Part shown: piece by piece, positions 1 through 64,000 of the stretch
How the letters are laid out: each line of letters opens with the position of its first letter
Position numbering within the stretch: the stretch's first letter is position 1
Assembly: GCA_016212475.1 (NCBI GenBank)
Contig: JACRGC010000009.1
Coordinates: 62,001 to 126,000 of the forward strand
DNA: 64,000 nucleotides
Reading direction: 5' to 3'
Source: Microcaldota archaeon
GTDB taxonomy: Archaea > Micrarchaeota > Micrarchaeia > Norongarragalinales > SBBD01
Made by a program: the position numbers and the translations under genes
Notes under the pieces: generated by a model
The model's input: only the letters and a program-made list of their open reading frames with translations
Databases searched by the model: none
What the model was told of the DNA's origin: nothing

Positions 1-531
1 TTTCAAAACGAGGAATTATTCGGAAGTAGGTACAAGGAAGCTGTTAAAAAAAAATTGGAAATTTCCAAAATACCCGATAAAATGCATCTAAGAAGATCGT
101 TAAAAAGACTCGATGAATGGGCGCAAGAAAAATTGGATTTTAGGGAGCACTTGGTCCTTAGGCTCTATGACCCAAACCGGTATTTTCACGATGTACCCTT
201 CATTGAAGCAATCAAACTTATTGAAGATGAGGGAATGCGCCTTCCAAATCTAATCCATCCTAAAAACCCTCCTTATATTTCCGGAAACATTGGAAAATTG
301 CAAGTCACAATCAATTCTCCGCACGCAATTCATATTTCCCTTGGCAAAAATAGAACCCATGCAGAAATATCCGATATAACTTCGGCTTTTCCATCCATCA
401 AGTTTTCGGGCCCAAAGAACATGAGGTTCATAAGGCAGGTGTATGCATTCAAGGATAGGATTTTCGATCCTCCGGAAAAATCGGTTTTTAGAAAAGCAAT
501 TGATAAAATCAGGAAACTTGGGAAAAAATGA
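1..531 (+). CDS. Hypothetical protein, 5' end cut by window edge
   Basis: The reading frame is open from base 1, so the gene begins outside the window; 176 residues and the stop codon are visible. I do not recognise the family. The visible part is soluble and basic, with no signal peptide or membrane segment. It starts with a charged helix-like stretch, has a central region rich in Pro, Gly and Ile that looks beta-rich, and ends in a Lys-rich helix (KIRKLGKK). A TTG at 55 could act as a start codon but nothing requires it. The next gene on this strand is lipA, more than 1.7 kb away, so this gene probably ends a transcription unit. Confidence 0.6.
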   Translation, partial: FQNEELFGSRYKEAVKKKLEISKIPDKMHLRRSLKRLDEWAQEKLDFREHLVLRLYDPNRYFHDVPFIEAIKLIEDEGMRLPNLIHPKNPPYISGNIGKLQVTINSPHAIHISLGKNRTHAEISDITSAFPSIKFSGPKNMRFIRQVYAFKDRIFDPPEKSVFRKAIDKIRKLGKK

Positions 532-644
532 TTTTATCAGCTTATTTTATCAATTTTTCCAACATGTAATATACTAGATAACAATTGTTACCTAAAACAT
601 AACGTTTGACTCAGAAAATTATTTGGCGCAGTTAATTAGAACAA

Positions 645-685
645 ATCAGAACTTAGCAATAAAAAAAAGAAAAAAAGGAAAAGGC
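645..685 (-). terminator. T-rich terminator of the small zinc protein gene
   Basis: Immediately after the TAA at 686-688, the minus strand runs through nearly uninterrupted T (an A-rich block on the plus strand). Archaeal RNA polymerase terminates on such oligo-T tracts. Confidence 0.5.
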
Positions 686-850
686 TTACTTTGCCTTCCC
701 AACGATCTTGAACATCTTGCAGTCGCACTTGACGCAGTTTCCCTTGTATGCGTTCATCCCATTCTTCATGGTTACCATTTTTGGGTCCTTCATTTCCCGC
801 TCCATCTTTTCCTTCATGCATCTTGCCATAACTTTAACTGCTCCTGCCAT
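686..850 (-). CDS. Small zinc-binding protein (DUF5679-like), 54 aa
   Basis: This short gene reads MAGAVKVMARCMKEKM at its N-terminus and ends GNCVKCDCKMFKIVGKAK. It has the layout of the small DUF5679-type archaeal/bacterial proteins: a Lys/Glu/Met-rich start, a 'VTMKNGMNAYKG' strand pair, and a CxxC-type metal site (C39, C42, C44). I infer a single zinc knuckle; C11 may be the further ligand. A strong ribosome binding site (GAGGTGG) lies 7 bases before the ATG, and a long T-rich tract follows the stop on this strand, which suggests good expression. The function is unknown. Overlapping longer frames on both strands lack these signals. Confidence 0.75.
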   Translation of the reverse strand: MAGAVKVMARCMKEKMEREMKDPKMVTMKNGMNAYKGNCVKCDCKMFKIVGKAK

Positions 851-931
851 ACAAAATCCACCTCATAATAAAGCGTTGCAAACTTCACGAATGAAGAGCT
901 TAAAAAGGTATGAGAAAACTTAATTGGGCGG

Positions 932-1318
932 CTAACCTGGTCTTGGCCCGCAGTTGAAATGGGTGTTGTCCTTATACCAAGGCGTTCCAATCAATAATTC
1001 CGGATTTGTTAAGCATTTCAATTCTACCATGTAATCAGAAGCCAAACAGCCGTTTTCTCCACATCCCGATGAATTCCACATGCCATCTTTGATGTCATAG
1101 CAATCGTGTGTATTGCTTAGCGAGGCTAAACAGTAGGACTTTGGGTTATATGATGAAGGCATTGGGCTCGATCTCAATATCCAAATTGCTCCAAAAATTA
1201 AAATAATTACAAATATGATCAGTAGAATTAGTTGAAGCATTTTCTTTTCTAAAGGCGTAATTGCATTCTTCTCTCCGGGAAGATGAACGCTATTTTTATC
1301 GATTTTTACAGAAGGCAT
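932..1318 (-). CDS. Membrane-anchored Cys protein, paralogue 3 of 3
   Basis: 128 residues. A charged cytoplasmic N-terminus of about 28 residues precedes one membrane helix (residues ~29-48, LILLIIFVIILIFGAIWIL), then an extracellular domain with conserved cysteines and the C-terminal signature THFNCGPRPG. The domain is shared with the two genes upstream: Cys, Cys, a 'WNS' motif, Cys, then (D/N)(E/N)THFNCG. This copy is the most divergent and carries extra cysteines (SSGCGENGC), which could form a third disulfide. A TATA-like element (1341-1349) sits about 25 bases upstream of the ATG, so the transcript is probably leaderless. The family and function are not recognised; an exported, disulfide-stabilised domain is an inference. 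Confidence 0.75.
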   Translation of the reverse strand: MPSVKIDKNSVHLPGEKNAITPLEKKMLQLILLIIFVIILIFGAIWILRSSPMPSSYNPKSYCLASLSNTHDCYDIKDGMWNSSGCGENGCLASDYMVELKCLTNPELLIGTPWYKDNTHFNCGPRPG

Positions 1319-1387
1319 AACTAACGTTAATTCGCATTTCGATATAAACTTATTCTTTAAGTCGATTTGAGAAAAGCAAAAGCGGTA

Positions 1388-1696
1388 TTAAGCCGGTTTT
1401 GGCCCGCAGTTGAAATGGGTTTCGTCGGCTTTATAGGGTGTTCCTTCGAGGGGTCCATTTGGCTTTAGGCACGTTTTGCTTACCCCGTAGTCATCTGCTT
1501 TCAAATTTTTCAAATCACTGTTCCATTCTCCGGATTCTATTAAACACACTTTAACCGAAGCTATTTGGGCTCTACAGTTCCCAGTTAACGGAGCATCTGC
1601 GATTGTTGCTCCCCTTAAAATTGAAATTCCTATCCAACTCAAAACCAAAATAAATGCCACGCCAACAATTAGCATGCTGAAATTCCTCGAAACCAT
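1388..1696 (-). CDS. Membrane-anchored Cys protein, paralogue 2 of 3
   Basis: 102 residues, the shortest of the trio. It has an N-terminal membrane helix (residues ~8-27) with almost no cytoplasmic tail, then the shared domain with four cysteines, 'GEWNS', a 'DDYG' segment and the ending ADETHFNCGPKPA. The ten-residue core KADETHFNCG is identical to that of the neighbour at 1773-2132, so the two copies are recent duplicates. A TATA box reading AGTTTAATATT on this strand (about 1718-1728) lies 26 bases from the ATG, and there is no ribosome binding site, which points to leaderless expression. Each gene has its own promoter rather than sharing an operon. Function unknown. Confidence 0.8.
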   Translation of the reverse strand: MVSRNFSMLIVGVAFILVLSWIGISILRGATIADAPLTGNCRAQIASVKVCLIESGEWNSDLKNLKADDYGVSKTCLKPNGPLEGTPYKADETHFNCGPKPA

Positions 1697-1772
1697 ACCA
1701 AAACCACGCCTCGTTTGAATATTAAACTTTTATTTCATAGGTTTGCGAAAAGAAATCACAAGGTTAGATAAA

Positions 1773-2132
1773 TTATTGTATTATTGGCATTCGTCCGCAG
1801 TTGAAATGGGTTTCGTCGGCTTTCCAGGAAGATCCATCCAACTCTCCACCCGGTTTTAAGCAATTTGTATCAAAGCCATATTCGGAGGCCAATAAGTTTT
1901 TAGCTTCACTGTTCCAGTTTCCATTTTCAGAAAGGCATATGGGCAAACTTGCCAATTTTTCTAAGCAAGGGGAACCAGACGATTGATTTCCTCTAAAATA
2001 CATAATTCCTACAACAATGATAATTATCCCAATTACAATTATTCCAAAAGCCATCCAAACCCATCTAAAAGGGTGGGGGCTTTCTTTTTTTAGTTCTTTT
2101 TGTTTTGCTTTTGTTGTTATTTTTATAGGCAT
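1773..2132 (-). CDS. Membrane-anchored Cys protein, paralogue 1 of 3
   Basis: 119 residues. A basic cytoplasmic segment (residues 1-24, Lys-rich) precedes one membrane helix (~26-46) and the shared extracellular domain: C-x8-C, 'NGNWNS', 'SEYGFDTNCLKPGG', and KADETHFNCGRMP. Its promoter TATA (2156-2166, AAGTTTAATATT on this strand) is nearly the same string as at the next gene, so promoter and gene were duplicated together. It is divergent from lipA. The small size, single helix and fixed cysteine pattern suggest a surface ligand or a subunit of an envelope complex, but no function can be assigned. Confidence 0.8.
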   Translation of the reverse strand: MPIKITTKAKQKELKKESPHPFRWVWMAFGIIVIGIIIIVVGIMYFRGNQSSGSPCLEKLASLPICLSENGNWNSEAKNLLASEYGFDTNCLKPGGELDGSSWKADETHFNCGRMPIIQ

Positions 2133-2239
2133 ATTGCAACTAAATGTTTCTTTCCAATATTAAACTTTCATTACGTCGATTAGCGATTGAGAGTTCGTTA
2201 AAAGGGTTTTTAAAGTTGGCGCAAGACAATAAAACGGCT

Positions 2240-3298
2240 ATGTTAGAAGAAAGAATGAAAACGCAGCTGCAAAAGCCCGCATGGCTTAAAATCCGGCCGC
2301 CCACAACTCAAAAGTTTGAAACCGTGCTTGAAACGCTTAAGGCAAACAAGCTCCATACTGTGTGCGAAGAGGCGCACTGCCCAAACCTATCCGAATGCTG
2401 GAGCTCTGGAACCGCAACTTTTATGGTTCTTGGAGATACCTGTACCAGGGGATGCAGATTTTGCAATGTTAGGAAAGGAAGAGCTGGAATACCAATTGAT
2501 CCGGAAGAACCAGCCAATCTTGCAAAGGCAGTAAAGGAATGGGGCCTAACCTACGTTGTAATCACTTCAGTTGACAGAGATGATTTGCCAGATCAGGGCG
2601 CTAACCATTTTGCGCAGTGCATAAGAGAACTTCGAAAGAACAATGTGCTAGTTGAAGTACTGATACCCGATTTTCGTGGAAACGATTCACTTCTAAAAAT
2701 CATAGTTGATTCAAAACCAAATGTGATTGCGCATAACATAGAAACCATTGAACGATTGCAAAAATACGCAAGGGATTTCCGTGCAAACTACTGGCAAAGC
2801 ATCAAGTTGCTCAAAAAAGTCAAGGAATTCGATCCAATGATTTTCACAAAAACATCAATAATGCTAGGTTTAGGGGAAAAGGAAGAGGAAGTAATGGTTG
2901 CACTTAAGGATTTAACTTCAAATTCAGTTGATGTTGTAACTTTTGGGCAGTATTTGCGCCCATCAATCATGCACCTTCCAGTAACAGAATACGTAACCCC
3001 TGAAAAATTCGAGGAGTACAACGAATCCGCAAGAAAACTTGGCTTCCTATATGTTGCCGGAGGCCCATTCATCCGAAGCTCTTATAAGGCCGGGGAATTA
3101 TTCATGGAAGGAATTTTGAAAAAAGGGATAGAATCGCCAACCGCATTAAGGGTTGATGCGCTAAAGCTCCCAATTGATCTGAAAATTGAAAATAATGCCA
3201 ATCCAAGCGATCCATCAGCTGAAAATCCAAGCAATCAATCAGCTGAAAATTCAAATTTATCTGAAAATTCAAATCAAACCAATCCAAAACAGGTGTAA
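2240..3298 (+). CDS. lipA: Lipoyl synthase (radical SAM)
   Basis: Inserts two sulfurs into octanoyl groups bound to carrier proteins to make lipoyl cofactors, here presumably on the E2 protein encoded downstream. Both iron-sulfur sites are visible: the auxiliary cluster motif CEEAHCPNLSEC (C42, C47, C53) and the radical SAM motif CTRGCRFC (C68, C72, C75). The conserved C-terminal RSSY, whose serine ligates the auxiliary cluster, is present. I start at the ATG at 2240 because a TATA-like GTTTTTAAAG lies ~28 bases upstream; an in-frame start at 2144 would add an unconserved extension. The last ~45 residues are an Asn/Ser/Glu low-complexity tail not usual for the family. It is the first gene of the pyruvate dehydrogenase cluster, 5 bases before pdhA. 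Confidence 0.95.
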   Translation: MLEERMKTQLQKPAWLKIRPPTTQKFETVLETLKANKLHTVCEEAHCPNLSECWSSGTATFMVLGDTCTRGCRFCNVRKGRAGIPIDPEEPANLAKAVKEWGLTYVVITSVDRDDLPDQGANHFAQCIRELRKNNVLVEVLIPDFRGNDSLLKIIVDSKPNVIAHNIETIERLQKYARDFRANYWQSIKLLKKVKEFDPMIFTKTSIMLGLGEKEEEVMVALKDLTSNSVDVVTFGQYLRPSIMHLPVTEYVTPEKFEEYNESARKLGFLYVAGGPFIRSSYKAGELFMEGILKKGIESPTALRVDALKLPIDLKIENNANPSDPSAENPSNQSAENSNLSENSNQTNPKQV

Positions 3299-3303
3299 AA
3301 AAT

Positions 3304-4395
3304 ATGCCAATCAAAACATCCGCAGAATTCAAAATCGAATATATGCAAATCTTAGACGAATCTGGAAATGTAGATGCATCGCTCGATCCAAAACTTTCAA
3401 ACGATGCGCTTTTGGAAATCTATAGGCAAATGCTTCTTGCGCGAACATTTGATCGCAAATGCATGAACCTCCAAAGGCAGGGAAGAATGTTCACATACAT
3501 TCCAGTTGAAGGGCAGGAAGCTTGCCAGATTGGAAGCTGCTTTGCTTTGGAAAAATCCGATTGGATAGTTCCGGCATTTCGGGAAACCGCAGCCTACATT
3601 GCAAGAGGAATGCCAATCAAAACGCTTTCATACTATTGGATGGGTTCAGAAAAGGGAAATAGCGCACCAAAAGATGTAAATGCATTTCCGGTTTCAATTC
3701 CAGTTGGCTCCCAAATGCTCCACGCTGTAGGGATTGGCTGGGCTGCAAAACTAAAAAAACACAGAACTATTGCTCTCACTTTTTTTGGGGATGGCGCAAC
3801 TTCCGAAGGCGATTTTTACGAGGCAATAAATTTTGCAGGTGTTTTCAAGGCTCAAATGATTTTCCTTTGCCAAAACAACGGATGGGCAATTTCAATCCCA
3901 AGGAGCAAGCAAACTGCAACGCAAACACTTGCCCAAAAAGGCATTGCAGCTGGAATTTACAGTTTGCAGGTTGATGGGATGGACGTCCTAGCAGTTTACA
4001 AAGCAACCAAAGATGCAGCTGAAAGAGCAAGAAAGGGCGAGGGCGCAACATTAATCGAATGCCTAACCTACCGGCTAGGGCCGCACTCAACTTCTGATGA
4101 TCCAAAAAAATACCGCAATCAAGAAGAAGCGGATAGCTGGAAGAAAAAAGACCCCGTTGATCGGTTCAAGCTTTACCTCCAAAAGAAAGGCATATGGAAC
4201 GAAGCGCTTGAGCAAAAACTCCAAGCAGATGCGGATGCTTTAGTTGAAAATGGAATCAAAGAAGCAGAGGGCGATAACGTTCCAAAACTTGAGGACATGT
4301 TTGATTATGTTTATGCAGAAATGCCACTTGTTTTGAAAGAACAATATGAGGAATTAAAGCAAATTGAAAATGAAAAGAAAGCCGCAGGGGAGTAA
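3304..4395 (+). CDS. pdhA: Pyruvate dehydrogenase E1 component, alpha subunit
   Basis: With E1 beta, decarboxylates pyruvate using thiamine diphosphate and passes the acetyl group to lipoyl-E2. The ThDP/Mg motif GDGATSEG...NN is complete (GDG at 162-164, NN at 191-192). The phosphorylation-loop region 'GPHSTSDDP' is recognisable, and the 363-residue length is normal. Substrate could also be a branched-chain 2-oxo acid; the E1 alpha/beta split form occurs in both complexes, so pyruvate is inferred. It lies between lipA and pdhB with short gaps (5 and 24 bases), consistent with one transcript. Confidence 0.93.
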   Translation: MPIKTSAEFKIEYMQILDESGNVDASLDPKLSNDALLEIYRQMLLARTFDRKCMNLQRQGRMFTYIPVEGQEACQIGSCFALEKSDWIVPAFRETAAYIARGMPIKTLSYYWMGSEKGNSAPKDVNAFPVSIPVGSQMLHAVGIGWAAKLKKHRTIALTFFGDGATSEGDFYEAINFAGVFKAQMIFLCQNNGWAISIPRSKQTATQTLAQKGIAAGIYSLQVDGMDVLAVYKATKDAAERARKGEGATLIECLTYRLGPHSTSDDPKKYRNQEEADSWKKKDPVDRFKLYLQKKGIWNEALEQKLQADADALVENGIKEAEGDNVPKLEDMFDYVYAEMPLVLKEQYEELKQIENEKKAAGE

Positions 4396-4419
4396 AAAAG
4401 GAGATTAAAAAAATCAAAA

Positions 4420-5412
4420 ATGGTGAAAATTATGCCAGTTGAAAAAATGAACCTTGTCCAAGCAATAAATGCCTGCCTAGCCCAGGAAATGGAAAGAGAT
4501 CCAAACATCCTTCTTATGGGTGAAGATGTTGGGGTTGATGGCGGCGTCTTTAGAGTTACAGATGGTCTGCAGGCAAAATTTGGCCCGGAAAGAGTTGTTG
4601 ATTCCCCACTTGCAGAATCAGGAATTGCAGGCACTGCAATTGGAATGGCAGCTTATGGGATGCGCCCGGTAATTGAAATGCAATTCGATGGCTTTGCATA
4701 TTTTGCGCTTCATCAATTAGTTTTGCACGCAGCAAAAATGCGAAACCGAACCAGGGGAAGAATTACTGTCCCATTGGTGGTTAGGGCTCCTTTTGGCGGA
4801 GGCATCCGCGCGCTTGAACTTCACTGCGAGCCAATTGAAATCTCTTTCATAAATACTCCTGGCATAAAGGTTGTTTGCCCATCAAACCCATACGATGCAA
4901 AAGGCCTGCTTGCATCTGCTTTGCAGGAAAAAGATCCTGTGCTATTTCTTGAGCCAAAGCGGCTTTACCGCGCCTTTAAGGATGACGTCCCAACCGAGCG
5001 CTTTACGGTTCCAATCGGGGAAGCAAAAATAGCTAGGGAAGGCAAGGATGTAACAATTATTTCCTACGGCGCAATGACGCGAACTTGCTTAAACACAGCA
5101 GATAACATAAAATCCGAAATTGATTGCGAGGTTGTTGATCTTAGGACGCTTTCTCCATTGGATGAAAAAACCATTCTGGATTCAGCCAAAAAAACCGGAA
5201 GAGTTGTTGTTGTGCACGAAGCTCCAAAATCCGGAGGCTTTGGGGGAGAACTTGCAGCCCTCATTGCAGAAAAAGCGCTCATGAATCTTCAGGCGCCAAT
5301 CCAAAGAGTTACTGCCCCTGACGTTCCAGTCCCCCTTGCTAAGCTTGAGGAGTTCTACATTCCAGATGAGTTTAGGATCAGCCGGGCGATTAGGAATGCG
5401 ATGCACTTTTAA
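4420..5412 (+). CDS. pdhB: Pyruvate dehydrogenase E1 component, beta subunit
   Basis: Second half of the thiamine-dependent E1 heterotetramer. Family signatures seen: MGEDVGVDGGVFRVTDGL near the N-terminus, 'DSPLAESGIAG', 'EMQFDGFAYFALHQL' and the transketolase C-terminal stretch 'VVHEAPKSGGFG' which leads into 'FYIPDEFRISRAI'. Full length at 330 residues; ATG at 4432 is an alternative start four codons in. The 76-base gap to pdhC holds no gene. Confidence 0.93.
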   Translation: MVKIMPVEKMNLVQAINACLAQEMERDPNILLMGEDVGVDGGVFRVTDGLQAKFGPERVVDSPLAESGIAGTAIGMAAYGMRPVIEMQFDGFAYFALHQLVLHAAKMRNRTRGRITVPLVVRAPFGGGIRALELHCEPIEISFINTPGIKVVCPSNPYDAKGLLASALQEKDPVLFLEPKRLYRAFKDDVPTERFTVPIGEAKIAREGKDVTIISYGAMTRTCLNTADNIKSEIDCEVVDLRTLSPLDEKTILDSAKKTGRVVVVHEAPKSGGFGGELAALIAEKALMNLQAPIQRVTAPDVPVPLAKLEEFYIPDEFRISRAIRNAMHF

Positions 5413-5488
5413 TTGTGGGTTGCGTTAATTTTTTTAAGGATTTTGGCAAAATCGCTTTTAGCCAATTCAAAACAAAGCGTGAAATATT

Positions 5489-6838
5489 ATGGCAATGAAT
5501 TTCAAATTCCCAGATGTCGGCGAAGGCATCCACGAGGGAAAAATGGTCAAATGGCTTGTCAATGAAGGCGATGAGATCAAGGAAGACGCCGTTCTTTGCG
5601 AAGTTGAAACCGACAAAGCCGTAGTTGAAATCCCTTCTCCTAGAAAGGGCTTTTTGCTCAAGCTTTATTTCAAGGAAGGAGATGTCATAAAGGTCGGACA
5701 AACTCTTGTTGCAATCGGGGAAAAAGGGGAGGCAATTCCAATTGAAGAAAAAGCCGTTCCAAAAAGCGCTCCTGCAATGCAACCGGCAAGTTCAATGCAA
5801 AAACCATTAGTTGCATCTCAAATTTCATTCCAATCCGCTTCCCAAACAATGCCCCAATCAACTTCTCAAATCGCATCCCAAAATTCTTCCCAATCCGCAT
5901 CAATCCCTCAGGTTGGCGCAGGCGTGATTGCAACCCCTTCAGTTAGGCAGCGTGCAAGGGAGCTAAATCTTGATCTAAATTCCGTAAAGGGATCGGGGCC
6001 CGGCGGAAGAATTACCGCAGAAGATGTTGAAAATGCCACAAAAATGGGAAAAATTGCATCCGCTGGAAATGCCTCCTTAAGTTCATCCCAAAGTTCTTCA
6101 CCCCAAGGAAAACCAGCCCCCCTTGAAACCGACTTTTCAAAATTTGGGGAAATTGAAAAGCAAAAAATCTCAGGAATTCGCAAACGCATTTCTGAAGTCA
6201 TGTCAAAATCAAAGAAAACCGCCGCCCACGTTACGCATTTTGACAACGTCGACATAACCGCGCTTTCAAAAATCCGGGAGGATTACAAAGCTGAAGGTGA
6301 AAAGAAGGGAATCAAGGTCACATACCTCCCATTCATAATCAAAGCAATTGTTTTGGCCCTTCAAAAGCACCCCAAATTTAACAGTTCGTTCGATGAAGCC
6401 AACGATGAGATAATTCTAAAGAAATATTTCAACATCGGAATTGCAATCGACACTCCGGATGGGCTGATTGTTCCGGTAATTCATTTTGCAGATAAGAAAG
6501 ATATATTTGAAATTTCATCCGAAATCACCAAACTTGCAGGAGAAGCAAAAGAAAGAAAGCTCAAAATCGAGGACCTTAAGGGCGGTTCGTTTACAATCAC
6601 AAATGTTGGAAGCATCGGTGGCGAATTTTTCACCCCCATAATCAACTTCCCAGAAGTAGCAATTCTTGGGCTTGGAAGGCTTGGCGATAAGGTTGTTGTT
6701 TTAGAAGGAAAAGCTGTTATTTCAAAAATCCTGCCGCTTTCGCTTTCATTCGACCATCGAATCATCGATGGCGCTGAAGCTGCAAGGTTTGCCAACGATC
6801 TTATTATCCTGCTTGAAAATCCTGAAAAGCTCAAGTAA
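5489..6838 (+). CDS. pdhC: Dihydrolipoamide acyltransferase, E2 core of the complex
   Basis: Carries the swinging lipoyl arm and transfers acetyl to CoA. Domains in order: one lipoyl domain (residues 1-80, lipoylated lysine K43 in ETDKAVVEI), a Ser/Gln/Ala-rich flexible linker (~90-140) with repeated 'SQ' pairs, a peripheral subunit-binding domain (~148-180, RQRARELNLDLNSVKGSGPG), a second Ser-rich linker (~190-212), and the catalytic domain ending with the active-site motif FDHRIIDG (His 423). Only one lipoyl domain is present. This protein is the expected substrate of the lipA and lplA/lplB products encoded close by. Confidence 0.95.
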   Translation: MAMNFKFPDVGEGIHEGKMVKWLVNEGDEIKEDAVLCEVETDKAVVEIPSPRKGFLLKLYFKEGDVIKVGQTLVAIGEKGEAIPIEEKAVPKSAPAMQPASSMQKPLVASQISFQSASQTMPQSTSQIASQNSSQSASIPQVGAGVIATPSVRQRARELNLDLNSVKGSGPGGRITAEDVENATKMGKIASAGNASLSSSQSSSPQGKPAPLETDFSKFGEIEKQKISGIRKRISEVMSKSKKTAAHVTHFDNVDITALSKIREDYKAEGEKKGIKVTYLPFIIKAIVLALQKHPKFNSSFDEANDEIILKKYFNIGIAIDTPDGLIVPVIHFADKKDIFEISSEITKLAGEAKERKLKIEDLKGGSFTITNVGSIGGEFFTPIINFPEVAILGLGRLGDKVVVLEGKAVISKILPLSLSFDHRIIDGAEAARFANDLIILLENPEKLK

Positions 6839-6899
6839 AGCTATGGGGGATTTAAGTCAAAAATAAACTTTTTCTTTCATTTACAAAAGGTGTGCTTTT

Positions 6900-8327
6900 A
6901 TGGTAGTTGGAGAAGTTGCTTTGGAAACGCAAGTTGCTGTAATTGGCGGAGGCCCCGGAGGATATGTTTGCGCAATTAGGCTCGCGCAGCTTGGGAAAAA
7001 AGTCGTGATAATTGAGCGGGACAAAAACGGAATGGGCGGGGTTTGCCTAAATAGGGGGTGCATCCCTTCAAAAGCGCTGATTCATGCAGCAACCGAGCTT
7101 GAAGGATTGCAGCACATGGCGGATATTGGAATAACCGCCGGAAACATCACATTTGATGCCGTTAAGATGCAGGCATGGAAAACCAAACTAGTTGCAAATT
7201 TGCGAAAAGGAGTTGAAGACCTTTGCCTCAAAAACGGGGTTGAAATAATTTTTGGGGAAGCTAGGTTTGAGAGCTCGAAGCGCCTTAGCATTTCAGGAAA
7301 CCCGGAGTGCGTGGCAATTGATTTCCAGCATGCTGTCATAGCAACCGGCTCTAGCCCAATTGAACTTAAGAATTTGCCATTTGACGGGGTAAAAATCATA
7401 ACCACTACGGAAGCTTTGGAAATATCCCAAACCCCAAAGGAAATTGCAATAATTGGCTCTGGCTACAACGGAATTGAAATGGGGACCATGTTTGCTAAGC
7501 TTGGGGTAAAAGTCAAATTGATTGAAAAGAACTCGCAAATCCTTCCAGGTGTTTCAGCTGAAATTGCATCAATTGTTGAAAGACGGCTAAAAACGCTTGG
7601 GGTTGAGATGCATGTCAATTCTGTTGCTGAAAGTTTTTCTGAAAAAGACGGATTAGTTGTCCTAAAAGTCAATCAAAACGGCGCACCAATTGAAGTTAGC
7701 GCGGAAAAAGTGCTTGTTGCAATAGGAAGAAAACCCCTAACCAGCAACTTGCGCCTAGAAAACACCAAAATTGCTTTGGATGAACGCGGATTTATCAAGG
7801 TGAATGAAAAATTGCAAACAACAGATGGAAGAATTTATGCAATTGGCGATGTTGTAGGAGGTGCAATGCTTGCGCACAAGGCTTCAGCTGAAGGAAAAGT
7901 AGCTGCAGAAGTTATTTCCGGAGCAAATGTAGTTTTCCAAAACAAGGCAATCCCTTCGGTAATATTTTCAGATCCGGAAGTTGCCTATGTTGGCCTAACC
8001 GAAAAGGACGCTTCCCAAAAAGGGATTTCCGTAAAAATTGGAAAATTCCCCTTCAGGGCGCTTGGGCGGGCGCACACGATGGAAGAACTGGACGGCTTTT
8101 TGAAAGTGATTGCAGATATCGATTCAAGCGTCCTTCTAGGCGTTGAAATTGTTGGCCCAAATGCATCCGATTTGATTTCTGAAGCGGTTCTTGCAATTGA
8201 AATGGGCGCAAGGCTTGAAGATATTGCTCTTACAATCCATCCGCACCCCACTTTGCCGGAAGCATTGATTGAAGCTTCCGAAATTGCGCTTGGCAGGGGA
8301 ATACATTTCTTTACGAAAAAAGTCTAG
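6900..8327 (+). CDS. lpdA: Dihydrolipoamide dehydrogenase (E3)
   Basis: Reoxidises the dihydrolipoyl arm of E2 with NAD, using FAD. Visible: N-terminal FAD dinucleotide fold GGGPGGYVCA (residues 17-26), redox disulfide GGVCLNRGCIPSK (C49 and C54), a second Rossmann motif IGSGYNGIEMG for NAD, the FAD-binding 'YAIGDV', and the C-terminal active-site HPHPTLPEA that supplies the catalytic His and Glu to the partner subunit. Length of 475 residues is normal. An AAAGGTG ribosome binding site lies upstream. It ends the plus-strand cluster lipA-pdhA-pdhB-pdhC-lpdA. Confidence 0.95.
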   Translation: MVVGEVALETQVAVIGGGPGGYVCAIRLAQLGKKVVIIERDKNGMGGVCLNRGCIPSKALIHAATELEGLQHMADIGITAGNITFDAVKMQAWKTKLVANLRKGVEDLCLKNGVEIIFGEARFESSKRLSISGNPECVAIDFQHAVIATGSSPIELKNLPFDGVKIITTTEALEISQTPKEIAIIGSGYNGIEMGTMFAKLGVKVKLIEKNSQILPGVSAEIASIVERRLKTLGVEMHVNSVAESFSEKDGLVVLKVNQNGAPIEVSAEKVLVAIGRKPLTSNLRLENTKIALDERGFIKVNEKLQTTDGRIYAIGDVVGGAMLAHKASAEGKVAAEVISGANVVFQNKAIPSVIFSDPEVAYVGLTEKDASQKGISVKIGKFPFRALGRAHTMEELDGFLKVIADIDSSVLLGVEIVGPNASDLISEAVLAIEMGARLEDIALTIHPHPTLPEALIEASEIALGRGIHFFTKKV

Positions 8328-8337
8328 CAAGTATTTC

Positions 8338-9072
8338 TTATTGCCTTTTATTTTTGTTACCCCTTTCACGTGCCTCCCTATTTAATTGAGCATCTGCAAG
8401 GAATCTCCAAACACTTTCAGGTTGCAAATTTTGCCTCCAAAAGCTTAAGCCACGCTTGGTTAGCCCTCCTTTTTCTTTTAAATATCCTTTCGATACCATT
8501 TCTTTTCTCCATTTGGGTATTTCAAGAGCATCAAGTTTTTTTGGCGGCGCAACGTAAAGCAAAAACAACCCATCAACTCCATGTTTCTTTACAAGTCTTT
8601 TGACATTTAGATTTCTTATTATTTGAATAATCCATGACGGATTTGTCAAAAAAGGAACCTTACCAGAATGGGCCCGCATTTCTCTTTCTGCAAAATTCTG
8701 TTTGTGTGATTTTTGTAATAAACCGCTTGTAAAAACATCCGCTGTAGGCTCGTAAAATTTATAACTTTTATCGTGATCTTTTTGAAATATTTCTTTTTTT
8801 GTTTTAGATTGAATAATATTTCGTTCTAGGATTTTTGATAATCTTGAATTTAATATGTTTTCATTTATTTGAATCCCATGCTGCAATTCATGATCCAAAA
8901 CAAAAGGCGTTTGCGATCTTAAGGTTATCGTATGCGTATTTGCACGGTACTCTCCTTTGTTTCCTGAATTTCTGAAATCATTTGCTATTTTTGGTTTAAG
9001 TTGAGCTAATGGAACTCCACTGATTTCCGAAAACCTCTTGTACATCCGTTCAACATTTAGCTTTATTGCCAT
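8338..9072 (-). CDS. HExxH zincin-like protein, 244 aa
   Basis: I do not recognise the family. The protein has a clear zincin helix, LDHELQHGIQ (HELQH at residues 61-65), in which two His would bind zinc and Glu would be the base. A possible third ligand is the Glu in YEPTADVF (~residue 108). The C-terminal third is Trp- and Lys/Arg-rich (PKWRKEMVSKGYLKEKGG, SFWRQNL), like a winged-helix or nucleic-acid-binding module. No signal peptide or membrane helix, so cytoplasmic. The start is placed at 9072, 4 bases after the lplA stop; a longer frame reading back into lplA is a shadow. The gene is more A+T-rich than lplA, so it may be an insertion downstream of the lipoate ligase operon. Confidence 0.6.
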   Translation of the reverse strand: MAIKLNVERMYKRFSEISGVPLAQLKPKIANDFRNSGNKGEYRANTHTITLRSQTPFVLDHELQHGIQINENILNSRLSKILERNIIQSKTKKEIFQKDHDKSYKFYEPTADVFTSGLLQKSHKQNFAEREMRAHSGKVPFLTNPSWIIQIIRNLNVKRLVKKHGVDGLFLLYVAPPKKLDALEIPKWRKEMVSKGYLKEKGGLTKRGLSFWRQNLQPESVWRFLADAQLNREARERGNKNKRQ

Positions 9073-9076
9073 CCAA

Positions 9077-9823
9077 TCATCTTTGGAAATTCCATTCCGT
9101 AGTCTTGTATTTTGTGGTTGCAAGCTCTTTTGCCCGAAGAAGCTCGTTTTCCGTCCAGCTCCCAAATTCGAATTCCTTTCCCTGCGTGAACGCTTCAACA
9201 AGAGCCTTGTAAGCCTCGTTTTTATCCGCAATCCCAAGCCGCTTAAGGCTTGTAACCCGCTCCTCAACAGACGCTATCATCTTATCTGAAATTTTCTCCT
9301 TTGAAACTTTCAGCACAGAAAACATCTTCCTAACATCCAAATCATACAGCAAAGTGCCATGCTGAAGCAAAACGCCATGCCTTCTTGTCTGCGCATTTCC
9401 GGAAACTTTCTTTCCCCCAACTATGATGTCATTTATCGGCTTGAATTCCGCTTCCAAATTGAGCGTTTTTAGCCCATTTACGATCCATCCGCAGATGATT
9501 TTGTAGGAAGCAATTATGTCTTTTGTGAAATAAATTTCAGGCGCAATCACGCTATAGGTTATTTCGCCATTGTAATCGTGGTAAACCGCTCCTCCGCCGG
9601 TCCTTCTCCTGACGACATCAATTTCATTTTTCCTGCACTCCTCCAAATCAACCTCATCGGTTATGCTTTGGTGGTACCCAATTGAAACTGCGCTTGGCTG
9701 CCATCCGTAGAACCTAATTGTTGGAGCAACTTTGCCATCAGCAACAGCTTCCGAGCATGCCTCATCAAGGGCCATGTTGGTAAAAGCATCATGATGCTCA
9801 AACATTATTACTCTCCATTTCAT
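9077..9823 (-). CDS. lplA: Lipoate-protein ligase, catalytic subunit (bipartite)
   Basis: Activates lipoate (or octanoate) with ATP and attaches it to the E2 lysine. Motifs: RRRTGGGAVYHD (the lipoyl-AMP loop), GGKKVSGNAQTRR with the catalytic lysine region, and LLQHGTLLYD. At 248 residues it comprises only the large N-terminal domain; the C-terminal accessory domain is a separate gene immediately upstream (lplB), as known for Thermoplasma-type archaeal ligases. The start overlaps the lplB stop by 4 bases (ATGA), so the pair is translationally coupled. Confidence 0.92.
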   Translation of the reverse strand: MKWRVIMFEHHDAFTNMALDEACSEAVADGKVAPTIRFYGWQPSAVSIGYHQSITDEVDLEECRKNEIDVVRRRTGGGAVYHDYNGEITYSVIAPEIYFTKDIIASYKIICGWIVNGLKTLNLEAEFKPINDIIVGGKKVSGNAQTRRHGVLLQHGTLLYDLDVRKMFSVLKVSKEKISDKMIASVEERVTSLKRLGIADKNEAYKALVEAFTQGKEFEFGSWTENELLRAKELATTKYKTTEWNFQR

Positions 9824-10140
9824 TCCAAAGCACCGTTTGTTTCTTTTGCCTGCTTTATTGCCTCAAAAAATGTCGAGGCAATTGCCTGCGGGGTAATCCC
9901 AATCATCTGGATTCCTTGCGATTTGCAAATTTCCTCAATTTTCAATGCAATTGTTTCCATTCCTTCTGAAGCATTCGACATTACAAGCGTTTTTTCAATC
10001 ACAACAAGCGAATCTTCCGGATGTATGAAAAAATCGCCTGTAATTTTCACGTATTTTGCCTTCTCTTGCGATTCCGAAAGCTCAACTTCCATCCTAAGCA
10101 TCTTTCCGCCTTCGACTTTTGCTGTGATTTTTGATTTCAT
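9820..10140 (-). CDS. lplB: Lipoate-protein ligase, accessory C-terminal domain subunit
   Basis: 106 residues that match the small C-terminal domain of bacterial LplA, made as a separate protein. It starts with KVEGGKMLRMEVEL and contains ITGDFFIHPED, typical of this domain, and ends in a long helix (IASTFFEAIKQAKE). In the archaeal two-part enzyme LplA needs this subunit for lipoate adenylation. Gene order lplB-lplA with a 4-base overlap supports the assignment more than the sequence alone. Confidence 0.85.
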   Translation of the reverse strand: MKSKITAKVEGGKMLRMEVELSESQEKAKYVKITGDFFIHPEDSLVVIEKTLVMSNASEGMETIALKIEEICKSQGIQMIGITPQAIASTFFEAIKQAKETNGALE

Positions 10141-10245
10141 TGAAAAATTACCCGTTCAAGCACTTGTTTGGGCGCTAGGCTCTAAAAGGCTTTCGCATTT
10201 GGAAAACAAAAAGGCGGATGTTTCAATTCCGGCCTCGAAAACCAT

Positions 10246-10767
10246 TCATTTCCGTTCGCGGATTCCTTGCCTATATCCTTGCAAAAACGCCCTTCTTGCA
10301 ATTTCCTTGATGTGCGGAATTGTTTCCTCCTTTTTGTATGAACTTTCCGCTGCATCGCTAAAAACCCTCCTGATTGCATTCTTGTATGGGGACCTGACAA
10401 CTTCATTGAACCGTACGATGTCATTTCCCCTAACTTCAAATTGGTCGTGTTCTCGCCTTCCTCTTTTTGGCGCCCTTCTTTCCAATTCCCCCAAGTTTGC
10501 GTGTTTGCGGTATTTTCCCAACATGAATCCATGGTCCATTATCTTCTCGAGCATCGGGCCAAGCCTTAGCTTTGATTCGGATTCTGGGGTTTCCTCGGTT
10601 AGGGGAAATAGGTGTTTTTCTATTTGGGTGCGTATGGGCTTTGCATAATACCTCCCGAAAATTTTCCTAAGTTCGAGTTCCCTATCCTTTGGGATCCTGA
10701 TTTTCCTTTGGGTATTTGCGTGCGTGATCTGTTCCTCGCGCAATATTTCCTCGACGTTGATTTTCAT
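10246..10767 (-). CDS. Conserved-looking hypothetical basic protein, 173 aa
   Basis: Very rich in Arg, Lys and Glu, no membrane segment. It reads as mostly helical with the central motif RRAPKRGRREHDQFEVRG and ends ARRAFLQGYRQGIRERK. The Arg clusters suggest RNA or nucleic-acid binding, but I do not recognise the family. The ATG at 10767 is preferred over a TTG two codons upstream. It runs towards lplB, 105 bases away. Confidence 0.65.
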   Translation of the reverse strand: MKINVEEILREEQITHANTQRKIRIPKDRELELRKIFGRYYAKPIRTQIEKHLFPLTEETPESESKLRLGPMLEKIMDHGFMLGKYRKHANLGELERRAPKRGRREHDQFEVRGNDIVRFNEVVRSPYKNAIRRVFSDAAESSYKKEETIPHIKEIARRAFLQGYRQGIRERK

Positions 10768-10934
10768 GTTCAATCACATTTGGTAAAATTTAACCCAATT
10801 TCGGGTAAAATGGGGGTATTTAAGAGCAAAATCAAAACGATAACTATATATACTAGTTTTAGGAGAATTTATATATCTAACTGATGTTGGCAAGTTCTTT
10901 TTGGGTTATTTGGCTTCATCTCAAAGTGTTGCAT

Positions 10935-11150
10935 ATGCATTTCAAAGTCCTAAGCGTTAGCGCATCCAATAATTTGGTCCTAAGGTCAACCGAAGGGTTG
11001 CCGGTTTCCCGCAAAATGCAGCTTTTTTTGCAAGGAAAGCACGTAGGCGAGGTTTTTGAAACCATCGGCCTTGTCAAATCGCCCCTATATCTTGCGCGTG
11101 CAAAGGAAAAGGCAAACGAACTGGTTGGAAAGCAATTGGAAGGAAAATGA
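10935..11150 (+). CDS. gar1: H/ACA ribonucleoprotein protein Gar1
   Basis: 71 residues forming a single Gar1 beta-barrel. The protein works in the H/ACA guide complex (with Cbf5, Nop10, L7Ae) that makes pseudouridine in rRNA. The signature run is GEVFETIGLVKSPLYLARA, equivalent to the 'G.V.DIFGPV..PYV' core of archaeal Gar1. The start at 10935 gives the usual archaeal length; the longer frame from 10884 adds an unrelated hydrophobic leader. It sits directly upstream of the TFB gene, an arrangement found widely in archaea, which strongly supports the call for such a short protein. Confidence 0.85.
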   Translation: MHFKVLSVSASNNLVLRSTEGLPVSRKMQLFLQGKHVGEVFETIGLVKSPLYLARAKEKANELVGKQLEGK

Positions 11151-11268
11151 ATTGTCAATTGAAATTTGAAAAATGGGTTGGAGCGGGGGGCAAGTTGATT
11201 TTATATTTAACGGGAAATTTCGAAAACTGAGCGGTTTTTTTGTTTCCTAAAAAATTAGGTGGTAATGT

Positions 11269-12168
11269 ATGGAATGTCCAGAATGTCATAGCACAAAAAT
11301 GAGGAAGGATCCGGGCAGGGGCGAACTTATCTGCGCAAACTGCGGACTTGTAATTGAAGAATCCTTAATGCACGAAGGCCCGGAATGGAGGGCATTTGAT
11401 GCAGAGCAGCGGGCCAGCAGGGCAAGGACTGGAGCGCCTCTTAAGTATATGTCCCCAAACAAGGGATTGGTCACAGAAATCGACCAATACAACCGCGATA
11501 TTCGCGGCGGAAAGATTTTGCCATCCCAGCAAGCACAGCTTTACAGGATGAGGAAATGGCACAAGCGCGCATCTATTAGCAATTCAATTGAGCGCAACCT
11601 AGCGATTGCGCTTACGGAAATGAATAGGGTTGCAGCTCATTTAGGGCTTGAAGAATCCATCAGGGAAAGCTCGGCTCTTCTTTACAGAAAATGCGTTGAA
11701 AAAGGCTTGATCAGAGGAAGGCAAATCGAATCCGTGGTTTCAGCTGTGATTTATGCAATTTGCAGGCAATATGGGATTCCAAGAACGCTTGATGAAATCG
11801 CAGTGATTGCTGAAATCCCAAAAAAGGAAATTGGGCGAACTTACAGATTAATCACGCAAGAACTCGAGCTTAAAGTGCCCCTTACAAATCCGAGATTTTA
11901 CATCTCAAGGTTCGTAACCGCCCTTAGGCTCTCCGGAGAAACCCAGCAAAAGGCAAACGATATCCTAAACCAGGCGCTAAAGAAGGGCCTCATTTCAGGA
12001 AGGGGCCCGATGGGAGTAGCTGCAGCGGCAGTTTACATTGCATCGGTTTCAACCGGCGAAAGAAGGACCCAAAAGGAAGTTGCCGATGTTGCAGGAGTAA
12101 CCGAGGTAACAATTAGGAACCGATATAGGGAACTCAAGAAGGCGCTTGGGCTGGATATTGCAATCTAA
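11269..12168 (+). CDS. tfb: Transcription initiation factor TFB
   Basis: Archaeal TFIIB homologue; binds TBP-DNA at the BRE and recruits RNA polymerase. Order: N-terminal zinc ribbon (C3, C6, C22, C25), the B-finger/linker with 'RTGAPL', then two cyclin repeats (~110-200 and ~205-299). The second repeat ends in the BRE-reading helix-turn-helix QKEVADVAGVTEVTIRNRYR. Full length, 299 residues. A ribosome binding site GGTGGT is next to the ATG and a TATA-like TTTTATATTTAA lies near 11199-11210. A T-rich tract follows the stop. Confidence 0.97.
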   Translation: MECPECHSTKMRKDPGRGELICANCGLVIEESLMHEGPEWRAFDAEQRASRARTGAPLKYMSPNKGLVTEIDQYNRDIRGGKILPSQQAQLYRMRKWHKRASISNSIERNLAIALTEMNRVAAHLGLEESIRESSALLYRKCVEKGLIRGRQIESVVSAVIYAICRQYGIPRTLDEIAVIAEIPKKEIGRTYRLITQELELKVPLTNPRFYISRFVTALRLSGETQQKANDILNQALKKGLISGRGPMGVAAAAVYIASVSTGERRTQKEVADVAGVTEVTIRNRYRELKKALGLDIAI

Positions 12169-12203
12169 TCCCTTTCTTTTTTCTTTTATTTTTTATTTTT
12201 CCT
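12169..12203 (+). terminator. T-rich terminator after tfb
   Basis: A run of almost pure T with single C or A interruptions begins at the tfb stop codon and extends into the 3' end of the convergent gene at 12186-12689. Confidence 0.5.
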
Positions 12204-12689
12204 GATGCTTTTTTCCAGTTTTTCAATTGATACGGATAGCGGCAGGGTTCTTCTAATTCCGCCCCAAAAAAGCCTTGTCAACAATCCCCTGCCGGTTTTT
12301 TTCAAATAAGATCTTCCTTCCTTACTTACCGGTATGCTAATATCCAAGACGTTGCCAACTAATGAAATAAGGTGCTTGGAAGCTATCAATTCAAGGTTCC
12401 TTGCGATATTTCCCCCTTCCAATTTTTTATCAATGCCTTCCCGCAAATAAATATACGGGTATACGTTTGATCTTACCCTGTTTTCACCACTATTTGGATA
12501 GTTGATGTGCCCTGTTTTTACCTGTGCTTTTCCTTCCAATGCTATTTCCGCCTTTGGGGATTCAAAAAACATTCGAAGTTCGTGCGGCCTTAATTTTTTT
12601 GAAACCGCATGAATTTCATATTTATGTTCCCATTTAGAGGGTTTGTGCACAAGCAAAAACCCCGTTTTAACCCCTTCTTGTTTTGGCAT
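12186..12689 (-). CDS. Hypothetical basic protein, 167 aa
   Basis: Not recognised. It begins MPKQEGVKTGFLLVHKPSKW, is predicted beta-rich in the first two thirds and has a strongly basic C-terminus (EKSIRKNKK). No signal peptide or membrane helix. It is divergent from the CYTH gene and appears to share one TATA element with it (12712-12721), placing the ATG about 27 bases away; hence probably leaderless. The 3' end lies within the T-rich terminator zone of tfb. Confidence 0.65.
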   Translation of the reverse strand: MPKQEGVKTGFLLVHKPSKWEHKYEIHAVSKKLRPHELRMFFESPKAEIALEGKAQVKTGHINYPNSGENRVRSNVYPYIYLREGIDKKLEGGNIARNLELIASKHLISLVGNVLDISIPVSKEGRSYLKKTGRGLLTRLFWGGIRRTLPLSVSIEKLEKSIRKNKK

Positions 12690-12711
12690 ATGAAATCCAA
12701 TGCTTCCGCAG

Positions 12712-12721
12712 TTTTAAATAT
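12712..12721. promoter_or_regulatory. Shared TATA element between two divergent genes
   Basis: TTTTAAATAT is near-palindromic, and lies ~27 bases from the ATG at 12689 (minus) and ~33 bases from the ATG at 12749 (plus). No other TATA-like element is present in the 59-base gap, so it could serve both directions. Confidence 0.45.
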
Positions 12722-12748
12722 GCGTTTGGCATTAAGGTTTTTGTTGCT

Positions 12749-13300
12749 ATGGCGCTCGAAATAGAAATCAAAGTTCATGTAAAGGACCCATCAAGGATGC
12801 GATCCAAAATCAAGGAAGCTAGGGGCCAGCACACAAAAACAGCTAGGCAATACGATGGGATTTTTGATTTCCCAAACGGGAAGCTATTCAAGCGCGGAGA
12901 GCTGTTTAGGCTTCGCATAATCGAGCCGGTGTGGCCGGACGGTGAGAAAAAAGCCATTATTACATTCAAAGGAAAACGAAAACTAAATGGCGCAATCAAA
13001 TCAAGGGAAGAAACCGAATTTGAAACCGGAGATATCCGAGGCGCGCTTTTAACCCTTAAGGAAATGGGCCTTGAAAAGAAGATGGAATACCTAAAATCAA
13101 CCGAATTTTACCGGCTTGGAAAATTGAAAATCACCCTTGATCATTTTCCGCAACTTAAGGAGCTTGGCCATTTCATAGAGCTTGAAGGAACTAGGTTGGA
13201 TATTGAAAAAGGCATGAAAAAGCTGGGGCTTGATGAAAAAGACGCCGAAAAACTCTCATACCCGGAAATCATGGCAAAGCTGTTCAAGAAAAAGGGATGA
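12749..13300 (+). CDS. CYTH domain protein (class IV adenylate cyclase / triphosphatase family)
   Basis: The CYTH signature ExExK is at the very start (E4-I-E6-I-K8), followed by the tunnel-type fold's alternating charged strands: 'FKRGELFRLRI', 'KKAIITFKGKR', 'SREETEFE', 'MGLEKKMEYLKST', 'LDHFPQLKELGHFIELEG'. This is the CyaB/ThTPase-like group, which acts on triphosphates of nucleotides, thiamine or inorganic triphosphate; the substrate cannot be told from sequence. 183 residues, cytoplasmic. The start is the ATG at 12749, where the ExExK motif begins. Confidence 0.88.
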   Translation: MALEIEIKVHVKDPSRMRSKIKEARGQHTKTARQYDGIFDFPNGKLFKRGELFRLRIIEPVWPDGEKKAIITFKGKRKLNGAIKSREETEFETGDIRGALLTLKEMGLEKKMEYLKSTEFYRLGKLKITLDHFPQLKELGHFIELEGTRLDIEKGMKKLGLDEKDAEKLSYPEIMAKLFKKKG

Positions 13301-13336
13301 TGCAAATGATTGCAATGCGCCTCGAAATTGAATAAC

Positions 13337-14158
13337 TTAGATGCTGCTCTTCTTCTTTGCTTTTTCCCAGATGTTCTCCTCATAAATCCTTATGAATTTT
13401 CCTGGGAATTTGCTTTTGTAGATCTCAAGCGATTTCACATCCTCATCTATTTGCCCATCAACCGAAATCATGATTTCGCGATCTAGGGATTCTATGTGGA
13501 ATGAATGGTTTGCCGGAAAAACAACCGGATGGTTGGTTGCAGACATTGGGCAAATTGGCGTTAGCGTTATGCTTTCAATTGTTGGGAAGACAATTGGCCC
13601 TCCAGCTGAAAGCGAATAAGCAGTCGAGCCGGTTGGGGTTGAAAATATCGCCCCATTGGCTGCAAAAGTATCCTTGAAAACATCCGAATTGACTTTCAAT
13701 GTGACAAGCCTTGAAACATTTTTTGCATGCACTGCAACCTCGTTTAGCGCCTGAGCTGTTTTTCCATCATAATCGACAGTCAATTTCATTCGCTCTTCGA
13801 TTTTGAATTTCCCATCAATCAAAAGCCTAAGCCCATCAAAATAGCCGTGCTCATCTAGGTTTGCCAAAAATCCTACTGTTCCGGTGTTGATTTCTAGCTT
13901 TGGGATGCCAGGATAAACCATTTCGCTGTGGAGGAATGTGCCATCGCCCCCGACGATCAAAATCGCATCCACTTTTTTTGCAAATTCCTTTTCTTCAAAA
14001 GATTCCTTCAAATTAAGGTACTTGGCAGTTGGGGCATCGAACAATAAATCGAATCCTTTCTTTTCATTCTCTTTTTCAAGAAATGCAATGGCATCTTTAG
14101 CAACCCTTCCTGCATGCTCTGTTTTTTTGCTTATGAATCCCAATCTTTTGATTTTCAT
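13337..14158 (-). CDS. nadK: NAD kinase
   Basis: Phosphorylates NAD to NADP. Key motifs: the GGDGT box (ILIVGGDGTFLHS), 'NTGTVGFLANL', and the second conserved block STPTGSTAYSLSAGGPIV followed by 'PICPMS'. Length of 273 residues is normal for archaeal enzymes. It is cytoplasmic, likely cotranscribed with the upstream glyS (23-base gap). Confidence 0.95.
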   Translation of the reverse strand: MKIKRLGFISKKTEHAGRVAKDAIAFLEKENEKKGFDLLFDAPTAKYLNLKESFEEKEFAKKVDAILIVGGDGTFLHSEMVYPGIPKLEINTGTVGFLANLDEHGYFDGLRLLIDGKFKIEERMKLTVDYDGKTAQALNEVAVHAKNVSRLVTLKVNSDVFKDTFAANGAIFSTPTGSTAYSLSAGGPIVFPTIESITLTPICPMSATNHPVVFPANHSFHIESLDREIMISVDGQIDEDVKSLEIYKSKFPGKFIRIYEENIWEKAKKKSSI

Positions 14159-14181
14159 GAAAATCCCCTCAAATTCTAAGT

Positions 14182-15693
14182 TTAGAATTTCCCGCCTTTC
14201 AATAAATTCCCAATAATTTCAACGCATTCATTGATTTTTATCCTTTTTTGCAAAGTAGAATCCCTCTCCCGAATCGTTATGGTTTCATCCTTGAGCGTAT
14301 CGTAATCAATTGTCAAGCAATAAGGCGTCCCAATCTCATCTTGCCTAGCATACCTTCTTCCGATGCTTCCTGCTTCATCGTATTCGCATGCCATGTTTTT
14401 CCTTAGCATCCCAAAAATTTCCAATGCCTTTTGCGCAAGCCCGTCCTTTTTCATGAGCGGAAATATTGCAACCTCGATTGGAGCAACGCTTGAATTCAGG
14501 TGCAAAATTGTTTTCTTTTCCTCCCCATCTAGTTTTTCCTCAAACGCATCAATAATAACCGTTAGCAGCGCCCGCTCCAATCCGAATGAAGGCTCAATTA
14601 CTACTGGAAGCACTTTTGCTTTGGTTTCATCGTCAAAATACGTGAGGTCCTTTTTGCTTCCGAGCATGTGCTGCTTCAAATCGAAATCGCCCCTGTTTGC
14701 AATTCCGCTAAGTTCTTTCCATCCCCAAGGGTAGTTGTATTCCAAATCCCAAGTTTCAGATGAGTAATGCGAAAGCTCTGTTTTTACGTGCTGCCTAATC
14801 CTTAGGTTTTCCTTTTTGATTCCAAGGCCCAAAAACCATTCGTACGCCTTGATGATCCAGTATGCGTGCCATTTCGTGCCAATTGATTTGCCGTTAAGAA
14901 GGCTTGCAAATGTTGTCTTGCGCTCGTTTTCCTTGCTTTCCTGCATTTTTTCCGTTAGGGCATTTATCTCAAGATCAAGTTCGTTTTCACTTATTTGGCA
15001 TTCGTCCAATTTTTCCGGATGCACGAAAAATTCCATTTCCATCTGGGAAAATTCCCTGCACCTAAAAACAAAATTCCTAGGGGAAATCTCATTCCGAAAT
15101 GCCTTGCCGATTTGGGCGATCCCAAATGGCAGTTTTTTCCTCGAGCTCATCTGGACCTGCTTGAAATTTATGAAAATCATCTGCGCGGTTTCGGGCCTTA
15201 AATATGCAATTGAGCTCTCATCCTCGCTTGCGCCAACCTGCGTTTTGAACATCAAATTGAACGAACTGGCAATTTCCAATTCGCCCTTGCAGTTTTGGCA
15301 CACGAGCTTGTTTTCGATGATCAATTTGTTTATGTTGTCAAGCGATTTGCCTTCAACGGAAATCTTAAGCTCATCTTCAATTAGGCTATCGGCCCTAAAT
15401 TTTGCGCGGCATTTTTTGCATTCAATTAGCGGGTCGGAAAATTCGGCTAAATGCCCGGATGCATTCCAAATTGCGCTGGAAGAAACTATGGATCCATCGA
15501 TTCCAACAACTTCATGCCTTGTATCGACAAAAAAATTCCACCAGTTCTGCTCGATTTTGCGTTTTAATAGCGTTCCGTAGTTCCCAAAGTCGAAAAAACC
15601 AGCCATTGTGCCGTAAATCTGCCCGCTGGCAAACAAAAAGCCCCTCCTTTCCAGTAGGTTGACTACTTTTTCCATTCTTTCATCTTTTGCCAT
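14182..15693 (-). CDS. glyS: Glycyl-tRNA synthetase (archaeal/eukaryotic type)
   Basis: Class II synthetase, charges tRNA-Gly. Motif 1 region 'GFFDFGNYGTLLKRKIEQNW', motif 2 'FRNEISPRNFVFRCREFSQME' and motif 3 'EPSFGLERALL' are present. A CxxC...CxxC zinc insertion (CKKCRAKF and CQNCKG) is as expected for the alpha2 type. 503 residues from the ATG at 15693; a frame from 15735 adds an unsupported leader. Upstream on this strand a TATA-like TTTAAAAGG lies near 15723-15732, next to a C-rich repeat. Confidence 0.96.
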   Translation of the reverse strand: MAKDERMEKVVNLLERRGFLFASGQIYGTMAGFFDFGNYGTLLKRKIEQNWWNFFVDTRHEVVGIDGSIVSSSAIWNASGHLAEFSDPLIECKKCRAKFRADSLIEDELKISVEGKSLDNINKLIIENKLVCQNCKGELEIASSFNLMFKTQVGASEDESSIAYLRPETAQMIFINFKQVQMSSRKKLPFGIAQIGKAFRNEISPRNFVFRCREFSQMEMEFFVHPEKLDECQISENELDLEINALTEKMQESKENERKTTFASLLNGKSIGTKWHAYWIIKAYEWFLGLGIKKENLRIRQHVKTELSHYSSETWDLEYNYPWGWKELSGIANRGDFDLKQHMLGSKKDLTYFDDETKAKVLPVVIEPSFGLERALLTVIIDAFEEKLDGEEKKTILHLNSSVAPIEVAIFPLMKKDGLAQKALEIFGMLRKNMACEYDEAGSIGRRYARQDEIGTPYCLTIDYDTLKDETITIRERDSTLQKRIKINECVEIIGNLLKGGKF

Positions 15694-15733
15694 AAGTTTT
15701 CCAAGATTTATTTGAAATTTAAGCCTTTTAAAC

Positions 15734-15780
15734 AACCCCTCTAGGGGGATATCCCCCTACTAGGGTTGCCTCTACCTCCC
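15734..15780. repeat. C-rich dispersed repeat, copy A, with perfect palindrome
   Basis: Contains an 18-base perfect palindrome TAGGGGGATATCCCCCTA at 15742-15759 followed by GGGTTGCCTCTACC. The same ~47-base unit, inverted, occurs at 21751-21800 with about four substitutions and one indel. It lies between folC and glyS. Confidence 0.8.
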
Positions 15781-15875
15781 TTATTAGTGTCGCCTCTATC
15801 CCCCTCTATTTGCCTCTACCCCCTTATCTGTGTTGCCGCCTCCCCCCAAATTTGCACGGTTTCCCCTACCTCTTA
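15763..15875. repeat. Degenerate tandem GCCTCTACCCCC repeats
   Basis: Downstream of the palindrome the motif (T)TGCCTCTACC(C/T)CC recurs with 20-24 base spacing (starts near 15767, 15791, 15811, 15834), each copy more degenerate. No gene is supported here; frames across it are shadows of strand-biased C-rich sequence. Confidence 0.6.
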
Positions 15876-15961
15876 ATCAGAACCGCCGCCTTGCGCCTGT
15901 TTGCCTAATTGCCCCTGTGGCTCCTAAAGCATGCCTTTGCGATTTTCCCTCAAATTTCCCC

Positions 15962-17263
15962 TTATTTGGTTTTTTCCATTTCAAGCAGTATTTTCCTAGC
16001 TTCTCCGGCAACATACAAAGATCCGGAAATGCAAATAAGCTCGTTGCTTTGCCTTGTTTTCATTGCCAATTCAATTGCGGATTTCACATCCCCCGATATA
16101 ATGGTTTTTTTTGCAATCCCAATCCGTATGCATTCCTCAAGCAGTTTTTCAGGCGCAGCCGACCTATCCGTTTTTGCCCTCGTCAATATTATTTTTTTTG
16201 CAAACGGCGCAATTATTTCAATCATTTTTCCGTATTCCTTATCCGCCATGATCCCAATCACTAAAACAATTCCTGCGTATTTTTTAAGGAAAATATTCTC
16301 AAGCGATTTTCCAAGGGATTCCGCCCCGTCGGGATTGTGGGCGCCATCGATAAGTGCATCTAGTTTTGGAAAAATCTCGAGCCTTCCTTTCCACCTAGCC
16401 TCCAAAAGACCGCTAGCAATTGCCGATTCCGAAATCTTGTGATTTCGAAGCGTTATAGAATCAATTGCCGTAATTGCCGCAGATGCATTCTCGAACTGGT
16501 GCTCCCCAACAAGTGAAATCCGCAGATTCTTCCTATCCCTAATTCCTAAATAATCGAATTTTCCCCCGTTTTCATCCATTTTTCTTATGTGGAAATCAAA
16601 ATCCCTTCCAAGCGCCAGTAATTTAGCCCCCTTATCCTGGCAAATTCTTTCTATTTCCTTAAAAGCGCCACTTTCTTTTGAAGTTGTTATTACGAAGGAA
16701 CCCTGCTTGACGATCCCCGCCTTTTCAAATGCGATTTTTTCAAGCGAATCCCCAAGGTTCTTCATGTGATCGAAGGAAATTTTTGTTATGACCTGCGTCC
16801 TTGAAGGCGCGATGTTGGTTGCATCCAGCCTTCCCCCAAGCCCGGTTTCCAAAACCAAAAAGTCCAAATTTCCCTCATCAAAATACTTGAATGCCATGCA
16901 AGTCAAAGCCTCGAATTCCGATGGGCAATTCCCGTTTTTTTTCATTTCATCAACAAAAGGCTTTCCATTTCCGACCATCGATGCAAATTCCGCATCTGAA
17001 ATTTGCTTACGATTTATCGTGATTCTTTCGTTGTACTTTTCAAGATGCGGCGAGGTGTACGTCCCGACTTTGAACCCGGCATTTTTCAGGATGGATGTAA
17101 GGTATGCGCAAACCGATCCCTTCCCATTTGTCCCGGCAACATGCAAAACTTCGAAGTTGAACTTGATTTTCATCCTTCTTGAAAGTTCCCTTGCCGTATC
17201 CAGCGTCCAATTTTCAGGGGAAGGCAACTTTTCCAAATAAGCAATTGCGTCTGAATATTCCAT
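15962..17263 (-). CDS. folC: Folylpolyglutamate / dihydrofolate synthase family (Mur ligase fold)
   Basis: ATP-dependent ligase that adds glutamate to folates or a related pterin. Seen: the P-loop VAGTNGKGSVCAYLTS, 'GTYTSPHLEKYNERI', 'LETGLGGRLDATN' with 'FDHMKNLGDSLEKIAFEKAGI', and 'DGAHNPDGAESL' in the C-terminal domain. Full length at 433 residues. In archaea the substrate may be a folate or a modified pterin; sequence alone does not decide. It is the last gene of a minus-strand pair with the alkyltransferase gene (8-base gap). Confidence 0.92.
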   Translation of the reverse strand: MEYSDAIAYLEKLPSPENWTLDTARELSRRMKIKFNFEVLHVAGTNGKGSVCAYLTSILKNAGFKVGTYTSPHLEKYNERITINRKQISDAEFASMVGNGKPFVDEMKKNGNCPSEFEALTCMAFKYFDEGNLDFLVLETGLGGRLDATNIAPSRTQVITKISFDHMKNLGDSLEKIAFEKAGIVKQGSFVITTSKESGAFKEIERICQDKGAKLLALGRDFDFHIRKMDENGGKFDYLGIRDRKNLRISLVGEHQFENASAAITAIDSITLRNHKISESAIASGLLEARWKGRLEIFPKLDALIDGAHNPDGAESLGKSLENIFLKKYAGIVLVIGIMADKEYGKMIEIIAPFAKKIILTRAKTDRSAAPEKLLEECIRIGIAKKTIISGDVKSAIELAMKTRQSNELICISGSLYVAGEARKILLEMEKTK

Positions 17264-17271
17264 TCCAACAC

Positions 17272-17574
17272 CTAAAACCGCTTCCCGAATTTTTCCAAAT
17301 CGATTTTTCCTTTCCTTACAATTATCCCTTCGCTTTTTAGGAGTTGTATTTTTTTTCTAGTACCGCGGGCGTAGCCTCCAACTTCGCCGTTATTTTTTAC
17401 AACCCGATGGCACGGCACCCCCGAATGGTCAAAATCATTGTGGTGCATGATTGTGCCAACCGCCCTTGCTGCAAGGGGGCTGCCTGCCTTTTTTGCAATT
17501 TCCCTGTATGTGCTGACCTTGCCTTTATGGATTCTTCTTGCCGCCAAATAAACCCTGGCTTTGAAATTTTGCAT
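17272..17574 (-). CDS. ogt: O6-alkylguanine-DNA alkyltransferase, C-terminal domain only
   Basis: Direct DNA repair: takes alkyl groups from O6-guanine onto its own cysteine. The active-site PCHRVV motif is intact with Cys, so it is not an alkyltransferase-like protein (those have Trp or Ala there). The helix-turn-helix region KVSTYREIAKKAG and 'GGYARG' loop are present. Only the ~100-residue DNA-binding/active domain exists; the N-terminal domain of Ogt is missing. The ATG at 17574 is chosen; five more codons (17589) are possible. Confidence 0.9.
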   Translation of the reverse strand: MQNFKARVYLAARRIHKGKVSTYREIAKKAGSPLAARAVGTIMHHNDFDHSGVPCHRVVKNNGEVGGYARGTRKKIQLLKSEGIIVRKGKIDLEKFGKRF

Positions 17575-17642
17575 GCTTTGCTCCCTCAAGTTGCCGTGAC
17601 TTCCATTTATAGTCCAATTAAGAACAGGTTAAATCAGAAAAA

Positions 17643-18311
17643 TCAATCCCTTTGAAGTGAATTGAACCCAACCCAAAGAAGGGCGGCTAGGAAGAAGAAT
17701 GCAACAATTGCAATCACATATTTAGATCCGCTGTTTTCAACTGAATTGATGATGTTTGTAATTGTCGAGTTTTGGGCCTTTGGCTTTGGGGTTGCAAGCG
17801 GGAAATTATCAACTGCCGACGGCTTTGCCGTTATTGCCGCAGTTGGGGTTGGCCCTTCCCTTCCGAATAGGAATCTTGCATGGATTGGAAGAATTGCGTA
17901 ATTGTTCTTGTTGTCGGCATCCGTTATTTTTATCTGCGTTTCAATGACGCTTGCAAAATTGATCAGGTTTTTTGGCGTTAGAATTACGGTAATTGGGCGC
18001 TCATTGAATGCAGCTCCGGTTTCCTGGGAATAATTCGAAAGCTCAACCTGAAGGGAAAAGCTTTCATTGACAACTTCGAGCAATACCTTGCAATCAATCG
18101 ATGTCGAAGTTCCAAGCTCGCTTTCGATGTAGAGGCTAAAGGTGAGGTTTTTTTGCAATGGCTTATCAAAATCAACATCAAGGCTTGTTACGGATGGGAC
18201 GATCCCCAAAGGGAACCCGTTTGCATCCTTCTTGTATTTGCAATCAGCTGCCACAGGCTGGATCAGCAATGCAAGAATGGCAAAAAATGCAAAAATTGCG
18301 GATTTATTCAT
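17643..18311 (-). CDS. Secreted, C-terminally anchored membrane protein
   Basis: Signal peptide at residues 1-22 (AIFAFFAILALLIQPVAA), an extracellular beta-rich domain of ~150 residues, a short Pro/Ala/Thr linker (~150-175) and a C-terminal membrane helix (~194-216, YVIAIVAFFFLAALLWVGF). This layout is typical of archaeal cell-surface proteins. One Cys just after the signal peptide and one in the domain (SIDCKVLLE) could pair. Family not recognised. Confidence 0.75.
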   Translation of the reverse strand: MNKSAIFAFFAILALLIQPVAADCKYKKDANGFPLGIVPSVTSLDVDFDKPLQKNLTFSLYIESELGTSTSIDCKVLLEVVNESFSLQVELSNYSQETGAAFNERPITVILTPKNLINFASVIETQIKITDADNKNNYAILPIHARFLFGREGPTPTAAITAKPSAVDNFPLATPKPKAQNSTITNIINSVENSGSKYVIAIVAFFFLAALLWVGFNSLQRD

Positions 18312-18366
18312 TTATTCCAACCAAATTACTGTAACTGCTTTGTTGTTTAAAAACTTCATTTAAGGA

Positions 18367-20283
18367 TTAAAAAATGGGCCTTAGGCTTAACTTGTCTTGC
18401 AGGGGCAATTTTTCAAAAGGCCTATTTAGGCTTTCGTTTTTTATCAATTGTGCAATTTCGGAAACGCTTAGTTGCGCGTTATTGCCGTTTTTCCTAATTC
18501 TTACGCTTAAATTTCCCGATGCCTCTTCCTTATCCCCAACAACTGCAACATATGGGATCCATTCCTTTTCGGCATCCCTTACCTTTTTTTGCATGGTCTC
18601 TTGCCTATCATCAAAATCGGCCCTGATTCCCATTTGCTTAAGATCCTTTAGGAGTTTTTCGCAAAATTTGTTTTGCTTTTCGCTTAGGGGCACGATTCGG
18701 ATTTGCGTGGGCGAAAGCCATACGGGGAACATGGGCGTTTTGCCTTCCTTCATTTTCATTGCATTAAGCTCCAAAAGCGCGTAAATGACCCGCTCAATTG
18801 CGCCGGGTATTGATGCGTGCAAAATAAGCGGCCGCTTCTTCTTCCCATCCTCATCCGTGAAAGCTATGTCGAATGTTTCGCTGTTTTCGACATCAATTTG
18901 AACGGTCGATAGGCCCGATGCCTTCCTTGCATTGTCAATGAAATTCATCTCGAATTTTGTTATGAAATAAGCGTACCTTTCCTTGAATAGCTCGAGCAAA
19001 ATGGGCTTTCCTAGCGATTTGGCAAACTTTGAGTACCACTCCTTATTCTCATTGAAGAAATCCTCCTGCACCCTAAATGCGGTTTCGAAGGGGATTTCCA
19101 TATCCTCGTTCCATTGCCTGCATTTGTGGAACTGGGATTCGAATTCGTTTTTGGCGGATTCAAAATCCCTGCAAAGCGTGTGCATATCCGGCATCGAAAA
19201 CGCCCGAAGGCGCTTAAGGCCTGCTAGTTCGCCTGATTGTTCGCGCCTAAACGAGTAGTGCGTCAATTCGTAAATCTTAAGCGGCAAGTGCCTATGTGAA
19301 ATCGTCAGGGAATGAGCCATTATGAATTGGCCAAAGCATGCGGCAAACCGGAGGAAAAATTCCTTGTTGTCGCTTTTTACAACGTATTGCCTTGCCGGAA
19401 ACCTGTTCAAATATTTCTTAAGTGCAGGATGCTCGAAATCATACATTATCGGGGTTTCAACTTGCATTGCGCCGTAATCGACTACAATATCCGTGATCGC
19501 CTTTTCCAGCAATTTCTTCATAAGGGCGCCCTTTGGCCTCCATGAGAAATGGCCAGAATCGCTGGCGGGTTCGTAGTCGACAAGCGCTTGCTCTTTCATT
19601 ATTTTTATGTGGGGCGGCTCTTCCGAATAGCTGCGGACTTTTTTTGTCTCATATTCCGCAAATTCCGCAAGGCCTCCAAAAGATCCGAAATTGAAATTTT
19701 GGATATCGTGCAATTTGCCATCCAAATCCAAAATGTGGAAATGGCTCTTCATTTTTGATTCAGTAGCAAGGCTTTGCGAAACCACATCGGCTTCGGCTTG
19801 CGATTTTGACAGCGAAACTTCCAAAACCGCATCCTTCCCTGCCTTTTCAAGCGTCCTTTCAAGGTTTTCAGAAGTGATTGTTTTTGATAGTTCGGCTAAT
19901 GGATGGCCTTTGCAGCGCATCTCAAAGCTTTTGTAGTAGCCAAAAGGGGACTTGTGTGCATCCGGCGCAAAATTCTTGATTTCCAAATACAGCTCCCCTA
20001 GCATGTAAACCGCTTCGGCGGGCCTTGCAAGCTTGCTTGAAAGGTGCGCGTATGGGTGCAGAAGTATTGTTTTTGCCTTGACTTCGAGGAAATTTTTCCT
20101 GATTTCCAATGCGGCTTTTTTGGCAACCTCGGCAGTGTCTCCTTCCTCGATGCTTGTGAATACCACAAGCACGTTTTCGACCCTGCCTGCCTTTTCCTCC
20201 TCCTTAATGTCGGCAACCGATTTTAGCGCCTTCTTTTCGGTTTTATATGAAAAGTAATCGCAGTGAAGCTCAAGTATCCTCAT
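18367..20283 (-). CDS. thrS: Threonyl-tRNA synthetase (archaeal type with N-terminal editing domain)
   Basis: Charges tRNA-Thr and edits Ser-tRNA-Thr. The N-terminal ~140 residues (MRILELHCDYFSYK...) match the archaeal D-Tyr-deacylase-like editing domain rather than the bacterial one. Class II core motifs follow: 'FFLRFAACFGQF', 'YELTHYSFRREQSGELAGL' (motif 2) and 'HASIPGAIERVIYALLE' (motif 3); the C-terminal anticodon-binding domain begins 'PVWLSPTQIRIVP'. 638 residues, complete. An AAGGAG ribosome binding site supports the ATG at 20283. Confidence 0.97.
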   Translation of the reverse strand: MRILELHCDYFSYKTEKKALKSVADIKEEEKAGRVENVLVVFTSIEEGDTAEVAKKAALEIRKNFLEVKAKTILLHPYAHLSSKLARPAEAVYMLGELYLEIKNFAPDAHKSPFGYYKSFEMRCKGHPLAELSKTITSENLERTLEKAGKDAVLEVSLSKSQAEADVVSQSLATESKMKSHFHILDLDGKLHDIQNFNFGSFGGLAEFAEYETKKVRSYSEEPPHIKIMKEQALVDYEPASDSGHFSWRPKGALMKKLLEKAITDIVVDYGAMQVETPIMYDFEHPALKKYLNRFPARQYVVKSDNKEFFLRFAACFGQFIMAHSLTISHRHLPLKIYELTHYSFRREQSGELAGLKRLRAFSMPDMHTLCRDFESAKNEFESQFHKCRQWNEDMEIPFETAFRVQEDFFNENKEWYSKFAKSLGKPILLELFKERYAYFITKFEMNFIDNARKASGLSTVQIDVENSETFDIAFTDEDGKKKRPLILHASIPGAIERVIYALLELNAMKMKEGKTPMFPVWLSPTQIRIVPLSEKQNKFCEKLLKDLKQMGIRADFDDRQETMQKKVRDAEKEWIPYVAVVGDKEEASGNLSVRIRKNGNNAQLSVSEIAQLIKNESLNRPFEKLPLQDKLSLRPIF

Positions 20284-20484
20284 AAAAAGCAACTCCTTAA
20301 GTTATCCTAGGTTGGAATTAAAAAACTTAAGCGATTGGAGCTTTTGCCAAAATTGTAAGGATGCCAAATTTTATTTGATTTTTTGCAAATTTTGGAAAAA
20401 AAGGTTAAATCCATTTTAATCAAAAATCAATATTTTGTGCTTTGGAAAAACGGAAAGCACAATTTTCCTCGAAAATCGCAAGTA

Positions 20485-20494
20485 AATTTATAAA
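20485..20494 (+). promoter_or_regulatory. TATA box ~220 bases upstream of the HTH gene
   Basis: AATTTATAAA, a good archaeal TATA, predicts a transcript starting near 20517, far upstream of the ATG at 20714. It would give a leader of about 197 bases. Confidence 0.5.
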
Positions 20495-20516
20495 CCCTTT
20501 CGAATTATGTATTCTT

Positions 20517-20713
20517 CCTTTGAAGTGCCGAGGGGTTTTTTTCAACTCCGCGCTTTGCATGCTTGGATGGGGATCCAAGCTATTTGGCATTTTAGGGGGA
20601 TAAGGAAAAGAGGGGTTAGCCAGTTGCCTTTTAGGGGCAAATGGATATTTGGATGTGGATGCTTTACCGCAGGGCAAGGCAATTAGCCTATTCCATAAAA
20701 AAGTGGTGTAATT
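20517..20713 (+). ncRNA. Candidate structured leader or small RNA
   Basis: The 430-base gap between thrS and the HTH gene holds no supported ORF. Its right half contains a perfect 8-base-pair hairpin, GCTTGGAT-GGGG-ATCCAAGC (20561-20580), then TTGCC...GGCAA (near 20623-20640) and AGGC...GCCT (near 20683-20695). With the TATA box upstream this could be a structured 5' leader or independent RNA. No known RNA family was recognised (no RNase P, SRP or C/D consensus). The left part (20284-20484) is A+T-rich and otherwise featureless. Confidence 0.35.
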
Positions 20714-21190
20714 ATGCAAGATGAATCAGTAGCTTTGCAATTAGCTGAAATGGCCTTCAAGCCAAAAACGCCAAATGTTTCGCCGTTCAAGGGCGCAACC
20801 CTGATGGTCCTTAGGTACCTGTTCATAAACGGGAACGGCTATAGCGCAAAAATTGCAAAGCATTGCAAAATCACTTCCGCCAGATCCTGCCAGGTTTTAA
20901 ATGAATTGGATTCGAAAGGAATAATCGAAAGCTCGAACAAGACCGGCGATTGCTCGTATTGCATGGGGACTGGCCGGAAAAATTACGGAACCGCAGTAGC
21001 TTCCTGCATTTATTGCCAAGGGCTTGGAAAACTCAAGGAAAAAACCTATCCGATTGTTTATAGGATTTCCGAAAAGGCAAGGCCTGCGATATTTTCCATA
21101 TTCAATGCGATCTATGAGATAAACATAAACGTTGCGGAAAAAAAGGAAGCGCAAATTGACAAGGCAATTGAAAATGCGATTTTGAAATAA
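20714..21190 (+). CDS. Winged-helix protein with DnaJ-type zinc motifs
   Basis: 158 residues. The N-terminal half is a winged helix-turn-helix (GYSAKIAKHCKITSARSCQV then LNELDSKGIIES). The middle holds two CxxCxGxG units, CSYCMGTG and CIYCQGLG, spaced ~16 residues apart, as in the DnaJ zinc finger, followed by 'YPIVYRISEKARPAIFSI' and a C-terminal helix. A DNA-binding regulator with a zinc ribbon is the inference; the wHTH plus DnaJ-type zinc combination is unusual to me. A GTGGTG ribosome binding site precedes the ATG. The long leader upstream may be part of its control. Confidence 0.75.
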   Translation: MQDESVALQLAEMAFKPKTPNVSPFKGATLMVLRYLFINGNGYSAKIAKHCKITSARSCQVLNELDSKGIIESSNKTGDCSYCMGTGRKNYGTAVASCIYCQGLGKLKEKTYPIVYRISEKARPAIFSIFNAIYEININVAEKKEAQIDKAIENAILK

Positions 21191-21234
21191 GCGCGCAAAA
21201 TTCCTTGAATGATATTTTTCAACAAGTGTTCATT

Positions 21235-21750
21235 ATGACCGAAAAAAAATGGTTCCTTGTTTTTTATGATATTAAGGGAAGCAAGGCCTTTGCCAAATCC
21301 ACCTTCAGGAGCAAGATCTCGCGCGAATTTGCCAAAATCCGCATCCTTCCGCTACAGCAATCCGTTTGGGCAATTGAGGCAACCGCGCCAAACAAGGGGA
21401 CTTTGGAGCGCGTGACAAACATCCTAAAGGCGCAGAATGCAAAAGTGCTGCTTTTCGAGGGCTTCCCGATACTTCCATCCACAAATGATGACGTTGTCGA
21501 GATGATTGGTTCATTGGTCGATAGGCGCTATGAATCTCTAAAAGAGCAGGTGCTTGAGCTTAAATCACAGGTTAGGAAAACTGATAACAAGGAAAAGATG
21601 CGCAATGTTTTTTCACATTCGGCCCTCAAGCTTCGGCGCAAATTCGACAAGATTGTTGCAATCGACCCGCGGGAAATGATTTCGAATTCACGGTCGGTTG
21701 CGGAAGGCGAATTTTTCTCGCTTGAAAAGGAGATCGGCGAGATTTCGTAA
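21235..21750 (+). CDS. Hypothetical protein with ferredoxin-like (ChrB/Cas2-like) N-terminus
   Basis: 171 residues from the ATG at 21235 (MTEKKWFLVFYDIKG). The first ~95 residues read as beta-alpha-beta repeats, 'WFLVFYDI', then an Arg-rich helix 'SKISREFAKIRI', 'SVWAIEATA', and 'KVLLFEGFPI', similar in pattern to the N-terminal domain of ChrB-type proteins and to Cas2/PaaX ferredoxin folds. The C-terminal half is a long charged helix region. No CRISPR array or cas gene is nearby, so a Cas2 role is not supported. The last 36 bases of the gene, stop codon included, are duplicated 96 bases downstream. Confidence 0.6.
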   Translation: MTEKKWFLVFYDIKGSKAFAKSTFRSKISREFAKIRILPLQQSVWAIEATAPNKGTLERVTNILKAQNAKVLLFEGFPILPSTNDDVVEMIGSLVDRRYESLKEQVLELKSQVRKTDNKEKMRNVFSHSALKLRRKFDKIVAIDPREMISNSRSVAEGEFFSLEKEIGEIS

Positions 21751-21846
21751 ATAGGGGGTAGAGGCAACCCGAGTAGGGGGAGAATCCCCCTGGAGGGGTT
21801 GGCGGATTTCTTCTCGCTTGAAAAGGAGATCGGCGAGATTTCGTAA
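21715..21846. repeat. 36-base direct repeat flanking inverted copy B of the C-rich repeat
   Basis: The 36 bases at 21715-21750 (3' end of the preceding gene, stop included) recur exactly at 21811-21846. Between them lies copy B of the palindromic C-rich repeat (21751-21800, inverted relative to copy A at 15734-15780). The layout is that of an inserted element flanked by a long target duplication, or of a duplication that captured the element. Confidence 0.85.
21751..21800. repeat. C-rich dispersed repeat, copy B (inverted)
   Basis: Reverse complement of this stretch aligns to 15734-15780 with about four substitutions and one indel; the central palindrome here is AGGGGGA-GAA-TCCCCCT. It is enclosed by the 36-base direct repeat and starts at the base after the stop codon of the preceding gene. 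Confidence 0.8.
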
Positions 21847-21941
21847 TTAGCAAAATTCATGAGCAAGATTAATAAACAACCAAAATTCTAACATAATTGG
21901 GGAATTTTCAAGCCTATTTTGCAAAAGATTGGGTGCTTACC

Positions 21942-22901
21942 ATGAAATACGGCGTAATCCAGCTGCTTTCCGGGAATTCGAATTTTGCGCTATCAAAGAA
22001 TATTTCAAAATACCTGAAATTGAACCTTGGGAATGCAAAGGTTGCCAAATTTTCTGATTCTGAAATTTCCGTGCAGATAAACCAAAGCATCAGGGGAGCT
22101 GATGTATTTGTGATGCAAGGGATGCCCTCGCCAGCGAATGATAATTTGATGGAACTCCTAATCATGCTTGACGCCTTAAAACGCGCAAGCGCAAGCAGGA
22201 TCACAGCTGTAATCCCTTATTTTGGGTACGCAAGGCAGGATAGGAAAACCCACCCAAGGGAGCCAATTACGGCAAAATTGGTTGCGGATTTGATTTCAGT
22301 TGCGGGCGCTGATAGGGTGATTTCAGTTGATTTGCACTCCGGCCAAATCCAGGGCTTTTTCGATTTTCCAGTTGATAATTTGACTGCGGTTTCAATCCTT
22401 GCTGATGATTTTAGGAAAAAAAAGCTAAAGGATGTGGTTGTTGTTTCACCCGATGTTGGCGGAGTGGTCAGGGCAAGGGCTATGGGCAAATTGCTTTCGG
22501 CGCCTCTTGCAATAATTGAAAAAAGGCGGGAAAAAGCAAACGAATCCGAAGCGCTAAATGTCATAGGGGATGTTGATGGGAAGGTTTGCGTCCTAGTTGA
22601 TGACATCATAGATACCGCAGGCACAATGTGCAATGGCGCAGTTGCCCTAAAAAACAAGGGCGCAACTGCTGTTTATGCGTATGGCACCCATGGGGTCCTT
22701 TCGGGCCCTGCAATCGATAGGCTTCGAAAATCCGAAATAAAAGAAATTGTAATTACGGACACAATCCCCCTCCACAATGCTGCAAGAAATCTTAAGAAAA
22801 TCAGGCAAGTTTCCGTTGCTCAGCTTATTGGCGAGGCCATAAAGCGCACGCATTTTGACAAATCCGTTTCTTCCCTGTTCAAGAATATAGGGAAAGTTTG
22901 A
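21942..22901 (+). CDS. prs: Ribose-phosphate pyrophosphokinase (PRPP synthetase)
   Basis: Makes PRPP from ribose 5-phosphate and ATP for nucleotide, NAD and His/Trp synthesis. Signatures: 'FSDSEISVQINQSIRGADVF', 'MLDALKRASASRITAVIPYF', the catalytic 'GYARQDRK', and the PRPP loop VLVDDIIDTAGTMCNG. 319 residues, normal for the family. The ATG at 21942 starts the usual MKYGVIQLL; a TTG 15 codons upstream is not needed. Confidence 0.96.
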   Translation: MKYGVIQLLSGNSNFALSKNISKYLKLNLGNAKVAKFSDSEISVQINQSIRGADVFVMQGMPSPANDNLMELLIMLDALKRASASRITAVIPYFGYARQDRKTHPREPITAKLVADLISVAGADRVISVDLHSGQIQGFFDFPVDNLTAVSILADDFRKKKLKDVVVVSPDVGGVVRARAMGKLLSAPLAIIEKRREKANESEALNVIGDVDGKVCVLVDDIIDTAGTMCNGAVALKNKGATAVYAYGTHGVLSGPAIDRLRKSEIKEIVITDTIPLHNAARNLKKIRQVSVAQLIGEAIKRTHFDKSVSSLFKNIGKV

Positions 22902-22912
22902 GCTGATCTTTC

Positions 22913-25900
22913 CTATTCCTTCTTTCTAAAAAGCGCAAAGTAGGCTATCCCAACCAATATTGCTACAGATGGCAATGCATAGGGCATCAAATCCGGGCTT
23001 GACTGCACTGCATTTGGGGTGAGCACGTAGTTCAAATTCTTGGCGTTTGCATACGCTGAAAAATAATGCCTTTTATCATATTCGGCCCTAACAAAACTGA
23101 CTTTTTCCAAATCGCCCTCCTTTCCGAATTGCACGGACCGTTTTTCCATCTCATCGATTTCGGCTGCGGCATTTTCAGCTATTTTGGAATTTGCATTTTG
23201 CAGATCCGAAAGCATTTCCTCCGCCCGGTTCATCTTGGAATCGATCAAATCCTGCGAATATTTGGAATCCTGTCCGGTCTTTATGGCGTTATTGATTCCT
23301 TCTAGCTCCAAAAGCAATTTTTTCAAGCCCGCCTGCGCCAAAACCCCTTCCTTGTAATTCTCATCCCTTTGCCTATCCGCCTTAAGTTCGCTTGGAATTT
23401 CAAAAAACAGCTCGAATTCATAGGCCGCATCCGACGAACCGGATGAAAGTTTTGCCAGATTTCCAATGGCCGTCGTTTTTTCCACAATCGCATTTTCCAT
23501 TTCGATTTTTTGCGCTTCCAATTTTTCCCTAATGCCAAATAAATCTCCAAATGCCTTGAAGTAATCCCCTGAAATTTGGGAAACAATTGCGCTATCCAAA
23601 AGTTCCACGGCATCCGGCTTGCAAAGATTTCTGCACTCCTGCCTTGCAAGTGCAATTTTCCCATCAATTGCGTTTCCGATTTCATCTTCAATATTGCCTG
23701 CAAGATTTTTGGCATCCGCGTAATTCCCATCCGCAATGTTTTTTTGCAATTCCTCTACCTTGCCAAGGAGCGCAGTGCCAAAATCCTTGGTATCCGCATT
23801 TTCCAAAAGCAATTTTGCGGTTTTTTCAATGATCGATGCCCTATTTTCCAATTCCGCCCTTTTTCCATCATCCATTGAAGTTGATTGCACTAGTCCCAAA
23901 GCCTCCAAATACCTTCCCTGCGCAAATAACTGCCTTGCATTCTCGATTTTGAGGCTTTCCGAAACCGAATTTTCCGGATTTGCCTTATCGATTTGGGAAT
24001 TTACGATGCTGGCAATTTCATTGTTGCAAATAAGCCTTGCAGTGATTTCTTTTTCAGTTCCCCTGGCCCAATAATCCGCCTGCAAATCCAATTCCAGGAA
24101 ATTCCCCTTGGATTTGTCGGAAAACTCAAAATCCGACCGATCCACGATGACTTTTGAAATATCGCAATCCGTTTGCAGGTGCAGGGGGATTTGGGCTTTT
24201 GGCAAATCCGAAAATTTGTTTAGGTATTTGGCTTCCACCAAAACCTGCGAATTGGGCATTGGCGCAATGCTTATTTTTTGCGCGAATGGGGCCTTTGCAA
24301 TAAATACTGCCGTTATTTCATTTTCTCCAGGCGCAGCTGCCAAGCTTACTTTGAGCTTTCCGTTCTCAATTTTCCCCAATGCCTCCCCCCTGTACTCGAT
24401 CAAAAAATCATCCGATATCGCATCGAATTCCAAATCAAGCTCCGAGCTTTTAGAGGTTTGGAACCTGATGCTTTTTTCCACTTTTATCTCATTCAAGCCA
24501 GCCGCCGCCCTAACAGATGCATCCACTAGCCTATTTGCAATTATTTGATATTCAAAAACCGCCAAATTATGATCCAACGGGCGTTTAATGTTCACGAACA
24601 ATTTTCCCTTTTCTTTTTCAAGCCGCATGTTGCCAGTCGAGTTGACAAGCACCGCCCCAAGTGGCAAATCCAAGCTCAATTTGGCTTCTTCCACATCAAA
24701 TTCCAGCGGATTTTCGATGTCTACATATGCAGTTACTTTTGTTGGCATATCTAATTTGCTTTTTTCGCAAATTTCCCAAATCACAATGCTATTTTGCAGC
24801 GTTTCCTTTGCAATACTATTTTTCTTATCGGCGGTTTCCTCGATTTTCCTTGCCATGAATTTTTCCATCCCTGCAAGGCTTCCGGCCGCCTTGGCAAGAT
24901 CTATGCTGCCGCCATCGAAATATTTTTCATAGCTTTCAAGTGTTATCCTATCCGCAAGCTGCAAAAATCCCTTATCCTTGACCAGCTCCGAGTATTGGCC
25001 GTTCAGGGAAGGATAGCGGCCCTCCAGGGAAACGCCAAGCGATTTTTTTATCTTCAAGAGATTGTTTTCAATTTCTTCCAAAACCGGCAAATCCGCATCC
25101 AATCCAAAGCTTTGAAGCGAGCTTTTAATCAAAAAAAGCTTCGATTCCTCTTCTGCAATTTCTATCCCATCCGCCTTTGCGTGCTTTAGGGCTGTTGAAA
25201 ATTCTTCGATTTGAGACAAAAGCTCGTAACGTTTCATCAGCAAAAAATCAGATGCAACTGCTTCCCGCAGTATTCCCTCCAAAATAGAGATTTCAAAAGC
25301 GAATTCATTTATCCTGATTCCGATCTTTGCCTCGTATGGGAAATTTCCCCTCCTTTTCTTGTATTCATCGAGTTTTGCCTTCAAATAATCGTGCGCAAAA
25401 GGCTCGCCTGATTTTTTCTCCACGCTTTTTTCAACATCCATTTGGAGGCTTTCTTGGGCTTTTTGCAAAAATCCTTCCAGCCTTTCGGTTTCATCAAGGA
25501 TGGATTTGGACGTGCCGGAAACAAATTCCAATTTCTTGTTGGCATCTTGCAATTTCAGGTATGAGGTTGCCAAGTACCCCCTGTCTTTTTTTGCCAAAAC
25601 CTTCGAAGAATGTGTTTGCAAAAGCCTAGCCAGGCCGATTTCATTTTCAATTTCGTGGTATTTTCCATATGCTGGAAGTGCAAACCTTGAAGCTGCCCTA
25701 TCCCAAATGCCCAGTTCATTCAATTCCAGCTTTTTGATCTGCGGAATTTTAGCTTCCTTTATTTTGTCCAATTGGAACTGCGCATCAAAGAGCAATTCGG
25801 GATTTTTTTCGGATTCTTCCAGGTGCACCCTCCCCAAAGCTTTGATGGAGCTTGCAATTCTTTGGTGAAGCGCTTGCGTATCTTGCAAAATCCCATCCGC

Positions 25901-26512
25901 TCCGATCAGCTTATCCAAAATCCCCCACCGGTTGGTGTTTGGGTATTCCAATTGCAATTGTGCAATCGTTTTCGAAGCTTCCCTGATTTTCATGGATAAA
26001 TTTGGCGGCTTGTTGGCGCTTAGCATCTTTTGCTCGATTTCCAAAATTTCATCCGTTATCCCCCTGGAAAATATTTCGTTTGACCCTTGCATTGATTCCA
26101 GCTTATCCTTGTCCGCATCTATTTTTAGAAAAGCGGATTTGATTGCAGCATTTGCAAAGTTTACGCTCTTTACTGCCAAATCAAAGCAAACATATGAAAA
26201 AGCGCCGCCAAGCACTGGCAATCCGTATGCGGCCTTTGGGATGTATCTTGATATTTTGCGGATGCTTGCCTGCGAACCAATTGCGGCATCAAAATTTGCA
26301 AAAACTTGCGCATTCCCATCCAAGATGAAATTCCTCTCCATCGGCGTGAAGGGCGGCGCGGCATCCATGCAATTCCTTGGGGCGAATATGAAAATCAACG
26401 TGCTTGGCGGTGAAAATTCGGGAAATAGGTAATTGAATTCGGATAGGGCATTTGCCTGGCTGCCAAGGGCCATTAGCAAACCAAGGGCAATTGCATATTT
26501 TCCAGCGTCCAT
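22913..26512 (-). CDS. Very large secreted coiled-coil surface protein (1199 aa)
   Basis: N-terminal signal peptide (residues 1-23, ending SQANALS), a C-terminal membrane helix (~1176-1194, ALPSVAILVGIAYFALF) and a short basic tail FRKKE, so it is exported and anchored at the cell surface. Residues ~130-600 are almost entirely charged helices and coiled coils; ~610-830 are beta-rich immunoglobulin-like segments (e.g. 'VTAYVDIENPLEF', 'SLDLPLGAVLV'); ~870-1150 return to long helices. Four Cys occur in 'CRNLC' and in separated sites of the C-terminal half. No catalytic motif seen. The family is not recognised. It is convergent with prs, 11 bases apart, and divergent from the MinD-like gene. Confidence 0.75.
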   Translation of the reverse strand: MDAGKYAIALGLLMALGSQANALSEFNYLFPEFSPPSTLIFIFAPRNCMDAAPPFTPMERNFILDGNAQVFANFDAAIGSQASIRKISRYIPKAAYGLPVLGGAFSYVCFDLAVKSVNFANAAIKSAFLKIDADKDKLESMQGSNEIFSRGITDEILEIEQKMLSANKPPNLSMKIREASKTIAQLQLEYPNTNRWGILDKLIGADGILQDTQALHQRIASSIKALGRVHLEESEKNPELLFDAQFQLDKIKEAKIPQIKKLELNELGIWDRAASRFALPAYGKYHEIENEIGLARLLQTHSSKVLAKKDRGYLATSYLKLQDANKKLEFVSGTSKSILDETERLEGFLQKAQESLQMDVEKSVEKKSGEPFAHDYLKAKLDEYKKRRGNFPYEAKIGIRINEFAFEISILEGILREAVASDFLLMKRYELLSQIEEFSTALKHAKADGIEIAEEESKLFLIKSSLQSFGLDADLPVLEEIENNLLKIKKSLGVSLEGRYPSLNGQYSELVKDKGFLQLADRITLESYEKYFDGGSIDLAKAAGSLAGMEKFMARKIEETADKKNSIAKETLQNSIVIWEICEKSKLDMPTKVTAYVDIENPLEFDVEEAKLSLDLPLGAVLVNSTGNMRLEKEKGKLFVNIKRPLDHNLAVFEYQIIANRLVDASVRAAAGLNEIKVEKSIRFQTSKSSELDLEFDAISDDFLIEYRGEALGKIENGKLKVSLAAAPGENEITAVFIAKAPFAQKISIAPMPNSQVLVEAKYLNKFSDLPKAQIPLHLQTDCDISKVIVDRSDFEFSDKSKGNFLELDLQADYWARGTEKEITARLICNNEIASIVNSQIDKANPENSVSESLKIENARQLFAQGRYLEALGLVQSTSMDDGKRAELENRASIIEKTAKLLLENADTKDFGTALLGKVEELQKNIADGNYADAKNLAGNIEDEIGNAIDGKIALARQECRNLCKPDAVELLDSAIVSQISGDYFKAFGDLFGIREKLEAQKIEMENAIVEKTTAIGNLAKLSSGSSDAAYEFELFFEIPSELKADRQRDENYKEGVLAQAGLKKLLLELEGINNAIKTGQDSKYSQDLIDSKMNRAEEMLSDLQNANSKIAENAAAEIDEMEKRSVQFGKEGDLEKVSFVRAEYDKRHYFSAYANAKNLNYVLTPNAVQSSPDLMPYALPSVAILVGIAYFALFRKKE

Positions 26513-26686
26513 TTGTTTTTTCCCAAAAATCCCCCCACCAAATCAAGTTCTTGCAATTTTCAAATATATTCCTTGGCTATAAAAAAAATCAAATTCTGGT
26601 TGATTTGCAATTGGAACTATTGCCCTAATTTTTCTTTTCCAAGCGTAGTATTTTAAACGACCGGATTGTTTTCCTTGGGAGGGAAA

Positions 26687-27478
26687 ATGGGCGATACAAA
26701 GGAAACTCAAATCATAGGCATAATTTCAGGGAAAGGTGGCGTAGGCAAAAGCGTTGTAGCTGTCAATACCGCTTCAATGCTCTCAAAACTTGGAAAATCC
26801 GTTGTTTTGGTGGATGCCGACCTTTCAAACCCTTCAGTTTCGCTTCATTTGGGCCTATCCTACACGCCAATTGGGATTCAGGAAGTTTTAGGGGGAAAAA
26901 ACAAGATGACCGATGGCCTTGTAATACACCCACTAACTGGCCTTAGGGTGCTTCCTGCGAGCCTAAAATACAAGCCAGACACTTCCCTAAAAAACCTCAA
27001 ATCCGTTCTAAAGCAGCTTACCGCATACGATTATGTGATTGTGGATTCGCCCCCCGGAATCACGGAAGATGTTGAAAACATTATCGAAGCTTGCGATAAG
27101 GTTGTGATCGTAACAACCGCGGATATACCCTCGATCACAAGCGCATCAAAAATCGTCTCGCTTTGCGCAGCCGTAAAAACCTCAGTCATAGGGATAATTG
27201 TAAACCGCATCACAAATGCAACGTATGAACTTTCAAACAAGGAAATTGAAACGATGTCGGAGGTAAAGACGCTTTGCGACATTCCCGAAGATGAACACGT
27301 TCCGGCATCGATTGCAGCAAGGCTTCCGGTTGTCTTATACAAGCCCCAATCCGTTGCCTCGCAAAAGCTAAAGCTTTGCACCCTGCTTTTGACAGGCGAA
27401 ACGCCCGAGCAAATCTTGCAGCCATCATTGATTTCAAAATTGCTTGATATGATAAAAAGAATATTGAGGTTGAAATGA
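26687..27478 (+). CDS. minD: MinD/ParA-family ATPase
   Basis: 263 residues. The deviant Walker A KGGVGKS is at residues 16-22, followed by 'VLVDADLSNPSVSLHLG' (Walker A') and 'YVIVDSPPGI' (Walker B). The family positions proteins or DNA, or acts in septum or surface-structure placement. The C-terminus ends with a helix LLDMIKRILRLK that could be a MinD-type membrane-targeting amphipathic helix. The ATG at 26687 has a GGGAGGG ribosome binding site; TATA-like TTTTAAAC is upstream at ~26651. A multi-pass membrane protein starts 1 base after its stop, suggesting the two work together. Confidence 0.88.
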   Translation: MGDTKETQIIGIISGKGGVGKSVVAVNTASMLSKLGKSVVLVDADLSNPSVSLHLGLSYTPIGIQEVLGGKNKMTDGLVIHPLTGLRVLPASLKYKPDTSLKNLKSVLKQLTAYDYVIVDSPPGITEDVENIIEACDKVVIVTTADIPSITSASKIVSLCAAVKTSVIGIIVNRITNATYELSNKEIETMSEVKTLCDIPEDEHVPASIAARLPVVLYKPQSVASQKLKLCTLLLTGETPEQILQPSLISKLLDMIKRILRLK

Positions 27479-27479
27479 C

Positions 27480-28190
27480 ATGGTCGATCTTGGCGCATTT
27501 TTGGATTTGGCATCGATTCTAGGATGGATGCTTATTGGGATTTCAGGGATGATACTAAAAGACATACTTAAAGACGTCCGGCCAGAGCACTACAAGCTCC
27601 AATGGAAATTGATATATCTTGTTCTTCCCCTCCTGCTCTTTTACCCCTCGTTCCTGTTTTACCAGTATTTTTACGATGACATTCCGCTTTCGAAAAAAAT
27701 AGTCACTGCGCTAATAGTCATGCTATCCCTTGGGTGCTTGCTTTTGCTATACCTGGCGCATCAAATCAGATCCACGCAGCTTAGGCGGGAGCTTTCAGGC
27801 CTTGCGGCATCCATCCTTGTAGTTTATTTGGGGCTGACGGTTTACCTTTCATTCCTGATTTCGGATTTTGGGGAAGTGCTAAACAACCTCCTTTTTTCAT
27901 CTGCAATGTTCATGCTCTCGCTTGCGCTGTTTTATTTGGCAAATTATACCCTGGCGTTTGCAAAAGTCGTCCGGGTTTCCCACATGCTCTATTTTGCGGG
28001 CATTTTGGTCCTGATCCCGGGGATCCTTCGCGCATTGATTTTAGAATCAGATGCGCTCAACTTGCTCCCTTATTTGATGGTCATGAAAATAATCGGTACA
28101 GCTGCGATTTTGGGCGCTGGCGTTGTGATGTTTTTGGCCTCCGACAAATTCAAGCGGCTGGTGCTTGAATTCGATGTCAAGATCAAGTGA
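27480..28190 (+). CDS. Multi-pass membrane protein (about 7 TM)
   Basis: 236 residues with roughly seven hydrophobic helices: residues ~5-25, 44-62, 72-95, 103-125, 133-155, 163-182 and 195-218, and a charged C-terminal tail. Not recognised. No catalytic residues stand out in the loops. It begins 1 base after the minD stop and is therefore almost certainly cotranscribed; a membrane anchor or receptor for the MinD-like ATPase is plausible but unproved. Confidence 0.75.
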   Translation: MVDLGAFLDLASILGWMLIGISGMILKDILKDVRPEHYKLQWKLIYLVLPLLLFYPSFLFYQYFYDDIPLSKKIVTALIVMLSLGCLLLLYLAHQIRSTQLRRELSGLAASILVVYLGLTVYLSFLISDFGEVLNNLLFSSAMFMLSLALFYLANYTLAFAKVVRVSHMLYFAGILVLIPGILRALILESDALNLLPYLMVMKIIGTAAILGAGVVMFLASDKFKRLVLEFDVKIK

Positions 28191-28229
28191 CCGGATTGAA
28201 AAACTAGTATTGCGCATTTGTTTTGAATT

Positions 28230-29276
28230 TTATTCCATCAAACTTGCCCCCCTGACTGAAACCTGCGCCTTCATCCCATCAAATCCGCTTGATTTTAAAT
28301 CCCTTATGATCCTTTCAACATCCCTTTCATTTGCAAGAGCAATGGCAGCTCCGCCCTCGCCCCCAGCTCCTGTGATTTTGAATCCATGGCAGCTGTTTTT
28401 TTCGCAAATTTGCCTAGCTTCCTCAATTCCTTGAGCTGACACTCCCGCTTTTTTTAGCAATTCATGGTTTTTTGTCAGGAGTGCGCCTAATTTTTTTGCA
28501 TCCCCCATTTGGTGCAGCTCCATTTTGATGCCTTCGACAATTTCATCGAACGGGGCGGTTATTTTTTCCCGCTCCTTTTCTGTCATTTCAAAGGGTTTTT
28601 TTGAAATTTTATGATGATCCGCAAATTTTTGCACCATTTCGGCAGTTGTAGCTGTTTTTCCGCCAATTTTTTTGCTGTTGATCACAAGCAATGCCGTCCC
28701 TTTTGGAAATTGCAAATCAATGTCCTCGAATTCGAATTTTGCATTGCCATCATTTGCGAATATTTTCCGAAATTCCTGCGAAGAATTGGAAATCACGGTT
28801 TGCGCATCAATCCCACTCGCCCTTCCTCCGTGCGCAACCTCCTCGAATTTTTGTACCGCTGAAAAAAGCTTTTCCTTTGATGGGGAAATGCCAAGCAATG
28901 AGTATAGGCAAATTGAAATTGCTGCAGATGCAGCCGCCGAATGCCCGGTCCCCTTGAGGATTTTATTTTTCGAAAGTACAAGCTTTATTTCAAGCCCTTC
29001 GATTTTCTTCCCTTCTGATTTCAGCAAATATTCAATCAGCTTGGCCTTGGCTGCAAACCATCCATCCAAATCCTCAAAAGTGTGGTCTCCAAAGTAAACT
29101 CCAACTCCCATGGAATCATCAACTCTGATGCTTCCAATACCCTCCTTTTTGCCCCAAGTGCAAATGCAACTCTTCCTGATACTTAGAGGCGCAGAAATAG
29201 CAATTCCCCCATAAACAACAGAGTGCTCTCCAGCAATTATTGCCTTTGTTGGCGAGGATGCCGTTATTGTTTGCAT
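28230..29276 (-). CDS. mvk: Mevalonate kinase
   Basis: GHMP kinase; phosphorylates mevalonate to 5-phosphomevalonate in isoprenoid (archaeal lipid) synthesis. Motif 1 'TKAIIAGEHSVVYGG', motif 2 'GTGHSAAASAAISICLYSLL' and motif 3 'GFKITGAGGEGGAAIAL' are all intact; 'GRASGIDAQTV' carries the catalytic Asp region. The start is the ATG at 29276 because the GHMP N-terminus begins there; an upstream TTG at 29303 would add nine residues. Two further mevalonate genes lie on the other strand 2.3 kb away. Confidence 0.94.
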   Translation of the reverse strand: MQTITASSPTKAIIAGEHSVVYGGIAISAPLSIRKSCICTWGKKEGIGSIRVDDSMGVGVYFGDHTFEDLDGWFAAKAKLIEYLLKSEGKKIEGLEIKLVLSKNKILKGTGHSAAASAAISICLYSLLGISPSKEKLFSAVQKFEEVAHGGRASGIDAQTVISNSSQEFRKIFANDGNAKFEFEDIDLQFPKGTALLVINSKKIGGKTATTAEMVQKFADHHKISKKPFEMTEKEREKITAPFDEIVEGIKMELHQMGDAKKLGALLTKNHELLKKAGVSAQGIEEARQICEKNSCHGFKITGAGGEGGAAIALANERDVERIIRDLKSSGFDGMKAQVSVRGASLME

Positions 29277-29400
29277 AAAATCACGTTTTGGATTTGAATT
29301 CAAAATTGCCTTTTCGCATATATTGTCAATACTGTTTTTCCAACCAAAACCTCTAAGTATCTAAATCTTTATACCTTTTCTATATTAAATTGGCGATTGT

Positions 29401-30156
29401 ATGAAAACCCTTATCTGGGATTTTGATGGCGTAATAGTTGATAGCATCCATGAATGCCATGAGATATTCCTAGCCACATTGGATCGTGAAAAAACAGCTC
29501 TTACAAACTACGCCGGTGTTAGCGAATTAGCCCCGACTACTTTTGAAAATTTTTCGGAATTCAGATCAAAATCCGTAAATTCTGCTGACTTTTACGGCAA
29601 TTACATACTTCTCCAGCAAGGAAAGCAGTTAAACGATGCCAACCTATCCGAAATCTCATCCAAAATAGAATCGTTCCTTAGGTACATGGACGCTGTTTTT
29701 TACGAGGAGCGCGACCGCTTGTTGAAAGAAAAAGGCAAAGCCTACTATGATTCGCTAAAAGTTTATCCTGGAATTGCAAAAACCCTAAAAAAGCTCTCTG
29801 AAGCCGGAATTAGGCAGGCAATCATGTCCGCTAGGGACAAAGGCTCAATTGCGCAGATAATTTCGCATTTTTCAATTCCGGATGTATTTGAATTTGTAAT
29901 TGGGCACGAGGTTGACAAGGGAAGCCGGCATGTCAAGGAAAAGCAAATAAAGCTCCTAAAAGCGCACTTTGAACAGCCGCCAAATCCGGCAACCAAGTTC
30001 TATTTCATTGATGATATCCCCTTCAACCTCAAAAAAGCATACGGATTTGCAACCCTTCTCTTCCCTGCTTGGGGCTATGGCAAATTGGATTCAAGTTATG
30101 TTTCAGCAACAACCATCAAAAAGCCGGATGATCTGGTTGAACTGCTATTAGAGTAA
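29401..30156 (+). CDS. HAD-superfamily phosphatase
   Basis: All four HAD motifs are visible: DFDGVIVDS (nucleophile and acid Asp), 'QAIMSAR' (motif II Ser), a Lys in 'KEKQIKLLKAH' (motif III) and 'FYFIDDIPFNLKKA' (motif IV). A helical cap (residues ~15-110) makes it a phosphoglycolate-phosphatase/beta-phosphoglucomutase-like member. The substrate is not known. TATA-like TTTATACC near 29367 lies ~30 bases before the ATG, so it is probably leaderless. It separates mvk from mvaD. Confidence 0.85.
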   Translation: MKTLIWDFDGVIVDSIHECHEIFLATLDREKTALTNYAGVSELAPTTFENFSEFRSKSVNSADFYGNYILLQQGKQLNDANLSEISSKIESFLRYMDAVFYEERDRLLKEKGKAYYDSLKVYPGIAKTLKKLSEAGIRQAIMSARDKGSIAQIISHFSIPDVFEFVIGHEVDKGSRHVKEKQIKLLKAHFEQPPNPATKFYFIDDIPFNLKKAYGFATLLFPAWGYGKLDSSYVSATTIKKPDDLVELLLE

Positions 30157-30159
30157 AAG

Positions 30160-30191
30160 AATTAAGAAAAAATAATAAAAAAGAAAGAAAA
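30160..30191 (-). terminator. T-rich terminator of the repeat protein gene
   Basis: The minus strand after the stop at 30192 is TTTTCTTTCTTTTTTATT-like (A-rich on the plus strand). Confidence 0.45.
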
Positions 30192-30626
30192 TCAGAGGTC
30201 AATTCTCAAGCCGCCGCCAACGATGATTCCTTCGACATCTTCCGGGTAATTGCTCTTGAAGCTGATTTTGGATGGTTTTAAACTTCCATCAATTCCGCCG
30301 CCCATTCCAAAGATATCGCTAAAATAAGCCTTTGGCTTCAAACCGCCATCGGTAGGATCGCGACCAAATATATCTGAGAAATAAATCGTTTTTGGCTTTA
30401 AGGATCCATCAGCTCCTGCGCCATCAATTGTCCACATGAAGCTTGCCTTTTTCCCAAAATCCTGAGCCTTGATTGGTGAACCGCTATCTCCTGCTCCTGC
30501 AAGATCAATTCTCAAATCCCCTGTTGATGGGTAAGAAACTTTATTTCCCTCCTCTCCTCCTCCGCGCCAAATAATAATTCCCATTAAAATAGCAATGGCA
30601 AATAGCCCAATTAAAACCTTCTTCAT
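30192..30626 (-). CDS. Exported or membrane-anchored Gly/Asp-rich repeat protein
   Basis: 144 residues. One N-terminal hydrophobic helix (MKKVLIGLFAIAILMGIIIW) then a low-complexity domain built from short repeats: DGSLKPK-(T)IYFSDIFG, DGGLKPKAYFSDIFG and DGSLKPSKISF, with LRIDL both near the start and at the very end. This looks like a solenoid or adhesive repeat protein on the outer face of the membrane. Family not recognised. An AGGTGG ribosome binding site precedes the ATG at 30626. A run of eight Gs in the upstream gap is notable. Confidence 0.75.
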   Translation of the reverse strand: MKKVLIGLFAIAILMGIIIWRGGGEEGNKVSYPSTGDLRIDLAGAGDSGSPIKAQDFGKKASFMWTIDGAGADGSLKPKTIYFSDIFGRDPTDGGLKPKAYFSDIFGMGGGIDGSLKPSKISFKSNYPEDVEGIIVGGGLRIDL

Positions 30627-30746
30627 CACATAAACCACCTTGCAATCCTTGGGGGGGGTGGAGGTATATTAAGATTTTGTTTGGGGTTTTAGGCTGCTTG
30701 GGTGCAGATTGGATTTGAAAGCATCCGGCAGCTTTTCTAATATCAA

Positions 30747-30899
30747 TCAGATCTGCCCATCATGGAATTTGGCAAGCGTTTTGCTCCAAACCTTGTTTGG
30801 GGTTTTCCTAATCCATTTGGCGTACATCCTAACAAATTCCAATCTGGCTTTAGCATTTGCCTTCTGATCCTTTTTTAGCTCTTTAAGGTCAATTTTCAT
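30747..30899 (-). CDS. Small Lys/Trp-rich partner protein, 50 aa
   Basis: Begins MKIDLKELKKDQKANAKARL and continues through EFVRMYAKWIRKTPNKVW to a C-terminus FHDGQI. It overlaps the stop of the nucleotidyltransferase gene by 3 bases (start and stop share ATGA), so it is translationally coupled to it. Similar short proteins starting DLKE(L/I)KK and carrying 'W(I/V)..HP...W' occur beside nucleotidyltransferase genes in many archaea, from memory. It may be the small partner of a toxin-antitoxin-like or nucleotidyltransferase module; this is inference. Confidence 0.7.
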   Translation of the reverse strand: MKIDLKELKKDQKANAKARLEFVRMYAKWIRKTPNKVWSKTLAKFHDGQI

Positions 30900-31504
30900 A
30901 TTGGAATCCCTATTCTTTTAATTGCGCTTTTGGATATTTTAAGCTTTATCATAAATGAGCGTATCAGTTCCAAATCAAGCTTTTCCTTCAAAATTTCATA
31001 CATATATGCTGCATCCTCAAAATCCTTCTCCGAGCCTAAAAAAGCCTTGAATGCGATCTGAAGCTCAACTGGGGAAATTTTGATCAAATTGTCATTCAAG
31101 ATCAAGTCAATAGCGTTTTCCAACGAATAAAAATCCAAATCCGTTTTTGCAAATTTGAACTCGACATTTGGGATGTATCTGCCCTTATCAGAAAATCGTA
31201 TTGCCGTATTGTTAAGCAAATATCCGTGGTAGGCGTCATCCGCATTTGCGGCATTGATGCATTCAAATTCTAAAGTAGCTGCATCCCAAAAATACTTGAA
31301 TTGCTGGAAGGGCACTTTTTCTACGAAAATGTCGACATCTTCCGTATGCCTGCTCCTTCCAAGCGAAATTGCAACGTATCCCGAAATTACTGCAAACCTG
31401 ATTTTAGCCTCCGTCAAGTACTTAAGAAACCTGATAGTGAACTTGTCGATTTCAAACCATTCCCTGTTAAGTATTATTTTCCTATTCGAATACATGATTT
31501 CCAT
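30896..31504 (-). CDS. Nucleotidyltransferase-fold protein (AbiEii-like)
   Basis: 202 residues. The minimal nucleotidyltransferase signature is seen as VISGYVAISLGRSRHTEDVDIF: a Gly/Ser loop followed by D-x-D. A later 'FKFAKTDLDFYS' may supply the third acidic residue. A helical C-terminal half ends in a basic tail. Members of this group are found as the toxin-type half of AbiE-like systems and as stand-alone archaeal enzymes. The ATG at 31504 is preferred because a TATA (CTTAAATA, 31529-31538 region) lies ~27 bases upstream. Coupled to the 50-residue gene downstream. Confidence 0.75.
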   Translation of the reverse strand: MEIMYSNRKIILNREWFEIDKFTIRFLKYLTEAKIRFAVISGYVAISLGRSRHTEDVDIFVEKVPFQQFKYFWDAATLEFECINAANADDAYHGYLLNNTAIRFSDKGRYIPNVEFKFAKTDLDFYSLENAIDLILNDNLIKISPVELQIAFKAFLGSEKDFEDAAYMYEILKEKLDLELIRSFMIKLKISKSAIKRIGIPI

Positions 31505-31624
31505 GATTAATATGAGCAAAAACAACCTATTTAAGCTCGTGCAAACCTCATTTCCGGTGCAAGGGCCCATGAGAAACAACGGTTAATAATAATCCTTCTC
31601 CAATAATTCCTTTGGAATTTAGAT

Positions 31625-32620
31625 ATGGGAAAATACGCAAAAGTAATTGCAACTCCAAACATCGCAGTGATCAAATACTGGGGAAAGCGCAATGAAAAGT
31701 TGATGCTTCCAACCAACAGCTCGCTTAGCTTTACAATGGATGAAACTCTCAAAACACAAACCGAAATACAATTTGACGCTGCGTTAAAGGAAGATTCGCT
31801 GATTTTGGATGGAACCCGCCTTGCTGGCAAAGAGTTTGAGGGAGTAGCCAAGGTGTTGGCATATGTTCGGGAAAAATACGGTCAAACACCAAAGGCAAAA
31901 ATCACATCAAAAAACCATTTCCCAACAGCAGCTGGGCTGGCTTCATCAGCTTCAGGCTACGCCGCGCTTGCAGTTTCAATCAATGCGGCTCTAAAGCTGG
32001 ATTTGGATGGATCTGAACTATCAATCATTGCCCGTTTAGGCTCCGGTTCCGCTTCAAGGTCAGTTTACGGCGGATTTGTGGAATGGCAAAAAGGCTCAAA
32101 GCAGGATGGATCCGATTCAATTGCCGTTCAAATAGCTAATGAAAACCACTGGCCAAAGCTTCGGAATGTAATTGCAATAGTTGATCAGGAAAAAAAGAAG
32201 GTTTCAAGCAGGGCAGGCATGGCGGAAACCGTTGCAACTTCAAAACTTTTCAAGGAGCGATTGGAGTTCATGGACCAGAGGGTTGAAAAGATGAAAAAGC
32301 ATGTTTTGGATAGGGATTTTGAATCGTTTGCTAACCTTGCAATGCTGGATTCGGATAACATGCACGCATGCATGGCCGATACAACTCCTAGGATTGTTTA
32401 TTTGAACGATGTAAGCAGGAAAATAATGACTAATGTCAGGTCGCTAAACGACAAGGAAACAATTTGCGGCTACACATTTGATGCAGGCCCAAATGCTCAT
32501 CTTTACACTCTTGAAAAAAACGTACCGGCAATCCAAAAAATGCTCTCAAAAATTGCCGGAGTCAGGGAAATTTTGGTTTGCAAAGTTGGCAATGGCCCAA
32601 GAATTTTGGAAAAAGGGTAA
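31625..32620 (+). CDS. mvaD: Diphosphomevalonate decarboxylase
   Basis: Converts mevalonate 5-diphosphate to isopentenyl diphosphate with ATP and loss of CO2. Signatures: 'IAVIKYWGKRNEKLMLPTN' at the N-terminus, the GHMP glycine/serine loop 'PTAAGLASSASGYAAL', 'RLGSGSASRSVYGGFVEW', and 'GYTFDAGPNAHL', whose Asp is the catalytic residue. All are intact, so a true decarboxylase is expected rather than a kinase-like relative. 331 residues. The next gene, phosphomevalonate kinase, starts 5 bases after the stop. Confidence 0.95.
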   Translation: MGKYAKVIATPNIAVIKYWGKRNEKLMLPTNSSLSFTMDETLKTQTEIQFDAALKEDSLILDGTRLAGKEFEGVAKVLAYVREKYGQTPKAKITSKNHFPTAAGLASSASGYAALAVSINAALKLDLDGSELSIIARLGSGSASRSVYGGFVEWQKGSKQDGSDSIAVQIANENHWPKLRNVIAIVDQEKKKVSSRAGMAETVATSKLFKERLEFMDQRVEKMKKHVLDRDFESFANLAMLDSDNMHACMADTTPRIVYLNDVSRKIMTNVRSLNDKETICGYTFDAGPNAHLYTLEKNVPAIQKMLSKIAGVREILVCKVGNGPRILEKG

Positions 32621-32625
32621 TTATC

Positions 32626-33756
32626 ATGGAATTTTGCGCATCAGCTCCTGGGAAAATCCTCTGGCTTGGGGGGTATTCCGTCCTTGAAAAAGGGAATGTT
32701 TCCCTTGTCACCGCAATTGATAAGCGGGTATTTGCCAAGGCTGAAAAATTGCAAGGAGGGGCGGTGGAATTTATTTTGCCTCAATTCAAGGTTAAAGTTG
32801 AAGGAAAGCTAATAAATGGAAAAATTTTTCTTGAAGGGAAGGGGCCTTTTGAAAAGGCCAAATTTGTAATCGAGGCGGCGAATGCTTGTGTTAGATATTT
32901 GGGCGCAAATACCTTGGGTTTTAGGCTAACAACAATTTCCGATAAGGCATTTGGCCAAGGAAAGAAAACTGGCTTAGGCTCCTCGGCTGCAGTTACCGTT
33001 GCCGCAGTTAGCGCAATTCTTGGATTAAATGGGTATAATTTAACCGATGATAAGGCAAAAATCCTAATCAACAATCTTTCGCAGTTTGCGCATAGTGTTT
33101 CCCAGGGAAAAGTTGGCAGCGGCTTTGATGTTGCATCCGCGGTTTTTGGAACGATAAAATATTCGAGGTATTCTCCCAAAATTTTGGATGGAGTTTCTTC
33201 AAATGGCGATTTTTACTTCAAAACGCAAATCCAGAAAAACTGGGATTATTCGATTATTCCTATTTCCCTCCCAAAAAATTTCATTCCAGTGATTGCATCG
33301 ACAAATTCGCCAACTTCAACAACTGAAATGGTCAGAAAAATAAACCAATACAAGGAAACCGATGGGCTCTACTTTGAAACCATGGAAAAAATCAATTCTG
33401 CAAATGTGCAGGCAATCCAAAACCTAGGCAATTCAGAAAAATTCCTCAAATATTTCGAGGATGGCAGAAGGCTTACAAAAATGCTTGGCGATTTATCCGG
33501 AGCCGATGTGGAGGGCCCCAAATATTTTGCATTGATTTCAAAATCCCTATCAAATGGCGCGTACGTTTGCAAGCTTCCAGGCGCTGGCGGAGGGGATTCG
33601 ATTGCCGCAATTTGCCTTTCAGACAAAAATGCCAGCAAACTTGCGAATTTTTGGGAAAAGCAGGGGATGGATGTTTTGGATGTTGGATTTGGCAAATTCG
33701 GCGTTAAGCGCGAAAGCTTACTTGCATTTAATCATGCCTTCAAGACAAACGCTTAA
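32626..33756 (+). CDS. Phosphomevalonate kinase (ERG8 / GHMP type)
   Basis: GHMP kinase, 376 residues. N-terminus 'SAPGKILWLGGYSVLEKGN' (motif 1), 'GKKTGLGSSAAVTVAAVSAIL' region (motif 2), 'KVGSGFDVASAVFG' with the catalytic-site Asp, and 'KLPGAGGGDSIAAICL' (motif 3). The 'LGGYSVLE' and 'GSGFDVASA' wording matches phosphomevalonate kinase rather than mevalonate or homoserine kinase. With mvk and mvaD this gives the complete classical kinase-kinase-decarboxylase route. The ATG at 32626 is the start; an earlier in-frame ATG lies inside mvaD. Position between mvaD and the isomerase gene supports the call. Confidence 0.9.
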   Translation: MEFCASAPGKILWLGGYSVLEKGNVSLVTAIDKRVFAKAEKLQGGAVEFILPQFKVKVEGKLINGKIFLEGKGPFEKAKFVIEAANACVRYLGANTLGFRLTTISDKAFGQGKKTGLGSSAAVTVAAVSAILGLNGYNLTDDKAKILINNLSQFAHSVSQGKVGSGFDVASAVFGTIKYSRYSPKILDGVSSNGDFYFKTQIQKNWDYSIIPISLPKNFIPVIASTNSPTSTTEMVRKINQYKETDGLYFETMEKINSANVQAIQNLGNSEKFLKYFEDGRRLTKMLGDLSGADVEGPKYFALISKSLSNGAYVCKLPGAGGGDSIAAICLSDKNASKLANFWEKQGMDVLDVGFGKFGVKRESLLAFNHAFKTNA

Positions 33757-33803
33757 ATAATCGCAAAATCCAATACTATTGCTGTTGCTTTAAGAGGGAA
33801 AAT

Positions 33804-34820
33804 ATGGGAATAGAAACTCGGAAAATGGAGCATGTGGAAATCGCCCTAAAAAAGAAAATCGAAGCTCGGGAAAAAACCGCTGGGTTTGAATCCGTGCATT
33901 TCAAGCACTATTCCCTGCCCGAGATGAATTTTAGCCAAATCGATACATCCCAAACCTTCCTTAAGCGCAAATTCAAATTGCCCTTCATGATAGTTTCAAT
34001 GACCGGCGGTTTTTTGGAGGCTGAAAAAATCAACAAGGAGCTTGCAGTTGCAGCTGAATTGGAAGGCATTATGCTTGGGCTTGGATCCCAGCGCGCAATG
34101 CTTGAAAAAAAGGATTTGAGAAAAACCTTTAATGTTCGGGATGTTGCGCCAAAAGTTTTCCTTTGCGGGAATATCGGAGCAGTCCAGCTCCAAAACTATT
34201 CAATCAAGCAAATCGAATCGCTAGTTTCAGATATAGGCGCCAATGCACTTTGCATCCACCTAAATCCGCTGCAAGAAGCAGTGCAAAAAGAGGGCGATAA
34301 GAACTGGCAAAATGCATCGAAATTAATCGGGAAAGTCTGCGATGGGCTTAGCGTTCCTGTGATTGCCAAGGAAACCGGAGCTGGAATCAATAGCGAAGTT
34401 GCACTCGAGCTTGAATCCTTGGGCGTTTCCGCAATTGATGTTTCAGGAGTTGGCGGAACTTCTTGGAGCGCAATTGAACTATTCAGGAAGGGCGCAAAAG
34501 CCGGAGAGCAATTCTGGGACTGGGGCAATAGCACGGTTGATTGCCTTGAGGAGTGCTCAAATTCCGTAAAAATCCCCCTCATTGCAAGCGGAGGCGTAAG
34601 ATCCGGGCTTGATGTTGCAAAATCCATCAGGCTTGGCGCAGCAATTGGGGGCGCTGGGCTTCCATTCATAAAAGCGCAGAATGCAAAAGGGATTGCAGGC
34701 ATTACCGCCGAAATCCAAAAATGGAAAGAAGAGCTAAAAATTGCAATGTTCCTAACCCGGAGCAAAAACCTTGAAGACTTAAGGAAGGCAAAGCTGGAAT
34801 CCGATTGCTGCTGCGACTAA
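33804..34820 (+). CDS. fni: Type 2 isopentenyl-diphosphate isomerase (FMN-dependent)
   Basis: Interconverts IPP and DMAPP using reduced FMN. Family motifs: 'FMIVSMTGGFLEAEKINKEL', 'LGLGSQRAM' , 'CGNIGAVQL', 'HLNPLQEAVQKEGD', 'IAKETGAGI', 'IDVSGVGGTSW' and 'IASGGVRSGLDVAKSI' with the Gly-rich phosphate loop. TIM-barrel, 338 residues. Its end, DCCCD-like Cys cluster (ESDCCCD), is unusual. It completes the mevalonate segment 47 bases after phosphomevalonate kinase. Confidence 0.95.
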   Translation: MGIETRKMEHVEIALKKKIEAREKTAGFESVHFKHYSLPEMNFSQIDTSQTFLKRKFKLPFMIVSMTGGFLEAEKINKELAVAAELEGIMLGLGSQRAMLEKKDLRKTFNVRDVAPKVFLCGNIGAVQLQNYSIKQIESLVSDIGANALCIHLNPLQEAVQKEGDKNWQNASKLIGKVCDGLSVPVIAKETGAGINSEVALELESLGVSAIDVSGVGGTSWSAIELFRKGAKAGEQFWDWGNSTVDCLEECSNSVKIPLIASGGVRSGLDVAKSIRLGAAIGGAGLPFIKAQNAKGIAGITAEIQKWKEELKIAMFLTRSKNLEDLRKAKLESDCCCD

Positions 34821-34877
34821 TTGGGCGATTAAAATTATTGGACCCAAGCCTTTTTGCTAGTCTGTTGATTTTGCCAC

Positions 34878-35603
34878 TTATGCGTAAGCAGGGTTTTCCC
34901 CTATTTCGTTGTATTTTGTGTGCATATCCTTTATCTTATCCATGCTCTGCTTTATTTTTTCCTCAATCACATCCCCTTCCGCAACAAGGGGCTTGACATC
35001 GATTGGAACCTTTATGATTTCTGAGAGTTTTTGCAAAAGCTTTGCGGATCCTTTCGGTTCCATTGGCTGGGATGTTTGTATTAGCAAGTTGGCAGCCGGG
35101 AATTTTTCGGATGCGCACTCCGCAATCAATAGCCCAGAAACGCCTTGCGTTGCGCCTTCCTTTATTGCTTCAACTCCATTTTTTTTCAGCTTTTCGACCA
35201 TTGCGCTTGTGCTTCCAATGCCAAAAATTCCGGGCTTTGGGGTTTCAGAAGCAATGCCGGCAAGCGAGTAGATTTCCCTAACCCCTTTTTCCTTTGCGTA
35301 TTTCAAAATCCTCTGGGAAAGCGCGTAGGCAACTTCTGAAGGGATCACAAACTCTGCAAACAGCACAATCAGGTTGTATTTTTCGGATGCGTATATTCTT
35401 GCAGGCGAAACTGGCATGTAATCGTGGATTGCGGCAATTGGCGGGAAGTGCGAGCTTGAAATGTATCCTATGACCTTCATGCCAAGCTTTTCTGCCATAT
35501 AGGATGCTGAAATCGTTCCAACCATCCCAATTCCGGGGAATCCTTCTATCATGATCGCATTTTTCAATTTCACTTTTTCAACTTCCTTGAAATCAATTAT
35601 CAT
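34878..35603 (-). CDS. PAC2-family protein (proteasome assembly chaperone-like)
   Basis: 241 residues. The signature 'AIMIEGFPGIGMVGTISASY' followed by 'VIGYISSSHFPPIAAIHDYMP' and 'SLAGIASETPKPGIFG' is that of the archaeal PAC2/COG2047 group, related to eukaryotic proteasome assembly chaperones 1/2 and purine-nucleoside phosphorylase-like folds. Biochemical role in archaea unsettled. Convergent with the isomerase gene. The ATG at 35603 is used; three more codons upstream are possible. Confidence 0.85.
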   Translation of the reverse strand: MIIDFKEVEKVKLKNAIMIEGFPGIGMVGTISASYMAEKLGMKVIGYISSSHFPPIAAIHDYMPVSPARIYASEKYNLIVLFAEFVIPSEVAYALSQRILKYAKEKGVREIYSLAGIASETPKPGIFGIGSTSAMVEKLKKNGVEAIKEGATQGVSGLLIAECASEKFPAANLLIQTSQPMEPKGSAKLLQKLSEIIKVPIDVKPLVAEGDVIEEKIKQSMDKIKDMHTKYNEIGENPAYA

Positions 35604-35618
35604 CAAAACCACCCTATG

Positions 35619-36461
35619 TTATACCAGCTGCATTCTCCCAAGCAAATTGAATATCAGGAGGCTGCAAGCTGACAATATACAAAAATAGATCGGCGCTTTT
35701 TTAAGCTTCCCTTCCTGGAGGGCAATTATTGCAGAGCCAATTCCTGCGAGCAAAATCAGGTAAATTTGGATCGCTGCAACAATTGAGGGGAGGATTTCAT
35801 TTTTTGCGTTTGCAACCAATGGATCGGAATTTGAAAATCCAATTCCTGAAACAAAGCCAATTAGGATTGCAATAATTGATGGGATCAAAACCCCAATTGA
35901 TGCAAGGAGCGTGTATTTTTGCATGATGTTTGCAGTTGCATTCTCGGATTGCAGTTTTTGGATTTGCAGCAAATCGCTTCCAAATGATAGGTATGCTTGC
36001 TTGTAGTCCCCACCGGTCCTGTACTCGTCCAAAATAAGCCCAATTGCCCGTTTTGCGATATGGGATTTGCAGCTTTCAATCATTGCCAAAATTGCGTATT
36101 CCGTTGAAAACCCCAAATCGATTTGCCTTTTAGCTTCCAAGAATTTTTTTCCAAGCATTCCTTGGGTTTTCGATAATTCGAAGATTGGGTATTCAAATGG
36201 AAGGCCCTTTGGCTTGGAGGATAGGCTAAGCAGCAAATTTGGGATTTCAAGCTCCATTTCCCCAACGGATTTATCTTCCCTGTACTCTTTTATCAAATGG
36301 CGGATTGCAAATGGGAAAACCATGGCTGCAAGGGAAATTGCAATTTTAAGGTAAACCTGCGATTTTACAAAGCAAAATGAGGCAATCCCAAGAGCAACGG
36401 ATAAAGCAAGCAGTTCGACTGGCTCCTTTTTTGGATTTGAAATAGTTTTCAGTTTTTGCAT
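35619..36461 (-). CDS. TadC/T2SF-type pilus or secretion membrane protein
   Basis: 280 residues. Two N-terminal membrane helices (~16-60), a cytoplasmic four-helix domain with the T2SF motif pattern (LELPNLLLSLSS-like 'MELEIPNLLLSLSSKPKG' and 'DEYRTGGDYKQAYLSFGSDLLQIQ'), then helices at ~195-220, 235-255 and 258-275. Such proteins are the membrane platform of archaeal type IV pili/archaella and pair with a GspE-type ATPase, which is not in this window. Prepilin-like genes lie ~0.7 kb further on the same strand, supporting a pilus-like role. ATG at 36461 chosen. Confidence 0.82.
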   Translation of the reverse strand: MQKLKTISNPKKEPVELLALSVALGIASFCFVKSQVYLKIAISLAAMVFPFAIRHLIKEYREDKSVGEMELEIPNLLLSLSSKPKGLPFEYPIFELSKTQGMLGKKFLEAKRQIDLGFSTEYAILAMIESCKSHIAKRAIGLILDEYRTGGDYKQAYLSFGSDLLQIQKLQSENATANIMQKYTLLASIGVLIPSIIAILIGFVSGIGFSNSDPLVANAKNEILPSIVAAIQIYLILLAGIGSAIIALQEGKLKKAPIYFCILSACSLLIFNLLGRMQLV

Positions 36462-36583
36462 TGGATCATTTTTCCAAGCCCCCAAACCAATTCTTCCTGG
36501 CAAAAATAATAAGGTTTTGCATTGGCCGCCAATTGGATCAGCAAAAGGATATAAAGGGCTTCAACTTAATTTTTCTGATACGT

Positions 36584-36913
36584 ATGGAAGTTGCATGCCC
36601 GCAGTGCGGAAACCCAAATCTTGATGTTGACGAGGCAAATTCCGTTGTTTTTTGCAAGAATTGCGGATTTGCAGTAAAGGTCGATCCTCAATCCGGCAAT
36701 GTGACCCCTCTTAGCGAAGGCGGCGCAGGCGGCGGAGCAATGGAAGCTCCACAAAGCTATGGCAAAAAATCCATATTTGGAACAGACCCGCTCACCTTTT
36801 TCCTTGGAGCAACGGCGGTCCTTTTGCTATCCCTTTACATTTCATTCATTCCGATGTCTTATTTCATGCTCCTCGAATCCGCAGTGATCCTGATTTGGTG
36901 GTATGGCAGGTAG
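36584..36913 (+). CDS. Zinc-ribbon membrane protein, 109 aa
   Basis: N-terminal TFIIB/TFIIS-like zinc ribbon (CPQCGNPNLDVDEANSVVFC then KNCGF: C5, C8, C24, C27), a Gly-rich linker (GGAGGGAMEAP), then two adjacent membrane helices (~68-85, 88-106). Short archaeal proteins with ribbon-plus-TM layout are common and unassigned. The start at 36584 places the Zn ribbon at the N-terminus; the longer frame upstream overlaps the TadC start and is not real. Its last 55 bases overlap a convergent prepilin gene. Confidence 0.78.
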   Translation: MEVACPQCGNPNLDVDEANSVVFCKNCGFAVKVDPQSGNVTPLSEGGAGGGAMEAPQSYGKKSIFGTDPLTFFLGATAVLLLSLYISFIPMSYFMLLESAVILIWWYGR

Positions 36914-37209
36914 CTGTTTTTCCCCCGGCTTCCATTTTCTTCCCTATTGTTGAATAAACCTTCATTCTCGCTCCAATTTCCCCAATCATCGCCCAAATCC
37001 ATCCGCTCATTCCTGTTTCCAATTTGAAAACTTGCCCCCACATTTTCCGGCAATTTATCCAGATGATTGCCAAACAGCCTTCCATCCAGTTTTTTTGCAT
37101 GGGCGTTTGCCTCAAGCCCGGTTTTGGCAATCAACTGCAAAAACATCGATGCAAATGCCAAAATCGCAAGCAGTAAAACCATCGCTTCAAGGCTCAAAAA
37201 TCCCCTCAT
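36859..37209 (-). CDS. Type IV prepilin-like protein with class III signal
   Basis: 116 residues. The start MRG-FLSLEAMVLLLAILAF fits a prepilin signal: basic residue and Gly, then the hydrophobic helix with Glu at position +5. The rest is a short hydrophilic domain rich in Asn, Gly and Glu. It would be cut by the FlaK/PibD-type peptidase and assemble by its hydrophobic N-terminus. Its start overlaps the stop of the next pilin-like gene by 4 bases (ATGA). The 3' end overlaps the convergent zinc-ribbon gene. Confidence 0.72.
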   Translation of the reverse strand: MRGFLSLEAMVLLLAILAFASMFLQLIAKTGLEANAHAKKLDGRLFGNHLDKLPENVGASFQIGNRNERMDLGDDWGNWSENEGLFNNREENGSRGKNSYLPYHQIRITADSRSMK

Positions 37210-37805
37210 GAAAATCCCTCCGGAATCAGGAAAACCGCGCTTATCTCATATTTTTCATAATGCGCAAATCCGCCCAAAAAAATATCCATTCCTGAAAATT
37301 CGGCCAATGCCGCCGGCGATTTTGAAATGGCCCTTTTCGATATCCTTGAATTGCCTTCATCAGAATAAACAATCGAATTCAAAAGGAAATTTGGCTTTTT
37401 GGAAAAATCAATTGTGATTTCGCCAAGTTTATGGCAGTGCGTGCAAATTCCAAATTGTTGGGGATTTGGTGTTTTTCCGCTTTTTCCTTGCAATTCGTAT
37501 CCTTTGGCGCTTCCAAACCAAAGGTTCAAGGAAATCCCGGGCGCCTTGAATTTATCCCCCAGGTTTTTTTCCCACCTCAAAATTTCCAATGCGCAAAACT
37601 TTTCATCCATTTCAGCGGAGTAGCATTCAAGCATCTGGGAAAATGAATTCTTCAAATCCATTTCATCGGATCCTACCCGTTCAAGCAAAATCATCCCCCG
37701 TTTTTGCACTTCGATTTTTTCCTGCGAATTTTGGTAAATTACGAGCATGGTTGAAAATAGCGCAATAAAACCCAAAAGAAAAACAAACCCGAAAACGCCC
37801 CTCAT
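37206..37805 (-). CDS. Pilin-like secreted protein
   Basis: 199 residues. Starts MRGVFGFVFLLGFIALFSTM: MRG followed by a hydrophobic helix, like its downstream partner but without the +5 Glu, so a minor pilin or simple membrane-anchored protein. The outer domain holds four Cys, two in 'ICTHCHK' (a CxxC possibly metal-binding or redox) and two in 'ECYSAEMDEKFCALE'. Family not recognised. The 4-base overlap with the next gene shows they are made together; TadC lies 0.4 kb further downstream on the same strand. Confidence 0.7.
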   Translation of the reverse strand: MRGVFGFVFLLGFIALFSTMLVIYQNSQEKIEVQKRGMILLERVGSDEMDLKNSFSQMLECYSAEMDEKFCALEILRWEKNLGDKFKAPGISLNLWFGSAKGYELQGKSGKTPNPQQFGICTHCHKLGEITIDFSKKPNFLLNSIVYSDEGNSRISKRAISKSPAALAEFSGMDIFLGGFAHYEKYEISAVFLIPEGFS

Positions 37806-37852
37806 GGAAATCAATAAGCAAGGTTAATAAGTTCTTAATGAATATTTGGTTT

Positions 37853-38563
37853 ATGAAAAATCAACTCCTGGTTTATTCCATATTGCTTTTTGGGATGCTA
37901 AGCGCTTATTCGGATTATTCATTTTCCATGGGCATGAAGATAAACGGGGATGGCAGCGCGCATGTCACCGAAAAGACAATCTTCCTATTTGAAAGCTCGG
38001 TTGAAAGAAAGGCATTTGAGATCAACATGAACCTTGGCGAGAGCACAATCCTTGAATGGCGCAAGTTTTCCGAAAAAATAAATTACCACATGAAGGGCAA
38101 AATCTCAAATGTCAAGATAACGGCCAAGCGGGAATTCGATGTCAGCTTCGATGCCGGCGCTGTCATTGTCGATTATGATGTCGATTCCATATTTTCACAA
38201 ACCAAAGTTGGCAGCAGAAGGACCATCTACTCCTTGCTTCCGGACGCGCTTGCCTTTGACCGGACAAAAACCGGCCAAACAAGCATTGGCAACAATTATG
38301 AGCTGTATTTCGAATATCCAATCGATGCGGAGCTGATCGGCGCAGCCCCAGTGTATGATTCAAACGAGAGGAAAATAATGTGGCGGGGGCCAATTGCTGG
38401 CAACTGGGAATTCTCATACGCCAGGGAAATTGCCCTATCCTTGGAAGTTAGCCAATTTTTCATTGAAACGTATGACCGCGCAGCCTCATCCCTTCCATTA
38501 ATCCTTCTTCCTCTTTTTGCCCTTCTTGTCCTGTTCGTGCTTGTAAAGTTCGGACGCAAATAA
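37853..38563 (+). CDS. Secreted protein with C-terminal membrane anchor
   Basis: 236 residues: signal peptide (MKNQLLVYSILLFGMLSAYS), a beta-rich extracellular domain of ~180 residues (e.g. 'MKINGDGSAHVTEKTIFLFES', conserved-looking in archaeal surface proteins), and a C-terminal helix (SLPLILLPLFALLVLFVLV) with a basic tail. The ATG at 37853 fits a TATA-like GTTAATAA near 37823 (leaderless); the ATG at 37838 is the alternative. No recognised family. The last 66 bases overlap the convergent rfcL. Confidence 0.72.
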   Translation: MKNQLLVYSILLFGMLSAYSDYSFSMGMKINGDGSAHVTEKTIFLFESSVERKAFEINMNLGESTILEWRKFSEKINYHMKGKISNVKITAKREFDVSFDAGAVIVDYDVDSIFSQTKVGSRRTIYSLLPDALAFDRTKTGQTSIGNNYELYFEYPIDAELIGAAPVYDSNERKIMWRGPIAGNWEFSYAREIALSLEVSQFFIETYDRAASSLPLILLPLFALLVLFVLVKFGRK

Positions 38564-39712
38564 TGCCTCGTCTTCAGTTAGCTCAAGGTATTTTGAAAAT
38601 CCTTCAATGCGTGATAGGTTTGGCAGGAATTCCAACGCCTCATCCGTTGAAACGTGGATTTTTTTTGCGAGCTTTTTTTTCATGGATTTCAAAAGCTCCC
38701 GGTTTTTCTTTGTTTGGCCAAGCATCTTGATCGACGAGGGAAATTGGTATTTTGAAAATTTCCTATACGTATCTTTTTTGCTCAGGGCAACCCCGGCTGT
38801 TGAAATCGCATTCACGTATTTCAAATACCCCCAGTTCTGCCTAGCCATGATCCTTCCCTTGAAAACATCTGACCTTGAAAGCCAATGGTAAGCCTGCGCC
38901 TGCTCGTAAATATCCTCGTATTCAAGTGCGATGTTTTCGTCGAGCCACTTTATGAACAAGTCATACTCCGATGTATTGTATCCCTCCCCTGCCCTGACTG
39001 CTTCCGAATATTTCATGGTTTTGAAAACCGTCCTGACTGCCTCAAAAATATTGCCCTCACGATCCCTGCGGTTCACGGTTTCCGAATAAACCGAATTCTG
39101 GGTCGCCTGCAAATCATTGATTGCGCCCCTGATGTCCCCCGATGCATTTTTGGCAATTGATTCTGCAATCTCCCCATCCAAAATGCCCTCCTTTTGCTCG
39201 ATTTCCGCAAGCTTTTTCCTAATGCTTGCGGAATTGATTTTCCGGAATTCGATTTGCTTGCAAATAAACCTTACGGTTGAAAGTTTTTGGTCCCAGATAT
39301 CATTGGCAATTAGTGCAATTGGCTGTCCGGATTCTTTTATGATCTGCAAAAGCTGCGCAAACTCTTGCCTATCCGAAACCGAATCGATTTCATCTATTAG
39401 GATTAGCCGCCTATTCCCAAATAATGAATTCGTAGTCGATGCCATTCCGTAGAGTTTTTTTAGGGTTTCGCCATCCCGCAAATCAGATGCGTTTGTTTCA
39501 AGGATGTCCCAGCCCATTTCATAAGCAAGCGCCCTTGCAGCCGAGGTTTTCCCAACCCCGTATGTTCCGTGCAAAAGGAGCGGCTGTGATTTTTTCCCCC
39601 GCTCTATTTCAAGCGCCCATTTGCGCATCTCCTCTTTTGCATCCTCATTGCCGGCAATTTCCTTAAGCGTTTGGGGCGCGTATTTTTGGAGCCAGATCTG
39701 CGAATTTTCCAT
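38498..39712 (-). CDS. rfcL: Replication factor C large subunit
   Basis: Clamp loader ATPase that opens the PCNA ring with RfcS. Walker A HGTYGVGKTS (49-57), Walker B LILIDEID (103-110), sensor-1 region 'ALIANDIWDQ', and an AAA+ lid with 'KNASGDIRGAINDLQ'. The C-terminal collar domain follows, ending in a Lys-rich tail (QDKKGKKRKKD). At 404 residues it is shorter than most archaeal RfcL (about 450-500), mainly through loss of the C-terminal extension; no PIP box is obvious. The 3' end overlaps the convergent secreted protein gene. Confidence 0.95.
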   Translation of the reverse strand: MENSQIWLQKYAPQTLKEIAGNEDAKEEMRKWALEIERGKKSQPLLLHGTYGVGKTSAARALAYEMGWDILETNASDLRDGETLKKLYGMASTTNSLFGNRRLILIDEIDSVSDRQEFAQLLQIIKESGQPIALIANDIWDQKLSTVRFICKQIEFRKINSASIRKKLAEIEQKEGILDGEIAESIAKNASGDIRGAINDLQATQNSVYSETVNRRDREGNIFEAVRTVFKTMKYSEAVRAGEGYNTSEYDLFIKWLDENIALEYEDIYEQAQAYHWLSRSDVFKGRIMARQNWGYLKYVNAISTAGVALSKKDTYRKFSKYQFPSSIKMLGQTKKNRELLKSMKKKLAKKIHVSTDEALEFLPNLSRIEGFSKYLELTEDEALFASELYKHEQDKKGKKRKKD

Positions 39713-39827
39713 AACTTAACTTCCCAATTGAAATTGCACGGGAATATTTATTATGACCAACCCAAGGGGGGTGCGCCCATTAGATTTGCAATATAAGCTT
39801 TGACAATCAAAATTCAGTGGAGGAAAT

Positions 39828-41003
39828 ATGCTAATAGCAATAATCGGGGGCCCAAACAAGGGAAAAAGCACGCTGTTCAATGCGCTTACGCTTGGGAATG
39901 CGCAGGTTGCAAATTATCCCTTCACAACAATCGACCCGAATAGGGGAGTTGCCTTTGCAAGCGCAGTTTGCCCTCACGTAAGATTGGGAAGGCAATGCAA
40001 CCCAAACAACAGCAAATGCGAGGAAGGAATAAGAAAAATCCCGATCAATGTTCTTGATGTGGCAGGGCTTGTTGAAGGCGCGCACGAAGGCAAGGGAATG
40101 GGCAACCAGTTCTTGTCGGATGTTGCGGCAAGCGATTGCATTATTTTAGTTGCGGATGCATCGGGATCGACCGATCCGGATGGGAATCCGATCGCTCCTG
40201 GAACTGCCGATGTTTTGCAGGATATTGAAATAATTGAAACCGAACTTGACGCTTGGTATTTGGATGTTTTCAAGCGAAACGCCCTAAAGGCCAGGGGCAA
40301 AAAAATCGAGGATTTTGCTAACCTGCTCTCTGGATTGAAAATCACAATGGACGATCTGAACTATGTTGTTCGTGTTTTAGAGCTAAATCCGCAGGATGTT
40401 TGGAGCTGGGAAAAGGAGGATATGAAGGAAGCTGCCAAAATCATCCGTGAAAGGACAAAGCCAATTGTCATTGCGGCAAATAAAATTGATTCGGAATTCG
40501 CGGAAAAAAATGTTTTGAAATTGAAGGAATTCTATGGCAAGAAATATGGCATTTTCCCAATTGCAGCAGATTCCGAGCTAGCGCTTAGGAAGGCAAATGA
40601 GAAGGGGATGGTAAAATACAACGGCAAAACATTTGAAATTTCCATGCCAAGCATGCCCGCCCAACTGATTTCAGCCCTTGAAAAAATCAACAAAAATATA
40701 ATTGAAAAATACGGGTCAACAGGCGTGCAAGCGCTCCTTGACAATTGCGTTTTCTCCCTTCTGAACCAAATAGTCGTCTATCCTGTCGAGGATGAGGTGC
40801 ACTTTGCAAACCATTTCGGGAAAGTGCTTCCGGATGCCATTTTACTTAAAAACGGCAGCAAATCAATTGATCTTGCAGGAAAAATCCACTCCGACCTGGC
40901 AGCCCACATGCTCCACGCCGTTGATGCCGAAAAGAAGATGCGCATTGCAAAGGACGCTGTTTTGCACGATGGGCAGATTGTGAAGATTGTTTCGACGAAA
41001 TGA
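39828..41003 (+). CDS. Obg-related GTPase of the YchF/archaeal TGS type
   Basis: Translation-associated GTPase. G1 GGPNKGKSTLFNALT, G2/G3 'YPFTTIDPNRG' and 'NVLDVAGLVEGAHEGKGMGN', G4 'VIAANKID' and a C-terminal TGS domain beginning 'LNQIVVYPVEDEVHF'. The YchF-type proteins may use ATP where G4 is altered, but here NKID is intact, so GTP is expected. A helical insert lies between G4 and TGS. GGAGGAAAT ribosome binding site. 391 residues, full length. Confidence 0.93.
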   Translation: MLIAIIGGPNKGKSTLFNALTLGNAQVANYPFTTIDPNRGVAFASAVCPHVRLGRQCNPNNSKCEEGIRKIPINVLDVAGLVEGAHEGKGMGNQFLSDVAASDCIILVADASGSTDPDGNPIAPGTADVLQDIEIIETELDAWYLDVFKRNALKARGKKIEDFANLLSGLKITMDDLNYVVRVLELNPQDVWSWEKEDMKEAAKIIRERTKPIVIAANKIDSEFAEKNVLKLKEFYGKKYGIFPIAADSELALRKANEKGMVKYNGKTFEISMPSMPAQLISALEKINKNIIEKYGSTGVQALLDNCVFSLLNQIVVYPVEDEVHFANHFGKVLPDAILLKNGSKSIDLAGKIHSDLAAHMLHAVDAEKKMRIAKDAVLHDGQIVKIVSTK

Positions 41004-41050
41004 GCCAATTTATAAAAATGCGCCAACTACTTACCAACGGTTCAAAAAAA

Positions 41051-41686
41051 ATGATCAAAATACTCCTAATCCGCCACGGGCTCACAAATTATAATCTGGA
41101 AGAAAAAATCCAAGGCTCGCTTGAAACTAAACTTCATTCGCACGGGCTTAAGCAGGCTAAAGACCTTGCCAAACGCTTGAAATCCGAAAAAATAGATGCG
41201 ATTTACAGCAGCTCCCTTCTTCGCGCAATCACAACTGCGAATGAGGTTTTGAAATTCCATCCAAAACTAAAATTGCAAAAAATCCCTGGTTTGAACGAGC
41301 GAAATTACGGCGAATTCGAGGGCATTAGGTATTTGCCGGCAAGCAAAAAAGAGCCAAGGCTTTTTGCGCGCATAAACCATGTGGACATGAACTTTTTTCC
41401 AAAAAAGGGCGAGAGCTGGATGCATGTAAAAAAGCGCGTAATGCGATCATTCAGGGAAATTTTGAAAAATCTCCCAAATTTGAAAAATCGCCCAAGCCAA
41501 ACAATTGCAATAGTTGCGCACGGGGGCGTAAACCGCGTCATCCTCTCAACGCTAATTGGGCTTCCCCTCCATCGCATGTCCGTTTTCAAGCAAAACAATG
41601 CGTGCGTCAACATTTTGGAAATCGACGGGCAAAGGGTGCGCATTGCACTCCTAAACGACACTGGTCATACGCTTTCGGAATATTGA
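41051..41686 (+). CDS. Histidine phosphatase (phosphoglycerate mutase family)
   Basis: Catalytic LLIRHGLTNYN (His nucleophile), 'SSSLLRAITTANEVL', 'LNERNYGEFEG' and 'VAHGGVNRVIL' (second His). This is the cofactor-dependent mutase/phosphatase fold; the group includes phosphoglycerate mutases, alpha-ribazole phosphatases and broad phosphatases, and substrate is not decidable. 211 residues from the ATG at 41051; the upstream ATGs (41000, 41018) overlap or abut the GTPase stop and are less likely. Confidence 0.88.
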   Translation: MIKILLIRHGLTNYNLEEKIQGSLETKLHSHGLKQAKDLAKRLKSEKIDAIYSSSLLRAITTANEVLKFHPKLKLQKIPGLNERNYGEFEGIRYLPASKKEPRLFARINHVDMNFFPKKGESWMHVKKRVMRSFREILKNLPNLKNRPSQTIAIVAHGGVNRVILSTLIGLPLHRMSVFKQNNACVNILEIDGQRVRIALLNDTGHTLSEY

Positions 41687-41897
41687 CTTGAATCCCATTC
41701 ATGCGCTTTTCAAAAAAATCGAAGGATTGCCTTTTGCCCGATAGCTGTTTTTATTTTTTCGTTGTATTTTGCCGCCTATTCAAACACAATCCGTTGATTT
41801 TTACGAGCTGAAATTTAAAAATCCAATGAAAGATTTATATACGGATTTAACTTCTACTCTTTTCCCACAATATATTTTACATTAGAGTGATTTTTCC

Positions 41898-42203
41898 ATG
41901 TTTTCACAAATACGATCAGCATTCAAAAGGGACCGCGGACTTTTGCAGATGAAATCGCATGATTTTTCTGCAGTAGGATCTGCTGCCGAGCAAATCGACA
42001 TGCTTTTTTCCGACAAGGAATTGAAATTGCTGATGCTTTGGGCGCTTGTTTCGCCCGCAGCCGGCATTGGCTATTTGATTTGGATAAAATACCCCAAGCT
42101 GAAATTGGTTTCCCTCCTTGCGTTTGCAATTGCGATTTTGCAATTCTACATGCATATCGGGGCGTACGCTGCTGCAATCAACAACCTTGGCAGTATCCTC
42201 TAA
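41898..42203 (+). CDS. Small membrane protein, 2 TM, 101 aa
   Basis: Charged N-terminal ~40 residues (FKRDRG... IDMLFSDKEL), then two membrane helices (~43-62 and 68-88), and a short tail. Not recognised. A TATA-like AATATATTTT (~41869-41878) lies just upstream, so it is probably leaderless. It sits between the phosphatase gene and the tRNA. Confidence 0.65.
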   Translation: MFSQIRSAFKRDRGLLQMKSHDFSAVGSAAEQIDMLFSDKELKLLMLWALVSPAAGIGYLIWIKYPKLKLVSLLAFAIAILQFYMHIGAYAAAINNLGSIL

Positions 42204-42241
42204 TCCGGCTAAATCTCAAATACGGGGCATTGCCCCTTGCC

Positions 42242-42251
42242 TTTATATAAT
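42242..42251 (+). promoter_or_regulatory. TATA box of the tRNA-Arg gene
   Basis: TTTATATAAT about 35-44 bases upstream of the tRNA 5' end at 42286, a position typical for a stable RNA promoter with a short 5' leader. Confidence 0.55.
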
Positions 42252-42285
42252 ATTATTTGCAAATTATTTGGTATTCAGCTGCTTT

Positions 42286-42500
42286 GGGCTTATAGCTCAG
42301 CCTGGATAGAGCGACAGCCTTCTAGTTGACCCAGCTTTTTCTTCCAGACCGTGCAGAATCGTTTTCTGCGCGGCCCCAAAGACCTTCGGTCTTTTTGGAG
42401 AAAAAGTAGGGTCGGTACAAAAAGAAGCATTTGTTTTCTTTTATTCATTACTTTCCAAGAAGAAAGCTGTAGGTCGTGGGTCCAAATCCCACTAAGCCCG
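42286..42500 (+). tRNA. tRNA-Arg (UCU) with a 140-base intron
   Basis: Exons 42286-42324 and 42465-42500 form a complete tRNA of 75 bases: acceptor GGGCTTA/TAAGCCC with discriminator G, D-stem GCTC/GAGC, anticodon stem ACAGC/GCTGT, loop CU-UCU-AA, and T-arm GTGGG/CCCAC. Anticodon U34 C35 U36 reads AGA/AGG, and the body matches the archaeal tRNA-Arg(UCU) pattern. The intron (42325-42464) is in the standard 37/38 position and its ends form a bulge-helix-bulge: exon CTTC (42319-42322) pairs with intron GAAG (42459-42462), with 3-base bulges TAG and AAA. Confidence 0.95.
42325..42464 (+). other. Structured tRNA intron, 140 bases
   Basis: Internal helices: GACCC (42328-42332)/GGGTC (42409-42413); GCTTTTTCTTCC (42334-42345)/GGAGAAAAAGT (42397-42407); GCAGAA/TTCTGC (42353-42358/42364-42369); and a 7-bp hairpin AAAGACC-TTC-GGTCTTT (42378-42394). 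Together they make a long branched rod. No ORF and no box C/D were seen. At 140 bases it is much longer than most archaeal tRNA introns. Confidence 0.85.
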
Positions 42501-42541
42501 TAAAATTGTTTTGAATGTTTTGTTTTGAAAAAGTGATCGAT

Positions 42542-43330
42542 ATGGAAATTCCAAATTCTCCGCTCAAAATCGAGCTCAAGGACAATTACGATTTGCTGGT
42601 TGAAGGCGAAAAGCACCGGCCCGATGTTCGCCAATTGCGCCAAATGCTCGATGTTTTATATGATCAAAATTCTGCCCGTCAAATGGGGCAGTACACGCCG
42701 ATGTATTACATGTTCCGCGATGTGAAAAGGAAGGAGGATAGCGCCCTTCTTGAAAACAGTAATCTGCGCTATGACATAACTGTTTTGCCTCCAATGAAAA
42801 TAGGCGCTGAATTCAACAAAACCTATGGCCATTACCATGAGATGGCTACTTCCAAATTAAGCTATCCGGAGCTGTATGAGGTTTTGCAAGGGGAAGCGCT
42901 TTATTTGCTCCAGCAAAGGTTCACAATTGTTAGCAATGAAGTTTCATCAGTTTATTTGGTTCATGCAAAAGCTGGCGATAAGGTGATTGTTCCACCAAAC
43001 TTTGGCCACATCACAATCAACCCTTTGCAAGAGCCGCTTGTCATGGATAATTTGGTCGAATCAAAATTCAGGTCTGATTACTCGCTTTACAGGAACAAGA
43101 GGGGGGGCGCGTATTACGTCTTGGATAATGAAAAAAAGAAAAATAATACCTACATGGCAATCCCAAAGCTGATTGAAATGGATGCCAGGGCGTTTAACCG
43201 CATCGTAAACCCATTGATTGCCCTGAAACTGGAAGCCGAGCCATCCTACAGCTTATTCCTCAAGGATCCAAAGCTGTTTGATTTCCTAAAAGACCCAACG
43301 CAAATTGAATTCAAGGTAAAACCGGTTTAG
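42542..43330 (+). CDS. pgiA: Glucose-6-phosphate isomerase, archaeal cupin type
   Basis: Interconverts glucose 6-phosphate and fructose 6-phosphate with a divalent metal. Cupin motif 1 'TYGHYHEMATSKLSYPELYEV' has the metal-binding His, His and Glu; motif 2 'VPPNFGHITIN' the final His. The N-terminus carries 'RDVKRKEDSALLENSNLRYDIT'. The archaeal cPGI is usually ~190 residues; this protein of 262 is longer, mainly at its C-terminus (IPKLIEMDARAFNRIVNPL...), which I cannot assign. The ATG at 42542 starts the family-like N-terminus. Confidence 0.85.
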   Translation: MEIPNSPLKIELKDNYDLLVEGEKHRPDVRQLRQMLDVLYDQNSARQMGQYTPMYYMFRDVKRKEDSALLENSNLRYDITVLPPMKIGAEFNKTYGHYHEMATSKLSYPELYEVLQGEALYLLQQRFTIVSNEVSSVYLVHAKAGDKVIVPPNFGHITINPLQEPLVMDNLVESKFRSDYSLYRNKRGGAYYVLDNEKKKNNTYMAIPKLIEMDARAFNRIVNPLIALKLEAEPSYSLFLKDPKLFDFLKDPTQIEFKVKPV

Positions 43331-43398
43331 CAGAATAAATATTTTTGGCAGATTTGGCAAATAATCGTTTTTCCACCCAAAAAATTCAGTCCTAACCA

Positions 43399-43755
43399 TT
43401 ACCAATCCAATTTTTCCCCAATCTTAATCCCGAGCCGTTTTGCCTCACCGGCTTTGCATTCGATAAAATACTTTGATGGCGATTTTGGGGCAATTATTGG
43501 CCGGAATGGGCCGATGTTTTCATGAATGTCGACAATCCTTTTGTTTTTATCCAAAAAAATCGCATCAAACCTAACAAAGCAAAAAAAGGAGTGGATGGTT
43601 GCTCGAAATATGCTCTCCTCTTCCAAAATAAATAAAAGCGGATTTTCCACCTTGAATTTAAACATTATTCCTATAGTCCGCTTAAGTGGCGTGTTTGCAA
43701 CATTGTAACTGCCAAAGAGCTTCCTTTTCCTAGTAACGCTTCTGATCTGGGGCAT
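43399..43755 (-). CDS. DUF192 family protein
   Basis: 118 residues. The pattern 'ANTPLKRTIGIMF', 'HSFFCFVRFDAIFLDKNKRIVDI' and 'KYFIECKAGEAKRLGIKIGEKL' is that of DUF192, a small beta-barrel family present in archaea and bacteria with no settled function. No signal peptide here, whereas many relatives are exported. The ATG at 43755 is chosen because the upstream ATG (43779) lies inside the TATA-like element, which is ~27 bases from 43755 (leaderless). Confidence 0.85.
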   Translation of the reverse strand: MPQIRSVTRKRKLFGSYNVANTPLKRTIGIMFKFKVENPLLFILEEESIFRATIHSFFCFVRFDAIFLDKNKRIVDIHENIGPFRPIIAPKSPSKYFIECKAGEAKRLGIKIGEKLDW

Positions 43756-43796
43756 ATTTGTTAATTTACCGGTTACCATATAATATTGGTATCATT

Positions 43797-44492
43797 ATGG
43801 CACAAAATGCAAGGAAGGGGTGGTTTGTTGCAAAAGAGCGCCCGGAAGAAAAGTTTTCCGGAAACGCAGCAAAATTCTATTCGCAGGAAGGATCTGGTTA
43901 TGAAAAAAACTCAATCAAGAACATACAATCAAAAATCCTGCTTCGAGGCTTGCAGTTGGTCAATTTTCCAAGCAATTCCAAGCTTTTGGATGTTGGCTGC
44001 GGAACCGGGCTTGGGATGGAGATCCTAAAAGAACTTGGCTTTAAGGTTCAAGGAATCGATGTTTCTCCTGATCTTTTGAAAATTGCCAAAGCAAAAAAAC
44101 TCAAAGTCATGCTTGGGGATATGAGGAAAATGCCTATCAAGGATTTGCAATTTGATGGAATAGTTTCGATTTCAGCCCTCCAGTGGGTTATTGGAAAGGA
44201 TGGGGCTGAAGGAAAGCGGGATGTTCAAGTTGTTGCAGATGAATTTTTCCGTGTCTTAACCCCCAAAGGAAAGGCAATAATCCAATTCTACCCAAAATCC
44301 GAAGATGAGGCGATGCATGCAGGAAAAGCATTCAAAATTGCCGGTTTCAAGGCAACGCTCCAAATAGACAATGAAAACAATGCCAAAAAGAGGAAAGTGT
44401 ATTTGCTTTTGGAAAAAAAAAGGGAAAAAAATAAAAAAGAAAAAGTAGGCCTTAGCCTACAGTTACCAAATTCACAGCTGGATCCGGCCTGA
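43797..44492 (+). CDS. SAM-dependent methyltransferase, Bud23/rRNA-type
   Basis: 231 residues. Class I motif I 'LLDVGCGTGLGMEIL', 'VQGIDVSPDLLKIAK', 'VMLGDMRKMPI' and 'FDGIVSISALQWVI'. The N-terminal 'NAAKFYSQEGSGYEKN' and the SALQW run resemble the eukaryotic Bud23/WBSCR22 18S rRNA m7G methyltransferases and their archaeal relatives, so an RNA target is likely but unproved. The C-terminus is Lys-rich; its coding sequence overlaps, by 41 bases, the stop and terminator of the convergent secreted protein gene. Confidence 0.85.
   Translation: MAQNARKGWFVAKERPEEKFSGNAAKFYSQEGSGYEKNSIKNIQSKILLRGLQLVNFPSNSKLLDVGCGTGLGMEILKELGFKVQGIDVSPDLLKIAKAKKLKVMLGDMRKMPIKDLQFDGIVSISALQWVIGKDGAEGKRDVQVVADEFFRVLTPKGKAIIQFYPKSEDEAMHAGKAFKIAGFKATLQIDNENNAKKRKVYLLLEKKREKNKKEKVGLSLQLPNSQLDPA
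44415..44460 (-). terminator. Hairpin plus T-tract terminator overlapping a stop codon
   Basis: On the minus strand GTAGGC-TAAG-GCCTAC forms a 6-bp hairpin whose loop holds the TAA of the secreted protein gene (stop 44452-44454), immediately followed by a long T-rich tract. It lies inside the 3' coding part of the convergent methyltransferase. Confidence 0.6.
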
Positions 44493-45027
44493 AATCTCCA
44501 CCCTGCCATCTGGTTATCATAACTAAGCCGACATTGTTCTTGGAGTGTGCAATTGTGCAAACCACATTGTTGGCATTGTCTGCAAATGTGCAGGTTCCAG
44601 CATATGACCAAACCGTACCGGAGTCATAGGTAGTTCCTTGGGCAGTAAACACCTTAACATCCACTGAATTTGCGCAGCTTGTGCAGCCGATGTTGAATTC
44701 GGATCCGGTCACATTGATAACCGTTACATTTCTTAGGGCTGTAAGATTGAATACTTCCCATCCGGCGATTAATTGCCCTGAAGGATTGTGCACACAGAAA
44801 TTATTAGGTGCTCCGGAGTATTTGCTGAAATTGCCTTGCGGACAAGTGATATTTGTCGCATATTGCAAAACCGCATAATCCGGATTTGTTGTAAGTGCAT
44901 TAGAAACATTGACTGCAAAGTTAGATGCCAAAACAACGTGCCCAAACCATGGACCTGCTGCAGCAACCAAAACTGCAAGTGCCATAAGCATCAAGCTTCC
45001 TTTTACTCCTGTTTTTCTCATATTCAT
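44452..45027 (-). CDS. Secreted Cys-containing surface protein
   Basis: 191 residues. Signal peptide (MNMRKTGVKGSLMLMALAVLVAAAGPW) and then a Thr/Asn/Val-rich domain with Asn-glycosylation-like NxT/S sites (NVS, NIT, NLT, NVT) and six Cys in pairs (ITCPQGNF...NNFC, GCTSC, GTCTFADNANNVVC), suggesting disulfides. No C-terminal anchor. GAGGTGG ribosome binding site supports the ATG at 45027. A TATA-like TATATATATATA block lies at 45066-45081. Likely well expressed: strong RBS, strong terminator. Family not recognised. Confidence 0.75.
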   Translation of the reverse strand: MNMRKTGVKGSLMLMALAVLVAAAGPWFGHVVLASNFAVNVSNALTTNPDYAVLQYATNITCPQGNFSKYSGAPNNFCVHNPSGQLIAGWEVFNLTALRNVTVINVTGSEFNIGCTSCANSVDVKVFTAQGTTYDSGTVWSYAGTCTFADNANNVVCTIAHSKNNVGLVMITRWQGGDFRPDPAVNLVTVG

Positions 45028-45141
45028 AACAAACCACCTCAAAAAGTTAGAATTCAAAGAAACTTCATATATATATATATTTGTTCGAAGGGGGATGTTT
45101 TCGGGAGGTGTTTTTTTACTATTAATCAGTTCTACTAAATT

Positions 45142-45576
45142 CTATTTGGTTGCAAGCAGCAAAATCCCAATAAATGCAAAAACTATCCCGCCAATTTCCC
45201 GGATGCCAAGCGAATCTTTTAGGAAAATAACCGAAAGAATGGCAACCATGACCGTGCTTGTGCTAACAATTGCTGTCACAGGAGCAATTTTTCCAGTAGA
45301 TGTTGCCATCATTAGGAACGAAAAGCCAATTGTTGCAAGAATTACAAATCCAATTATCAATAGTATCAAATTGGATGGAAGATTGAGCTTTGATAGGAAA
45401 AACACATAAGAAACAACAAATGCCAGTGCCAATATCATAATTGCCGGAAGGATAGCTGGCAAATTGTTTTGAACGGTTTCAATCAGCTTGAGTTTTGGAT
45501 CCAGAATGGTTTTTAGTGTAATGTTTGCAAAAGAGAAGAATAGCATTGTAATTAGTGCATAAACATACCATTCCAT
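45142..45576 (-). CDS. EamA/DMT-type transporter, single half (about 4-5 TM)
   Basis: 144 residues with helices at ~2-22, 38-62, 68-90, 96-115 and 121-141, and EamA-like 'VSTSTVMVAILSVIFLKDSL' and 'GGIVFAFIGILLLATK' near the C-terminus. This is one EamA repeat, half the size of usual ten-helix drug/metabolite transporters; such halves work as dimers (as small multidrug resistance proteins do). Substrate not assigned. Start ATG at 45576; no neighbour suggests cargo. Confidence 0.75.
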   Translation of the reverse strand: MEWYVYALITMLFFSFANITLKTILDPKLKLIETVQNNLPAILPAIMILALAFVVSYVFFLSKLNLPSNLILLIIGFVILATIGFSFLMMATSTGKIAPVTAIVSTSTVMVAILSVIFLKDSLGIREIGGIVFAFIGILLLATK

Positions 45577-45627
45577 GTAAATCCAATGCTTCAAGGCGTT
45601 GAGATTTAAAAAATAGTGCTTAGTAGT

Positions 45628-45640
45628 ATATTATATATCG
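45628..45640 (+). promoter_or_regulatory. TATA box of the Pcc1-like gene
   Basis: TATTATATATCGG ~24 bases before the GTG at 45658. It argues for a leaderless transcript starting at or near that GTG rather than the GTG at 45616. Confidence 0.5.
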
Positions 45641-45657
45641 GCATTAACCGGATTATA

Positions 45658-45933
45658 GTGGAGATTAAATTGAAATCAGAATTTGAAATCGGCTTTAAAA
45701 CAAAAGAGGAGAGGGATAGGGCCCTAAATGTTATCAAACCGGCAAAAAACCTTAATATCGAGCTTCACGTGTTGCAGAAGGGCGAAACGTCTATACTATA
45801 TAGTATAGGTGCCAAAACCTTCTCCCAGCTCCGCGCCCGGTCAACATCCCTTCTTCGGGATCTTAAGATCATGCTTTCTGTTTTTGAAAAAGCATCCCAA
45901 AAGCCAAAAACTGCAAAAGTTCAAAAAAGCTAA
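45658..45933 (+). CDS. pcc1: KEOPS subunit Pcc1-like protein
   Basis: 91 residues from the GTG at 45658 (VEIKLKSEFEIGF). The fold pattern matches Pcc1: strand, 'TKEERDRALNVIKPAKNL', strands, then the C-terminal helix 'SQLRARSTSLLRDLKIMLSV' equivalent to the 'lrA..NS.LR.l' helix of archaeal Pcc1. Pcc1 dimerises and bridges KEOPS (Kae1, Bud32, Cgi121), which makes the universal t6A in tRNA. The call rests on pattern and size only. Confidence 0.6.
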   Translation: MEIKLKSEFEIGFKTKEERDRALNVIKPAKNLNIELHVLQKGETSILYSIGAKTFSQLRARSTSLLRDLKIMLSVFEKASQKPKTAKVQKS

Positions 45934-46293
45934 GGTTTAACGGTCAAAAGGCAAAAAAAGTAATTTAAGTGCCACTTAACTTGTTTTGGTTTTCTTTGCC
46001 ATTTGACGAAAAAGCCATAAAACTCCCAAAACCCCAACCTCTATTGCCAAACCATAAAAAAACACACAATTTATAGACAATTGACGTAAAATGCATAGGG
46101 TTAATAACTCCCAAAACCTAACTAATATCTTGTAGTTTTTGGTTTGAAAAACCACAAGAATTCGTCTCCTGTCTAATAAGCGGGAAATTTTGGATTTTAG
46201 CTCGTAAAAACTGCTGAAAAAACATCAAAAAAGAGGCAAAATACGTCTTTCCGCTAAGACGACTTCGTCAGTTGCCTTGGAAGTAAAGAAAGG
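45934..46293. other. Gene-free region upstream of the S-layer promoter
   Basis: No ORF is supported. It contains inverted repeats: TTAAGTG-C-CACTTAA (45965-45979) and a 12-bp stem with one mismatch, TCTTGTaGTTTTT ... AAAAACcACAAGA (46128-46159), plus a 13-base direct repeat AACTCCCAAAACC at 46021 and 46106. These may be regulatory for the S-layer gene or a terminator for pcc1. Confidence 0.6.
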
Positions 46294-46301
46294 TTTAAAT
46301 A
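46294..46301 (+). promoter_or_regulatory. TATA box of the S-layer gene
   Basis: TTTAAATA preceded by a purine-rich AAAGAAAGG (BRE-like). It predicts a start near 46325 and therefore a ~250-base leader before the ATG at 46574. Confidence 0.6.
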
Positions 46302-46325
46302 CCCTCGAAAGATTAACTTTGGGTT

Positions 46326-46573
46326 CAGTATAAGGCATCTGGCGCCTTTAGCATCTTTCTTTTTCAAAGATGCCAAAGCGTATATGACCTTTGAGCGCGA
46401 TATTATTGATTCGCGTATGCGATGGTTTTGATGCGTGCATGAGAAGGGAACGCTTCCTTGGCGCGATTGAAGTTTTGTATTGAACGGCGCGGTTGCATCC
46501 TGCAACTTCGAAAAAAAAGGTTTGGCAATTTGCAAATGTTTTTGCATATGCCATTGAAAGATAGGTGAAACAT
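46326..46573 (+). promoter_or_regulatory. Long 5' leader of the S-layer gene
   Basis: Holds a perfect 8-bp hairpin GCATCTTT ... AAAGATGC (46351-46373) and further GC-rich segments; ends in AGGTGA, a ribosome binding site 5-8 bases before the ATG. Several antisense frames here are shadows. A structured leader could stabilise this probably abundant mRNA. Confidence 0.5.
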
Positions 46574-49036
46574 ATGAAGAGTATGAATGTAAAGAAAATA
46601 GCTGCAATAGCAGGCGGCGCTGCCATGATTGGCGCGATGTTTGTTGGAGCAGCTGTGAATGTGGACACTGCGAACGTCCAGAACTTTCCGTTCTTTTCCG
46701 CAGGCCAACCGAGCGTAAAAGTCGTAATTGGTTCAAAGGCAAAGCCGGAGGATGTGGTCGTTGGAGCAAACATTGCAGCAGTTCTTGGAAACCTTGCGTA
46801 CAAGGAGCAAACTGTTGAAATCCTTGGGAAAGACAAGCTCGGAGGAGGCGCTGGCGGATCTTTGTCAGACAAATCAGTCGATCTTACCATAACAACCCCA
46901 GGAGTCAACCCAGCAGTTGCCTACGAAATGAAGGCGTATGTTGAGGATGATCTTGACTATGCACCCGAAATCGTAAGGAACACAACCGGAAATTCAAGGT
47001 TTGGAACCACAACCGCAAACTTTAACTCAAATTCCGGACCAAAACAAATTACAAAGGATTTGACCGCCGTTTTGGCTCCAGCAGCAGGAATGCCATCTGA
47101 TGGAAAAATCGTTTATCCAAAGGGAAGCACCAACACAAAAGAAGAGCAGAAGGTATATGCATTCGCATATGTCCACTATGATACAACTGCAAAGGCTGTT
47201 CAAGCACAGTATGTCAAGACCGGTTATGAGGCAGTATTCACTGACCCAATCCCGCTTTGTCTAGACACTGCAAAAAACGCATCACTTTGTACGACTGACT
47301 CTGACAAGCTCTCAAAGGCAAACGTTGAAATTTCCTTCCTTGGGGACAAATGGACAATCTTTGACTATTCCGTTTCAGCTGTTGCTGGACCAGGAACCGT
47401 TGGAGTAATCACCTCAGTGACACTTGGTAAGCAAATTACTAGGAAAGAGTCATTCAACATCGATGAACAAGTAACAACCCCTGAAGGGTATGTCATCGTC
47501 TTGAAAGATTTGTCTGCTTTCTCACCACAAAGAGCGCAATTCGACATTCTCGACAAGGACGGAAAGCTCGTAAAGAGGCTCTACCTTGCAGAATCAGAAT
47601 CCTCAACAGTGTCTGAAGCAAACAACATCGTAGTCAAGGTAAACAAGGTATTCCCTGGAGCATTCGCTAAGCAAGGAATCGCCGACGTTTCACTTTATTC
47701 CAGCCAATTGGTTCTAACCAATGCGCAGGAAATAACTGGAGGAGAATCCCACAAGAACTGGAAAGCCCAGATTGTCAACGCAACCGTTGGCTCAACAGAG
47801 GGAATCTCAAAGCTTCAGCTATACAACGATGTCGATCAAACCTACAAAACACCAGTAACCCAGACTTTGAACCCAGGTGAATCCATTGACATAATCAAGG
47901 GAATGGCCGGCTACAAGCTGAATTATCTTGGATTGGACACTGTCGATTATGACACACTCCAATTCACAATCCAAAAATCCCAATCGTTAACAAACAGCTC
48001 TGGAGGAACCGTAACTGGAAACTTCCTTTACATTCTTTCTGGAAAGAGCAACGCATTCCAATTTGGTGGAAGGTCTGTGTCTGATGTCTATGTCGCATTG
48101 GAATCTACCCAACCATGGAACGCAAATGCCTCTGTTTGGTATTTGGATAGCAATGGTTACATAACCAACTCTGGAACCAACAACCAAGTAGCATACAATT
48201 ACAAATCCGACGAATCTGCAATGTTGTACTTTAATGCAACATACGCAGCAAATGCAACTCTTGGAACCCTTGCAGCTATCATTGCAATCCCTGAAATTTC
48301 AGAGGAAAACAATGGAACTCAAGCAACACACACAAGAGACTACCACCTAAACCTCTACTACGACCCAGCACTCGACCAATTCGTAAACACTCTTGGATCG
48401 ACGACCGTTGACAAGATTGGATATGGAATGGGCTGGCCAACTTCGATTGCTTCGAACAACATTGCAACTCAGGAAACGAAGTTCACAACCTACAGGGGAA
48501 ACATCTTCAACTCGATCTCTTCGACCTCGGCAAGCATCTCGTATGCACAAAAAGTTGCCCGGGCAAGATTCACTTTAACTGGTGGATCCGCTGGTGGATC
48601 ATCTGGAAACGACGCAACCGTTAACCTCAAGGAGGGAGACGACTACAACGTAGGCGGAGGATACAAGCTCAAAGTAGCTACAATCACTGCAAACGTAGGC
48701 GGCGCATCCGGAGATGTCTCTGGAATCGATGCTTTGGTACCATCAATTGAAAAGGCAGCTGTTGTCACTGCTCTAAACACAGCAAGCAACCCGCTTGTAG
48801 TGCTAGACTCGCAGGCATCCGACACAGCAAACCTGATCGTAATTGGAGGCCAAGTTGTCAACTCAGTTGCATCGGCGGCAGGTGTAAACCTAAAGCAGGG
48901 TGACGAACCAATTGTCCAGGTCTTTGGCTCAACGAAGCTAGTAGTTGCAGGATACTCTGCAGCAGACACTTCTGAAGCTGGAAACGCCTTGATCAACTGG
49001 CTTTCTGAGAACAGGATGACCGTTAGGGGAGCATAA
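46574..49036 (+). CDS. S-layer protein
   Basis: 820 residues. N-terminal signal peptide (IAAIAGGAAMIGAMFVGAAV) and the S-layer N-domain pattern 'SVKVVIGSKAKPEDVVVGANIAAVLGN'; C-terminal S-layer domain with 'ANLIVIGGQVVNSVASAAG' and 'STKLVVAGYSAADT', as in methanococcal-type S-layer proteins. The middle ~500 residues are beta-rich, Thr/Asn/Ser-rich with many NxT/S sites (glycosylation likely). No C-terminal membrane helix. Codons are strongly biased to C- and A-ending (AAC, ACC, GCA, AAG), unlike neighbours, a mark of very high expression. T-rich terminator follows. This is the main outer coat protein candidate. Confidence 0.92.
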   Translation: MKSMNVKKIAAIAGGAAMIGAMFVGAAVNVDTANVQNFPFFSAGQPSVKVVIGSKAKPEDVVVGANIAAVLGNLAYKEQTVEILGKDKLGGGAGGSLSDKSVDLTITTPGVNPAVAYEMKAYVEDDLDYAPEIVRNTTGNSRFGTTTANFNSNSGPKQITKDLTAVLAPAAGMPSDGKIVYPKGSTNTKEEQKVYAFAYVHYDTTAKAVQAQYVKTGYEAVFTDPIPLCLDTAKNASLCTTDSDKLSKANVEISFLGDKWTIFDYSVSAVAGPGTVGVITSVTLGKQITRKESFNIDEQVTTPEGYVIVLKDLSAFSPQRAQFDILDKDGKLVKRLYLAESESSTVSEANNIVVKVNKVFPGAFAKQGIADVSLYSSQLVLTNAQEITGGESHKNWKAQIVNATVGSTEGISKLQLYNDVDQTYKTPVTQTLNPGESIDIIKGMAGYKLNYLGLDTVDYDTLQFTIQKSQSLTNSSGGTVTGNFLYILSGKSNAFQFGGRSVSDVYVALESTQPWNANASVWYLDSNGYITNSGTNNQVAYNYKSDESAMLYFNATYAANATLGTLAAIIAIPEISEENNGTQATHTRDYHLNLYYDPALDQFVNTLGSTTVDKIGYGMGWPTSIASNNIATQETKFTTYRGNIFNSISSTSASISYAQKVARARFTLTGGSAGGSSGNDATVNLKEGDDYNVGGGYKLKVATITANVGGASGDVSGIDALVPSIEKAAVVTALNTASNPLVVLDSQASDTANLIVIGGQVVNSVASAAGVNLKQGDEPIVQVFGSTKLVVAGYSAADTSEAGNALINWLSENRMTVRGA

Positions 49037-49041
49037 GGCTC

Positions 49042-49095
49042 TTCCTTTTCTTTTCTTTTTTTTATTTTTCTTTTCTGATTCTTTTTTCTTAAACT
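49042..49095 (+). terminator. T-rich terminator of the S-layer gene
   Basis: Runs of T with a few C and A directly after the stop (TTTTCTTTTCTTTTTTTTAT...). No gene is supported in 49037-49233. Confidence 0.55.
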
Positions 49096-49233
49096 TTGAT
49101 TTCCAAACCCTTAATGCTAATTTCATTTGAAGCAACTTCTGCTCTAAAACTTCCAAAACTTTGCTTCAGCACTTTCCATCATTATCCCTGATTCCTACCC
49201 CTTCCTCTAAACCTTCCTTTGGCAGCCTTGCAC

Positions 49234-50445
49234 CTAAATCCTTCCCTTAATGTGCACCGAGGGTAATTTGTGTGCAGAAGCATTGAAATCAATCTGAAAG
49301 CCATGCTCTCCCGATTCTTTTATCAGAACAACAATATTGTGGCATAGCACTTTTGCCAAAGCTTCGTTTGTCTGCGCTACCTCCTTTCTTGAGAACAGCC
49401 TGTTTTGGAACTTGCGCTTGAGCATTGAAAAGGTGCTCTCAACGTTTGATCTGCGATGATAGATCTGCATGAATTTCTCCCTATCGTATTGGAAATAGTG
49501 ATACATCGTCCTCCAAGCTTGGCTTCCAAATTTCTTACCTATTGCGTTTGATTTGAAGGGAATGAAGGGTACGATTCCCAAATCCCAAGCAGTCTGCATG
49601 TTTTTCCTTGCAGCATATCCTTTGTCGGCGCAAACAACTGTTGGTTTGAAACCTTCGGCGGTCTCCTCAATTAATTGGCAGAATTCGGGCGAATCTGCGG
49701 AATGACCATCCGTTACGATAATCGAGGTTACGATGTTGGTTTTTGTTCCGCAACAAACGTGAACTTTCAGCCAATCTTTTACTTTTACGTCCTTGTTGAA
49801 GCGGTAATCCACCCAACGGGAATAGAATGCAGATGAAAGGCCAGATGCATCAATTGCCACGGTTTCTTCAAAGCCCGAGAGCGGCATTGCTGAAATTCGG
49901 ATCAAATCTTTGAGAATTGTGATTAACTCGGGCTTGTTTAGGTATTTGATGATCGTGTTGAAATGCGGAGTTTTGGAAAGGTAACCTCTGCGCTTGGCGA
50001 TTTCAAGGTCGCTAATCGATCGTCTTGAACTTAGGCACTCGTAAACTTTGGCAACGATGGCAAACGCCATTTCAGGCAGAGGCATTGTCGGCCTTCCTGC
50101 CCGTCTTTTCCTTTCATCGGGAATAAGCGAGGTCAGATCCTCCAGCAATTCCAAAAACATGAGCTTCTCTTGCATCTGCGAATTGTTGTAATTACCCCAA
50201 TCCATCTTTTCTGCTTGTGGAAAGAGGGCATTGGATTCAAACAGCTCCTCAACTCGTTCATCTACTGTGATCGGCTTGCGTGGACCTTTGTGAGGATCGA
50301 TTACGACCTGAGAGTTAGCAAGCGTGAATTTGCGACGGCATGATCCACAGAAGTAGGTTTGCACAACTCCTTCCCTAAGGTTCCGCACTCCCCAACGGAG
50401 AATTTTATGCGAATGGCAATACTTACAATCAAAATCCGATTCCAT
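49234..50445 (-). mobile_element. DDE transposase (IS5-like) with N-terminal zinc ribbon
   Basis: 403 residues. N-terminal CxxC...CxxC ribbon (C7, C10, C33, C36) for DNA binding, then a helical segment and a DDE domain: 'TVAIDASGLSS' (first Asp), 'VVCADKGYAARKNM' (second Asp) and 'YHRRSNVESTFSMLKRKF' (Glu). The final residues SAHKLPSVHIKGRI are encoded over two TTxxTGTGCA motifs 20 bases apart. Complete and apparently intact. Terminal inverted repeats were not clear. The upstream 85 bases hold three palindromes and a divergent RHH gene. Family assignment is by motif order only. Confidence 0.88.
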
Positions 50446-50451
50446 AAAGCC

Positions 50452-50523
50452 CACATATACACTTATGCACATATGTGTAAACAATAATATTTATAAACAC
50501 ATATGTGCTAATACACAAATGTG
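50452..50523. promoter_or_regulatory. Array of CACATATGTG palindromes (operators or IS end)
   Basis: Perfect CACATATGTG at 50468-50477 and 50498-50507, and CACAAATGTG at 50514-50523, with a partial copy at 50452. The TATA-like ATATTTATAAA at 50487-50496 lies between them. They sit between the divergent transposase and ribbon-helix-helix genes. Confidence 0.75.
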
Positions 50524-50528
50524 TTAAT

Positions 50529-50666
50529 ATGGGCCGAATCGACATCGTACTATCCGACGACGTAGAAAACAAATTACGCGAAAGATCGGCAAAGAAATTC
50601 GGCCATAGAAAAGGGAGTTTGTCGAAGGCAGTTGAAGAAGCCATTAAAAAATGGTTAGGCGAATAA
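50529..50666 (+). CDS. Ribbon-helix-helix (CopG-like) DNA-binding protein, 45 aa
   Basis: A short gene of 45 codons: MGRIDIVLSDDVENKLRE, then RSAKKFGHRKGSLSKAVEEA and IKKWLGE. Strand 'RIDIVLS' followed by two helices is the RHH fold; 'GHRKGSLSKAVEEAI' is the CopG/antitoxin-type second helix. The ATG is 6 bases after the last of three palindromes, so autorepression of itself and the divergent transposase is a natural guess. It is not accompanied by an obvious toxin gene. Confidence 0.8.
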   Translation: MGRIDIVLSDDVENKLRERSAKKFGHRKGSLSKAVEEAIKKWLGE

Positions 50667-50855
50667 TACTCATACTTACTTTTTTCATACGAAAATCGGA
50701 AATGGTTTGCAAAGATCACCTTGCTTCCCAAGGTGAGGCAACGGGAATTCGGAGCTCTTACCAGCCACCTAAAAACCGTTGACCCTTGCGAATGAATCGC
50801 ACGAGAAGCATATCTATATGGGTGTTCGGTTTAATAAGGTTTTTGCTAAACTGTT

Positions 50856-50887
50856 CTAAACCAATAATACGGTATATTGCGGTTTAG
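50856..50887. promoter_or_regulatory. Inverted repeat CTAAACC...GGTTTAG upstream of the ParB-like gene
   Basis: 7-base arms at 50856-50862 and 50881-50887 with an 18-base spacer, just upstream of the TATA-like TTTTTATAAT (50892-50901) and the ATG at 50923; further TTTAA/CTAAAC half-sites occur near 50829 and 50846. A likely operator for the ParB-like/methyltransferase operon. In the gap 50667-50855 there is a hairpin CACCTTG-CTTC-CCAAGGTG (near 50725-50745) and nothing else. Confidence 0.5.
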
Positions 50888-50922
50888 ATAACTTTTTATA
50901 ATACCGGGTTCATGATGATAAC

Positions 50923-51912
50923 ATGGATGACGAGAATTTATTGAAAACAATCACGGTGAAGGTTGAATTAGACAAGCTTAAGCTTGATTTGAATAACGCT
51001 CGATTTCAACACTTACCCGAAAAAATCGATGAGACCAAAATGGAAGAACTTATTTGGTCGGAAAAGGATACGCGCCAACTTTATGAACAAATTAGAACCG
51101 CCAAGGGTCTTTATGAACCCCCCGTAATAAATTCAGATAATATCGTTATTGAAGGAAATAGGCGACTTGTTTGTTTAAGAAAATTAAAGGTTAAGTTAAA
51201 ATCCGGCGAAATTACCGACATAGAATCAGATCGTTTCGATCATGTCGAATGTAGACAAATTCCCAAAAATACTCCTAAATTAAATGTCGATTTGTTTTTG
51301 GCATCAATCCATGTGAGGGGAAAGAAACCATGGCCCGCGTACAATAAAGCCAAACGCATTCAAGAATTGCGATTAAACTATGACTACAGTTACGATCGAT
51401 TAGCAAAGACCCTCGGAATGGGAAAAATAACTTTGATCCGAATGGTAAACGCTTATGAGCAAATGGAAAAGTATAGGGAAAAATACGATGATGACAAAGA
51501 TTGGTATAGAAAATATACTCATTTTGATGAATTTTTTAGTAGCAGAGGCTTAAAAGAATTTAGAGGACAACAAAAAAATATTGATAAATTTTCTGCATGG
51601 GTACACGAGGGCAAATTTAGCGATTCAAGACATGTTCGGTCATTATCGCAAATACTTGGAGACGACGATGCATTCAAAGCATTTGAAGAAGAAGATTTTG
51701 ATGCAGCAATAAAATTATTGGAAGAAAAGAATCCGACAATGAAAAGCCGAGAATTCCGTCAAATATCAAAAACAATTAGAATTCTTCATGATTTTTCGAG
51801 GAAAGAGTTGGTGAAAACAGTCAAGGATCAGAATAGATTAAGACTTCTAAAAGAATTACGGGATGAAACAGATTCGCTGATAAAGGACGTCGAAAATATG
51901 AACCCAAAGTAA
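50923..51912 (+). CDS. ParB/Srx-fold domain protein of a DNA modification operon
   Basis: 329 residues. The ParB N-domain core is seen as 'VINSDNIVIEGNRRLVCLRKL' (GNRR box), followed by a helical HTH-like region ('YSYDRLAKTLGMGKITLIRMVN') as in ParB's DNA-binding domain. The C-terminal ~130 residues are helical and charged. No ParA partner is adjacent, and the next gene (60 bases) is a DNA methyltransferase, so it is more likely a nuclease-, switch- or regulator-type ParB relative in this cassette than a segregation protein. Confidence 0.75.
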   Translation: MDDENLLKTITVKVELDKLKLDLNNARFQHLPEKIDETKMEELIWSEKDTRQLYEQIRTAKGLYEPPVINSDNIVIEGNRRLVCLRKLKVKLKSGEITDIESDRFDHVECRQIPKNTPKLNVDLFLASIHVRGKKPWPAYNKAKRIQELRLNYDYSYDRLAKTLGMGKITLIRMVNAYEQMEKYREKYDDDKDWYRKYTHFDEFFSSRGLKEFRGQQKNIDKFSAWVHEGKFSDSRHVRSLSQILGDDDAFKAFEEEDFDAAIKLLEEKNPTMKSREFRQISKTIRILHDFSRKELVKTVKDQNRLRLLKELRDETDSLIKDVENMNPK

Positions 51913-51972
51913 ACTATCGGTTGATAAAAAATAAACCTCACATATTAAAGTTTAAATGTTCACTGTGATGCT

Positions 51973-52986
51973 ATGAGAAATAAAAAATACAGAATTGTTT
52001 CCTTATTTTCAGGATGCGGAGGAATGGATCTTGGATTTGAGGATGAAGGATTCGAAGTTGTATGGGCGAACGATATTTTTAAAGCTGCATGCGACACTTT
52101 TGACCAAAATTTTAAAACCAAAATAGATAGGAGGGATATTGCCGATGTTGATGTAAAGGATATTCCCGATTGTGACGTAGTGGTTGGGGGGTTTCCCTGT
52201 CAAGATTTTTCAATGATATGGAAACGAGGCGGTATCGAAACCGATCGAGGAAACCTCTACAAGCATTTTGTGAGGATTGTTAAAGCTAAATCTCCAAAAG
52301 TATTTGTAGCTGAAAATGTTAAAGGATTGATGAGCGCGAATGAGGGTAAAGCAATTGAAACCATCATTTCCGACTTTACAAACAATGGAGAGGGCTACAA
52401 TATCACAGCAAAAGTTTACAATTTTGCCGAATACGGAGTTCCCCAATTACGACAGCGCGTATTAATTATAGGAATTAGAAAAGACCTCGGAATATTTTTT
52501 ACTCCACCGAAAAAAAGCCATGACGAATCGACCTATGTAACTGCGGGCGAAGCTTTGGATGGAGCCGAAAAAGCCGAATATAACAACGAAAAGCTGAAAA
52601 TTGCCGATAGGACTAAAGAAATCCTAAAAAGAATACCCGAAGGAGGTAATTTTACAAGCATTCCGAAAGACTCCCCATACTACGTAAAAGGGATGATAAG
52701 CCATGTTTACAGGCGTCTTAATAGAAATAAACCATCAACCACATTAATTGCAGGCGGAGGTGGAGGTACTTGGGGATATCACTTTGAAGAACCGAGGCCG
52801 TTAACAAATCGCGAAAGAGCAAGAATTCAATCATTTCCAGATGATTTTGTATTTATTGGCTCGATTGCAGAGGTAAGAAAGCAGATTGGAAATGCCGTTC
52901 CTCCGAAAGGGATAAAGCCTTTTGCAAAGGAAATTAAAAAAATTTTAGATGGTAAAATCAAGGGACAAACTACCTTGCTGATTTGA
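51973..52986 (+). CDS. DNA (cytosine-5-)-methyltransferase
   Basis: Methylates C5 of cytosine in a specific DNA site. Motifs: I FSGCGGMDLG (12-21), IV GGFPCQDFS (catalytic C76 in PCQ), VI ENVKGL (114-119), VIII 'QLRQRVLIIGI', and IX-X 'PRPLTNRERARIQSFPDDF' and 'KQIGNAVPP'. 337 residues, complete, with a short target-recognition region between VIII and IX. The Vsr gene begins directly after the stop codon (52987). Together with the convergent nuclease gene this forms a type II restriction-modification set. Confidence 0.95.
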   Translation: MRNKKYRIVSLFSGCGGMDLGFEDEGFEVVWANDIFKAACDTFDQNFKTKIDRRDIADVDVKDIPDCDVVVGGFPCQDFSMIWKRGGIETDRGNLYKHFVRIVKAKSPKVFVAENVKGLMSANEGKAIETIISDFTNNGEGYNITAKVYNFAEYGVPQLRQRVLIIGIRKDLGIFFTPPKKSHDESTYVTAGEALDGAEKAEYNNEKLKIADRTKEILKRIPEGGNFTSIPKDSPYYVKGMISHVYRRLNRNKPSTTLIAGGGGGTWGYHFEEPRPLTNRERARIQSFPDDFVFIGSIAEVRKQIGNAVPPKGIKPFAKEIKKILDGKIKGQTTLLI

Positions 52987-53418
52987 ATGGCGGACCAATT
53001 TACCAAACTGGAAAGAAGTCGGATTATGTTGCGGATAAAATCAACAAACTCTGCCCCAGAATTAAAGATTCGTAAAAAGCTTAAGAAAAACGGAGTTAAC
53101 TATTCTTTAAAATCGACCTTGCCGGGTCGCCCGGACTTGATTATCCCCGATGTAAAGCTGGCTATTTTTGTCGATGGTTGTTTCTGGCACAAGTGCCCTC
53201 GTTGTTATCGCCCACCAAAAAGTAATAAGAAATACTGGAATCCAAAAATTAACAGTAACGCTATAAGGGATAAGCGAGTAACCAGCAAATTAAAGAGGGC
53301 TCGCTGGGCGGTTTTAAGAATATGGGAGCATGAAATCCAAACGAATGTCGACAGATCAATAAAAAGGATTGTCGACAAAATTTCGAAATTAAGAAATCAG
53401 TTGAGAAGAGATCTTTAA
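52987..53418 (+). CDS. vsr: Very-short-patch-repair (Vsr-type) nicking endonuclease
   Basis: Nicks T:G mismatches that arise from deamination of 5-methylcytosine. Signature pieces: 'ERSRIMLRIKSTNSAPELKIRK' with the conserved RSxxM, 'PGRPDLIIPDVKLAIFVDGCFWHKC' (catalytic Asp50 and His-containing GCFWH), 'RCYRPPKSNKKYW' and 'WEHEI'. The cysteines around CPRC fit the structural zinc site. No gap after the methyltransferase, as expected for a repair partner of a 5mC enzyme. Confidence 0.9.
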   Translation: MADQFTKLERSRIMLRIKSTNSAPELKIRKKLKKNGVNYSLKSTLPGRPDLIIPDVKLAIFVDGCFWHKCPRCYRPPKSNKKYWNPKINSNAIRDKRVTSKLKRARWAVLRIWEHEIQTNVDRSIKRIVDKISKLRNQLRRDL

Positions 53419-54288
53419 CTCATCCAATAGGGAATAGAGCTCTTCAGGGTTCCTTTTCAGTTCTGAAGGATGCATAATTATATTTTCTTTATCCCAATCT
53501 TCTCTTCTAACATGGTATTTTCCAGGTAATCGCTTTCCTCTGTGCCCTTTAGCTAAAAATTCTGGTTTCTGTATCCAACCGAGAATTTCAAGCCAGCCAA
53601 TTTTTTGATTAAGTTCTAAATGATCTAAACTAACACCTGCGCGTAAAATTTTCAATAGAAAATCCTCTAAAAGATGAAGTTTAACAAGAATGATTATTTG
53701 ACCTTCCCAGTCCATTTCTAATGTCGGTATAGCCAAGAAGTATCCATTGGTTGATTTTATGGCGATAATCTTGTCTGGAGCAAGTTTGTATTTTTTATCG
53801 TTTTCAAGATAGTGAGTAAAATCGCCCGCATCTCGTTTTGCCTCTTTTTCAGAGATTAAGTGAAAATCGACAGGAAGGCGGTACCCTTTTTTACTTTCAA
53901 CAAAATTAGAAAAGGCAATTTCCACCAATTTGCCTTTAATTTCATCTTCAACTTTGCCGGTAAAATTTCTATCTCCCCGCATTCCGAATTTCCGAGGCCT
54001 CTGCAGAACTTGATCATATTCCCCTATTACGGTTTTGACATCCGAATTAGTCACATGAAAAGATATTTGTTTGAGGCGTTCTAAGTATTCTTCAGCTTCT
54101 TGTTTCGATATAACCCCTTTTCTAAAGCCCTTTACGCGCCTAAAGTATAATTCGGGCGGAATTTCGGGGTTATCACCAAATTTTATTTTATCTCTTCTGA
54201 AGTTAATATTTTTTATTTCAAGTGGATAGCCAGCTTCTGCAACAAATTTTGAAAATTCATCAATTGTTAAGAAATCGGATGCGCCCAT
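53389..54288 (-). CDS. Probable type II restriction endonuclease
   Basis: 299 residues. Not recognised by name. It contains a PD-(D/E)xK-like arrangement: 'RDAGDFTHYLENDKKYKLAP' (Asp) then 'DKIIAIKSTNGYFLAIP' (I-x-K pair after a strand), the order typical for restriction enzymes. It is convergent with, and overlaps by 30 bases, the Vsr gene behind the C5-methyltransferase. The context makes the cognate restriction enzyme the most likely role. The composition (A+T-rich, many AGA/ATA codons) differs from the core genes. Confidence 0.65.
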   Translation of the reverse strand: MGASDFLTIDEFSKFVAEAGYPLEIKNINFRRDKIKFGDNPEIPPELYFRRVKGFRKGVISKQEAEEYLERLKQISFHVTNSDVKTVIGEYDQVLQRPRKFGMRGDRNFTGKVEDEIKGKLVEIAFSNFVESKKGYRLPVDFHLISEKEAKRDAGDFTHYLENDKKYKLAPDKIIAIKSTNGYFLAIPTLEMDWEGQIIILVKLHLLEDFLLKILRAGVSLDHLELNQKIGWLEILGWIQKPEFLAKGHRGKRLPGKYHVRREDWDKENIIMHPSELKRNPEELYSLLDELKISSQLIS

Positions 54289-54327
54289 AGTTAGGTTAGG
54301 ATATAAGTTTAATTTAAACCCACCGAA

Positions 54328-54337
54328 TTTATGTGCA
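54328..54337. repeat. TTTATGTGCA motif, copy 1
   Basis: Isolated exact copy just before the 3' end of the exonuclease-like gene; see the motif cluster at 55240-55287. Confidence 0.6.
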
Positions 54338-54345
54338 GATTCTTC

Positions 54346-54900
54346 TTACTTGATATTACACTCCTGCTTGAACTTTTTCAGGAATCCTGGCATCTCCTTG
54401 TAAAGCCAAGCATTCCATTCGACGAATGCTTTCGCCTCGCTTTCGATGTAATCAACTATCTTGTCATACTCCTTGTTCTTGAACCATTCTGGAATAAGTT
54501 TGCCGTTTGTCGGCTTGTTGGTAATCTTATCAAGCCCCGAACCTTTGAATTCGCCCCTATTCATCAGCAAGGCAAACGCCCTTAGATCAACGAAGGGCCT
54601 CGTAAGTATGTCGATTTCTGGCAAGCCATTTGTTTTGGTGCGCTCTCGCAGAAACTTATGCTCAAAGTTCAAATTGAATCCAGTGGGAATGAATGCCCAT
54701 TCGTTTGAACCAGTTATTTGCGATTCTTCAAGGAACTCCTCCAATATTCTCTTTTCAGATGATTCCCAGGCTTTCAGTATTCGAAGTGGCCCCACAGCTA
54801 AACCCGTATTCCGTTCAAGCTCCTGAAACTGGATTGTGATTATCTGATCCGTCTTTTCTTTCAAACCACTCGTTTCAATGTCAAGGTAATAGTTTCCCAT
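54346..54900 (-). CDS. DnaQ-like 3'-5' exonuclease domain protein
   Basis: 184 residues. The RNase H-like exonuclease start YYLDIETSGL carries the first Asp-x-Glu. The second block 'GFNLNFEHKFLRERT' has Glu where most DEDD enzymes have Asp (GHN..FD), and the third is 'VDYIESEAKAFVEW'. If the Asp-to-Glu change matters, the nuclease may be weakened or altered. Single-domain, no partner polymerase, in the accessory island beside a probable restriction enzyme; a defence or DNA repair function is a guess. Confidence 0.65.
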   Translation of the reverse strand: MGNYYLDIETSGLKEKTDQIITIQFQELERNTGLAVGPLRILKAWESSEKRILEEFLEESQITGSNEWAFIPTGFNLNFEHKFLRERTKTNGLPEIDILTRPFVDLRAFALLMNRGEFKGSGLDKITNKPTNGKLIPEWFKNKEYDKIVDYIESEAKAFVEWNAWLYKEMPGFLKKFKQECNIK

Positions 54901-54949
54901 TAAACCACTCTTTGAATATGCTTTTACTCGTTAATATAGCTCGAGGGTA

Positions 54950-54959
54950 TTTATGTGCA
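54950..54959. repeat. TTTATGTGCA motif, copy 2
   Basis: Exact copy upstream of the exonuclease-like gene; followed by AATTCGGTG, while copy 1 is preceded by ACCGAAT, so this pair brackets the gene. Confidence 0.6.
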
Positions 54960-55012
54960 AATTCGGTGTGATAAAAAGCAAGTTTTAATAGCTTTGAAGT
55001 CGTTATTTTACT

Positions 55013-55201
55013 ATGAAACTGAAAGCGCAAGGATGGCCAGCGGGCGTACTGCCGATAGTATTTTGGATGCTGGTAGAAGGATTATTTGTTTATATTGCAG
55101 TTACTGATCAACAGGGGCAGAGGGGGCTCGGCGCAATAATGTCGGTTGTTTGGATAGGAATAGGCATTGTTGCTGCCTGGATCTTCGGAAGGGGGCACTG
55201 A
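55013..55201 (+). CDS. Small membrane protein, 2 TM, 62 aa
   Basis: Two hydrophobic helices (residues ~11-30 and ~41-58) joined by a short polar loop (TDQQGQRGLG). Begins MKLKAQGWPAGVLPIVFWML. Not recognised. Coding potential is moderate: there is no long ORF in other frames and the hydrophobic pattern is real, but start signals are weak. Confidence 0.55.
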   Translation: MKLKAQGWPAGVLPIVFWMLVEGLFVYIAVTDQQGQRGLGAIMSVVWIGIGIVAAWIFGRGH

Positions 55202-55239
55202 TTCTTTGTTTCGTTCCACCCTAATGCTGTTTTAACCAA

Positions 55240-55287
55240 TTTATGTGCAACCTCCCGACTTCATGTGCAGAAGGCAGTTTATGTGCA
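55240..55287. repeat. Cluster of three TT(T/C)ATGTGCA motifs
   Basis: TTTATGTGCA (55240-55249), TTCATGTGCA (55260-55269) and TTTATGTGCA (55278-55287), 18-20 bases apart. On the minus strand they read FAHKLPSAHEVGRLHIN in one frame, close to the transposase C-terminus SAHKLPSVHIKGRI at 49.2 kb, so this is probably a relic of the 3' end of the same insertion sequence. They also lie just upstream of the lipoprotein promoter. Confidence 0.7.
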
Positions 55288-55359
55288 AAGCCTCCTTTGG
55301 CGCAACCTTTAAATTCCATTTAACCCTAATAGTTCAATACGTTTTAGAGGTGCAGTTTT

Positions 55360-56400
55360 ATGAAGAATGTAATTTTGTTGCTTTTCCTATCGTTCATACT
55401 GTTTGGTTGCGTCCAACAGCAGCCGCCTGGCGTTTCCAACTCGGCAACTCCGCAAGGTACAGTTCAACAGCAAACCAGTTCTACTCCAACTCCCGGCGCT
55501 GGATCCAACTGCGTTGCGCCTGATGTCTCATTCGGATCAGTTGAATTCGAAAAATCCGTAGTTTACGGATCATCAATGGCAATCCAAGCGCAAGTGCTCT
55601 TCAGGGAAAACCCCTGCGCTAAAGGAGTTGCTTCTGCTACAGTTGGACTATACGATGGCAAGCGCCTTCTCAAGGAGGTTTCAATTGCATCCTTAAGCTC
55701 CCAAAACCCAGCAAGATTTACAATAGTTCCAGACGAAACAAGAGTTTATTCCCTAGTGCTAAAAATAGCTTCCGATGTAGAGGTTGATGCGCCTGAAAAA
55801 TCCAACAACGAATACAAACTATCCTTTACAGCAGAGCCATACGGCTACTTTGCAGACCTTTCCGGCAATGATGTTTTCGAAGTGAACTCCCTAAATTACC
55901 GGGCGCAGGCATTCAAAATCGACTCCCCAATGCCGGTTAAGAATGTGGAAGTTTACCTTAGGCGCGCATTTGATGCCTACCAATCAAGCGAAGCGCTTGT
56001 TTACATAAGGCCCGATGCAAACGGAAAGCCTTCGGGAACAAATTCAATACAATATTCCACCAGCATATCGACTTTGCCAACAACTTTTGGTTGGGTGAAA
56101 TTCGAAAGCACCTCAAAAACCACCCTGCAACCTGGCATCTATTGGCTGGTTGTAAAGACGCTTAGCCCAAATCCATCCATGGATGTTTTGGCAAATTCCG
56201 CCAAGGTATTCCAGGACGCAAAATACTCGATGAAGACTGAAAGCGCAGCGCCGTTCGAAACAAACTGGCAAGTCCACAAGGAAGGAACCATGTATTTCAG
56301 GTTCACAAACCCCCCGGTTGAGATAATCGACCAAAACGATTATTCCGGGAATGCTACGCCAAGGCCATCAACCGAATTCGACCCATACTCTGCGGTTTGA
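55360..56400 (+). CDS. Secreted lipoprotein-like protein
   Basis: 346 residues. Signal with a lipobox-like end LLLFLSFILFGC, Cys at residue 17, then a Gln/Pro/Ser/Thr-rich linker (residues ~19-48) and two beta-rich domains. The first contains a Cys pair (SNC ... NPC) and resembles a CARDB/Ig-type module ('GSSMAIQAQVLF'); the second ('AQAFKIDSPMPVKNVEVYLRRA') resembles a jelly-roll. Likely attached outside the cell. A T-rich terminator follows. Family not recognised. Confidence 0.75.
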   Translation: MKNVILLLFLSFILFGCVQQQPPGVSNSATPQGTVQQQTSSTPTPGAGSNCVAPDVSFGSVEFEKSVVYGSSMAIQAQVLFRENPCAKGVASATVGLYDGKRLLKEVSIASLSSQNPARFTIVPDETRVYSLVLKIASDVEVDAPEKSNNEYKLSFTAEPYGYFADLSGNDVFEVNSLNYRAQAFKIDSPMPVKNVEVYLRRAFDAYQSSEALVYIRPDANGKPSGTNSIQYSTSISTLPTTFGWVKFESTSKTTLQPGIYWLVVKTLSPNPSMDVLANSAKVFQDAKYSMKTESAAPFETNWQVHKEGTMYFRFTNPPVEIIDQNDYSGNATPRPSTEFDPYSAV

Positions 56401-56432
56401 TTTTTTCCTTTTTTCTTTTATTTTTTATTAAC
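56401..56432 (+). terminator. T-rich terminator of the lipoprotein gene
   Basis: TTTTTTCCTTTTTTCTTTTA-type tract directly after the stop. Confidence 0.5.
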
Positions 56433-56534
56433 AATAGCGAAAGCTTTGGGTTAGTTGGAAAATATATTCGCCAATCAAAATTTACAATTAGTACTTAGGT
56501 TTATTTTTCCATGGGCCAACGAACCCAATCCTTT

Positions 56535-57464
56535 TCACTTTACTGCTTTAAGGGTTGTCAGGGCGTCCTTTTCGCTCTTTGGGTTGACAATAACGCCGGT
56601 CCCAAGCTCGACCCCTGCCCAATACCCGCTCCTTGGGTAGATCTCAATATGGAAGTGGAGCTCTTCGCCTTTTGGCGAGTTATGGTAAACAACATTGTAA
56701 TCCTTCACAACAAAATGCACCCTGCGCAGGCATTCCTTTAGCAGTTTCATCATGTGCATTTCTTGCTCCTCATTCAAATCCGAAATGCTTTTTATGTGCG
56801 CTTTTGGGACTATCCAAATCTCATTTGCAAACCTTGAAAATGATGGGCAAATAGCCGTAAACAATTCGTTTTCAAGAAGCACGTTTTCTGATTCTTTTGA
56901 TAGCAATTCGCAAAATAGGCATTTCCCATTTTCCCTTGCGGATTTTGCTGCATCAACTTCCCTTCTCAAAAGCTCAGGAACAAAAGGAAAAGAAACAATT
57001 TGCGAATGCTCATGCTCAATGCTAGCTCCCGCGTTCCTTCCATGATTCTTGAAAAGATGCACGTATTTTATCTTCTCATCCTTCATGAACTCCTCAAACC
57101 TGTTCTTGTAAACATCAAAGAGGAATTTCAGCTGTGTATCAGACGATTCATGGTAAAGCTCCTCGTGCAAATCGCTCTCGACAATTACCTCGTGCCGCCC
57201 ATAAGCATAGCTTTGATTGTTAGCCGAAGAAATTTCAACATACGGGCCGTCCCTGCCAACAAGCGCAAAAACATTGTGAAAAGCCCTAACTTTCCAATTC
57301 TTATCCTCAGGCGCTGCGTATTCGGTTGGAGGCGTAGTGCTTTCCGATCCCTTGCAAAACGGGCAAACAAACTTATCCCCAAATACGGTTGGGCGCTTGC
57401 TTCTCTCATTTGCAATGATTGCAATCGAATCCTTTGTTGCATCCTTGCGGAATTCCAAAACCAT
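56535..57464 (-). CDS. galT: Galactose-1-phosphate uridylyltransferase family (GalT)
   Basis: HIT-superfamily nucleotidyltransferase of sugar phosphates. Zinc site 'FVCPFCKGSE', 'KNHGRNAGASIEHEHSQIVSFP' with the catalytic HEHSQ, 'FCELLSKE' and 'FHIEIYPRSGYWAGVE' in the C-terminal half. Archaeal members can use other nucleoside diphosphate sugars, so the exact sugar is inferred. 309 residues from the ATG at 57464; it has AGGAGG 10 bases upstream, whereas an ATG three codons earlier (57473) is only 1 base from it. Confidence 0.88.
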   Translation of the reverse strand: MVLEFRKDATKDSIAIIANERSKRPTVFGDKFVCPFCKGSESTTPPTEYAAPEDKNWKVRAFHNVFALVGRDGPYVEISSANNQSYAYGRHEVIVESDLHEELYHESSDTQLKFLFDVYKNRFEEFMKDEKIKYVHLFKNHGRNAGASIEHEHSQIVSFPFVPELLRREVDAAKSARENGKCLFCELLSKESENVLLENELFTAICPSFSRFANEIWIVPKAHIKSISDLNEEQEMHMMKLLKECLRRVHFVVKDYNVVYHNSPKGEELHFHIEIYPRSGYWAGVELGTGVIVNPKSEKDALTTLKAVK

Positions 57465-57556
57465 TTCCTGCATTCCTCCTAAATATTTGTCCAAATCCTT
57501 ATTTTACAAATTACCCAATCCCGCTTTAAAAATATCTAACATTTTAACAAAAAAAG

Positions 57557-58804
57557 CTATTCCGCCCTGATTTTTACGGTTTTTCCAGACAGCTCAAAAA
57601 GCTTTATTTCCAGCAAGGCAACCCATTCTAAAATTTTGTCCTTATCCGAAGCTGCAAGTGCTTCCTTTTCCAAGATCCCCTTTTCCAAGGTTTCCAATTC
57701 CCTCTTCAACCCCTCCCTTTTTCCCAATTCCTCCTCGAGATTTTTTAGGGATTCCTGCGCCAGCATTTTGGAACTTTCAAGGGGTCTGAGCCTTTCAAGG
57801 CTTGCCGCAATTGCCCCTGCTTTGATCCTAGCAATCAATTCCAGGTGTTTTTCCCGATCCTTCGTATCCTCCGAAATATTCCCGGAAATTAGCTGTTTCC
57901 CAACCTCTTCAATAAGTTCTAGCAATTTCCTATCTCCCGCTTCTCCCGAAATTTCCCCAAAATAATCATTCGAAAATTCATCCGAAAGCAAAGAAAGGCG
58001 TTTTTCCAAGGCAATTCTTGAAAATTTCCTAAAGACCCTTTGCAACGGAAGGATAATATTTGCAATTTCGCCCCTTTCCCTGCTTATCTGATTTTCCAAA
58101 TCCAAAATTTTGCTTTTTTCCAACCCAATTTCAGTTTCAATGCCATCCTCCTGTTTTCCTTGTTTTTCCAAAAGGCCTTTTGCATTTCCTTCCATTTCCA
58201 TCTTTGCTTCCTTTGCCTTTACAATTTCAGATTCCAATCCGATGATTTTTTCCAAAATCCCAGTTGCATCCCCAAATTCCTTCAAATATTTTTCGTTCAA
58301 TGAAATTTCCCTGCCAAATTCGTCCATTTTTTTTGCAAGCGCCCTAAGCGGCACTTCCAATTTTTCAAAATCCTCCCTTAAAAAGAATATCAGGTAGCGG
58401 TTATCGGATGTGATTTTACCAATCTGCGAAATAACCCCATTTGCCTGCGAGTGGAATTCAAGCAAATCAGAATAATCCGACCCTTTTGGCGCATTTATTT
58501 GGGATAGCAGCTTTGGGATCCTCTCAAAATAGTTTTCCTTCATCTGCCTTGCGATTTTTTCATGTTCCGGAGTTTCGATTTTTATTTCCTTCCTTGAAAA
58601 TTCCCCAAAGCGCAATTGGATTTCCTTGAATAGATCCAGAATTTCAATGACCTTTTGCCTAGAAGATGCATAAAACGGCGCAAGTTTTGCATCCCTTGCC
58701 CTGATTGCAAATTCCCTGGATTCGATTAGCGAAATTTCAGTTATTTCTTTTTTGATTTCCTGCGGCTTGTTGGAAATTCCCAGCAGTTTTTTTAGGAATT
58801 CCAT
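57557..58804 (-). CDS. Coiled-coil protein, 415 aa
   Basis: Nearly all helical and very rich in Glu, Lys and Leu, with heptad patterns across residues ~50-400 and no membrane segment or signal peptide. The start at 58804 (MEFLKKLLGISNKPQEIKKE) is chosen because it begins the helical protein; an earlier frame adds a hydrophobic stretch. Not recognised; a structural or scaffold role is likely. Its neighbour on the same strand is a CBS protein. Confidence 0.7.
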   Translation of the reverse strand: MEFLKKLLGISNKPQEIKKEITEISLIESREFAIRARDAKLAPFYASSRQKVIEILDLFKEIQLRFGEFSRKEIKIETPEHEKIARQMKENYFERIPKLLSQINAPKGSDYSDLLEFHSQANGVISQIGKITSDNRYLIFFLREDFEKLEVPLRALAKKMDEFGREISLNEKYLKEFGDATGILEKIIGLESEIVKAKEAKMEMEGNAKGLLEKQGKQEDGIETEIGLEKSKILDLENQISRERGEIANIILPLQRVFRKFSRIALEKRLSLLSDEFSNDYFGEISGEAGDRKLLELIEEVGKQLISGNISEDTKDREKHLELIARIKAGAIAASLERLRPLESSKMLAQESLKNLEEELGKREGLKRELETLEKGILEKEALAASDKDKILEWVALLEIKLFELSGKTVKIRAE

Positions 58805-58928
58805 TTTGTTCAGCTCGTAAAAATAGATCGGATGCAAGTTGATTTTGAAATCCAATTTTTCCTCCCCAATAATTTTGCAATTCCAGCCTCTACTTATCCA
58901 GATTCCAAGTGCCCGCCCTTATTTCAAA

Positions 58929-60023
58929 TCAATCCCTCTGCGCCCGCTTCCCCTTTCCCTTCAGGTAGGATTTTTTCAATTCATCAAGCACTTCAGAAAC
59001 CGCCATCGAAAGGTCCCAATTCTCCCGATGCTGCTTGATTTCAGGCGTACTGCAAACATACGCCTTCCCATCGATTTCAAACCTTCCATGCACTTCGTAA
59101 ATCTTCTTTCCCTTGCCTTTTCTTGCGCTCTTGACCCGAAGGTGAAGTGCCCCCCCTTTCCCGTATTTTTTAATCAAGGATTCGCACTCTTCAAAAATGC
59201 TCTCCTTGAACATTGCTTCTTCAACCCCAAGCCCCGAAAGCTCTATATGCGCAGGTTCTTCAAATTCCAAATTCCCAAGTATTTTCGAGGCTGAGAATTT
59301 TCCCAAAAGCCTGTTCCCATCAAATACAAACCCATCCTCAAAACCGGTTTTTTCAAGCGCTGAAATCGCGCTTTGGTTCATGGAAAGCCTTTGGATCTCA
59401 AATGAGGGCGTTAGGATGTTTTTCACAATCTCCTTTTCCAAATCTATTTTTATGTGCTGCTCTACTCTATGCATCTTCTTGTGCAAATACGGCTTGATTT
59501 TGACCGCCAAATTCCTGCTTGTCAAAACTCCAACAAACTTACCCTTTTCAAGCACTGCAAGTTCTGTAGCTCCCTGGGATTTTGCCATTATCCCTTCCGC
59601 CTTTTCAACTGTTTGCGAGGATTCGACGGATCCAATTTTTTCCATGAATTCGGAAACAGTTGATTTTGAAAGGGCGTCCGTTGCCCTCCTCAAAACATCC
59701 GCCCGCCTGACAATCCCTACGATTCTGTTCTTCGAATCCAAAACAACAATAGTGTGCGTGTTTTCGGATGAAAATTTCCTAATCAGCTCCGATGTTTTGG
59801 AAGCGTCCTTTTCCTGCATCACTATTCCTTTTTTGCAAACGCTCCCGATCTTGACATTATCCGCGTTGGCATTGAACCTAAGCAGCATTTCAGAGGCCAA
59901 AATTCCGGCGTATTTGCCGTTTTTTGAAACAACAATTGCCTCGTGATCTTCCATTTTTCGAAGCGCTTTGGAGAGCATTTCGCCTTGTTCCATGGTTTGC
60001 GCTGGCCTAATCATTTCATCCAT
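58929..60023 (-). CDS. CBS-domain protein with C-terminal extension
   Basis: 364 residues. Two Bateman units: CBS motifs near residues 1-130 ('AIVVSKNGKYAGILASEML', 'IVVLDSKNRIVGIVRRADVL') and 135-260 ('ATELAVLEKGKFVGVLTSRNL', 'GFVFDGNRLLGKFSASKILGN'), then a ~105-residue C-terminal domain ('PAHIELSGLGVEEAMFKESI', 'EVHGRFEIDGKAYVCSTPEI'). CBS pairs bind adenosine nucleotides and regulate partner proteins. The C-terminal part resembles ribosome-hibernation/SHS2-like beta folds but is not identified. ATG at 60023 follows AGGTGA; a GTG at 60032 is less likely. Confidence 0.82.
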   Translation of the reverse strand: MDEMIRPAQTMEQGEMLSKALRKMEDHEAIVVSKNGKYAGILASEMLLRFNANADNVKIGSVCKKGIVMQEKDASKTSELIRKFSSENTHTIVVLDSKNRIVGIVRRADVLRRATDALSKSTVSEFMEKIGSVESSQTVEKAEGIMAKSQGATELAVLEKGKFVGVLTSRNLAVKIKPYLHKKMHRVEQHIKIDLEKEIVKNILTPSFEIQRLSMNQSAISALEKTGFEDGFVFDGNRLLGKFSASKILGNLEFEEPAHIELSGLGVEEAMFKESIFEECESLIKKYGKGGALHLRVKSARKGKGKKIYEVHGRFEIDGKAYVCSTPEIKQHRENWDLSMAVSEVLDELKKSYLKGKGKRAQRD

Positions 60024-60092
60024 AAATTTCACCTGCTTTTCTTGCGTGATTCTTCCGTAATTTAAAAATCCAATTTCCGTTTTTAATACCGG

Positions 60093-60857
60093 CTATTTTT
60101 TCTTGCCAGAGTTTACCCAGCTAGAAAACGTTTGCAACGCCTCAACAACATCTATTGGGAACATTATTACCGTATTGCTAGGCGTTGGCCCAAGCCCATC
60201 AATTGATTGCAAGGTCCTAAGCTGCATTGCCCCTGGCGATTCCGCCATGGTCCTTGCAGCAGCTGCCAAATTGACCGCTGCTAGCTTATCCCCTTCTGAT
60301 TTTGTAATGTTTGCCCGCTTTTCCCGCTCGGCAGCAGCCTGCCTTGACATGATCCGCTTAAGCTCTTCTGGAATGTCGATATCTTGCATCTTGATTACTT
60401 CAACTTCCATTCCCCAATCCTTGGTTTCCCGATCAACCAACTCTTCAATTTGCTTTCCAATCTCATCCCTCTCTGCTAGCAATTCATCAAATGTCATCCC
60501 TCCCACGACATCCTTAAGGGCGGTTTGGGCGTACTGTGAAATCGCATACGTGTAGCTTTGGATCTTAATTACCGCAACTGCCGGATCCGACACCTTGAAA
60601 TAAATCACTCCGTTGACTTGCACGGGTACATTATCCTTGGTAATTACCTGCTGGGGCGGTATATCGATGGTTTGAAGCCTAATGTCTACTGTTACAATCC
60701 TTTCAAGCATTGGAATTACGAAATTTAGCCCCGGCTCAAGCGTACCGACGTATTTTCCCAGCCGGAATTTAACCGACCTTTCAAACTGATCGATGATCTT
60801 AATGCTTGAAAATGCAACAATCACAACAAAAAATAGGAATATCCATTCGACTACCAT
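60093..60857 (-). CDS. Slipin / stomatin-like SPFH membrane protein
   Basis: 254 residues. One N-terminal membrane helix (~3-23), then the SPFH/Band 7 core: 'FERSVKFRLGKYVGTLEPGLNF', 'VQVNGVIYFKVSDPAVAVIKI', 'ALKDVVGGMTFDELLAERDEIG', 'WGMEVEVIKMQDIDIPEELKRIMSRQAAAEREKRA' and a C-terminal 'FPIDVVEAL'. Forms oligomeric membrane microdomains. Archaeal slipins usually pair with an NfeD-type protease gene, but none lies beside it here. GGAGGTG ribosome binding site next to the ATG at 60857. Confidence 0.93.
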   Translation of the reverse strand: MVVEWIFLFFVVIVAFSSIKIIDQFERSVKFRLGKYVGTLEPGLNFVIPMLERIVTVDIRLQTIDIPPQQVITKDNVPVQVNGVIYFKVSDPAVAVIKIQSYTYAISQYAQTALKDVVGGMTFDELLAERDEIGKQIEELVDRETKDWGMEVEVIKMQDIDIPEELKRIMSRQAAAEREKRANITKSEGDKLAAVNLAAAARTMAESPGAMQLRTLQSIDGLGPTPSNTVIMFPIDVVEALQTFSSWVNSGKKK

Positions 60858-60934
60858 ATATCCCACCTCCCATCATATCCAACCAAGACAAACTTTATTA
60901 ATATTCTTTTTACCTTTGCTAGTTGGTATTCAAC

Positions 60935-62479
60935 ATGGCACAAAACAAACTGCTCAATTTGCTTGAAGATGCGCATTCCGAGCTTGAGGGAAATGGAGAT
61001 ATTGAAAATAAGGAAATGCCTGCAGGTGAAGATTTTGACGGCCTTAGCAGGGCCGATGTTTTTGATTTTATCAATTTTGCAAACCGGCAAGGAAAACGGC
61101 TCCTTGAAACCTTCCATGACGTCCTAATCGTCAACCATTTCGATTGCGATGGTTTGGCATCGGGCGCAATTTGCGGCCTTGCCTTAAAAGATAGGGGAAT
61201 TCCATTCAGGCTGCTAACCGTCAAGAAAATGGATGAAACCGTGATTGAAAAAGTAGCCTTGGATCCGTCAAATCATGTGATTTTCATTGATATCGGCACT
61301 GGCTTTTTGAACCAGATAAATCAAATTGCAAAAAGCGGGAAAAGCATAATCCAAATAGACCATCACACTCCTGAAAAAATCATCGGCAAATCGGACGCAT
61401 TTGAAATAATCAACTGCCATAATTTTGGCATAGACGGCTCGTTCTACTTATGCAGCTCATCCGCAGCCTACTTTGTTTTTGCCCAAAATTGCTCCGTAAA
61501 CTTCGCAAAGCGAATAATGCAGCTAGGGATTGTTGGCACAATTGGCGATATGCAAGATGCCAGGGGCTTGGTTGGGCTTAACAAAATCATGCTAAATGAG
61601 GCTAGGCAATTAAAAGTTGTAGATGTAATCAAAGACCTTAGGCTATTTGGCAGGGTCTCAAGATCCCTAATCAGCTTCCTAACTTACTGCACGGAGCCGT
61701 TCCTTCCTTCGCTTAGCGGCAATTCAAAAAACTGCGCGCTATTCCTCAAAAAAAACGGAATTCCCCTATTCGAGGAAAAAGAAGGCAGGCGCATCTGGCT
61801 TCGTTACTACGACCTTCCAAAGGATACGCGAATACGCTTAATTGGAGCTTTGCTTAATTTTTGCTTCGAAAAGAAAATTTCCGAGGATTCCATAAAGCAG
61901 ATGATTGGGGATGTGTATTTATTCCCTCATGAAAACCATTCCCTTGAATTATATGATGGGCATGAATTTTCCTCAATTCTTAATGCCTGCGGAAGGAACG
62001 GCTCTGCCGAAATTGGAATATCCCTATGCATGGGCGATCCAACCGCTTACGAGAATGCGCATGCATTACTTCTAAAAAACCGCATGGAAATCTCCAAGGG
62101 CATTGCATTTGCGAGGAAATCCGGGGAAGATATGGGCGCATTTTATTTTCTTGATGCACGGGGGGAAATTTCCGATTCAATAATTGGCACAGTTGCCGGA
62201 AGCTATTACAATTCCGGAACATTCCAAAGGACCAAGCCCATAATTGCAATTTCAATAGATGAAAACGCAAACATCAAAGCCTCCAGCAGGGCATGGAAGG
62301 GCCTTTCCGAAAAAGGGCTTGACCTTGGGCAGGTTATGAACAAGGCGTGCGCCCAAGTTGGCGGATTTGGCGGGGGGCATTCGGTTGCAGCCGGAGCATC
62401 CTTCAAAAATGATGGCGAAACGCTTTCGAAATTCCTTATCGCCTGCAAAAAGGAGATAAAATTGCAAATAGGGATCTGA
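60935..62479 (+). CDS. DHH-family RecJ-like nuclease (archaeal GAN/Cdc45-type)
   Basis: 514 residues. DHH phosphoesterase motifs: 'NHFDCDGLASGA' (motif I), 'HVIFIDIGTGF' (II), 'QIDHHTPE' (III, the DHH), 'TIGDMQDARGLVG' (IV) and the C-terminal DHHA1 GGGHSVAAGASF. In archaea such proteins bind GINS and the MCM helicase and act as 5'-3' single-strand exonucleases in replication. All catalytic residues are present, so an active nuclease rather than inactive Cdc45 is expected. It starts 77 bases from the divergent slipin; ATG at 60935. Confidence 0.9.
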   Translation: MAQNKLLNLLEDAHSELEGNGDIENKEMPAGEDFDGLSRADVFDFINFANRQGKRLLETFHDVLIVNHFDCDGLASGAICGLALKDRGIPFRLLTVKKMDETVIEKVALDPSNHVIFIDIGTGFLNQINQIAKSGKSIIQIDHHTPEKIIGKSDAFEIINCHNFGIDGSFYLCSSSAAYFVFAQNCSVNFAKRIMQLGIVGTIGDMQDARGLVGLNKIMLNEARQLKVVDVIKDLRLFGRVSRSLISFLTYCTEPFLPSLSGNSKNCALFLKKNGIPLFEEKEGRRIWLRYYDLPKDTRIRLIGALLNFCFEKKISEDSIKQMIGDVYLFPHENHSLELYDGHEFSSILNACGRNGSAEIGISLCMGDPTAYENAHALLLKNRMEISKGIAFARKSGEDMGAFYFLDARGEISDSIIGTVAGSYYNSGTFQRTKPIIAISIDENANIKASSRAWKGLSEKGLDLGQVMNKACAQVGGFGGGHSVAAGASFKNDGETLSKFLIACKKEIKLQIGI

Positions 62480-62573
62480 AACTAAGAATTACCTATACTA
62501 AAAATGCAAGCAAGGCCTCAAATAAAACCATTGCAATTCCAAGTCCGCCCAAAATTTTGCAATTCCTTAAAAA

Positions 62574-63095
62574 TCAGATCTTAATCCCTTTTTGCATCCT
62601 GAATTTGCCGCTATATTTTTCATCGCCCGATGTCCCAAAAAAGCTCACCTGGCAAATCCTAGTTCCGGGCTTTAAAATCAGGGGCGCTGGCGAAAGGTTG
62701 ACGATTTCCAAAACCTGAACGTTGTCGCTGCCCGGCTGTATAAGGCTGCTTGAAACATGAATCATAAGCCCAAGCCTTGCAAACCTGCTCCTTCCTTCAA
62801 TCCTTCCTGCGATTTTTCCGGAAAGCCCTATTCTTTCTTTTGTGACCCCTAGCACAAATTGCGAGGGCTTCAAATGCAAAACATCGTGCCTTCCAAGAAC
62901 TTTCTTAGTTGCATAGTTTTTAGGAAGGATTGTTTCTTCCCGAACAAAAATTGCCCTAGCCTTCTTGAAAATTACGAATTCATCCCCAAGCCGAAGATCA
63001 ATTGTCACTGCCCCAAGGGCTGTTTTTTCAAATGGGGTTATCCGGATTTCCTTTTTCCTAATCGCCCTTAGGATTTCAATCCTGCTAAGCATCAT
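62574..63095 (-). CDS. dcd: dCTP deaminase / dUTPase superfamily protein
   Basis: 173 residues. The key stretch 'GRIEGRSRFARLGLMIHVSSSLIQPGSDNVQVLEIVN' region, with SR..RLG and the Glu of 'QVLEIVN', matches dCTP deaminases and bifunctional dCTP deaminase-dUTPases. Start 'MLSRIEILRAIRKKEIRITPF' and 'GAVTIDLRLGDEF' are also family-like. It supplies dUMP for dTMP. Whether it also acts as dUTPase is not decidable. ATG at 63095 lies ~25 bases downstream of a TATA-like TTTTTATATT; ATG at 63092 is equivalent. Confidence 0.85.
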   Translation of the reverse strand: MMLSRIEILRAIRKKEIRITPFEKTALGAVTIDLRLGDEFVIFKKARAIFVREETILPKNYATKKVLGRHDVLHLKPSQFVLGVTKERIGLSGKIAGRIEGRSRFARLGLMIHVSSSLIQPGSDNVQVLEIVNLSPAPLILKPGTRICQVSFFGTSGDEKYSGKFRMQKGIKI

Positions 63096-63169
63096 GGAAT
63101 TACAAATCAACCAGAATATAAAAAGCAGATCTTTTTTGATGGTTAATTAGTTGCTCAAAATCGCGTTTA

Positions 63170-64000
63170 TTATTTGCGCCTTTTTTGCTTGCTTTTTTTC
63201 GAAGGCCTTGCCTTTCCGGAAATTTTTTGAGTGGATTTTTCCAAAACCGCATCCGTTTTTTTCGTCTTTTGGGCATCTTCCTCATTTACCAAATCCGTTT
63301 CTTCCTCTTTTCCTTCTCCCATATCCTGCTCGGTTTGCAAATCTCCAAGTTCTGAATCTGGCATTTCCTCGTCTACAATTTCATTGCTCAAATCAGTTGC
63401 ATCGGCTTCATTTTCATCAATATTTTCCTTTTTCCCATCTATTTTTTCAAGCAATTTCTTCCTTCTTGAAACCACCAAATAAAGCGCAATTGCGCCCCCA
63501 ACAATTGCTGCAAGAAGCGGCCCAACTTTTGTTAGCGAAGCCGTAAACAACCCCGTTATGCTTCCGCTTTCCTTTTCCACTTCAATCCTTTTCCGATAAA
63601 TTTTGCCAGAAATTGCATCCTTGAAAACAAGCGTTTCGTTTCCGGATGTGATGTTTAGCCCAAGTTCGAATTCCTCGCCTGATTTCAATACGATTTCCTT
63701 CTCAGAAAAGCCAACCCCTTCAAGCGAAGAAGGAATCAGCCTGGCATTCAAATCCCCCTTGTTCTTGATTTTGATTGAAGTTTCAAATCCATCGGCGGTT
63801 TTTAGGATTTCGCCCTGCATAAATTCCATGGATGCTTCCGTTGCCTCAAATTCCACTTCCTTTTCGGAAAATCCCTCCTTTGCATAAATGCCAATCCTTG
63901 TTTTGATCTTTTCATCAGTCCCTTCGACCTTTGCCAAGATTTCAATTTCCTTTGTTTCGCCAGATTCCAAATCAAACGGCTTTTGTTCCAAAATTGCAAT
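63170..64000 (-). CDS. Surface protein with CARDB-like domain, N-terminus beyond the window
   Basis: The frame is open through the right edge, so the true start lies outside; about 276 residues are visible. A beta-rich domain ('SIKIKNKGDLNARLIPSSLEG', a CARDB-type strand pattern) precedes a membrane helix (VGPLLAAIVGGAIALYLVV) and a long charged cytoplasmic tail rich in Glu and Lys (ending KARPSKKSKQKRRK). Likely a large archaeal cell-surface protein anchored at its C-terminus. Family not recognised. Confidence 0.7.
   Translation of the reverse strand: MAILEQKPFDLESGETKEIEILAKVEGTDEKIKTRIGIYAKEGFSEKEVEFEATEASMEFMQGEILKTADGFETSIKIKNKGDLNARLIPSSLEGVGFSEKEIVLKSGEEFELGLNITSGNETLVFKDAISGKIYRKRIEVEKESGSITGLFTASLTKVGPLLAAIVGGAIALYLVVSRRKKLLEKIDGKKENIDENEADATDLSNEIVDEEMPDSELGDLQTEQDMGEGKEEETDLVNEEDAQKTKKTDAVLEKSTQKISGKARPSKKSKQKRRK

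Follow-up and report, generated by a model that had tools for sequence, protein, structure and literature searches.

Positions 49224-55292 (6069 bp) of the window, the whole 64,000-nucleotide stretch of DNA analysed here, very probably form a single cargo-bearing DDE transposon. The proximal terminus AGCCTTGCACCTAAA starts at 49224 and its reverse, TTTATGTGCAAAGCC, ends at 55292; as imperfect terminal inverted repeats, AGCCTTGCACCTAAA and GGCTTTGCACATAAA match at 11 of 14 positions, the left one being diverged, while relatives reach up to 14/14. Both repeats are abutted by a 9-bp direct repeat, TCCTTTGGC, identical at 49215-49223 and 55293-55301, and duplications of the same length bound 24 other elements. 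Within the window, randomly chosen boundary pairs shared a 9-mer in 8 of 846,701 trials. Since the termini match in reverse and identical 9 bp lie outside both, the interval is best read as one transposition unit; joined without it, the flanks would run from CTAAACCTTCCTTTGGC directly into GCAACCTTTAAATTCC. The inverted termini, the end-site arrays, the 9-bp duplication, the terminal transposase, a divergent ribbon-helix-helix (RHH) gene and the DNA-modification cargo can all be seen directly in the window sequence, and the element thus has what is expected of a unit transposon: terminal inverted repeats, a duplication of constant length, its own DDE transposase within the ends, and passenger genes, which would be dispensable for transposition. 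For the window locus, no allele free of the element was found; the closest relatives belong to other genera. The window's own genome contains no near-identical second copy. Another family member of 9243 bp, with the duplication TCTTCAAAG, is present in this genome (L073:150-9392, contig C5); its cargo comprises membrane and HTH proteins and many proteins without assignment, with no clear defence match.

The transposase gene (49234-50472, minus strand) encodes a DDE_Tnp_1 domain (PF01609, E 1.3e-23), of which D208, D283 and E345 are invariant in an alignment of ten relatives, preceded by an N-terminal CxxC..CxxC region that by eye looks zinc-ribbon-like here and SWIM-like in other members. A 45-aa RHH protein (50529-50666, plus strand; RHH_6, E 1.7e-5, slightly below the curated cut-off) is encoded divergently, and the space between the two genes contains three palindromic inverted repeats, GCACATATGTGT, ACACATATGTGC and ACACAAATGTGT (50467-50525), which form a putative operator. 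In several family members a gene for a small DNA-binding protein likewise adjoins the transposase on the opposite strand, with wHTH- or AbrB-like ORFs (labels assigned by eye) in place of the RHH gene. In the mechanism that we propose, the transposase would bind TGCACATAAA sites at both ends, and the ends would be joined to target DNA by cuts staggered by 9 bp, so that everything between them would move as one unit; the RHH protein would probably repress the divergent transposase promoter.

The two ends share a fixed arrangement of sites. The proximal end (49224-49290, plus strand) has one TGCACATAAA-like site at +6 from the tip and, farther in at +24 and +44 (49247 and 49267), inverted sites lying over the 3′ coding end of the transposase gene; the inverted sites lie at +44 and +64 in L064, L066 and L067. 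The distal end (55240-55292, minus strand) has its sites at +44 (55240), +24 (55260) and +6 (55278), and the same +6/+24/+44 array, with no adjoining transposase, also terminates L061, L064 and L066. In the closest relatives (L012-L016), the transposase genes share one pattern at their ends, with TGCACA-like sites 20 bp apart over the stop region and an inverted copy, such as ATTTATGTGCAAAGCC, about 20-50 bp beyond them. Judged by sequence, this fixed geometry resembles that of transposase-binding sites.

The preliminary description of this DNA had started from a cluster of the ten-base motif TTTATGTGCA, and this cluster is real. Four exact copies are located at 54328, 54950, 55240 and 55278, all on the plus strand, and three copies with one mismatch at 49247 (TTAATGTGCA), 49267 (TTTGTGTGCA) and 55260 (TTCATGTGCA); the reported spacings of 20 and 20/18 bases are correct. 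For the pair in the transposase tail, the position and spacing hold, but not the exact match, since 49247 and 49267 carry one mismatch each. The chance expectation for the motif is 0.31 copies per window, and four copies were reached in 0 of 100 shuffles. The genome (1.37 Mb) contains seven exact copies, four of them within this 1-kb stretch, which rules out the even genomic spread that the preliminary description had named as evidence against its proposal. One could regard TTTATGTGCA as a promoter or regulator motif with an incidental mobile-element context, as 40-50 bp separate the sites at 54328 and 54950 from minus-strand start codons downstream of them, and ATGTG half-sites occur in the palindromes of the putative RHH operator. 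However, a motif with so few genomic copies, which occupies fixed positions on transposon tips across genera, the tips themselves coinciding with target duplications, makes this reading extremely improbable; its rejection as the principal explanation rests on the rarity of the motif in the genome and on its tie to the duplications.

As had been reported, the transposase ends in AHKLPSVH, and AHKLPSAH appears in one minus-strand frame of 55225-55290. These alike peptides at two places could suggest that an IS at 49.2-50.5 kb once had a second copy at 55.24 kb, since lost except for a tail relic, and that the island between them is composite. Yet the peptides resemble each other because the TGCACATAAA repeat, read as codons, gives A-H-K, and the tail is accounted for by the last transposase codons doubling as putative binding sites. 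What had been taken for a transposase-tail relic of past insertion and excision (55240-55287) is this transposon's own distal end, in the standard form of the family; moreover, a search of the window's own genome with the transposase gave no match at 55.24 kb, one 9-bp duplication encloses the whole 6 kb, and no bare IS version occurs among the delimited elements. The relic reading is thus highly improbable, and a composite of two IS copies was ruled out by the presence of one transposase and one target duplication around the whole unit. Of the preliminary description, a mobile island of about 6 kb with the defence genes, bracketed by the motifs, is supported; mobilisation as a composite between two IS copies is not. 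The enclosing duplication TCCTTTGGC, which directly adjoins the outermost motif copies on both sides, was absent from that description.

The boundaries of the single transposon were recovered by a search to which no end sequence was supplied. Surroundings of related transposases were taken from Micrarchaeota genomes, named GTDB genomes and IMG/VR, and scanned for all position pairs that combine an inverted repeat of 14 bp with a direct repeat of 9 bp on its outer side. Exact 9-bp duplications were found around 25 elements (that of the window and 24 others) of 2,571-14,788 bp, and both ends of all 25 lie within one base of RGCYTTG. For the window, the best match of this search was 49224/55292, with a score of 11; when the duplication test was displaced by 20-100 bp as a control, the best score was at least 11 in 1 of 370 runs. 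Two further elements were delimited by their ends, namely L061, with an imperfect duplication, and L066, whose contig begins at the first base of the element. Matches at chance level were left out (L152, score 10; L161 and L091, score 9; and one top-ranked match of L089, for which the ends of a 4239-bp pair were adopted). About half of the searched transposase loci yielded no boundaries, owing to decay, to different ends or to the contig stopping short. None of the delimited elements is a bare IS, even though distal ends were accepted as close as 10 bp upstream of the transposase. Among the named hosts are Candidatus Micrarchaeota, Fermentimicrarchaeum, Nanoarchaeota, Pacearchaeota, Aenigmatarchaeota, Thermoplasmata and a Bacillota MAG, of which single outliers could stem from MAG contamination. 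Two complete members, of 3704 and 4226 bp, are on IMG/VR contigs (L204 and L210). In genome G054, contigs C12 (L069) and C33 (L070) break off some 141 bp into the same proximal end with which contig C39 begins, a break pattern typical of multi-copy elements, which suggests more than one copy or alternative junctions.

Absence of a member from a related locus could be followed for L162 (genome G036, 4692 bp). In the congener G174, its two flanks, when joined, align to an uninterrupted stretch (72% identity over 677 aligned positions), and the matched flanks are only about 0.5 kb apart in G175 and about 0.75 kb apart in G176. The 4.7-kb unit is absent from the congeneric genomes at that locus; the exact junction cannot be read in them because of a small gap beside the duplication at such divergence.

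Behind the RHH gene, the window element encodes a ParB-like protein (50923-51912, plus strand), which matches PADLOC PDC-M38A / PD-Lambda-5_A and shares 58% identity with its positional counterpart in L066. It is followed on the plus strand by a C5 cytosine DNA methyltransferase (51973-52986; PF00145, E 5.7e-84), the sole match to this family in the genome, and a Vsr-type endonuclease (52987-53418; PF03852 and TIGR00632 above cut-off). On the minus strand, a 299-aa orphan (53389-54288) has no Pfam, PADLOC or NCBIfam match and lacks homologues both in 301 genomes from the phylum and in IMG/VR, and its AlphaFold model is poor (mean pLDDT 35); its position makes it a candidate restriction endonuclease. 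Of a complete restriction-modification system, the cargo has the methyltransferase; Vsr and this neighbour of no matched family lie beside it, and a named endonuclease is encoded in the relative L066. An RNase_H_2 / DEDDh-type exonuclease (54346-54900, minus strand), with homologues in 13 of 60 genomes including the window's own, and a 62-aa hydrophobic ORF (55013-55201, plus strand) without NCBIfam match complete the cargo. These DNA-modification genes are probably antiviral: the methyltransferase, Vsr and the orphan, which may be a restriction enzyme, would shield the host from foreign DNA, and the same cargo would penalise loss of the element.

Cargo is present in all 27 delimited elements, and 14 of them contain DNA methyltransferases, which belong to several unrelated families. 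A C5 methyltransferase is combined with Vsr and a GHKL ATPase in both L061 and L082. L064 carries an N6 methyltransferase with an AlwI-type region and a specificity subunit; L066 a ParB-like protein, D12 and N4/N6 methyltransferases and an MvaI/BcnI-type endonuclease; and L067 an N4/N6 methyltransferase with a weak Mrr-like region, a D12 methyltransferase, a GHKL ATPase and a SocA/Panacea protein. Further methyltransferases or type IIG enzymes are encoded by L139, L153, L162, L164, L173, L092, L102 and L210, the IMG/VR element L210 having a type II methyltransferase. Beyond DNA modification, L093 encodes an AAA_14/DUF4143 protein matching PADLOC PDC-S01, and L135 and L155 encode HerA-like ATPases. 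As background, C5-methyltransferase matches total only 16 across 98 relatives, and in both the window genome and G001 enzymes of this type are encoded solely inside family elements. On the transposase tree, elements with methyltransferase cargo do not group together, and supported branches force at least seven changes, which indicates repeated gain or loss; the different methyltransferase types in related elements indicate that cargo was exchanged over time.

Two internal end-like sites, TGCACATAAATTCGGT (54328-54337) and TGCACATAAATACCCTC (54950-54959), both on the minus strand, flank the exonuclease gene of the window element, the former directly beyond its stop codon and the latter upstream of it. 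Within the single-transposon reading, and compatible with it, the element may, on the simplest account of these sites, have grown by serial capture, 54328 being a relic of an older distal end and the newer outer end at 55292 having later enclosed the exonuclease; we put this forward tentatively, as somewhat short of an even chance. Both sites match end units and are oriented as the distal end is, and the first 16 bases of the site at 54328 equal a unit of the L067 distal end. Furthermore, a distal-type end is located directly at the 3′ end of the exonuclease gene in G042, with an N6-methyltransferase ORF alongside, and element ends lie about 0.4 kb (G024) and about 1.5 kb (G001) from exonuclease homologues. 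On the other hand, 54328 and 54950 are lone sites without a terminal repeat or duplication and could be regulatory, and the numbers are small. In four genomes (the window's and those with L214, L216 and L218), a DEDDh-type exonuclease or homologue lies inside an element or within 1.5 kb of its end, as if this locale were a preferred neighbourhood or the gene had been captured repeatedly.

The Tn7 target duplication is 5 bp long, whereas the family described here has a single DDE_Tnp_1 transposase and a 9-bp duplication. Tns-type models gave no match among the window cargo proteins, where TnsA/TnsB/TnsC machinery was thus not found, and a Tn7-like identity was rejected because the transposase differs (DDE_Tnp_1). 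End-site arrays at both ends and large, variable cargo are common to this family and Tn7-like elements (PMC8649781), in whose cargo restriction-modification is the commonest defence type (PMC8649781); the same survey found no Tn7-like transposase in archaea (PMC8649781). Among known transposases, the best-scoring model is NCBIfam NF033579 transpos_IS5_2 (111.5 bits, E 5e-32), and the DDE_Tnp_1 catalytic domain is shared with the IS5 family. Membership in IS5 by NCBIfam is not reached, as the curated cut-off is 140 bits, although this is nonetheless the nearest profile; unlike IS5, these transposases have an extra N-terminal region, and the elements span 2.6-14.8 kb with cargo. Passenger-gene IS (tIS) are an established concept (PMC9330008), and one transposase, terminal inverted repeats, a target duplication and internal passenger genes are common to tIS, unit transposons (PMC9330008) and the present elements. 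The differences from tIS (PMC9330008) are that here every delimited member has cargo, often DNA methyltransferases, with no bare IS form found, that the transposase is IS5-like, and that the hosts are mainly DPANN archaea. The linkage of restriction-modification genes to IS copies was already known (PMC3031569); such genes travel with a transposase in both cases, but in those units they are located between two IS copies, whereas here there is one unit with one transposase. In Thaumarchaeota, the IS-like transposons recorded by a survey of mobile elements had one or two genes (PMC6563490).

No publication describing this transposon family was found in the open-licence literature, and it looks like a new, apparently undescribed IS5-like family that is centred on DPANN archaea and often carries restriction-modification genes. 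We suggest, as a conjecture with slightly less in its favour than against it, that this family, whose range extends to Thermoplasmata, bacteria and viral-collection contigs, specialises in carrying restriction-modification and other defence genes, repeatedly swaps cargo and grows by acquiring new distal ends beyond old ones, and that the many unassigned genes in its cargo are candidates for new defence systems. In carrying such genes, the family looks comparable to the Tn7-like elements of bacteria with their defence cargo. Little is understood of how DPANN archaea, with their small and reduced genomes, acquire and lose antiviral systems. The ends are precisely delimited, so that each gene between them is cargo and the unassigned ones become ranked defence-system candidates, and RGCYTTG ends, a 9-bp duplication and TGCACATAAA sites 18 and 20 bp apart provide a simple search key.

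Some of the cargo proteins are of separate interest. Three elements (L075:8751-9431, L093:9001-9681 and L154:2093-2797) each encode a protein of some 230 aa, and the N-termini of the three are similar; the L093 copy has no Pfam match and the L154 copy no PADLOC match, and the gene is a candidate accessory gene of the family. The proteins at L097:7813-8697 and L173:4930-5676, from two distant elements, have similar-looking N-termini and are possibly a shared unusual cargo; that of L097 matches proteasome beta (PF00227). In a Pacearchaeota element, L089:6864-8129 encodes an apparent fusion of a DarT toxin and a DarG-like macrodomain in one protein.
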